Shown here: piece by piece, positions 1 to 33,934 of the stretch
Position numbering within the stretch: the stretch's first letter is position 1
How the letters are laid out: every line of letters begins with the position of its first letter
Source of the DNA: Chloroherpetonaceae bacterium
GTDB taxonomy: Bacteria > Bacteroidota > Chlorobiia > Chlorobiales > Chloroherpetonaceae
Length of the DNA: 33,934 nucleotides
Assembly: GCA_028277445.1 (NCBI GenBank)
Contig: JANQGG010000056.1
Span: forward strand, 1 to 33,934
Reading direction: 5' to 3'
Program-made: the position numbers and the translations under genes
Notes under the pieces: model-generated
Databases searched by the model: none
What the model saw: the letters and a program-made list of their open reading frames with translations, nothing else
Told to the model about the DNA's origin: nothing

Positions 1-293
1 GTTTTTGTCGCTCCTGCGAAAGCAGGAGCCTATAGATGCCTGCCTGCGCAGGCATGACCTGGTTGGTTGATGAACTTTAAATTAATGAATTCGTCATTAA
101 TATATTTGTGTTTTGTTCTTCAAAATGCCAGACTCGTAATGACGCATTTACGTTATTGGTCATCCTGAATTAATTTCAGGGTCTCAGAAAATGCCAATTG
201 GGTTGAGATGCTGAAAACAAGTTCAGCATGACTAGAAAATGAGTGTCATTTTCTGTTTGTTTATTGTCAAATATTTTAGATCGAACGACAATT
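1..293 (-). repeat. Composite palindromic intergenic repeat, copy L (cut by window edge)
   Basis: Read on the minus strand, this stretch matches 11008-11304 and 33778-33934 in module order and sequence. It contains the hairpin GCTCCTGC-GAAA-GCAGGAGC at 10-29 and the perfect palindrome TGCCTGCGCAGGCA at 41-54. It also carries CTGAA..TTCAG-type hairpins around 150-225. Compared with the middle copy, it has 26 extra bases at 39-64 that include the second palindrome. No coding potential is visible. It is probably an interspersed non-coding repeat family. Confidence 0.75.
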
Positions 294-330
294 CGTAGCA
301 AACTTATGGGCATTGAACCCTAAAGCGGAA

Positions 331-366
331 TAAAACAAAAAATCCGGTTTTAGCCGGATTTTTTAT
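331..366 (-). terminator. Rho-independent terminator of the response-regulator operon
   Basis: A 7-bp stem AATCCGG/CCGGATT (341-347 and 354-360) encloses a 6-base loop. On the minus strand it is followed by a T-rich run, the complement of 331-342. It lies 23 bases past the stop codon of the minus-strand response regulator. T residues also follow on the plus strand, so it could work in both directions. Confidence 0.8.
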
Positions 367-388
367 TAAAATGTCATGCGCTATTGAT

Positions 389-1342
389 CTAATACGTGGG
401 GCGGTTTTTAATGTTTTCACGAGCACGGTCAAGAATATCAGGCTGTGCTTCAGCTTCAGTGGGCTTTGGCCGAACTGAATCTCCCAGAATCAGCTCTTCT
501 TCTTGCCGGCGAAGGTTCATACTTGGACGTTTCTTAAATAGATTATATTGGCTAATCGCTGATTGAACCGCTGTTTTCAAAACCTCTCGTTTAAACGGTT
601 TAATAAGATATCGGAAAACACGACCTTGGTTAATCAGGCGAACGGCTAATGCCGCATCTTTACTATCGCTAAGCAATATCGGTACCGTATCGGGTTGCAC
701 TTCACGAATAGCTGCCAAGAAGTCAACGCCATCGGTATCATTAATCATGGCTTCTGTAATCAAAACGCTTATAGAATTGGATTTCATAACTCTAAAGGCT
801 TCATCGACAGTAGCAGCGGTATAGACCGTGTAATCACTGACAAACAATTCCTTGATAGCTTGAAGGTGGGCTTTATTTGCATCAACAACCAACACACGGG
901 CATCTGTCATTAATTCTTGACTATCAAGTGAGGTGCCCGGGGTTTGATGTTGGAGATAAAGATTGTTCATTTTTTCGGAAATCTGACAAGCAAGCCTTAC
1001 CGTTTCGCGGAGCTTATCATTTTTCCAGGGCTTATTCACAAAACGAAAAACATCACCCACGTTTATAGAGCCAATAACAGCATCAAGATCAGCATAACCC
1101 GTCAGAAGAATTCGCATTGTCGTCGGGCTGATTTCCTTAACTGATTTTAGCAACTCTACACCGGGCATTCCAGGCATTCTTTGGTCAGAAATAATGACAT
1201 GAACAAGAGGCGTTCGTCGTATAATTTCCAGGGCAGCTATTCCACTTTGTGCCGTCAGAACATTATAGTCTTTTTGAAAAACTATAGATAATGAGATTAA
1301 CACTTGTGGTTCATCATCAACAAATAAGATGGTATATTTCAT
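389..1342 (-). CDS. Tandem-receiver response regulator without output domain
   Basis: This 317-residue protein has two CheY-like receiver domains, at about residues 3-120 and 148-265, and a short charged tail. Receiver 1 has the complete active site: acidic pair D9/D10, phospho-acceptor D53, T81 and K104. Receiver 2 keeps D154 and K248, but Thr196 stands where the phospho-acceptor aspartate should be, and the second acidic residue is Ala155. It is therefore probably a pseudo-receiver. No DNA-binding, GGDEF or HD-GYP domain follows, so output is probably by protein contact or phosphotransfer. The gene starts 8 bases after the stop of the histidine kinase gene, which makes that kinase the likely phosphodonor. 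The double-receiver assignment is secure; the downstream target is unknown. Confidence 0.9.
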   Translation of the reverse strand: MKYTILFVDDEPQVLISLSIVFQKDYNVLTAQSGIAALEIIRRTPLVHVIISDQRMPGMPGVELLKSVKEISPTTMRILLTGYADLDAVIGSINVGDVFRFVNKPWKNDKLRETVRLACQISEKMNNLYLQHQTPGTSLDSQELMTDARVLVVDANKAHLQAIKELFVSDYTVYTAATVDEAFRVMKSNSISVLITEAMINDTDGVDFLAAIREVQPDTVPILLSDSKDAALAVRLINQGRVFRYLIKPFKREVLKTAVQSAISQYNLFKKRPSMNLRRQEEELILGDSVRPKPTEAEAQPDILDRARENIKNRPTY

Positions 1343-1350
1343 CTTGTATT

Positions 1351-3087
1351 TTAAACGGCTTTAGTTTTAAAAGGTGAATCTTCAGGCTCATCTTCTGCAA
1401 AGAGTCCTGCTGTTGCGCTTCCTTCTTGTTCCGAAGTGACTGTTGGTAGTTCTATTCTAAATTTAGTGCCTTCATTGAGTTTGCTTTGAACGCTTATCTG
1501 ACCGTTATGTTTTTCAATGATTTGATAAACAATTGAAAGCCCTAAACCTGTACCTTTGCCAACAGGTTTTGTTGTATAAAAAGGTTCAAAAATTTTATTT
1601 AATTTTTCATCAGATATACCAATACCATTATCTGATATTTCGATAACGACTTTTTCACCGTCTGAAAAAGTACGAATTAAAACATGTCCTTTATAGCCTT
1701 CTACTTTAGGTTTTTCACAAGCTTGTGCCGAATTAACCAACAAATTTAAAAATACCTGATTAAGCTGAGCCGGATAACATTTGATTTTTGGAATATTTCC
1801 GTATTCCTTTGTAACCATAACGCGATATTTCAGCACATTATGAGCAATTTTCAAAGCCGTATCAATTCCTGTATTCAGATCAACTTCTTTCATATCCGCT
1901 TCATCAAGCCTTGAGAAATTCTTAAGGTTTAAAACGAGGTCTTGAATTTTATCCATACCTTCTATTGCGCCGTCCAAAAGCAATTCGGATTGAGCATACG
2001 CCGGGTTTTTGGTTAGGTCTTTAAGCATTGTATGGTTTTTGCGCAAAAGATCCTCAATGTCATCAAGCTGACCGTTTATAAGTTTCTTTTGAGTGAGTCC
2101 GAATTGTTTGGCTACACTTGAAATATCGCTTTGTGTTTCTTTAATGGCCTCAATATTGCTTCTCACATAACCTAAGGGTGTATTGATCTCATGAGCTATA
2201 CCGGCTACCATTTGACCTAAAGAAGCCATCTTCTCGGATTGAATTAATTGTGCCTGAGAATCTTTTAACTGTTTGGTGCGATTTTCAACCATTTGTTCCA
2301 AATTCTCATTAAGCTGAATCAATTGATTTTGTGATTGGCGCAACTCTTTGGTTCTTGCCGTTACCATTTCTTCCAAGCCTTGAGAGTAGCGTTCAATTTC
2401 TTCATCTCGTTCTCTGAGTTTTCCAAAGAAGTGAAACAGCAAAACGAAGAAGTTTCCTAATGCAAGAACAATACCGCCGCTTTGAATTAAACGCAATATT
2501 TCGGCGCGATTTGCGGAAGTTTTTTGCAATTCAAAGTTTAAATCACTCGTTAAATCCAATAATGTTAAATCTTTTCTTAAAACATGGATGATCGTATTAA
2601 TCGAAACAGCTAAATCAACCGTATCTTTTTTTGATTTTATAATCGGTTCCAGTTTTTGCTTCAGAGGTCCCCAAACATTTAATGTTCGTTGAACAAGATC
2701 CTGGGCACGTTTTGTTTCAGCTTTGCTTAAATAAACCGGTTCGAGGTTTTGATCTAACACCATTCGGCCTTCGTAGTATCCCATTAAAGTCTGTTCGAAA
2801 ATTGTGGCTGAAGTTTCCAGGTCTTTTCGTGGAACATCAATACGCCGGCCTTCGCCTTGTCCATAATTCTGAATAAAATGAATTTGGAAGACCGATTTAA
2901 CAATTTTTTGAGAAAGCATTTGTTGCCGACCTGCCAAGCCCACATTTACAGCATCTTGTTTGATTTGAGCCGAAATGAAAAAATTCATTAACAAAACCCC
3001 AATATCTAAAATGATAAATAAGGTAATGGAAATTAAAATTTCGCGGTATTTACTTGCGCTAGAATTCTTTTTTTCGTTTTGGCTCAT
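1351..3087 (-). CDS. Membrane sensor histidine kinase with PilJ-like sensor
   Basis: This 578-residue kinase has membrane segments at about 18-38 and 203-222 that enclose an extracytoplasmic helical sensor. The sensor starts with a VGLAGRQQMLSQKI stretch (49-62), typical of PilJ/NIT-like four-helix sensors. A coiled coil (about 223-288) contains two similar blocks with an RTK-x-L-x-x-SQ pattern. The HisKA domain has phospho-accepting His299 in AHEINTPLGY. The ATPase domain has the N box around N452, the G1 box DNGIGI (486-491) and the G2 box GKGTGLGL (510-517). This organisation belongs to the HPK4-like kinases. It is the first gene of a two-gene operon with the double-receiver protein. The ligand is not predictable; related PilJ/NIT domains sense small molecules or act in chemotaxis receptors. 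Confidence 0.92.
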   Translation of the reverse strand: MSQNEKKNSSASKYREILISITLFIILDIGVLLMNFFISAQIKQDAVNVGLAGRQQMLSQKIVKSVFQIHFIQNYGQGEGRRIDVPRKDLETSATIFEQTLMGYYEGRMVLDQNLEPVYLSKAETKRAQDLVQRTLNVWGPLKQKLEPIIKSKKDTVDLAVSINTIIHVLRKDLTLLDLTSDLNFELQKTSANRAEILRLIQSGGIVLALGNFFVLLFHFFGKLRERDEEIERYSQGLEEMVTARTKELRQSQNQLIQLNENLEQMVENRTKQLKDSQAQLIQSEKMASLGQMVAGIAHEINTPLGYVRSNIEAIKETQSDISSVAKQFGLTQKKLINGQLDDIEDLLRKNHTMLKDLTKNPAYAQSELLLDGAIEGMDKIQDLVLNLKNFSRLDEADMKEVDLNTGIDTALKIAHNVLKYRVMVTKEYGNIPKIKCYPAQLNQVFLNLLVNSAQACEKPKVEGYKGHVLIRTFSDGEKVVIEISDNGIGISDEKLNKIFEPFYTTKPVGKGTGLGLSIVYQIIEKHNGQISVQSKLNEGTKFRIELPTVTSEQEGSATAGLFAEDEPEDSPFKTKAV

Positions 3088-3508
3088 AAAACACTAAGTA
3101 AACTCGAAAATAGATTAATGAGCTAGTTGCCATTAGCTTGGTTAAATTACATAAATTAATTGTTGTTCAAAATAAAGCCGATGTGTTTATGAAGATTTAA
3201 CCAATTGTTTTAGCCCAATATACTGATTAAAATAGTCAGTCATTACAGGCTTAAAACATTTTAGATATAAAACCTTACTTATAAGATGATAAGAGACTGA
3301 GTTATGCTTACGGATACAAGGCTAGGGTACTCTTCTAGTGTCTAACTTAGTAAATTATATTTATAATTGAAACCCTAACACATGTATTTTTTATGATTGC
3401 ACCCGCCTTATTATAAAAAAAGGCGAAAAGATCATAAATCATTTCGCCTTTAGAATTATTTAAATAGGTGTTTCTTTAAATCCGGTTATAGTAAAGTAGA
3501 TTTAAAGG
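3088..3508. other. Intergenic region upstream of the kinase operon
   Basis: This 421-base region lies between the minus-strand petB stop and the kinase start. It must hold the kinase promoter, but I cannot place convincing -35/-10 boxes. Apart from the petB terminator at 3411-3452, I see no ORF, tRNA or repeat in it. Confidence 0.6.
3411..3452 (-). terminator. Rho-independent terminator of petCB
   Basis: A perfect 10-bp stem AAAGGCGAAA/TTTCGCCTTT (3419-3428 and 3442-3451) has a 13-base loop. On the minus strand it is followed by a run of seven T residues, the complement of the A run ending at 3420. It lies about 57 bases beyond the petB stop codon and closes the Rieske/cytochrome b operon. 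Confidence 0.85.
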
Positions 3509-4681
3509 TTAATGAAACCCGTAATCCAGATAAACCCTATATGATTCAATGATCAGGAAGGCCAACACTAAAAGTCCAAAAATGGTAAATACAGGGCTTT
3601 TTTCTTCACGAGCTGCCTGACGATCAATAAACGGTACAAGTAACCATACCACTCCGCCAATTGTAAATAAGATAATAGCTAACAATTCACCGCCCGGAAA
3701 TTTCAAATCTTTTAATAACTGGAATTGTGCCCAAAAATACCATTCCGGTTTAATGTTAGCATCAGGTGGTGAAAGAGGATCGGCTTGAATGCCAATTTCC
3801 CAAGGTACTGCAATGGCTAGATAGATAAGCAAAGCAAATCCGATCATCCATCCGATAAAATCTTTCATCAAGAAATTGGGGAAAAATGGCTCATAACCTT
3901 TCACGAGTCCTTTTTCTTTATAGCCAATTGGAATAGATGTACCGAAAATCTGCATTAGCATCAAATGAGCTGAAAGTAATAGCATGGTGATTCCCGGAAG
4001 TAAAACGACATGTAGAGAAAACATTCGGGTTAATGTTTCACCGGTTACATCAGCGCCGCCTCTTAATAATTCAACAATTAAAGCACCGCCGGGAGCAGCT
4101 TTAGGAACCTCTGTTCCGATCTGTGTCGCATAGAATGCAAGATTATTCCAAGGAAGAAGGTATCCGGTAAAACCAAATCCTAGGGTTAAAAGCAATAGCA
4201 CAAATCCACTGACCCACATCAATTCACGTGGTTTGCGATAAGCTTTCATAAAAAAGGTGCTGAACATATGGATAAATGCCATCAATACCATTAAGTTTGC
4301 AGACCAGGCATGAATTTGACGGATTAACCATCCATAGGGCACTACTTTTTGAATGTATACAAATGAGGAGAAGGCTTCTGCTTCGGTTGGTTTGTAGTAA
4401 AGAAGTAGAAGCAGACCTGTTACAATTTGAATGATAAAAAAGAATAGCGTTAAACCGCCAAAGTAATACCAAATAGAATGGCGATGCTGCGGTACGACTT
4501 TTTTTCCTATATAGTTAAAAATTGGTTCAAAAACTTCACTTCTATCGAAAAGCCATTGTTGAACGCTACCTTTGCGTGGCAATTCAAGGTTCGACATAAA
4601 CGCGCCTCTTGTAGATTTTAAATCCATACCTGGCGCTTCTGAACTGACTGGCTTTTCTATTCTTTCTGTTGTCTCTTCCAT
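3509..4681 (-). CDS. petB: Fused cytochrome b (b6 + subunit IV type) of quinol oxidase complex
   Basis: This 390-residue membrane protein carries the electron-transfer core of a cytochrome bc/b6f-type complex. Haem-ligand histidines are H124 and H138 in helix B and H224 and H239 in helix D. The helix D pair is 15 residues apart, as in cytochrome b6, rather than 14 as in mitochondrial-type cytochrome b. The Qo-site PEWY motif is at 312-315, so the N-terminal b6 part and the C-terminal subunit IV part are in one chain. At the position of the cysteine that binds haem c(i) in b6f, this protein has a tyrosine (about Y74 in IWYYFGG). A 60-residue hydrophilic leader precedes the first helix. The gene starts 28 bases after the Rieske gene, and no cytochrome c1 or f gene is adjacent, as in green sulfur bacteria. 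Confidence 0.95.
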
Positions 4682-4709
4682 GTGTTGTTATTCCCCCTTT
4701 CAATTTCGT

Positions 4710-5447
4710 TTAAACAATGGATAGTACGATTTGTTCATCTTCAACACGTACGCCATATTTTTTTAATGGTGTAGGTTGAGGCCCACTAATTATTTCACCG
4801 GTTGTTGTATATCGTGCGCCATGACAAGCACAGAATACAACTGATTCATCGGCCTTCCATTGTACGAGACATCCTAAATGCGTACATACTGCCGACATGG
4901 CTTTTAGTTCGCCATTAAAGTTTAGGATAAAAACCCGATCACCTGCAAAAGCCTTAATAATTGCGGAGTTTGGCGGTAGCTCGTCAATGCTGGCAACGAT
5001 TTTTTCGTTTTCACTTACTTTAACTTGTTTGGGAGGAACAACAAATTGAGTAATAGGATATAAAACACTTAATCCTAATAATACACCTACACCGGTTACG
5101 GCTTTTTCCAAAAACGTTCGGCGTTGAGCATAAACCGCTTGTGTATCGGAAACCAGCAAATTTTCAGAAGAGCCGAATTCACCTAAACGAACAGGCACTT
5201 TTTCAATCGATGTTTCTTTACGTGCTGTTAAAACCTCTTTTTCAGTTTTAGCCGCTTCTTTTTGTTCCGTTAGAACTTCTTCTTCTGCTTGCGCCGTACC
5301 AAATGATTGCAAAACAAAACCATCACTTGAACCGGATTGCTGTGGTTCCGATTCAACTGAACTGTCAGAAGAGTCAATCTCTCCTAAACGAACAGGCGCT
5401 TTATCGGTTGATGATTCTTTTCGTGGTGATATATCTTTTCCTGCCAT
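4710..5447 (-). CDS. petC: Rieske iron-sulfur protein with long N-terminal extension
   Basis: This 245-residue protein is the Rieske 2Fe-2S subunit partnered with the cytochrome b encoded next. Cluster ligands are C188 and H190 in CTHLGC and C206 and H209 in CACHG, with disulfide cysteines C193 and C208. The usual serine after CHG is Ala211 while the following tyrosine (Y213) remains. In studied Rieske proteins, loss of that serine lowers the midpoint potential, which would suit menaquinol. An RRTFLEK motif (109-115) followed by a hydrophobic helix (about 116-137) looks like a Tat-type anchor. It sits unusually far in, behind a roughly 108-residue polar extension. That extension contains a repeated (A/V)PVRLGE motif (18-23 and 85-90) and two EVLT blocks. 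The extension is probably cytoplasmic. Confidence 0.95.
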   Translation of the reverse strand: MAGKDISPRKESSTDKAPVRLGEIDSSDSSVESEPQQSGSSDGFVLQSFGTAQAEEEVLTEQKEAAKTEKEVLTARKETSIEKVPVRLGEFGSSENLLVSDTQAVYAQRRTFLEKAVTGVGVLLGLSVLYPITQFVVPPKQVKVSENEKIVASIDELPPNSAIIKAFAGDRVFILNFNGELKAMSAVCTHLGCLVQWKADESVVFCACHGARYTTTGEIISGPQPTPLKKYGVRVEDEQIVLSIV

Positions 5448-5789
5448 AATTATGCTGTTATTATGTGTTACGTTGAGAAAAACTATAGTCTATATCGCAA
5501 TTGATCACTCAATTGATGCTCAAATTGAAAAAGAGTAATAAGAGATTTTAAAAGAAGGGTTTAACTACTCAAACCTTATTAAAAAAATCTGAAGTTTTAC
5601 AATCGACAAAACTGATAGAAGAACACCTCCACTTTTACAATCTACAAGTTACTCATTTTAATGAATTTTAAAAAGCAAATGTATGAATTAATCCATTCTA
5701 ATCATCAATATTCTGAGATATAAGGTAAGTAAATAAATTATACGATTAAACGCAAATCAGTTGCATAAATAAGGCGGTTTAAAAAGCAA
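5448..5789. other. Intergenic region upstream of petC
   Basis: This 342-base AT-rich region has the petC leader and candidate operator at its left side. In its middle is a pair of 15-base near-identical direct repeats, TTTTACAATCNACAA, at 5595-5609 and 5633-5647. No ORF is convincing, and no clear terminator for the upstream minus-strand CrtC-like gene is visible. Confidence 0.5.
5482..5528 (-). promoter_or_regulatory. Candidate petC promoter with phased direct repeats
   Basis: CAATTGAT occurs at 5498-5505 and 5510-5517, and a degenerate CAAATTGA follows at 5521-5528. These spacings of 12 and 11 bases are close to one helical turn. On the minus strand, a TTGAGT box (complement of 5507-5512) and a TATAGT box (complement of 5482-5487) are separated by 19 bases. 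They lie about 35-65 bases upstream of the petC start. The repeats overlap the -35 box, which would suit a regulator binding there. The boxes are weak, so the promoter call is tentative. Confidence 0.3.
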
Positions 5790-6908
5790 TTACTCAAGGA
5801 ATCTGAAAATAAAATTATAGAGGTTATACATTAATGAATTATTGCCATGCCGCCATATCTTGCTTTTTATCAACCCGCGAACAAACCCTGAATCAATACT
5901 GCCGGGATGTAAAAACTCCGAAATGCCTTTCATGTTCAGTTCCGAGCCATCTTTAATTTTGAGTTCAAAACTTGATTCAAAACGAAGGTAAAACGGACCG
6001 ATATCCAATCCTTTATCGTGAGTAATGTTAAATTCAATTCTATCATTACTTAAAGTCAACTTTTTGCTGTAATGGGGCACAAAGAAGCTTTTTTCCTGAC
6101 CGTTTTCCGATAATGTAAATTCATTGTTCAGTACCAATAGTTTATCATTTTCAGTGGCCATCAAAAACACAAAAGGCTCTTGCTGTTGCGATTTGTAAGA
6201 GATGATATAATAGACAATATCTATGTTATTGGAATGCGCTCGTCCCCAATACCATTTCTCAATGTCGGTATTCATGGGAAGTTTACCATAATTATGATCG
6301 TGGTAACCTTTTCCTAAAAACTTGTATTTTTTCAGCTTGTTTTTAATCCCGTTAAAAACAATGATCTCGCCATCGACATCGGCTTTTGGCGATACCAATA
6401 CCCAGGCATGTTCGGTTTGTCCGTATGAAAATTCAGAAAGATCATAGGATTGGCCGTTATGCGACATGGAAAAAACAATTTTGCCTTTTACTTGTTTTCT
6501 TCTCGAAGGCATTTGAAAATCAAACTCCAAAACAAAACAGTTTTTTTCCTCATCATAATAAAATTTATTGCTTTCAAATTTAGCGTATGGACTTTCCTTG
6601 GAGCTGGCAAAAAGATTTGAATTCCCTTCCTTGATAAAATTGATAACTTCAATGCCTTTTGAATAAAGGTTGAAGCTAAATGCAGTATGTTCTAAAGGAT
6701 CGGGGAAACTTTTTCCGTTACGGCCTTCAGCCACCCATTTGTTATAGCGATTGATATAGTAAGGGGAAAACGGGAAGCCACAAAACCAAATAGCGACCAA
6801 TGAAAGATCGTTTTCTTCATCAACGGCATCGAAATACCACCATTCATAAGAACCAGCTTCTTTTAAATCATGCCAGGCATCGTTTTTTAGGGATGTTGAA
6901 ATGCGCAT
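5790..6908 (-). CDS. CrtC-like carotenoid 1,2-hydratase family protein
   Basis: This 372-residue protein has the marks of the CrtC/hydroxyneurosporene synthase family, a double lipocalin-like beta-barrel fold. YEWWYFDA lies near the N-terminus (21-28), and a central YHDHNYGKLP (202-211) is followed by EKWYWGRAH (217-225). Proven members add water across the 1,2 double bond of acyclic carotenoid ends, for example to make hydroxylated chlorobactene or gamma-carotene in green sulfur bacteria. No signal peptide is visible, so action at the cytoplasmic side of the membrane is likely. The gene stands alone, between petC and the tRNA. Other members of this superfamily act on other lipids, so substrate assignment is inference. 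Confidence 0.75.
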   Translation of the reverse strand: MRISTSLKNDAWHDLKEAGSYEWWYFDAVDEENDLSLVAIWFCGFPFSPYYINRYNKWVAEGRNGKSFPDPLEHTAFSFNLYSKGIEVINFIKEGNSNLFASSKESPYAKFESNKFYYDEEKNCFVLEFDFQMPSRRKQVKGKIVFSMSHNGQSYDLSEFSYGQTEHAWVLVSPKADVDGEIIVFNGIKNKLKKYKFLGKGYHDHNYGKLPMNTDIEKWYWGRAHSNNIDIVYYIISYKSQQQEPFVFLMATENDKLLVLNNEFTLSENGQEKSFFVPHYSKKLTLSNDRIEFNITHDKGLDIGPFYLRFESSFELKIKDGSELNMKGISEFLHPGSIDSGFVRGLIKSKIWRHGNNSLMYNLYNFIFRFLE

Positions 6909-6973
6909 AATCCGGATTATCCTCTTAGAAGCATAGGAGAAGGTTTTTAAAAGAGAATTGTATAGCGGCCAAT

Positions 6974-7011
6974 ATACAAAAATAAAAGCTTTCCTCGATT
7001 AGGAAAGCTTT
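6974..7011 (-). terminator. Rho-independent terminator after tRNA-Phe
   Basis: A perfect 11-bp stem AAAGCTTTCCT/AGGAAAGCTTT (6985-6995 and 7001-7011) has a 5-base loop. On the minus strand a TATTTTTG run follows. It lies 14 bases after the mature 3' end of tRNA-Phe. Confidence 0.9.
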
Positions 7012-7025
7012 CTCAAGATTCTGAG

Positions 7026-7098
7026 TGGACAGAGAGGGAATCGAACCCCCGACACAAGGATTTTCAGTCCTTTGCTCTACCAACTGAGCTATCTGTCC
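7026..7098 (-). tRNA. tRNA-Phe (GAA)
   Basis: This 73-nt tRNA has the acceptor stem GGACAGA/TCTGTCC, the D-arm GCTCAGTTGGTAGAGC and the T-arm sequence GGGGGTTCGATTCCC. The anticodon loop carries GAA (complement of 7063-7065), which reads phenylalanine codons. The discriminator base is A and the 3' CCA is not encoded, so CCA must be added enzymatically. It lies 82 bases past the gltX stop on the same strand and could share its transcript. Confidence 0.97.
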
Positions 7099-7180
7099 TA
7101 ACAAGGGCATCAATAATACAACTTGCGATTTAAAAAAGCAAATGAAAACATAATAATATAGGATCGAAAAAACCTCAGGT

Positions 7181-8689
7181 TTAAGCTGTTGGAACCGTAA
7201 TGGTTTTAATGGCTTTTTCAATTCGTCTCAAGCAAGTTTCTTTTCCAATTACTTCCAGCATATGGTATAGGCTTGGACCAAAGCTAACGCCCGAAACAGC
7301 TAATCGTATAGGATGAATTAACGCCGCATTTTTAACCTCTTTTTCTTGAGCAAAAGCTTTTAGGGCTTCTTCCAGCGGATCAACCTTGAACTCGGTATCA
7401 TTTAAAACACTCAAAAATTCACTAAGTAAATCCGGGGTGTTTTCTTTCCATCGTTTTTGAACGGCCGATTCTTCGTAAGAAGCCGGATCAAAGAAAAAGT
7501 AACTGCCAAACGACACAAATTCACTGACAAAATTCACGCGTTCTTTCATCAGTTCAATCATGGCTAAAAGGTAATCATCCGAAGAAATGGTTGAACGATC
7601 CATTTCAGTTTCTTTTTCTGCCAAAGCGGTTTCTAACAATGGCTTTATTTTTTGGAGCAATATACGGTTATCAGTGGCTTTAATGTATTCTTTTTCTAGC
7701 CAGTTGAGTTTTTCAATGTTAAAAACAGCGCCCGATTTTCCAACGCGTTCCAACTTGAATTTTTCAATCAGCTCATCCATTGAGTACTTTTCTTGTTCAA
7801 CGCCTTCGCCTTCATTCCATCCCAAAAGCGCCACAAAGTTTACAAGCGACTCCTTGCTGTAACCTTTGGCCTGATAATCTTCAACGGCAACATCGCCTTG
7901 CCTTTTACTGAGTTTAGAACGATCCGGATTTAAAAGCAATGGTAAATGGGCAAACACCGGCGGCTCCCAGCCGAAGAATTCATAAAGCAAAAGATGTTTT
8001 GGGGTGGAAGAGAGCCATTCTTCCCCTCGAATGACATGGCTGATTTCCATAAGGTGATCATCAACCACGCTTGCTAAGTGGTAGGTTGGAAATCCATCGG
8101 ATTTCAAGAGAACTTGATCGTCAATGGTTTCAGCTTCAAACCAGACAATATTTCGTATCACATCATCCAAACGCAGACGCCGCTTTTCAGGAACTTTCAT
8201 TCTTACAACGCAAGGCTCGCCGGCATCCAATCGTTTTTGAACTTCACTTCTCAGCATCGAGCCGCCCATATCTTCAGGCAACCACTTACGATTGTATTTA
8301 GGCTGAAGCCCTTGTTTGAGTTGCAATTGACGGCTTTCTTCCAATTCTTCCGACGTTGAAAAGCAGTAGTACGCTTTTTTTTCATTTATAAGCTGATCCA
8401 CATACTTTTTATAAATTGATAATCGCTCCGATTGAACATAAGGCCCGTATTTACCCGGTTTTCTAGGGCTTTCATCGGGTTCAATGCCAGCCCATTCCAA
8501 AGCATTCAACAAGCTATCCGTAGCGCCTTCAACAATCCGTGTTTGGTCGGTATCTTCCAGCCGAAGAATAAATGATCCGCCGTTACCTTTGGCAAAAAGA
8601 TAATTGTAAAGCGCGGTTCTTAAACCTCCAACATGTAAATAACCGGTTGGAGAGGGGGCGAAACGAGTACGAATTTTGGTTTCAGTCAT
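7181..8689 (-). CDS. gltX: Glutamyl-tRNA synthetase
   Basis: This 502-residue class I aminoacyl-tRNA synthetase charges tRNA-Glu (and possibly tRNA-Gln) with glutamate in the cytoplasm. The HIGH-type motif appears as HVGG at 19-22 within [18 protein letters not shown]. The KMSKS-type motif appears as KLSKR at 259-263. RGEEW and the [11 protein letters not shown] region that help bind glutamate and ATP are present, and the length is normal for bacterial GltX. The ATG at 8689 starts [16 protein letters not shown], the expected distance from the first motif. A tRNA-Phe gene follows on the same strand. Whether it also misacylates tRNA-Gln cannot be told from sequence by eye. Confidence 0.97.
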
Positions 8690-8810
8690 AATCAGTTATG
8701 AAATGAATACAATAGCGTGGTTGGTTGTATTAGAAAATTTGATGTAGAACTTACAAAAAGCAATAAATAAATCCGCAATTAAACCCATCATTTTTTTGAA
8801 ATAGAGCGAG

Positions 8811-10874
8811 CTATTTCATTAAATGAAATGTATCCAAAATAAAGGCATACTCCGTAGCCAGCTCTTTGAGAAAATCGTATCGGCCCGAAGCGCCGCTGTG
8901 TCCCGATCCCATATTGGTTTTAAGCATGATAGAATTATCGTCAGTTTTTGTATCCCGCAATTTGGCTACCCATTTTGCAGGTTCCCAGTAAGAGACGCGT
9001 GGATCATGCAGGCCTGCGGTTACGAGCATTTTTGGATAATTCTGAGGCTGGATATTGTCGTAAGGGGAGTACGATGCAATGTAATCAAAGTAAATTTTTT
9101 CATTCGGATTGCCCCATTCATCGTACTCGGTAATGGTTAAAGGCAGCGTTTCATCCAGCATGGTGTTTAAAACATCAACGAACGGCACATTTGCAATGCA
9201 GGCTTTAAATAATTCGGGATTCATGTTGAGTACTGCGCCCATGAGCAAGCCACCGGCGCTACCGCCTGAGATGGCAATATGCTTTTCGGCGGTGTAGTTT
9301 TGTGCGATCAAATGTTTAGCACAGGCGATAAAGTCGTGAAACGTGTTTGTTTTGTTGAGTAATTTCCCGGATTCGTACCAGGTTCGTCCGAGTTCTTCCC
9401 CGCCGCGAATATGCGCAATGGCATAAATAAACCCACGATCAATTAAGCTCAGACGGGTTGAGCGGAACGCAGGATCCATGGTTATGCCATACGAACCGTA
9501 GCCATAGAGAAACACCGGGTTATTGGAATTTTTAATAAGGCCTTTTTTATACACTAACGATATGGGGATTTTAGCGCCGTCGTGCGAGGTTGCCATGAGT
9601 CGCTCCGAGGCATAATTTGATGGATCATACTCACCTAAAACCTCAATCTGCTTTTTTAGCTCTTTGTGTTTTATCTTTAAATCGTAATCGTAAATGGATT
9701 CGGGCGTTATGAGTGAGCTGTAATGAAATCTCAGTTTAGAAGTTCTAAATTCAGTATTAGAAGCCGGCCAAAGGCTATAGACGGGTTCTGAAAAATCAAT
9801 GTAATGATGGGTTTGGGTATTTAAATCAATGACGCGTATCTGTTGAAGTCCGGCTTGACGTTCAAATACCGCCAAATGACGTTCAAATGCAAGAATATCA
9901 TCCAGTTTAACGGACGGATCGTGTGCGATGATTTCTTGCCAATTCTCTATTGCAGGGGTATTTACCGGCGCTTCCATTAACCTGAAATTCACGGCATCGT
10001 GGTTTGTGAGAATAAAAAAACGTTGATCGTGATGTTCAATATCGTATTCCAGTCCGGGTTGCCGGGGTTGAATGACTTGAAAATCCTGATTTGGATTTTC
10101 AGCCTCTAACACGTGGATTTCCGTGGTGATTTTACTGGCTGTATGAATGACCACATACTTTCGACTTCGCGTTTTTCGAACCGCCACATAAAAGCTTCCG
10201 TCGGTTTCATGAAAAACCTCTTCATCCTGGTTAGCTGTAGCGCCTAGCTTGTGCCGCATCACTTTATACGGGCGCTTGGTTTCATCAAGAATTGTATAAA
10301 ACAACGTTTGGTTATCGGCTGCCCAAGCCACCGACCCGACATTTTCCAATCGGTCTGCAAGTAAATTTCCGGTTGAAAGGTCTTTAATAAACAGGGTATA
10401 GGTTTCCGAGCCATCGATATCGGTAGAATAAGCCAAAAACTGATGATTGGGGCTCACCCGCAGGACGCCTGTGCTAAAATAACTGTGGCCTTCAGCCAAT
10501 ACATTTTTATCCAGAATGATTTCTTCCTCATTTTCAAGACTCAGTTTTTTTCGGCAATTGATGGAATACTGTTTACCTTCTTCGGAGCGGGAGTAGTAGA
10601 AATAGTAATCAATGCGCTCGGGGACGCTCATGTCGGTTTCCTGAATGCGGCCAAGCATTTCTTGGTATAGCGTTTCCTGAAAATCCTCGGTGTGCGCCAA
10701 CAACTTTTTTGTATAAGCGTTTTCGGCTTCTAAATGTTTGATGACATCGGGATTGGTTTTTTCCCTCAGCCAAAAGTAATCGTCGCTGAGCGTTATATCA
10801 TGAATTTCTGTGGTGTGTGTTTTTTTTTGTGGTTGAGGCGGCGCTAAGGTTTTGCTTTTTTCAATGTTGGGCAT
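8811..10874 (-). CDS. ptrB: Oligopeptidase B-type prolyl oligopeptidase family serine peptidase (S9A)
   Basis: This 687-residue peptidase has an N-terminal beta-propeller (about 75-400) that limits substrate size and a C-terminal alpha/beta-hydrolase domain. The catalytic triad is S539 in GGSAGG, D624 in GLHDPRV and H659 in GSGHSG. The length and the acidic segment around ETLPLTITEYDEWGNP (575-590) fit oligopeptidase B, which cuts short peptides after Lys or Arg. There is no signal peptide, so it is cytoplasmic. The gene is monocistronic by its surroundings: more than 120 bases to gltX and a long repeat-filled gap upstream. A true prolyl specificity is the main alternative. Confidence 0.92.
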   Translation of the reverse strand: MPNIEKSKTLAPPQPQKKTHTTEIHDITLSDDYFWLREKTNPDVIKHLEAENAYTKKLLAHTEDFQETLYQEMLGRIQETDMSVPERIDYYFYYSRSEEGKQYSINCRKKLSLENEEEIILDKNVLAEGHSYFSTGVLRVSPNHQFLAYSTDIDGSETYTLFIKDLSTGNLLADRLENVGSVAWAADNQTLFYTILDETKRPYKVMRHKLGATANQDEEVFHETDGSFYVAVRKTRSRKYVVIHTASKITTEIHVLEAENPNQDFQVIQPRQPGLEYDIEHHDQRFFILTNHDAVNFRLMEAPVNTPAIENWQEIIAHDPSVKLDDILAFERHLAVFERQAGLQQIRVIDLNTQTHHYIDFSEPVYSLWPASNTEFRTSKLRFHYSSLITPESIYDYDLKIKHKELKKQIEVLGEYDPSNYASERLMATSHDGAKIPISLVYKKGLIKNSNNPVFLYGYGSYGITMDPAFRSTRLSLIDRGFIYAIAHIRGGEELGRTWYESGKLLNKTNTFHDFIACAKHLIAQNYTAEKHIAISGGSAGGLLMGAVLNMNPELFKACIANVPFVDVLNTMLDETLPLTITEYDEWGNPNEKIYFDYIASYSPYDNIQPQNYPKMLVTAGLHDPRVSYWEPAKWVAKLRDTKTDDNSIMLKTNMGSGHSGASGRYDFLKELATEYAFILDTFHLMK

Positions 10875-11007
10875 AATGGTGATACTAAAGGCTTTTAAAA
10901 TTTTAGGATGCAGTTATTACAAATATGAAATCAATAAGTCATAATGAAGGAGCTTTTACGACTGAAGAATCTCATATAGACTTTTTTGTTTTGCTACTAA
11001 TAAAGAG

Positions 11008-11304
11008 TTTAAAATTAAGAACACGCATTGTTAAGTGTCATTGCGAGTTTAAATATTTAAAAAACAAACAAACAGGTAATGACACGTTACACCAGTCATG
11101 CTGAACTTGATTCAGCATCTTTTTAGACCCTGAAACAAGTTCAGGGTGACTGTATTAGGAAACCATTATACATTTAATTAGAGTTTCCGTCATTGGAAGT
11201 CTGGCATGTTGAAAGCCAAAAACACAACTAAATAATGACAAATTCATTAATTGAAAGTTCATCAACCATCTATAGGCTCCTGCTTTCGCAGGAGCGACAA
11301 AAAC
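11008..11304 (+). repeat. Composite palindromic intergenic repeat, copy M
   Basis: This copy shares its beginning (AAATTAAGAACACGCATT) with the copy at 33778. Its end matches the reverse complement of 1-120, including GCTCCTGC-TTTC-GCAGGAGC at 11276-11295. Internal hairpins are GCTGAA-CTTGA-TTCAGC (11100-11116) and CCCTGAA-ACAAG-TTCAGGG (11128-11146). Modules tend to begin with GTCAT or GTCAC. It is non-coding and lies between ptrB and the yoeB-like gene. Confidence 0.75.
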
Positions 11305-11308
11305 AAAA

Positions 11309-11410
11309 CCTCGTCATTGCGAACAAAGTGAAGCAATCCAGGAGCATTTATGGATCGCCACATGCCTTTCAGGCATTCGCGATGACCTTTTAAAAAGAAA
11401 CCGTCATTAC
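11309..11410 (+). repeat. Further palindromic modules attached to repeat copy M
   Basis: This stretch begins CCTCGTCATTGCGAACAAAG and continues with AAGCAATCC. A hairpin ATGCCT-TTC-AGGCAT (11362-11376) and a closing GCGATGACC follow. GTCATTGCGA...GAAGCAATCC modules like this are common interspersed intergenic palindromes in many bacterial genomes. The module is absent from copy L within the window because that copy is cut by the edge. Confidence 0.6.
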
Positions 11411-11436
11411 TCGTTTATTTTTTTATATAATGATTC

Positions 11437-11703
11437 TTAATCGTAATGAGTCCATAAACGAAGGACTTTTACAACTTTTTTGTTTTCTATGATTTGATAA
11501 ACCAATCGGTGTTGAATATTAATTCTCCTGGAATAAGCGCCAGAGAGATCACCAACTGGTTTTTCATAATATGGTGGTGTTTGATAAGGATTTTGGCAGA
11601 GAATTTCAAGAAGTTTTTCGGTTTTTGGTTTTAATCCCGCAGAAGCAATTTTTTTTGCATCTTTTTGAGCCTGTTTGGTATAAATAACTTTCCAACTCAC
11701 CAA
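11437..11703 (-). CDS. yoeB: YoeB/Txe-family mRNA interferase toxin
   Basis: This 88-residue toxin of the RelE superfamily cleaves mRNA in the ribosomal A site when free of its antitoxin. Residues matching the E. coli YoeB active site are visible: E47 (YYEKP), R66 in the conserved SRRINIQHRLVY block (58-69), and H86-Y87 at the extreme C-terminus. GDLSGAYSRR is the typical family signature. The start codon lies inside the end of the antitoxin gene (7-base overlap), so the two are co-translated. The protein looks intact and probably active. The pair sits between two composite or palindromic repeat tracts, which suggests a movable location. Confidence 0.93.
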   Translation of the reverse strand: MVSWKVIYTKQAQKDAKKIASAGLKPKTEKLLEILCQNPYQTPPYYEKPVGDLSGAYSRRINIQHRLVYQIIENKKVVKVLRLWTHYD

Positions 11704-11942
11704 TCCAATTCCTCAGAACAATCTTCAATGGAGGTATTTAATCCTTCTCTTATCGATTCTCTCATACCTGGCACGGAGAGAATATGGAGCGTTTCTTCAA
11801 TAGATCGCCAATTTTCTTCCGATACGATCACAGCATTTCCTCTTTTACCTGTGATTTGAATGGGCTGGTTCGACTCGTTGGCTTCGTCAATGAGCTTGTA
11901 AATAAGCTCTCTGGCTTTGGTGGCTGTAACTGTTTTCATCAT
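11697..11942 (-). CDS. yefM: YefM/Phd-family antitoxin
   Basis: This 81-residue antitoxin has an N-terminal Phd/YefM DNA-binding fold that starts MKTVTATKARELIYKLIDEA. QITGKRGNAVIVSEENW follows, with the typical VIVSEE strand. The acidic, probably disordered C-terminus (IEDCSEELDW) should wrap around the toxin. Two consecutive ATG codons (11940-11942 and 11937-11939) are possible starts. The gene precedes the toxin, and a TGTACA hexamer touches its start codon, consistent with autorepression by the toxin-antitoxin complex. Confidence 0.93.
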   Translation of the reverse strand: MMKTVTATKARELIYKLIDEANESNQPIQITGKRGNAVIVSEENWRSIEETLHILSVPGMRESIREGLNTSIEDCSEELDW

Positions 11943-11947
11943 GTACA
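11942..11947. promoter_or_regulatory. TGTACA candidate operator core for the yefM-yoeB pair
   Basis: The palindromic hexamer TGTACA abuts the antitoxin start codon. The E. coli YefM-YoeB operator is built on palindromes with this same core. Only one hexamer is visible here, so the second half-site or short palindrome is missing or degenerate. Confidence 0.4.
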
Positions 11948-12006
11948 GATTAAATTGAAAAAAAGGTACGCAATAGCGAACGCTTTTTCAAAGTAAAAGG
12001 TTTTCG

Positions 12007-12039
12007 CCTCACCCTAGCTCTCTCCAAATTTGAGAGGGT
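12007..12039. repeat. CACCCTAGC-type palindromic repeat
   Basis: CCTCACCCTAGCTCTCTCC is followed by AAATTTGAGAGGGT. The stem is CTCTC/GAGAG (12020-12024 and 12032-12036). This CACCCTAGC...CTCTCC pattern resembles short interspersed palindromes found between genes in many bacteria. It lies 26 bases from the mutase stop codon and could also influence transcript ends, but no T run follows. Confidence 0.45.
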
Positions 12040-12065
12040 AAATAGGCAAAATCTTAGTGCAATGA

Positions 12066-13451
12066 TTAATCCGCCAATCCCTTCGCAAAAGCTAACGCTT
12101 TTTGAACTTTTTCTTCAGAATCCGCTTCGCAATATAGGCGAAGCACGGGTTCGGTACCTGAAGGGCGAATCAGGAGCCAGCCGCCTTCAAAAAAGTACTT
12201 GTAGCCATCAAGGTCATCAAAATCTATCACTTTCATACCGTCGATATCTTTAAAATCGCCTTTGGATGCTTTTTCCATGGCGCGGGTTTTGGCTTCCGGG
12301 GTGAGATGCGCATCAAATCGGTCGTAAGTGAAATAGCCAAATTCATCGTAAAGCTCCTCAACAAGCTCGCCAAGCGTTTTGCCGCGTTTGGCCATAATTT
12401 CCAGGACAAGCACGCCGATATATACGCCATCACGTTCGGGCAAGTGTTTGGTGATGCCTATTCCGCCTGATTCTTCACCGCCCATCAAGATGTTATTGGT
12501 GGTCATTAATTTACCGACATGTTTAAACCCGATCGGCAATTTGTGAAGCTCAATAGTATGTTTTTGGCATATCTTATTGATGACTTCCGTTAGAGCAAAT
12601 GTTTTAGCCACTTCGCCCGATTCGTTTTTTTCTTCCACCAAATACTTGAGGATAATGGCGAAGATTTTATGGGAATCAACAAACCGGCCTTGTTCATCCA
12701 CCATTCCGATACGGTCGGCATCGCCGTCGTTTAAAATGCCCACATCAAGTTTTTTTGCTAGGAAAACCTCCCGAAAATCTTCTGTGTAACGTGGAATGGG
12801 TTCCGGGTTGATGCCTTCAAAGGTTGGGTTTGGAATGGCATGGTAATTAAGAACCTCCGATTCGTTCAACAGTTCGGCAACCAAGCTTTGACTTGAGCCA
12901 AACATGGCATGATGCCCGATTTTCAAATGACTTTGATTGATAAGCTCGATATCAAGTTCAGATCGGAGATAATCAAGATAGTATGTTTTGATGTCGGTTA
13001 GAATGATGTGATCATCATTTTTTTGAAAGGTCTGGTTAGGATCAACCTGAAGCAAATACGATTCCACTTCGGCAATAATTTCAGGATGAGCCGATCCGCC
13101 ATAATCGGCCTTGATTTTAAACCCATTATACAATGGCGGGTTATGAGATGCCGTAATTACAATACCTCCAGCTAACTGTTTATCGCGAACAAATAATGAA
13201 ACTGCCGGCGTTGGCACAAAACAATCCGATAAATACACCCTGATGTTAAGCGAGGAATAGAGTTTGGCGACAAAATGCGCAAAATCATTGGAAAGAAATC
13301 GGGTGTCGTAACCAATACAAACCCCGTTTCTTAAATTGGGATGCGTTTGAAAATACTTTGAGGCAGCCAATGCGGCAATTTTAAGGTTCTGATACGTGAA
13401 ATCTTTTGCGATAAGACCTCGCCAACCATCTGTTCCAAATTTTACGAGCAT
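12066..13451 (-). CDS. Phosphoglucomutase/phosphomannomutase (alpha-D-phosphohexomutase)
   Basis: This 461-residue enzyme moves phosphate between C1 and C6 of hexose phosphates, feeding glycogen, cell-wall or nucleotide-sugar synthesis. All four loops are intact: catalytic S102 in TASHNP, the metal-binding DGDADR (242-247), the sugar-binding GEESGG (325-330) and the phosphate-binding RPSGTEP (429-435). The start MLVKFGTDGWRG matches the family N-terminus. GEESGG favours glucose or mannose over the glucosamine enzyme GlmM, but specificity cannot be fixed by eye. It is transcribed away from lpxB with 105 bases between them. Confidence 0.93.
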   Translation of the reverse strand: MLVKFGTDGWRGLIAKDFTYQNLKIAALAASKYFQTHPNLRNGVCIGYDTRFLSNDFAHFVAKLYSSLNIRVYLSDCFVPTPAVSLFVRDKQLAGGIVITASHNPPLYNGFKIKADYGGSAHPEIIAEVESYLLQVDPNQTFQKNDDHIILTDIKTYYLDYLRSELDIELINQSHLKIGHHAMFGSSQSLVAELLNESEVLNYHAIPNPTFEGINPEPIPRYTEDFREVFLAKKLDVGILNDGDADRIGMVDEQGRFVDSHKIFAIILKYLVEEKNESGEVAKTFALTEVINKICQKHTIELHKLPIGFKHVGKLMTTNNILMGGEESGGIGITKHLPERDGVYIGVLVLEIMAKRGKTLGELVEELYDEFGYFTYDRFDAHLTPEAKTRAMEKASKGDFKDIDGMKVIDFDDLDGYKYFFEGGWLLIRPSGTEPVLRLYCEADSEEKVQKALAFAKGLAD

Positions 13452-13556
13452 GGTTTTTTACTAAAGATGTTTTACTGAAAAAGTTAATGTGAGATTTTAG
13501 TTTAAAGTGATACATTTCACCTCATTAAATGTACTAATTGTACCTAACATTTTAGA

Positions 13557-14726
13557 TTGCATAACTTGTCTAAAAAACTTTTTGTTCTGGCAGGCGAAAC
13601 CTCGGGCGATTTGCATGCAGGACTTGTTATTAAAGCCTTAAAGGAACAGCAACCCGATATTGAGGTATTTGGCGTAGGAGGCGAGCAGTTAAAAAAAGCC
13701 GGTGTAAAGCTCTTGTATGAAACTCACCAGATTAATTTTATGGGATTTGTTGAAGTGGCCAAGCACTTTTTTTTCCTTAAAAAGGTCATTTCAACCATCA
13801 AAAAAACCATTCAATCCGAAAAGCCGGATGCCGCATTGCTGATTGATTATCCGGGCATGAATTTAATCATCGCTGAATTTCTTCATCAGCAAAACATTCC
13901 GGTGATCTATTACATCGCACCGCAGGTATGGGCATGGAAAGAAAAGCGTGTCCAAAAAATCAAGACCTATGTCAGCAGGTTGTTGATTGTTTTTTTGTTT
14001 GAAGAAGAGTTTTTCAAAACCAGGGGCGTTAAAGCAGAGTTTGTGGGACATCCCATCATAGAAGAACTGGAAGATGTATCGTTTGAGTCTGAGCAGGATT
14101 TCCGAGAGAAGAATACGATTATGCCGCATGAAAAAATCATCGGTGTGTTGCCGGGAAGCCGCACACAAGAGCTTGATCGGATTTATCCCGAAATGCTAAA
14201 AGCGCTTAAGCTATTGCAACAAACGTATTCGGTTAAGCTTCTATTAGGCAAAGCCCCAAATCTTCCAAATGAGCGATATGAAAAATTTCACCAGGAATAT
14301 GGCATTCAACCGACAATCGTTTCGGGATATGAAACCATGAAATATAGTGATGTTGTTTTAGTAACTTCTGGTACGGCAACTTTGGAAACATTATATTTCG
14401 GAACGCCTATGGTAGTGCTGTATAAAACCAATTGGCTGAATTATGAAATTGGAAAGCGGCTGGTGAAAATTGGTAAATTCGCTTTGGCAAATATTGTATC
14501 AAAAGGATTGAATGGCGAGGATAAGTTAGTGCCTGAATTATTACAGGATGAAATAAGCGCTGAACGAGTCGTAAAAGAAGTATCCGATTTATTGGACAAT
14601 CAAACCTTATATCGGTCTGTTCAAGACCAGCTTTTGGATGCCAAAACGCTATTAGGTGAAAAAAAACCTTCAAGAGAAGTAACCAAAGTATTAATGGAGG
14701 TATTAAATCACAGGCCAAATCATTGA
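13557..14726 (+). CDS. lpxB: Lipid-A-disaccharide synthase
   Basis: This glycosyltransferase (family GT19) joins 2,3-diacylglucosamine-1-phosphate and UDP-2,3-diacylglucosamine to form the lipid A disaccharide at the inner face of the cytoplasmic membrane. Motifs visible are AGETSGDLHAG (12-22), YYIAPQVWAW (118-127), FVGHP (162-166), LPGSR (198-202) and SGTATLE (271-277). Length 389 is normal. No ATG is available: the frame is closed by TAA at 13545-13547. The only sensible starts before the AGETSGD motif are TTG at 13557 or TTG at 13566. The gene shows that the cell has an LPS-bearing outer membrane. The downstream gene lies 35 bases away on the same strand. Confidence 0.95.
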   Translation: MHNLSKKLFVLAGETSGDLHAGLVIKALKEQQPDIEVFGVGGEQLKKAGVKLLYETHQINFMGFVEVAKHFFFLKKVISTIKKTIQSEKPDAALLIDYPGMNLIIAEFLHQQNIPVIYYIAPQVWAWKEKRVQKIKTYVSRLLIVFLFEEEFFKTRGVKAEFVGHPIIEELEDVSFESEQDFREKNTIMPHEKIIGVLPGSRTQELDRIYPEMLKALKLLQQTYSVKLLLGKAPNLPNERYEKFHQEYGIQPTIVSGYETMKYSDVVLVTSGTATLETLYFGTPMVVLYKTNWLNYEIGKRLVKIGKFALANIVSKGLNGEDKLVPELLQDEISAERVVKEVSDLLDNQTLYRSVQDQLLDAKTLLGEKKPSREVTKVLMEVLNHRPNH

Positions 14727-14761
14727 TTACATTTTAGAATCGTTTAATTGTATTGCAAATC

Positions 14762-16006
14762 ATGTCAGAAGAAATATTCACATCAGAAACCCAAGAGCAT
14801 CACAGTAAAGGAAGACATTATTCGGCGCAGGATATCATGATGATTTTTGATAATACGGAGGTGGCGTTTGAGCATAAAAGTGATTTTGATTTAAATGGAT
14901 CGTACCTGCTGTTTCGAATGATGAACAATGTGGTGATCTCAAAACTGGGTACAGCGCTTACAGATATGGCATTTCAGATGATGTTGCCGGTTGACTTTTT
15001 TGTGAAGTACACCCTTTTTCGTCAGTTCTGTGGCGGCGAAACTTTACAAGAGTGTGAAGAAACCGTTGAAGATCTTGCCAACTACAACATTCAATCCATT
15101 TTAGACTACTCCTCCGAGGGTATGATGGGAGAACAAGGATTGGACAGAGCCGCTTCATCCATTCTGGAAACGTTGGAATATGCAAAATCTAACGAGAGTG
15201 TTCCGTTTATTGTGTTTAAACCTTCGGGGATTATTCGTTTTGAATTGTTGGAGTGGTTGAGCACGGAGCAGGAATTGAATGCCTCGCAACAAGCCGAGTA
15301 TCATCGAGCAAAGCGACGGTTTAAGCTTATTTGCAAATCGGCCCATGATGCCGACATTCCGGTAATGGTGGATGCTGAAGAGTCCTGGATTCAACCTGCT
15401 ATCGATAAACTGACCAAGGAGATGATGGCTGAGTTTAATACCAAAAAATGCATTGTGTATGGTTCATACCAAATGTATCTCAGTGGTCGTTTGGATGTAT
15501 TAAAAGCCGATGATCAGGAAGCAAAAAAAGAAGGCTATTACCTGGGCGTTAAACTTGTTCGCGGCGCTTATATGACTAAAGAGAATAAACGCGCCGAAGA
15601 ACGCGGCTATGTTTCCCCAATTCAACCCTCGAAGGAAGAAACGGACAAGGCCTTCGATAAAGCGCTAGATTTTTGCACCATGCATTTTGAGCGAATTGCT
15701 TTGTGCGCCGGAACCCATAACGAACAAAGCGTGGCGCGTTTGGTGGAACTCATCCAGTTAAACCAGATTCCGATTGACCACCCGCATGTGATCATTTCTC
15801 AATTGTATGGCATGGGCGATCATATTTCCTATAACATGGCAAAGCTAGGATTTCAGGTGGCCAAGTATGTGCCTTATGGTCCCGTAAAAGCGGTTATGCC
15901 ATATCTTTTAAGACGGGCAGAAGAAAATGCCTCGTTAATGGGACATGTGAGCCGCGAACTGCGACTCTTAGATACGGAAATGACCCGACGAAACTTACCG
16001 CATTAA
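14762..16006 (+). CDS. Proline dehydrogenase (FAD)
   Basis: This single-domain PRODH oxidises proline to pyrroline-5-carboxylate and passes electrons to FAD and then quinone. The beta/alpha barrel shows LDYSSEG, VMVDAEESW, KLVRGAYM and, near the C-terminus, RRAEENASLMG. The last corresponds to the RRxxEN motif that binds the proline carboxylate. No aldehyde dehydrogenase domain is fused, so the second step must be encoded elsewhere. I start the gene at the ATG at 14762; a TTG three codons upstream (14753) would also be in frame. It follows lpxB by 35 bases and may be co-transcribed, although the functions are unrelated. Confidence 0.93.
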   Translation: MSEEIFTSETQEHHSKGRHYSAQDIMMIFDNTEVAFEHKSDFDLNGSYLLFRMMNNVVISKLGTALTDMAFQMMLPVDFFVKYTLFRQFCGGETLQECEETVEDLANYNIQSILDYSSEGMMGEQGLDRAASSILETLEYAKSNESVPFIVFKPSGIIRFELLEWLSTEQELNASQQAEYHRAKRRFKLICKSAHDADIPVMVDAEESWIQPAIDKLTKEMMAEFNTKKCIVYGSYQMYLSGRLDVLKADDQEAKKEGYYLGVKLVRGAYMTKENKRAEERGYVSPIQPSKEETDKAFDKALDFCTMHFERIALCAGTHNEQSVARLVELIQLNQIPIDHPHVIISQLYGMGDHISYNMAKLGFQVAKYVPYGPVKAVMPYLLRRAEENASLMGHVSRELRLLDTEMTRRNLPH

Positions 16007-16173
16007 AACATATTTAGGCGCATTTGCTTGCCACCCCAAATTTCAAGGACAAGCCGTAAATATTGATTTATCAGCAAATATCCTGTTGGTATATGCTATC
16101 ATTAAGCTAGTTTTTATATTTTAATGTTTGTATTTACCAGCCTATTTATTTAGGATATTTTATTTATATATTT

Positions 16174-16183
16174 GTTTGGAAAT
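16174..16183 (+). other. Possible cassette junction (attC-like 3' core) upstream of hipB
   Basis: GTTTGGAAAT resembles the 3' core of the two downstream attC-like sites: GTTGGGAAAA at 18074 and GTTAGAAATA at 20316. It lies 20 bases before the first possible hipB start. I cannot find a convincing partner core upstream in this AT-rich stretch, so it is only a weak candidate for the left end of the cassette block. Confidence 0.2.
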
Positions 16184-16194
16184 ACTTACATTAA

Positions 16195-16566
16195 GTGCAA
16201 ATAAATGGTTTAATGATGAGAAATACTCGCATAGATTGGGTTCAAATGTCTGATTCGGCAATAGTGAAACAAATAGGGAGTTACATAAGGCATGAGCGCT
16301 TGCGGCAAAATAAGAAGCAGGTTCAATTGGCGGAAATGGCAGGTTTAAATCGCTGGACAATTAGTCAGATTGAAAACGGAGAATCCATTACATTAACAAG
16401 CTTGATTCAAATCTTGCGGGCATTGGACTGTTTATATCTGTTGAAAGCATTTGAAGTTTCGGATGAAATAAGCCCCTTGGAATATGCCAAACTTAAAAAG
16501 CAACAAAAGAAACGGGTTAGAAATAAAAAAACAAATATACCGGATAAAGACGATTTGGGATGGTAG
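16195..16566 (+). CDS. hipB: HipB-like antitoxin, XRE-family repressor
   Basis: The longest frame gives 123 residues. Its helix-turn-helix domain (about residues 25-85 of that frame) has the typical LAEMAGLNRWTISQIENGE recognition segment. A lysine-rich tail follows. The long frame would start at GTG 16195; ATG codons at 16213 and 16246 give shorter proteins. The start at 16246 (MSDSAIVKQIGSYIRHERLR) looks most like other HipB proteins. It should bind its own promoter and neutralise HipA. Its stop overlaps the hipA start by 7 bases, a usual sign of translational coupling. Confidence 0.9.
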   Translation: MQINGLMMRNTRIDWVQMSDSAIVKQIGSYIRHERLRQNKKQVQLAEMAGLNRWTISQIENGESITLTSLIQILRALDCLYLLKAFEVSDEISPLEYAKLKKQQKKRVRNKKTNIPDKDDLGW

Positions 16567-17861
16567 ATGTGGCCGAAGTAAAAATATGGGGCGAATTGAT
16601 GGGGGCTGTTCGCTGGGATGAATCGCAGCAATTGGGTTATTTCCAATACGACCCAAAATTTATTCAAAAGGATTGGGATATATCACCTATCAAAATGCCA
16701 ATCGCGCAAGGTTCAAGAATTTATAGTTTTCCCGAATTACGAAAAGGGCGTAATGAAACGGACGATGCCTTCAAGGGTTTGCCGGGTTTATTGTCTGATG
16801 CATTACCGGACAAGTACGGAAATAAGCTGATTAATACGTGGTTAGCCCGACAAGGAAGACCGGAAAACAGTATGAATCCGGTGGAGAAATTGTGCTTTAT
16901 CGGCGCGAGAGGAATGGGAGCATTAGAATTTGAACCGGCACAAATCAAAACAGGAACAAAAAGTTTCTCATTAGAGCTGGATAGTTTGGTTGAAGTCGCA
17001 AGAAAAATTCTCAATGAACGAGAAGCTTTTTTAGCCAACTTCAATAAAGATGAGGAAAAGGCAATGATGGAAATATTAAAAATAGGAACATCAGCCGGCG
17101 GAGCACGTCCAAAAGCCGTCGTTGCATATAATCCAAAAACTGGAGAAGTAAGATCAGGACAGGGAAATGCGCCCAAAGGTTTCCAGCATTGGTTGCTCAA
17201 ATTAGATGGCGTAAGTGGAGAACAGTTTGGCGAGAGCTCCGGATGGGGGCGAGTAGAATATGCTTATTACCTGATGGCAAAAGATAGTAAAATAGAAATA
17301 AGTGAATCTCAATTGCTGGAAGAAAATGGAAGAGCACATTTTATGACCAAACGTTTTGATAGAGAACATAATGTCAAGCATCATATCCAATCTCTATGCG
17401 GTTTGCAACATTATGATTTTAATGATATGTATGGATATAGTTATGAACAAGTGTTTCAGACCATGCGGTTACTACGATTAACTTATCCTGAAGCCGAGCA
17501 AATGTTTCGAAGAATGGTATTTAATGTGTTAGCTACCAACTACGATGACCACACAAAGAATTTTTCTTTCATGTTAAAAAAAGATGAGGGATGGAGACTG
17601 GCTCCTGCTTACGACTTGTGCTTTTCTTTCGACCCTACCAATCATTGGGTAAGCCAACAAACCTTAAGTGTCAATGGAAAAAGGCTTGGAATAACTAAAG
17701 AGGATTTGATGACGATAGCTAAGGATAATAATATCAAAAAAGGTGAGAAAATTATTGAAGACATTAATGCTATAGTGAATTCATGGAATAAATATGCAGA
17801 ACAAGCCGAAGTAAGAAATGATTTGAAAGAACGAATTAATAGCAATTTGAATACATTCTGA
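16560..17861 (+). CDS. hipA: HipA-family Ser/Thr kinase toxin
   Basis: This 433-residue toxin kinase of type II toxin-antitoxin systems has a known homologue in E. coli that phosphorylates glutamyl-tRNA synthetase and causes growth arrest. The N-terminal subdomain (about 5-125) and kinase core are both present. The Gly-rich GTSAGGARPK loop (176-185), which carries the autophosphorylated serine in the family, is intact, as is K214 (LLKLDG). The catalytic loop is DDHTKNFS (329-336), and metal-binding D352 lies in AYDL. The loop has DDH instead of the common DGH. A gltX gene is present in the same window, but that is probably coincidence. The protein looks complete. An attC-like structure begins 90 bases after the stop. 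Confidence 0.92.
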   Translation: MVDVAEVKIWGELMGAVRWDESQQLGYFQYDPKFIQKDWDISPIKMPIAQGSRIYSFPELRKGRNETDDAFKGLPGLLSDALPDKYGNKLINTWLARQGRPENSMNPVEKLCFIGARGMGALEFEPAQIKTGTKSFSLELDSLVEVARKILNEREAFLANFNKDEEKAMMEILKIGTSAGGARPKAVVAYNPKTGEVRSGQGNAPKGFQHWLLKLDGVSGEQFGESSGWGRVEYAYYLMAKDSKIEISESQLLEENGRAHFMTKRFDREHNVKHHIQSLCGLQHYDFNDMYGYSYEQVFQTMRLLRLTYPEAEQMFRRMVFNVLATNYDDHTKNFSFMLKKDEGWRLAPAYDLCFSFDPTNHWVSQQTLSVNGKRLGITKEDLMTIAKDNNIKKGEKIIEDINAIVNSWNKYAEQAEVRNDLKERINSNLNTF

Positions 17862-17951
17862 AAAGTCAAAGCAATACATGCCAACGCTCAAACCCAAGCT
17901 TGTCTAAGAGTGTGTCTTTTCATACGCTCAGAGAGAAAAGATAGCGTTTAA

Positions 17952-18080
17952 GCCCAACAATGTGTTAAAAATAATAGTCTGGGTAGAAAAATTCACGGGC
18001 TTTAGCCCGCTTCAGCCTTCTTGCAACTTGATAGGAAAGTGCCACGCAGTCGGCTACTATTCTTATGCTAGCCGTTGGGA
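17952..18080 (+). other. attC-like imperfect palindrome after hipA
   Basis: The 5' core GCCCAAC (17952-17958) fits the integron RYYYAAC consensus. The 3' core GTTGGGA (18074-18080) fits GTTRRRY except at the last base. Inside them, TTAAAAATAATAGTC can pair at 12 of 15 positions with GGCTACTATTCTTAT. The 129-base length is within the known attC range. A second hairpin, CGGGCTTTAGCCCG, sits in the loop. The first 12 bases share 10 with the start of the site at 20229. No integrase gene is in the window. Confidence 0.4.
17996..18009. repeat. REP-like hairpin
   Basis: CGGGCTTTAGCCCG is a perfect palindrome able to form a 5-6 bp hairpin. ACGGGCTTTAGCCCG-type hairpins recur between genes in many genomes. 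Here it sits within the loop of the attC-like structure. No T run follows, so it is not an obvious terminator. Confidence 0.4.
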
Positions 18081-18119
18081 AAAATTAGAAAAAAGATAAA
18101 AAATGACCATCTTTAAAGC

Positions 18120-19442
18120 ATGAATTATCTGAACGAAATAGCAGTAGAATACCAATCAAACAAGGTAAGGAAAGAGGACCATGCATTTCATAATTGGTAC
18201 AGGTTCGTACTTTCATATCCTCCTCACTTAGTCAATTATTACCTTGATAAGTTTGGAGTTGATTCAGGTTCTCTCGTACTTGACCCGTTTAGCGGAACCG
18301 GAACCACTCTTGTAGAATCCAAGTTGAATAGGATTAAATCAGTTGGAATTGAAGCTAATCCCGTTGCAAGATTTGCGACAAGGACCAAGCTGAGATGGAC
18401 CATCAACACTGATGAACTTCTGGATACTGCTCTGGACATCATGGATTCTCTAAATAGAATTTTCAAGGAATCAGGAATTGAAGATAAAGAAGATTGCCAT
18501 CAAAATGTTAACTTACTCAATCTTCGATCCCTACCTCCAGAGAGCGAAAAAATCCTTTTAAAGAACTCAATTAGTCCAATTCCACTTCACAAGTCAATCT
18601 TACTGATTGAACAAATCAAGTCCGTAAAAGATGAACAAATAAGGGATAATTTACTTCTGGCAGGCCTTAAAACCATTGTTGGAGATGTGAGCAACCTAAA
18701 ATTTGGCCCGGAAGTAGGTCTTGGAAAAATTAAATTAGATGCTCCAATTCTTGAACCTTGGATTTGCAATGTATCAAAAATCATTGAAGACATTTCATCA
18801 TTAAAAATCCTAAACAATGACATTGATTCAGAAGTACATTTGGGTGACGCACGAATAGCCAATCAATATTTGACTCCAAACTCTATCTCAGCCGTTATCA
18901 CTTCACCTCCATATCCAAACGAAAAGGACTATTCTAGAACAACTCGATTGGAGAATGTACTAGTTGGTCTTGTTACTAATATGCAGGATTTAAGGGGTGT
19001 TAAGAAAACATTTGTCCGCTCTAATACAAGAAGTGTTTACAAAGAGGATTCCGATCACTTATATGTTAAAGACTTTGAATCAATTCAGCAGATTGCTAAA
19101 AAGATTGAAAAGCGGAGAATTGAACTCAACAAGACCTCAGGTTTCGAAAAAATGTATCATAAGGTTGCCCTTCAATATTTTGGGGGCATGACCAAACACT
19201 TGGTCAACATCAAGAATAGTCTTGTTCCAGGTGCAAAACTTGCTTATGTAGTTGGAGATCAAGCATCTTTTCTGAGGGTTATGATTCGAACTGGTCAACT
19301 ACTAGCTGAGATTTCTGAGTCACTTGGTTATCGTGTTGTAGACTTAGAATTGTTCCGAACACGCTTTGCAACAAGATCGAAGGAAGAATTGAGAGAAGAG
19401 GTATTAATTTTGGAATACTTAGGAAAATCAAATGGCAAGTAA
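18120..19442 (+). CDS. DNA methyltransferase of a type II restriction-modification system
   Basis: This 440-residue AdoMet-dependent methyltransferase has motif I as DPFSGTG (55-61) and the catalytic motif IV as TSPPY (261-265). TSPPY is typical of N4-cytosine methyltransferases, although some N6-adenine enzymes carry similar motifs. Motif I precedes motif IV, with about 200 residues between them that probably include target recognition. This order fits the alpha or a circularly related class rather than beta. It should protect host DNA from the nuclease encoded by the next gene, whose start overlaps its end by 11 bases. The ATG at 18120 lies 40 bases after the attC-like site. The recognition sequence cannot be deduced by eye. 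Confidence 0.9.
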   Translation: MNYLNEIAVEYQSNKVRKEDHAFHNWYRFVLSYPPHLVNYYLDKFGVDSGSLVLDPFSGTGTTLVESKLNRIKSVGIEANPVARFATRTKLRWTINTDELLDTALDIMDSLNRIFKESGIEDKEDCHQNVNLLNLRSLPPESEKILLKNSISPIPLHKSILLIEQIKSVKDEQIRDNLLLAGLKTIVGDVSNLKFGPEVGLGKIKLDAPILEPWICNVSKIIEDISSLKILNNDIDSEVHLGDARIANQYLTPNSISAVITSPPYPNEKDYSRTTRLENVLVGLVTNMQDLRGVKKTFVRSNTRSVYKEDSDHLYVKDFESIQQIAKKIEKRRIELNKTSGFEKMYHKVALQYFGGMTKHLVNIKNSLVPGAKLAYVVGDQASFLRVMIRTGQLLAEISESLGYRVVDLELFRTRFATRSKEELREEVLILEYLGKSNGK

Positions 19443-20220
19443 CAGATACAGTAAATTAATTGAGAAAATCTTCTTCGATAATTACAAGAAGGGGAACAGG
19501 CGGGTTGAGTTCGTGCGTAGTGACATTGAGAAAGCGGCAAAAGCTTTGAAAATAGATCTCCCAAAGAATCTTGGGGATGTGATATACTCTTTTCGCTTTC
19601 GGACTGAGCTTCCATCAAAAATTGTTCAACTAGCTGGAAAGGATGAAGAATGGCTAATAAAACTTACCGGTAGAAGTACATACTGCTTCAGTCTTGAACA
19701 AAAATTAGAGATTGTTCCAAACCGACATTTAGCACACTCGAAAATATTAGATTCAACCCCCGGAGTAATCAACAAATATTCACTTTCTGATGAGCAAGCA
19801 TTACTTGCCATTCTGCGTTATAACCGTCTTCTGGACATTTTCCTTGGTATTACCTGTTATTCCTTGCAAAATCATCTAAGAACAACAGTACCAGACTTGG
19901 GACAAGTTGAAACTGATGAGATTTATATTGGTTTAGATAAGAGGGGCGTGCATTATGTTATACCTGTTCAAGCCAAAGGAGGAAATGACAAACAAGGCAA
20001 AGTTCAAATAGAACAGGATATTGAATTATGTAAGAGTAAATTTCCTAACCTTATTTGTATTCCAGTTGCGGCCCAGTTCATGCAAGATGGTAAAATTGCT
20101 TTATTTTCATTTGAGCAAGACAAGGCATCGATTAAGATAACCTCAGAAAGGCATTATAAATTAGTGGATTCAAACAACCTTTCAGACGATGAATTGGAGA
20201 ATTATAAAAAGAGGAAATAA
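19432..20220 (+). CDS. Putative type II restriction endonuclease (PD-(D/Q)xK type)
   Basis: This 262-residue protein follows the methyltransferase with an 11-base overlap. I do not recognise a named family. The segment VETDEIYIGLD (159-169) followed by HYVIPVQAKGG (174-184) looks like a PD-(D/E)xK nuclease core: acidic D162/E163, then beta-strand Q180-x-K182. Gln replaces the usual acidic residue, as in Mrr-like enzymes. A helix with QIEQDIELC follows, as expected for this fold. The N-terminal 150 residues could hold target recognition. The overlap, shared strand and core motif support a cognate restriction enzyme. Activity and cut site are unknown. Confidence 0.78.
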   Translation: MASNRYSKLIEKIFFDNYKKGNRRVEFVRSDIEKAAKALKIDLPKNLGDVIYSFRFRTELPSKIVQLAGKDEEWLIKLTGRSTYCFSLEQKLEIVPNRHLAHSKILDSTPGVINKYSLSDEQALLAILRYNRLLDIFLGITCYSLQNHLRTTVPDLGQVETDEIYIGLDKRGVHYVIPVQAKGGNDKQGKVQIEQDIELCKSKFPNLICIPVAAQFMQDGKIALFSFEQDKASIKITSERHYKLVDSNNLSDDELENYKKRK

Positions 20221-20226
20221 AGAACG

Positions 20227-20323
20227 TTTCCCAACATTGTAAACTCCCCTAAAACCCGAACAGTTTAAAAGTAGAAAAACAAAGCTAACCCAAATATACA
20301 GGGGTGGTAATTTTTGTTAGAAA
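20227..20323 (+). other. attC-like imperfect palindrome after the restriction gene
   Basis: TTTCCCAAC (20227-20235) pairs with GTTAGAAA (20316-20323). Further in, ACTCCCCT (20243-20250) pairs with AGGGGTGG (20300-20307), with one extra base on the right arm. The cores fit RYYYAAC/GTTRRRY except at the outermost base of each. CCCAACATTGTA at the left resembles CCCAACAATGTG in the site at 17952. The structure starts 6 bases after the stop codon, the place where integron cassettes carry attC. Degeneracy makes the call tentative. Confidence 0.35.
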
Positions 20324-20350
20324 TATGATGGAGTGGAAGACGAGTAATCT

Positions 20351-20387
20351 GTGAAATTCCGGCCGCCTTTTTTGCGGGCGGCCGGAA
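20351..20387 (-). terminator. GC-rich hairpin after dapA, probable terminator
   Basis: A perfect 11-bp stem TTCCGGCCGCC/GGCGGCCGGAA (20357-20367 and 20377-20387) has a 9-base loop and lies 14 bases past the dapA stop. Only TTT follows on the minus strand. It is very strong and GC-rich against an AT-rich background. It marks the boundary between the dapA operon and the convergent accessory block. Confidence 0.6.
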
Positions 20388-20401
20388 CAGAAAAATTCAA
20401 C

Positions 20402-21322
20402 TCAAACCGAAACCATAGAATTTAACAGCCCCAGTTTCTGCATTTCCTCATCCATTCGTGCTTTAGATGCTTCCGAAAGCGGGATTAACGGTAAGCGGTA
20501 CACCTCTTCAATCATACCCATTTTTGCCAGGGTGTATTTTACCGGAACAGGGTTTGATTCAATAAAATTCAATGTAAACAACCGGTAATATTTGTTATGC
20601 AACGTTTGTGCTTTTTCCAAATCGCTTTCAAAAACAGCATCCACCAAGTCTTTAACCGCACGAGGAACCTGGTTGGCGGCAACTGAAATAACGCCGTCGC
20701 CGCCCATAGCCATCACCGGGAGTATTAGTGGATCGTCGCCGCTGAGCACCGTCAAGTCGTTTTGGCCGCGATTCAACAGTTCGGCAATTTGTGACATATT
20801 TCCCGATGCTTCTTTGACGGCCTGAATATTTTTTACTTCATCAGCCAAACGAATAATGGTATCCACGGAAATATTCATGCCGGTTCTTCCGGGCACATTG
20901 TAAATGATCACCGGAACCGACACCGAATTGGCTATGGCTTTGTAGTGCTGATAAATGCCTTCCTGGGAGGGCTTATTGTAATACGGCGCAACCGACAGTA
21001 TAAATGACGCCCCGGCTTTTTCAGCCGCTTTAGCCAATTCTATGGCATGAGCGGTTGAGTTTGTTCCTGCCCCCCCGCCAACTTTAATTTTGCCATTGGC
21101 TTCATTACATACGGCGGCAACAACCTGAACTTGCTCTTCATTGCTCAGGGTAGGCGATTCCCCGGTAGTTCCGCAGGGGATGATCATATCGGTGCCATTT
21201 TCGATATGAAAATGAACCAATCTGCGCAAAGCTTCTTCATCAACGGTGAAGTCTTTTTTAAATGGCGTAACCAATGCTACGGTAGAACCCGATAGTGGCT
21301 TTCTTTGCATAATCTCGTTCAT
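20402..21322 (-). CDS. dapA: 4-hydroxy-tetrahydrodipicolinate synthase
   Basis: This 306-residue TIM-barrel aldolase condenses pyruvate and aspartate semialdehyde in lysine and diaminopimelate synthesis. The Schiff-base lysine is K170 in AVKEASGN. The GTTGES loop (51-56), PYYNKP (113-118) and YNVPGRTG (141-148) give the catalytic Thr, Tyr and Arg residues of the family. An alternative start is Met5. It is the last gene of a five-gene minus-strand run, 69 bases after recN. Confidence 0.96.
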
Positions 21323-21391
21323 AAATTAAAAATTACAGCAACACTTGATCTTAAAAGTAATACTTTGCGCTTAAAATCAATAGCCTGAATT

Positions 21392-23110
21392 TCAGAAAAG
21401 CGGGTTTTCTTGTTCTGATGCAGAAATAAGCTCTTGTGCAGATTTGAGCGCGGCTTGTGTAACTTCACTTCCACTTAATATTCGCGCAACTTCCTCCTGA
21501 TGCTCTTTAGCAGAAAGGGCACGAACTTTTGAGACTGTATGTTCATTTTGGATTTCTTTTAAAACCATAAAATGAATATCAGCCAGGGCTGCAATTTGCG
21601 GTAAATGGGTAATAGAGATGATTTGGTGATAGCGTGAAAGGCGTTTCAGGCTGAACCCGACAACCTGGGCAATTTTTCCGCTGATCCCGGTATCAATTTC
21701 ATCAAAGACCAGAATGGGCAGGCGTTCCGATTTGGCCAGAACCGTTTTAAGCGCCAGCATTATCCGCGAAATTTCACCGCCTGAAGCCACTTTGGCTAAC
21801 GGTTTGGGATGCTCGCCTTTATTGGTTGAAATCAAAAACTCAACCCGATCATGCCCGTTAGCGGTTGCCGTATAGCGTTCATTTTTGATGATGATATCAC
21901 CTTCGGGATTGGGTTGGGTTTCGAAGCGCACATCGAACAGACAGTTTGCGATACCAAGCTTCTGAAGTTCCTGAACGATCATACCGGAAAGCCGTTTGGA
22001 GAGCTCTTGCCGTTTTTGGGATAAGCGTTCACAAAGCACGCTTAAGCCGCGCTGAAACTCTGAAATTTTCTCGTTGGATTTTTCGATTTCCTCTTCAAAG
22101 TTCTCGGCAAGGCTTAACTCCGACTCAATGATGTGCTTATAGTTCAAAACTTCCTGGATCGATCCGCCATATTTTTTCTGCAGGGTATTAAGTGCGGTTA
22201 ATCGCTGGCGGATCTCTTCCAATCGCTCGGAATTGAAATCAATGGAGGAGTTGTAGCGTTGGACAAATTTATTGATCTCATCAACCAGTGTGTGCGCTGA
22301 ATATGCATCGGAGGCGCAATCCGAAAAGCTGTCATCGATGCGCGAGAGATCTTCCAGGCGGTTGCGTGCTTGAACCAGCAGGCTGTAGACCGAATCATCT
22401 GATGCATACAGAATATCGTGAATCCAGGCTGTATCGTTGTAAAGCTTTTCAGCGTTTTCCAGGATCAATTGTTCTTTTTCAAGCTCTTCGGCTTCATCAG
22501 GTTTTGGATCAACCGAAGTGATTTCATTGAGCTGAAATTCAAACAAATTTTTTTTCTCGCGAAGGCTTTGTTCTTTATTGCTGAGTTCTTCGGCGCGAAT
22601 TTTTGCCGCGCGAAGCTCATCGTATTTGGTTTTGTAATCCTCCAGCAAACCGCCAAGCCCGCCAAAATCATCCAGCAGTTGAATGTGGGTTTCGGTATGA
22701 AGCAACGATTGGTGATCGTGCTGGCCATGCAGGTCGATGGAATAATCGCCAACTTGCTTTAAAACCGAAAGCGTAACCGGTGAATCGTTGATAAAACATC
22801 GAGATTGACCTTTGGCGGAAATTTCCCGACGGATGATCAGTTCATCATAACAATCAATCTGGTTTTCTTTCAACAACTCATTAACCGCTTTATTATTTCC
22901 CGATTCGATGATGGCTTCAATAATGGCTTTATTGGCGTCTTTCCTGACAACTTCGGGTTTGGCGCGATCACCCAAAACCATTGCCAGCGCGCCTATCAGG
23001 ATGGATTTGCCCGCGCCGGTTTCGCCGGTAATGATGTTCAAACCGCTTTTAAATTCTATGCTAAGTTCATCAATCAACGCAAAATTTTTGATGAATAAGT
23101 GTCTGAGCAT
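21392..23110 (-). CDS. recN: DNA repair protein RecN
   Basis: This 572-residue SMC-like ATPase acts in double-strand break repair by recombination. The N-terminal half has Walker A GETGAGKS (29-36). A long coiled coil fills about 150-380. The C-terminal half has the signature ASGGEISR and Walker B LVFDEIDTGISG. Length and order are those of bacterial RecN. It lies 18 bases after the M61 peptidase gene, suggesting co-transcription. No LexA box was looked for beyond inspection, and none stood out. Confidence 0.96.
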   Translation of the reverse strand: MLRHLFIKNFALIDELSIEFKSGLNIITGETGAGKSILIGALAMVLGDRAKPEVVRKDANKAIIEAIIESGNNKAVNELLKENQIDCYDELIIRREISAKGQSRCFINDSPVTLSVLKQVGDYSIDLHGQHDHQSLLHTETHIQLLDDFGGLGGLLEDYKTKYDELRAAKIRAEELSNKEQSLREKKNLFEFQLNEITSVDPKPDEAEELEKEQLILENAEKLYNDTAWIHDILYASDDSVYSLLVQARNRLEDLSRIDDSFSDCASDAYSAHTLVDEINKFVQRYNSSIDFNSERLEEIRQRLTALNTLQKKYGGSIQEVLNYKHIIESELSLAENFEEEIEKSNEKISEFQRGLSVLCERLSQKRQELSKRLSGMIVQELQKLGIANCLFDVRFETQPNPEGDIIIKNERYTATANGHDRVEFLISTNKGEHPKPLAKVASGGEISRIMLALKTVLAKSERLPILVFDEIDTGISGKIAQVVGFSLKRLSRYHQIISITHLPQIAALADIHFMVLKEIQNEHTVSKVRALSAKEHQEEVARILSGSEVTQAALKSAQELISASEQENPLF

Positions 23111-23128
23111 AAATGCTTGGGTTAATTT

Positions 23129-24931
23129 TTAAGAATTACCTGGATTGAGCCATTCTGAAAAAAACAATGATTGTTCATCGGTTTGATCCGGGCATTTTAC
23201 CACACGATAAGCGTAATTTTCTTCCAATATCAACTCGGTTTTTTTTAGCGCGTTTTGACGAATATAGGACACCTGAATCGTTTCTCCAGCGTTGTGTCGG
23301 CGTAAAACATCATTTAATTTCACGTTCATTAGGCTGGCATCGTTAATAGCAACCAATTGATCGTTTTGATCCAATCCCGCTCGAAATGCCGCCGAATCGG
23401 GAATGGCAAATTTAAGCGTTGGGAATGGACCCTCTTCCGCACTCATCACCGCGCCGATGGATGGCAGGTTGGCGTTAGCGGTTTTCTCCAGTTTAAGACC
23501 CGCATAGCTTAATATGTCGTTGTATGGGATTTCTTTGGTGCTGCGAACATAATGATCAAAAAATGCTTTCAAAGAACTGCCCGCCAATTCATCAACCAGG
23601 CTTTCAAACTGGGTTTCATTAAAGCCCACGTTCTTTTTGGCATAACGCTCGTTAAGCTCCCGCATGATATGATCAAGGGAAACGCGGTTTTGAGTTCGAT
23701 GCCGCAACTCAAAATCCAGGCAGAGCCCAACCAGTAAGCCTTTGACATAAAAATTAATGGAATTTAAATCAGCGCCCCGCCGGTAACCCGTCAGCCAGGC
23801 GTTATAGGACGAATCGGCCAGGGTTTGAACGGTTCGGCCATAATTGTTTTGCACATAGGTTATGTCTTTGGAAAGATACTCCATGTAGGTTTTTTCCGAC
23901 CACAACCCGGAGCGCCAGAGCGAGAGATCGCCATAATAACTGGTAAACCCTTCAAAAATGTAGAGCAGAGTAGTGTAAGCTTCCTGGCTGTAATTATAAG
24001 GCGCAAACACATCCGGCAACATCCGTTTAACACACCAAATATGAAAAAACTCATGTGAGGAGATGCTTAAAAAATCGTTGTATTTCTCTTTAAGCGTTTT
24101 AGCCGGACCGAGCACAATTGAGCAGGCGTGTTTATGCTCCACGCCATGATAAAAACGGTTCGGGAGGAAATGGTACAAAAAGGCGTAATCGCGCTCCAGG
24201 GGGTTATCATCCATTAACTTGAATTGCGCGTCAACAATTCCGGCAAGATCAATTTTGATCTGTGCTTCGGAAAGAGACGTCTCCTGAAACGTGGTTTTTG
24301 ATTGGATGTAGATATGAAAACGAGTGTTACTCGCTTCAAAGTCGAAGTGAGCAACAGAAGGCGACATGATGATCGGTGAATCGATGAGATCGTCATAAGA
24401 AGCCGCTGCAAATCCATTTCCCGAATCCAATTGCTCAAGGTCGGTAGCTATTTGCCAATCATGTGGTTGTTCAAGATGAAGCAACGTGGGGTGGAATCGA
24501 ACGCTTTCTTCATGCATCAGCATGTTGGACATGGTCAGGAAAATTTCATCATAACCCACGTAGCAATTGCCGGCATCCAACGGCCCCGGGGCAAAAAACC
24601 GGTAAACGATGCTAACCCACTCGGCGTTTGAGCTATCAATAACCCAGGTTTGTTTGTCAGTTTTTTGAAACGAAAGCGACTCTTGATCTGAAAATGCCTC
24701 AAATCCCGAAACCTGTGCCGCATAGTTTTGAATGGTATATCTACCGGGACGCCAGGCCGGAAGCTGAAAGGCAAGCGTTTCGGCCTGAGCCGTGTTTTTG
24801 ACGCGCTGACAAACATAAACCATGTGACGATTTGGCTCGCTGAATGAGATTGCATAACCCGAATGGAATTTTGGGTGGTTCAATAAGAGGGTTTTTAACG
24901 GATTGTTTTCTCGAGAAAATTCTGATGGCAT
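23129..24931 (-). CDS. M61-family metallopeptidase with PDZ domain
   Basis: This 600-residue peptidase of the glycyl-aminopeptidase (M61) family has the zinc motif HEFFH (293-297). The third zinc ligand is probably E327 in FEGFTSYYGD. The preceding GVEHKHACSIV segment corresponds to the family's G(G/V)(L/V)EH block. A PDZ-like domain follows at about 475-575. Family members remove N-terminal glycine or other small residues from peptides. No signal peptide or membrane segment is visible at the N-terminus, so it may be cytoplasmic, unlike several exported relatives. It is coupled closely to recN. Confidence 0.9.
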   Translation of the reverse strand: MPSEFSRENNPLKTLLLNHPKFHSGYAISFSEPNRHMVYVCQRVKNTAQAETLAFQLPAWRPGRYTIQNYAAQVSGFEAFSDQESLSFQKTDKQTWVIDSSNAEWVSIVYRFFAPGPLDAGNCYVGYDEIFLTMSNMLMHEESVRFHPTLLHLEQPHDWQIATDLEQLDSGNGFAAASYDDLIDSPIIMSPSVAHFDFEASNTRFHIYIQSKTTFQETSLSEAQIKIDLAGIVDAQFKLMDDNPLERDYAFLYHFLPNRFYHGVEHKHACSIVLGPAKTLKEKYNDFLSISSHEFFHIWCVKRMLPDVFAPYNYSQEAYTTLLYIFEGFTSYYGDLSLWRSGLWSEKTYMEYLSKDITYVQNNYGRTVQTLADSSYNAWLTGYRRGADLNSINFYVKGLLVGLCLDFELRHRTQNRVSLDHIMRELNERYAKKNVGFNETQFESLVDELAGSSLKAFFDHYVRSTKEIPYNDILSYAGLKLEKTANANLPSIGAVMSAEEGPFPTLKFAIPDSAAFRAGLDQNDQLVAINDASLMNVKLNDVLRRHNAGETIQVSYIRQNALKKTELILEENYAYRVVKCPDQTDEQSLFFSEWLNPGNS

Positions 24932-24967
24932 AATACAAATGATTTAAAAACGGATTTGGGTTAAAAT

Positions 24968-26797
24968 CTAATTCAACGGTTGAGCTAAAACAACCGGTTT
25001 TTTAAAAACCGTACTTTTCCCGGATGCTGAAAAAACTTCAACCAGCACAATGTATATCCCGATGGGTGCAATTTTCCCGGAACTTTCCCTGCCATCCCAA
25101 ATAATGGTGCCTTTAGCATTTGAGGGCCTGCCATTTTCAAGGGTTTGTACCAAACGCCCGCGCGCATCAAAAATTTTAGCTCGCATGCGTTGCGCCGATT
25201 CACTGAATGTAAAAGATATCAAGGTATGATCATCGTTACCATCCGAGTTTGGTGAAAACGGATTGGGTGAAATTTCTAGCCTTGCCTTTCGGTTTTGTTC
25301 AGGCGAGCTTAAAAACGCAAGATTTTTTTTGCCAGGCGATCCGCCATACGTGCGATCGGTGCAGGTTGTCCAATTAGATGGATCATTGCTATCGAAGTTC
25401 GGGTTTATGCGTTCCAGGGATTTGCCGGATGTTTCCGAGAAAAACGGATTGTGCCAATTCGGCGTGTAGCTGACTGAATCAACGTTGTAGCCATATTGAT
25501 CGGTTAATAGGGCAAGATCGCCCTCATTATTTAACGAAAACGTGCTTCGGGAGTCATCATAGAGTAACAAAACATCCGAATTGTTTTTTAAGTACGGGTA
25601 GTATAAAACCAATCGTGAGCTATCGGGATGTTGGGCTTTTTCCGGCGAAAAAACCGCATACGCTCCGGGTTGAAGCGCTGCCGATTGATTCGTGAGTAAG
25701 TAGATGTTTCGTTCGCCATGCTCATTGGGCGCATCCAGAAGTTGCCAGCCGTTTAAATCAATGGGATTGGCGCTTTTGTTATAAAGCTCAATATAATCGG
25801 GCTGATCCTGGATAAAATCATCGGAATTTTGGATCGGTGCATACATGATCTCATTGATAATCACCGAATTATACACAGCCCCGATAAACACGTTTGAGGC
25901 GCTTACATTGTTACCCGGATTTTCATCGCTTAGATCATCAATTTCAAACAAAAGTTTTTTGGCGTTTGCTGAAGTTGGCGTGTAATAAAATGCGATCAGC
26001 GTTGAATCGTTCGTCGGTATATCCTGTGAAATAACAACCGAAGAGAGTATTTCGGAGGATTCCGGTATGTTGTTATCGTTATCATCGGCAAACATTTTAA
26101 CTTCGGAGCCGCTACCCATCGCGTTCAATCCGACATTTTTAACGGCGGCATCGATGTGAACGGTGGTTAATGGCGGGGTATGAACAATCGTTGGGGCGCT
26201 GATTGCCAGATCATATTGAAATGGCGATACGGAATTTCTAAAACCCGGCGTGCCGTTTTCAACAGTGCTTTGAGCATAATTGGCAGCTATATCACTCTCA
26301 GTGGGAATGATTTTTTCATACGAATAGCCTTTATTGCCGCCGCCTTCATAGGTGAAATCAACGATGGTTTCGCCGGATGAGTTTTTGATGATCACATGGT
26401 CGCCGGAGTTATTTAAGCTTATATTTTTATTGGCTTTTAAGATGATCGCTTGTTCAGGGATCAGGTCTTTGTACAATTGAATATGCCCATCTTCAAAATA
26501 ACTTTGCGGCAGGATGATGGCATACTGATTTGGCAATAGCGTTGACGACATGGCAGAATCAACGGTGAAGGATATGGTTGATGAACTGACGCCTTCCAGA
26601 GTCCACCCAAGCAGATCATAACTCTCCGTAGGATCAGTATTATACAGTTCAAGGAATTCGTTTGATACATTGTCGTTCGGATCGTACATAATTTCGTTAA
26701 GCTTAATCGGATGAGGTATAGATTGGCCTAAACCGATTTCTGAAATGGCTAGAACGAAAAATCCTAAAAAGAGAGTCCTGAAAACAGTGATAGTCAT
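24968..26797 (-). CDS. Secreted lamin-tail-domain protein with FlgD-type C-terminus
   Basis: This 609-residue protein has an N-terminal signal peptide (about 1-24, ending GLGQ). Two lamin-tail-like immunoglobulin domains follow (about 30-165 and 310-490), each beginning with LNEIMY or INEIMY and containing an ELYN-x(n)-LxGW pattern. A CARDB-like domain lies between them (about 195-305). The C-terminus (about 505-609) starts ISPNPFSPNSDGNDD and ends as a FlgD-like beta sandwich. This module is often seen on type IX-secreted proteins of the Bacteroidota and Chlorobiota, although no classical T9SS tail can be proved here. The role is unknown; cell-surface adhesion or nucleic-acid or sugar binding are possibilities. 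The gene lies in an operon with a VWA membrane protein upstream and an M61 peptidase downstream. Confidence 0.82.
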   Translation of the reverse strand: MTITVFRTLFLGFFVLAISEIGLGQSIPHPIKLNEIMYDPNDNVSNEFLELYNTDPTESYDLLGWTLEGVSSSTISFTVDSAMSSTLLPNQYAIILPQSYFEDGHIQLYKDLIPEQAIILKANKNISLNNSGDHVIIKNSSGETIVDFTYEGGGNKGYSYEKIIPTESDIAANYAQSTVENGTPGFRNSVSPFQYDLAISAPTIVHTPPLTTVHIDAAVKNVGLNAMGSGSEVKMFADDNDNNIPESSEILSSVVISQDIPTNDSTLIAFYYTPTSANAKKLLFEIDDLSDENPGNNVSASNVFIGAVYNSVIINEIMYAPIQNSDDFIQDQPDYIELYNKSANPIDLNGWQLLDAPNEHGERNIYLLTNQSAALQPGAYAVFSPEKAQHPDSSRLVLYYPYLKNNSDVLLLYDDSRSTFSLNNEGDLALLTDQYGYNVDSVSYTPNWHNPFFSETSGKSLERINPNFDSNDPSNWTTCTDRTYGGSPGKKNLAFLSSPEQNRKARLEISPNPFSPNSDGNDDHTLISFTFSESAQRMRAKIFDARGRLVQTLENGRPSNAKGTIIWDGRESSGKIAPIGIYIVLVEVFSASGKSTVFKKPVVLAQPLN

Positions 26798-26829
26798 GGG
26801 GTATTGATTTGGTTATGTTTGTTAACCGA

Positions 26830-28983
26830 TCATGGCATGGATAAGAGTTTTCTGATCAACCACTCCAAAGATAATAAACCCAGGATGAGAAAAAGTATAG
26901 ACGTTTGGCTGGCAAGTTCAAAACTTTGCGTGTTTGTTTTTGCTTTGGGTTTGTACCTGGGATCGGTTTTAATGTCCTTCACAAGCTGCTTTAAATGCTC
27001 AGTGGTATAAAATTTCCCGCCGCTTGTTCTGGCTATGTCTTCCATTAAATCTTGGTTGGCTTCCGGTTTTAAGAATTCCAATCCCAGATCCTGAACCTGA
27101 AAAATGCCGGAAGCCTCCACAAATGTTGAGTTTTGAACATACGCTGTCGCTTTATAGCTATAATTACCTGAGGGTAAAAGACCTAAATCCGTTTGGTATT
27201 CACCGCCGCTACGCATCGACTTGAATGTTGAAAATAATTTTTTTTGCGAGTTTTGCCCTAAAACTTCAAGGTTAATGCGTGCATCTTCAATGGGTATGAG
27301 TTTATGATTTTGTAAAAAGGCTGAAAGTTTAATTTCCAGATGCTCATCAAACGTGCCGGATTTCGGGAAGATGCTCAGAAGATTGATCTCCTCATTTTCA
27401 GAAAGCCATTCCATAGTGGATACGAGTGTTTGTTGATATACCTCCCGGATTAAAGGATTGGCATTTAAGCGCCAACGCCATAAGCCATCGCCGCAAATAA
27501 CCCCGCTTTTTTGGTTGGTTTCATTAAAAAGCCAAAAAAACGGCTTTGCGGTTTTAGGATCAGATTTTTCAACCCAAACCACAGATGAGCCTTTTTTAGG
27601 TGTAATATTACTCTTAACCAAACCCACAGGCGGCGTTTCGGCCAGCCGCTCTCTATAATCAGAAGGTAATGCGGCAGAAAACGGTAATACCATTAAGTCC
27701 TGCCCGGGTTCAAGAAACGTCTCAAGAGCCATACCTTTTAATTGTGGCGAAGATTCTGCAAAAGGAAGAAACGATTCGAAGCCGGAAAGCCGGTTTAATG
27801 CAGTTTGCCGGGTAATCCAAACAAACAGCGCCGGCTTTTTTGTCTTAAGCAAATTTTGAATTTTATTGATCGATTGCTGATCGGTATCCTTTGTTGGAAA
27901 ACCTATAAGAATGATCGTATGAAGTTTTTCCCTGGAATCTAACAGAACGGATTTGCCAATAAAGTTGCCCGGCGATTTTTGGACGAGCTTGCTCACCGTA
28001 AAGTTTTTTAATGGGTTTAGTGTACTTAACAGCGCTGAAAGATCAGGCTCAGGGTAACCTGAAATAACCAGCAGGTGTTTTCGTTGATCTAAAATTTCGA
28101 TCTTAAAGTCATAGCGGTTGTTGTTGGGTGAAACATCATCTTTAAACGTGTTGAGCGCAACCCTGAAGTGATTAACGCCTAATTTATCGGGCTTCACTGT
28201 AAATTTAACGGTGTGTTCTCTTGAGCTTAAAGTTAGGGCTTTTGTTTCTAAACGTCTTTTATTGCCTGACAATGAAATCTTGATTGATTTATCTTGGAAA
28301 CCGTTTTGTTGAATGATGATGGATATTGGTATTTCTGTTCCGAGGTAAGCTTTATCAGGGGCAATCACACGGGTGATTTTAAGGTCTTTTTTGGGTTTTG
28401 GATCGCCTATTAATACGGTGTTAATTGGCACTGTACTTGCCTTAGCCAGTACAACAGGTTCTTCGCCTTGATTGATTTGGCCATCACTCAGAAGAATAGC
28501 TCCGCGAATTTTTTTCTCACGATCCACCTTCGCCAAAACTTTAAAAATTGAAGCCATGTTGGTAATCGGATCATCAAAATGCAGGGAATCTTTGGGAATT
28601 TCACGTATGGATTTTCCAAACGCATAAAGTTTTAGTGAAAGAGAATCTTTTAAATGGCTATCAAGGAAAGAATAGGCATAAATTGCGCTACTATCGCGTT
28701 TTATACCAAAATCATCCAAGCGCATGCTTTTTGAATGATCTACAAACACCGCCAGTTTTGATTTTTGAACAGATTGATTTTGCCATTCAAAAACAGGTTC
28801 TAATAACAGGAATGCCAAAAGCGCTAGTGAAAAGCTTCTGAGTATGATAAGAGAGAGTTTTATGTGAAAACTAACTGAAGCATTTTTATAGGCAAGAATT
28901 GCGAATGCAATCGATCCAAAAAGAATAAAAAAAGCCAGTAAAGGGTAGGGAAATTGAATATCAAATCCTGATAGCATACTCAA
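26830..28983 (-). CDS. BatA-like von Willebrand factor A membrane protein
   Basis: This 717-residue protein has two N-terminal membrane helices (about 12-31 and 43-62) and a VWA domain (about 76-230). The MIDAS motif is D82-x-S84-x-S86, and D166 in LLSDG contributes further. Beta-rich and glutamine-amidotransferase-like regions follow. A last membrane helix (about 693-711) leaves a short C-terminal tail. This layout is common among uncharacterised membrane VWA proteins of the FCB group, and a metal-dependent protein-binding role is likely. It is probably the first gene of the operon ending in dapA, with 32 bases to the next gene. Its own start may be Met1 or Met3. Confidence 0.85.
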   Translation of the reverse strand: MSMLSGFDIQFPYPLLAFFILFGSIAFAILAYKNASVSFHIKLSLIILRSFSLALLAFLLLEPVFEWQNQSVQKSKLAVFVDHSKSMRLDDFGIKRDSSAIYAYSFLDSHLKDSLSLKLYAFGKSIREIPKDSLHFDDPITNMASIFKVLAKVDREKKIRGAILLSDGQINQGEEPVVLAKASTVPINTVLIGDPKPKKDLKITRVIAPDKAYLGTEIPISIIIQQNGFQDKSIKISLSGNKRRLETKALTLSSREHTVKFTVKPDKLGVNHFRVALNTFKDDVSPNNNRYDFKIEILDQRKHLLVISGYPEPDLSALLSTLNPLKNFTVSKLVQKSPGNFIGKSVLLDSREKLHTIILIGFPTKDTDQQSINKIQNLLKTKKPALFVWITRQTALNRLSGFESFLPFAESSPQLKGMALETFLEPGQDLMVLPFSAALPSDYRERLAETPPVGLVKSNITPKKGSSVVWVEKSDPKTAKPFFWLFNETNQKSGVICGDGLWRWRLNANPLIREVYQQTLVSTMEWLSENEEINLLSIFPKSGTFDEHLEIKLSAFLQNHKLIPIEDARINLEVLGQNSQKKLFSTFKSMRSGGEYQTDLGLLPSGNYSYKATAYVQNSTFVEASGIFQVQDLGLEFLKPEANQDLMEDIARTSGGKFYTTEHLKQLVKDIKTDPRYKPKAKTNTQSFELASQTSILFLILGLLSLEWLIRKLLSMP

Positions 28984-29074
28984 GCAAATAGCAATTCATG
29001 AAATTCCAAGATCGGAATTTTTTATTGCCATGCCAAATTCATCATAGATTTATGATGGGTATTGCTTGAGATTA

Positions 29075-29422
29075 CTAATTGGCTGTCATTTTCACTTTTG
29101 TTACAGGTTGATCATAAATATTACCAACAACCTGAATCTTTTGTGGCTTGTATGTATAAAGAATATGGCCAAAATGCAATAAATCTTCAATCAAAATTGG
29201 CTCATGAAATGCATCTGAAATTATGTAGTCTTTTTCATAAATATCGTCCCCGTTGACATCGGTATGTCTTGTCCAGTACATAAGATCGATATGGGTAAGA
29301 TGGTAACGAGAAAGATCATCAACTTCCCCCGCATAAGCAATATCAAGGTCCAGGTAAATAGACTTGACAGGTATAAAAATTTTTCGTTCCTTGCAGTACA
29401 GTCGGGCTTTTAATTGTAACAT
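29075..29422 (-). CDS. YopX-like small protein
   Basis: This 115-residue protein contains a YopX-type pattern: TRHTDVNGDDIYEKDYI (71-87), comparable to TGLKDKNGKEIYEGDI. A C-terminal QVVGNIYDQP (97-106) is comparable to VIGNIYENP. YopX-domain proteins are mostly phage or plasmid encoded and of unknown function. No other phage gene is visible around it. It lies 26 bases after the small gene at 29449 and could be co-transcribed with it. Confidence 0.65.
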   Translation of the reverse strand: MLQLKARLYCKERKIFIPVKSIYLDLDIAYAGEVDDLSRYHLTHIDLMYWTRHTDVNGDDIYEKDYIISDAFHEPILIEDLLHFGHILYTYKPQKIQVVGNIYDQPVTKVKMTAN

Positions 29423-29448
29423 AATTCAAATTTAAGTTTACATATTAA

Positions 29449-29667
29449 CTAAATAGCATAAGGTTCTTGCGTTTGTAAATGAGAGGTAAGGTCGTCAATT
29501 GACTCAAAGCAAATTTGCTGTTCTGAACCCAATGGATGAAGAACCAAACGAAATTCCTGGTCCTTTCCATCCCGTCCATTGACCTCAACCCAGATCATTT
29601 TTAAGAAGAATGCTTGCTGAACGACACTTTTTCTGTCGTTCCGAGGAGGATGTGTTTTAGAAATCAT
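29449..29667 (-). CDS. Small hypothetical protein
   Basis: This 72-residue protein is not recognised. It is soluble, with no membrane segment. The centre IWVEVNGRDGKDQEFRLVLHP suggests a short beta-sheet. It lies just upstream of the YopX-like gene on the same strand and downstream of the tandem repeats. Its reality rests on length, strand and spacing only. Confidence 0.5.
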   Translation of the reverse strand: MISKTHPPRNDRKSVVQQAFFLKMIWVEVNGRDGKDQEFRLVLHPLGSEQQICFESIDDLTSHLQTQEPYAI

Positions 29668-29770
29668 AGTTGCTTGTTTGAAAAAAGTTGGGACACTTTC
29701 ATAGTGTGAAAAACAAATAATTACTTGATAAAAAAGTTTGGGAGTTCACCTTTTCCTAACCCTATTTGAT

Positions 29771-29821
29771 TTACATCCAGGGTTGTACAATACCCCCAAT
29801 TACGCCTAAGATATCATCCAT
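29771..29821 (-). CDS. 16-codon ORF in repeat unit 1 (candidate micropeptide)
   Basis: ATG at 29819-29821 to TAA at 29771-29773 encodes MDDILGVIGGIVQPWM. Two acidic residues at the start are followed by a short hydrophobic, glycine-containing stretch. No clear Shine-Dalgarno is visible. An ORF of this size can arise by chance, so the case rests on its duplication and on its place downstream of a TPR regulator. It has no recognised family. Confidence 0.25.
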   Translation of the reverse strand: MDDILGVIGGIVQPWM

Positions 29822-29889
29822 GATGTTCTGATTTTTAATTTTCCTGTTAAAAAAAGCGTGGGGGACACCTTTTCCTAACCCTATTTGAT

Positions 29890-29940
29890 TTACATCCAGG
29901 GTTGTACAATACCCCCAATTGCGCCTAAGATATCATCCAT
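29890..29940 (-). CDS. 16-codon ORF in repeat unit 2 (candidate micropeptide)
   Basis: ATG at 29938-29940 to TAA at 29890-29892 encodes MDDILGAIGGIVQPWM. It is identical to the ORF of unit 1 except for Ala in place of Val at position 7. This is the first of the two for transcription coming from the regulator gene. The coding claim is as weak as for unit 1. Confidence 0.25.
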   Translation of the reverse strand: MDDILGAIGGIVQPWM

Positions 29941-30108
29941 GATGTTCTGATTTTTAGTTAAAGAAGTAAAAATTTTTAGTGCTAAGTGCTAATCATTTAA
30001 ACACTGACCTAAAATGCGAACCAATAGTCACTGGATGAGTAACTGAAAAGTAAGTAAGAGTATATTTTTTAAGAGGTTACAGGGTTTTATGAGGGCTTTT
30101 GAAAAGAA

Positions 30109-33100
30109 TTATGAATTGAATTCTTTGATGAGTCTTTCAATATGTAGCGGTGGAAAGGTGTTGAGCTCTTTTCTAAAAGCTTTTTTGCAACTTTTGAATA
30201 TTTTTTGAGCTTTTGAAAACAAGTTTCGTCGTTTGCAGCTTTTAATTAAGAGTTCATAAGCAGTTTCTGAAATGGGATCAACGGAAAGTATTTTTTGGCA
30301 AAGCGCTTCGGCTTTTGGGGTAATTTGAGCTTCATAGTAATATTCGGCTAAAAACAGTAGCGCTTGAATGTAATGGTCTTTTAAGGTTTCCTGGTAGTAT
30401 GCAGCCCAAACTTCATAACGATCGTTGTATAATAAATCGCCCCGGTATAACTCGAGAGCGTGTTCATATTTTTCAGCGGCCGATTTGTTTAAGCCCTTTT
30501 GTTCAGCAAGACTGGCTTGGTTAAGCAAGGTTTCAAATTCTTCCATATCGTGCACATAATTTACCCCATGCGTGCCAAGGTTGAGTTTATAGCCTTCATC
30601 ATGTTTGGTTAGAAAGCTTTGGTTGGGTTCCAAAAGTTGGTGTTTATAAAACGTTTTGCGAATACCCGATATGGCGTTCTGTAACATTTTTTGATGATAC
30701 CGACTGTACGATTTTGGCCATATATACTCAATAAGGGTATCGGGAAAGACCGGTTGATGGTGGTGCAAAAGCAAAATTTTAAAGGCTTGTAAGGAGGCCG
30801 TGTTTGGAAAATCCTGATCGGTTATGCTTTTTTGAGGGCGAACATTGTTGCCATTGGCGTTCACGACAGAAATGTTAAGCTGACCAAACGTTTGAATGTA
30901 GAGCGTATTTTGGGCGTCGTAGCATTTGATCTCACCCGGTATTTCGTATGGCGATATCTGATCAAATAAACCCAACGATCGTTTTTGCTCGATAATAATG
31001 TTCAATGCGTTTTCAACATCATGAGTTTTGAGACCAAAAGTATTCTCTTCATTTTTTTGGAGATGGATTTGAGCAAAAGTCATGACATGCTCTGCTAATC
31101 GCCAATGCCGTTTTAAGGCTATTTGAGCTTGGTCTTTGGGCAAATCACTAATAAGTTGAAAAAAACGATCAAGTAATTTTAATACATTAATTTGTGAGGA
31201 CTCATTGTTTATTAAGCATGTGTATGCTTTAAATAAATAAATCTCTGACAACAATGTTGCTATAAACTTACCAGGAGGTTCAAATTGTGAAATTAAATTC
31301 GAAATGAATAATTCAGCATTTTTATAATCATTCATAGAAAGTGCTTTTAAAAAAACACACAATTGGTGATGAAGCTGATTGTGCAACGTCGGTTGTTTGA
31401 TCTTGGCGAATACATCATGAGCACGTTCAACAACAGTGGGTATATCAGAGACTCGGTTTGAATAAAATGCGTTTAAAAGCTGGGTGTATAATATGACCAA
31501 GGCATGTGATGGTGTGATGTTTATAAAATAGTTAGCCGCGTTATTGTAATGAAGGTGGGCGTCATTAAAATTGCCTTTTGCCGATTCACATTCTGCGAGT
31601 AAAAAGTTTAACGTGGCAATGGCGGTTTTGTAGGCATAGTTTTCAGCAAGAATTAAACTTTCTTGAATTTTAGGTAATGCTTCATGAAATCTACCGAATG
31701 AAACCAACATAAACGCATAGTCTTTAAGCAGATCAATCTTATGTTTGGGTTCTGTTTGAGGCAGCCTTGCATAACGTTCATTAAATTTTAAGGTGGCTTC
31801 ATCCAGCCCAATTTCAATCGCTACAAAATAATTGAACCTTAGTATTTGTTCCATCAGTTCATTGTCATCCAGTTCTCGCGATAATTCCCAGGCTTCATTT
31901 ATAAGTTTAATTGAAGTTTTAAGCTCTTCATATTCTGATGACATTTGAGATAAGGCATAAGCATAATGTGTGAGGGATTTTGCTAAAATTGAATTGAGCT
32001 GTGTTCTATGTGATTTTTTTAGCGCAGATATTAAAGCTGGGGCTTTTTCTTTGATGGCAGTAAAATCCGCTTTTTGGTAATCGTTTTCAATTGAAAGTAG
32101 TTGAATCTGAAAGTCTAATAATGACTCTTTAGCGATTTTATAGTTAGATTCTAGTTCATTAAGAAGGAGTTCCGAATTCGAAATATTTCCTAATAAATGC
32201 TCAAGTTTAGCGCTTAAAAAGGTGAGTTTACTAAAAGACTTGATATCTATTCCCAATCGTTTGATATCGGCTAACTTTTCTTTTAAGCGAACCAAGGAAA
32301 CATTGGGCGTTTTTTGCAGCATTTTCCAAAGTAAGGCAATACTTTTGCCTGCGTCTTCCGCCAACACGTAAAATTCAAGAGATAAGATCGGTTCTTTGGT
32401 TTCATAGTACTTTCCACATGCGTGATACAAAGCCAGTCGAACGTGATGAGGGATTTTAGATAACAAAAAATCCCTTAACAATTGATGCATGTAAAATTCA
32501 GCATCTTTATCTTTTTCACCTGAAATAAGCTGGGCGTTCAAAAGCTTTTCAATAATCTCTGAGGTCGATCGTTTAGGCGAAGAGAATGGCGATAAAAAAG
32601 AAAACTCGTCTTCGAATTCTATGATTCGCAGGTAAAGATTTTTAGAAAGTCGCTTTGAAAATTGAGATATCGGCGACGTGGAAAGCATAAACAACTGTAT
32701 TTCGCCAGGTAATTCATTGAAAACTTGCTCTGATAGGTATTTGTTGATTGTATCTTTAGCATGATACCGATTAAGCAAAATCTCTTTTTCGTGTTTGGTT
32801 TTGCCTAACTGGCTCATAGCCAAAACCAGGCTTCCTGCCCAACCGCCGGTTAGTTCATGCAGTTGATCAATAAAAGTTGGATTGTTAGTTACATGTATTT
32901 TATCAGGCGAATGCAATTCAACCAATTCCTCTACTTCGGATTTCGTAAACCGTAAATCTTCTTTTGAAATCTCAAGGTAGCTTTGGCTGACCATGTATTT
33001 CATGATGTTGAGATTCAGCGCGGTACGGGATGTGAAAATCAATTTAAGATGAGACGGGCTCCCATCAATAAACCCGGTCATGAATGATTTTATGGATGAA

Positions 33101-33540
33101 GACGAATTGACATGCTGATAATCATCCAATACTAAGATGAGCTCTTCGGTTAATACCTCATCTAAAATTTCACCGATCAAAAAGCCAAATCGCTGAATGT
33201 TTTTTTCAGATGATTTAGGACTAAGTTTTAAACTTTCATATTGAATCCAGAACATATCCTGAAACTCAGGATAAATACTGGTCAGAGTTTCAGAAAATTT
33301 ACTGATGAATGTGTAAAAATCTTCATCGAAATGATGCAGTCCGATCCAACGAAATGCATAAATGGAACTGTAAGATAAGGTAAATAGACTTGCAGAGGTG
33401 GATTTGCCATAACCTGCCGGCGCGATCAACGCACAAAGCTTTACATACTCAATATCTTGTATTAGTGAAAGAATACCTTGGCGCTTGATTAACATCCGCG
33501 GCAATCTTGGAGGATTGAATGATGTATCTTTTTTCTTCAA
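30109..33540 (-). CDS. MalT-like STAND ATPase regulator with SARP/BTAD C-terminus
   Basis: This 1143-residue regulator has an N-terminal STAND NTPase with Walker A APAGYGKST (40-48), Walker B LILVLDD (134-140) and a TSR sensor (170-172), close to MalT-type LuxR proteins. A long helical TPR-like region (about 370-870) should sense a ligand or partner. The C-terminus is not a LuxR helix-turn-helix. Instead it has a winged helix (about 880-994) followed by a bacterial transcriptional activator domain (about 995-1143), as in SARP/AfsR proteins. Such proteins activate transcription when ligand and ATP drive oligomerisation. No target operon can be named. The closest same-strand sequences downstream are the tandem repeats and the YopX-like gene. 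The start MKKKDTSFNPPRLPR is well placed. Confidence 0.9.
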   Translation of the reverse strand: MKKKDTSFNPPRLPRMLIKRQGILSLIQDIEYVKLCALIAPAGYGKSTSASLFTLSYSSIYAFRWIGLHHFDEDFYTFISKFSETLTSIYPEFQDMFWIQYESLKLSPKSSEKNIQRFGFLIGEILDEVLTEELILVLDDYQHVNSSSSIKSFMTGFIDGSPSHLKLIFTSRTALNLNIMKYMVSQSYLEISKEDLRFTKSEVEELVELHSPDKIHVTNNPTFIDQLHELTGGWAGSLVLAMSQLGKTKHEKEILLNRYHAKDTINKYLSEQVFNELPGEIQLFMLSTSPISQFSKRLSKNLYLRIIEFEDEFSFLSPFSSPKRSTSEIIEKLLNAQLISGEKDKDAEFYMHQLLRDFLLSKIPHHVRLALYHACGKYYETKEPILSLEFYVLAEDAGKSIALLWKMLQKTPNVSLVRLKEKLADIKRLGIDIKSFSKLTFLSAKLEHLLGNISNSELLLNELESNYKIAKESLLDFQIQLLSIENDYQKADFTAIKEKAPALISALKKSHRTQLNSILAKSLTHYAYALSQMSSEYEELKTSIKLINEAWELSRELDDNELMEQILRFNYFVAIEIGLDEATLKFNERYARLPQTEPKHKIDLLKDYAFMLVSFGRFHEALPKIQESLILAENYAYKTAIATLNFLLAECESAKGNFNDAHLHYNNAANYFINITPSHALVILYTQLLNAFYSNRVSDIPTVVERAHDVFAKIKQPTLHNQLHHQLCVFLKALSMNDYKNAELFISNLISQFEPPGKFIATLLSEIYLFKAYTCLINNESSQINVLKLLDRFFQLISDLPKDQAQIALKRHWRLAEHVMTFAQIHLQKNEENTFGLKTHDVENALNIIIEQKRSLGLFDQISPYEIPGEIKCYDAQNTLYIQTFGQLNISVVNANGNNVRPQKSITDQDFPNTASLQAFKILLLHHHQPVFPDTLIEYIWPKSYSRYHQKMLQNAISGIRKTFYKHQLLEPNQSFLTKHDEGYKLNLGTHGVNYVHDMEEFETLLNQASLAEQKGLNKSAAEKYEHALELYRGDLLYNDRYEVWAAYYQETLKDHYIQALLFLAEYYYEAQITPKAEALCQKILSVDPISETAYELLIKSCKRRNLFSKAQKIFKSCKKAFRKELNTFPPLHIERLIKEFNS

Positions 33541-33777
33541 GGTGTTGGTATTCTAACAAATTCTTAGTTAACCGATTTTAGTAATAATAAATTTTGTGTC
33601 CTGTATTATTAAAATAGCGTTATCATAATAAGTTTGCTTATACAATTCGATGACTCGATAAAAGAAATGTAAAGCCATTGAATCATTAAGCATTATGAGG
33701 CTATTTTTTCCTGTGAAAATGTCTGCAAATCAATTTAATCCCAAATCGGTCAATAGGTTAAAATTTCTAATGACGGA
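33541..33777. other. Upstream region of the STAND regulator
   Basis: This 237-base AT-rich region should contain the promoter of the regulator. No convincing boxes, ORFs or structured RNAs were seen. It runs directly into the third repeat copy. Confidence 0.5.
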
Positions 33778-33934
33778 TTTAAAAATTAAGAACACGCATT
33801 CTTAAGTGTCATTGGAAGCTCAAATATTTGACAAAAAACAAACAGAAAATGACACTCATTTTCTAGTCATGCTGAGTTTTCATATTTAGCAATAAACAAA
33901 CTGGTAATGACGCGTTACATCATATCCAGTCATG
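33778..33934 (+). repeat. Composite palindromic intergenic repeat, copy R (cut by window edge)
   Basis: It begins TTTAAAAATTAAGAACACGC like copy M. From AATATTTGACAA to TAGTCATGCTGA it follows copy L (reverse complement), including AGAAAATGACACTCATTTTC. It then returns to a GGTAATGACGCGTTACA block as in copy M. Copy R is thus a mosaic of the other two, and it continues beyond the window. Confidence 0.75.

Follow-up and report, generated by a model that had tools for sequence, protein, structure and literature searches.

A probable integron-type cassette-array remnant in a Chloroherpetonaceae genome, and related hairpin sites beside IntI-related recombinases without the I2 helix

In integrons, a site is completed by a cassette's own two ends and not by the two halves of a linear site. 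The additional domain of the integron integrase IntI, the I2 helix, has been described as the acquisition that enabled these enzymes to work on single-stranded hairpins; its deletion abolishes the function of IntI1, and no ancestor sequence is available (PMC7790495). The parts of Smyshlyaev et al. (2021; PMC8138268) consulted here call the insertion essential for integron function and also cover insertion-less relatives. How integron surveys select and report integrons has been set out elsewhere (PMC2426708, PMC9024848). Here, we describe a locus and a family of sites pointing to a gene-capture system that may have been overlooked because its partner recombinase is without the helix regarded as essential to integrons. 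In the open-licence literature, preprints and subscription journals excluded, we found no description of such a system.

The window, the whole stretch of DNA analysed here, is one entire contig (C14, 33,934 bp) of a Chloroherpetonaceae genome of 3.42 Mb in 70 contigs. A proline dehydrogenase gene and dapA flank four genes: hipB, hipA, a methyltransferase and an endonuclease. A sequence-only reading had proposed that the two gene pairs are integron cassettes without an integrase, each followed by an attC-like palindrome. We conclude that the window very probably holds the remnant of an integron-type cassette array, whose attC-like sites of about 121 nt belong with an IntI-related recombinase lacking I2. 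The features are as follows, with R1 and R2 denoting site models defined below.

16195 to 16566, plus strand: hipB-like antitoxin (Pfam HTH_3, E 7.6e-12), probably cargo of the upstream cassette
16560 to 17861, plus strand: hipA-like toxin kinase (Pfam HipA_C and Couple_hipA)
17952 to 18080, plus strand: attC-like recombination site 1, recognised by homology to array sites of the nearest relative, the R2 profile and covariation in the family
Parts of site 1, plus strand: R'' 17952 to 17958; L'' stem about 17963 to 17980; L' stem about 18051 to 18067; R' 18074 to 18080
18074 to 18082, plus strand: apparent left end of the restriction-modification cassette, GTTGGGAAA, a perfect 9-bp reverse complement of 20227 to 20235; the crossover would be at G^TT
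18120 to 19442, plus strand: type II DNA methyltransferase, apparent cassette cargo (Pfam N6_N4_Mtase; PADLOC MTase_II, 114 bits)
19432 to 20220, plus strand: type II restriction endonuclease, apparent cassette cargo (PADLOC REase_II PDLC03404, 375 bits, full length)
20227 to 20235, plus strand: apparent right core (R'') of the restriction-modification cassette, TTTCCCAAC, pairing at 9/9 positions with the cassette's own left end
20236 to 20322, plus strand: rest of the proposed site 2, degenerate, replaced or chance

The methyltransferase and endonuclease are thus predicted to form a type II restriction-modification pair (PADLOC MTase_II and REase_II). Between this cassette and dapA, a perfect 11-bp G+C-rich inverted repeat at 20357-20387 is probably a bidirectional terminator.

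The palindrome reported after hipA is present at 17952-18080, with the cores GCCCAAC and GTTGGGA. Both cores had been thought to deviate from the consensus at one outer base; this holds for R', which departs from GTTRRRY at its final base, and not for R'', which matches RYYYAAC. The palindrome alone is no proof, since its free-energy fold is unremarkable against shuffles (z about -0.5) and a crude palindrome scan of the window returned equally good pairs elsewhere. The proof is homology. In a BLAST comparison between two genomes, site 1 was 81% identical (E 4e-26) to repeats in the arrays of G001, the closest relative sampled, whose closed genome measures 3,293,456 bp. There, the same repeat stands after each of four consecutive unrelated genes at one locus (L009) and marks two further cassettes at another (L014); the repeats carry CAACAATGTRTA-like and AACTTGAYAGG-like motifs at a spacing of 70 nt. 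The cargo of these G001 cassettes looks defence-related, with a GmrSD-type system, a Thoeris-like TIR pair with TPR-S, and a D12 methyltransferase with a PDDEXK nuclease (L009:11013-12821; L014:10238-13577). With a family model that includes the window site (R1), 17 copies were recovered from the genome to which the window belongs, and 15 of the 41 genomes of the order have copies; five of the sites in the window's genome form an array on contig C6, and the others are scattered. A second model (R2) was built from 59 sites, all but two from integrase-centred loci, with the window site left out. On the window it scored site 1 at 33.1 bits (E 1.8e-6), the sole significant match, the runner-up reaching 8.1 bits. 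Judged by its sequence relatives, the palindrome is real and a member of a repeat family.

The family is a hairpin of about 121 nt whose structure is conserved. Among 12 core-cut aligned sites, the L stem is preserved by compensatory changes, with 15 pairs altered on both sides and a covariation of 0.355 against 0.138 in shuffles. The 59 R2 sites, in which AAC and GTT are invariant (59/59) as the motifs for which they were selected, share an L stem of 18 bp in which 85.8% of cells are paired, with a covariation of 0.58 against 0.17 when shuffled; R and L stems covary in both sets. One stem position is unpaired in 58 of 59 sites and reads A.C on the top strand in 53. As this conserved A.C turns into G.T on the bottom strand, it favours bottom-strand folding, and the computed bottom-strand fold was indeed the more stable one in 44/59 sites (p 1e-5). 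The computed structure is a bottom-strand hairpin with an unpaired spacer and an L stem. For site 1 itself, the difference between top and bottom strand is negligible (-14.4 versus -14.7 kcal/mol).

The cassette logic of integrons can be read directly from such arrays. For consecutive sites less than 2 kb apart, we compared the six bases past the core at both ends of the cassette between them. These matched perfectly in 33 of 40 cassettes, compared with 1.5% of random pairs, while the mean match of this type within a single linear site was 2.5/6. A second set, from separately fetched loci of named genomes, gave 14 perfect pairs out of 19. The cassettes' own ends thus complete one site. This bears on a reading of the hairpins as structured non-coding RNAs, terminators or REP-like repeats that follow genes by chance. 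The hairpins do lie downstream of genes and covary, and an Rfam search of the window, which returned a tRNA as its sole match, assigned no family to site 1. Own-end complementarity finds no explanation in RNAs or terminators, because the partners lie a whole gene apart and differ between cassettes; the 33 perfect cassettes, the invariant AAC/GTT cores and the recombinase nearby leave this reading barely credible.

In the window, the same comparison gives 6/6 for the restriction-modification cassette; of the comparable GTT/AAC pairs there, 0.045% match in full. The palindrome reported after the endonuclease therefore survives in part. Its left core, TTTCCCAAC, is meaningful because it is the perfect reverse complement of GTTGGGAAA, the start of that cassette, and it sits directly after the endonuclease stop codon; the remainder matches neither R1 nor R2 and folds no better than shuffles. 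This unlikeness to the family past the left core is what would speak for a 9-bp end match by coincidence, with site 1 in the family and the restriction-modification pair not a cassette at all. We consider that unlikely: the GTT is fixed by site 1, the AAC had been named before the end comparison was conceived, a 6/6 match is rare among comparable pairs, and the position just past the stop codon fits a cassette. The restriction-modification pair thus looks like a precise cassette with GTT...AAC ends. The hipBA pair is probably the preceding cassette, with its site (17952-18080) surviving. A first junction had been suggested at GTTTGGAAAT before hipB; there, only 2/6 bases agree with that cassette's own end, and the own-end comparison located no left boundary for hipBA. 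What stands of the proposed integrase-less integron-type cassettes is therefore site 1 and the restriction-modification pair, without the hipB-side junction and half of site 2.

The poor fit of site 2 to the family and the missing left end of hipBA count against our explanation, as does comparison with relatives of the cargo: where hipBA-like genes or similar restriction-modification pairs occur elsewhere, their flanks mostly lack such a site. The hipA relatives, at about 60% identity, are scattered in Bacteroidota, and no site of the family was found within 1.5 kb of them; flanks of close restriction-modification relatives likewise showed no family site nearby. The idea that these relatives are independent cassette carriers was dropped for this reason. 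For an empty-site comparison, lpxB-proline dehydrogenase synteny is preserved in three relatives, in none of which dapA was found within 1.5 kb.

The partner recombinase emerged from an integron integrase family search as enzymes matching in two stretches with the middle absent. In G001, G032 and G022, R1 sites follow the gene for such an enzyme on its strand; in G006, G023, G027 and G034, as well as on contig C57 of the window's genome, they follow a truncated copy in the same way. In an alignment of 44 enzymes, 43-46 residues stand where canonical IntI has 85, i.e., the additional domain that characterizes canonical integrons is absent. The associated recombinase is thus related to IntI without being the canonical integrase that the sequence-only reading would have called for. 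None of four enzymes tested reached the NCBIfam integron integrase cut-off, and those of G001 and G007 exceed that of NCBIfam NF040815. The closest solved sequences are archaeal XerA and then, in two stretches, IntI4; IntI4 and XerA are also the closest folds of a predicted model (pLDDT 88.7, pTM 0.61). A quickly built tree (87 proteins) places the new enzymes with IntI, apart from XerC/D of the order (SH-aLRT 99), so that they do not group with the host Xer proteins, and IntI forms its own group inside. Where an attI would be expected beside the integrase, the G001 recombinase and the remnants of this enzyme have a sequence in common behind them, which ends in ...CAAACGTT.

Many of the enzymes (those of L069, L121-L143 and others) carry an extra N-terminal domain at residues ~1-60. 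It is modelled as strand-strand-helix-strand-strand-helix, has the motif W-S-x(n)-W-x-(L/I/V)-P and matches no Pfam family; it recalls HARP domains and is a candidate DNA-binding module. The truncated copies had suggested a recombination hot spot inside the gene, an idea we dropped: three C-terminal fragments have the same upstream junction and look like copies of one truncated element. In L073, L074 and L075 (from G023, G006 and G027), truncated recombinase 3' ends with a common upstream junction are each followed by a cassette and a site, apparently a defective element that recurs within one genus.

Taking the phylum as a whole, 84 of 247 Bacteroidota genomes encode an enzyme of this kind (E no higher than 1e-40). 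At 45 loci oriented by the enzyme, AAC/GTT hairpins of about 121 nt recur downstream, commonly every 0.6 to 1.5 kb. With a length of 112-128 nt and a stem score of at least 13.5 as limits, we counted 68 sites downstream on the recombinase strand, a density of 17.4 per 100 kb, compared with 2.8 per 100 kb (8 sites) upstream; shuffling the downstream DNA left no such site. We prefer this control to one with CAA/TTG cores, which partly refinds the same hairpins, offset by one or two bases. Where at least 3 kb of downstream sequence was available (37 loci), 22 loci have at least one site and 17 at least two. In a few loci, and this counts against our explanation, the array lies on the opposite side of the recombinase and points away from it; in L144, L146, L147 and L155, the upstream sites have the reverse-complement orientation of the family, as in the classical divergent layout. 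In another four (L119, L135, L152 and L156), the contig ends 100-610 bp past the recombinase, as expected if repeat arrays break assemblies. Searched with the R2 profile, 80 loci taken from named genomes (including Flavobacterium aciduliphilum, F. enshiense, Algibacter onchidii, Winogradskyella ursingii and Zunongwangia mangrovi) yielded 93 matches, most of them on the enzyme's strand and downstream of it; the Bacillota and Pseudomonadota loci gave none. Across the phylum, it detected sites in 134 of 244 genomes. By a hand count from two lists, these comprise 75 of the 84 recombinase-bearing genomes and 59 of about 160 others (Fisher p 4e-16), the latter 59 having sites yet no recombinase above the cut-off, a point against our explanation. 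Outside Bacteroidota, a Calditrichia bacterium (L248) has two borderline R2 matches (E about 0.03) upstream of a recombinase relative.

These arrays might alternatively consist of ordinary, divergent attC sites moved by canonical IntI, with the I2-less recombinase a mere neighbour. G001 does encode a full-length IntI, located 4 kb away from one R1 array, and has one canonical attC in another array, the window's genome retains IntI remnants, and AAC/GTT cores and cassette logic are those of integrons. A home-made canonical attC model from 14 sites (R3) recovered further canonical-looking sites near canonical IntI of the same order, whereas this same small model matched neither nine new-type arrays nor the window; R2, in turn, made no match in canonical integrons. 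The two profiles thus do not detect each other's sites, and phylum-wide it is the I2-less enzyme that neighbours the array, which renders the canonical alternative improbable and argues against the designation of the window's sites as canonical attC. Of the possibilities raised by the sequence-only reading, its alternative of another palindrome-based mobility system comes nearest to the findings. Both systems can occur in one genome: in G001, a textbook 64-nt canonical attC (L014:14419-14482) shares its region with two new-type sites.

Our preferred reading, a remnant of an array served by the I2-less enzyme, would imply the following mechanism. The bottom strand of a site would fold into an R stem, an unpaired spacer and the 18-bp L stem. 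The IntI-related tyrosine recombinase would cut this single-stranded hairpin at G^TT, and the cassette would be excised as a circle and then re-inserted beside the recombinase gene or at another site. In the window's genome, the recombinase survives as a stretch of 71 residues (70% identity) and not as an intact enzyme, and the search for an intI gene yielded only C-terminal remnants of canonical-type IntI (G000 C68:94929-95114 and C16:80276-80410; L011, L013), which suggests that this genome once had canonical integrons too. With no intact enzyme, the window's cassettes would be immobile unless one is supplied from elsewhere.

More broadly, we lean towards the view that Bacteroidota carry a widespread second kind of integron, with folded bottom-strand hairpin sites and recombinases related to IntI in which I2 was never present or is dispensable. 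If true, surveys demanding the additional domain have missed it, and it could preserve the state before IntI gained I2. Should such sites be present in more than half of the Bacteroidota genomes sampled, a large system for gene capture has escaped annotation. Natural I2-less enzymes would, moreover, make the requirement for I2 directly testable.

Compared with described systems, the new arrays resemble integrons and CALINs in their gene-site-gene order, AAC/GTT cores, self-pairing cassette ends, hairpin sites with an unpaired spacer, signs of bottom-strand folding, and defence and toxin-antitoxin cargo. With regard to the CALIN definition (at least two attC sites and no integrase near), the window has one full and one half site and contig C6 has five, recognised by the family model rather than as canonical attC. 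Unlike integrons, the new system has a recombinase without the IntI additional domain, often upstream of the array and co-oriented with it, and sites of about 121 nt with one conserved A.C mismatch that a canonical attC model misses. The enzymes share catalytic-domain fold and length, and the absence of the I2 insertion, with XerA, XerC, XerD and the NF040815 family ("site-specific tyrosine recombinase/integron integrase"), from which many of them differ by the extra N-terminal domain of about 60 residues; unlike XerC/D, they stand with IntI in the tree, separate from host XerC/D, and neighbour cassette arrays. The insertion-less members of the integron-like subgroup, finally, are not tied to cassette arrays or sites in the relevant parts of Smyshlyaev et al. 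(2021; PMC8138268), whereas the enzymes described here are found beside both.
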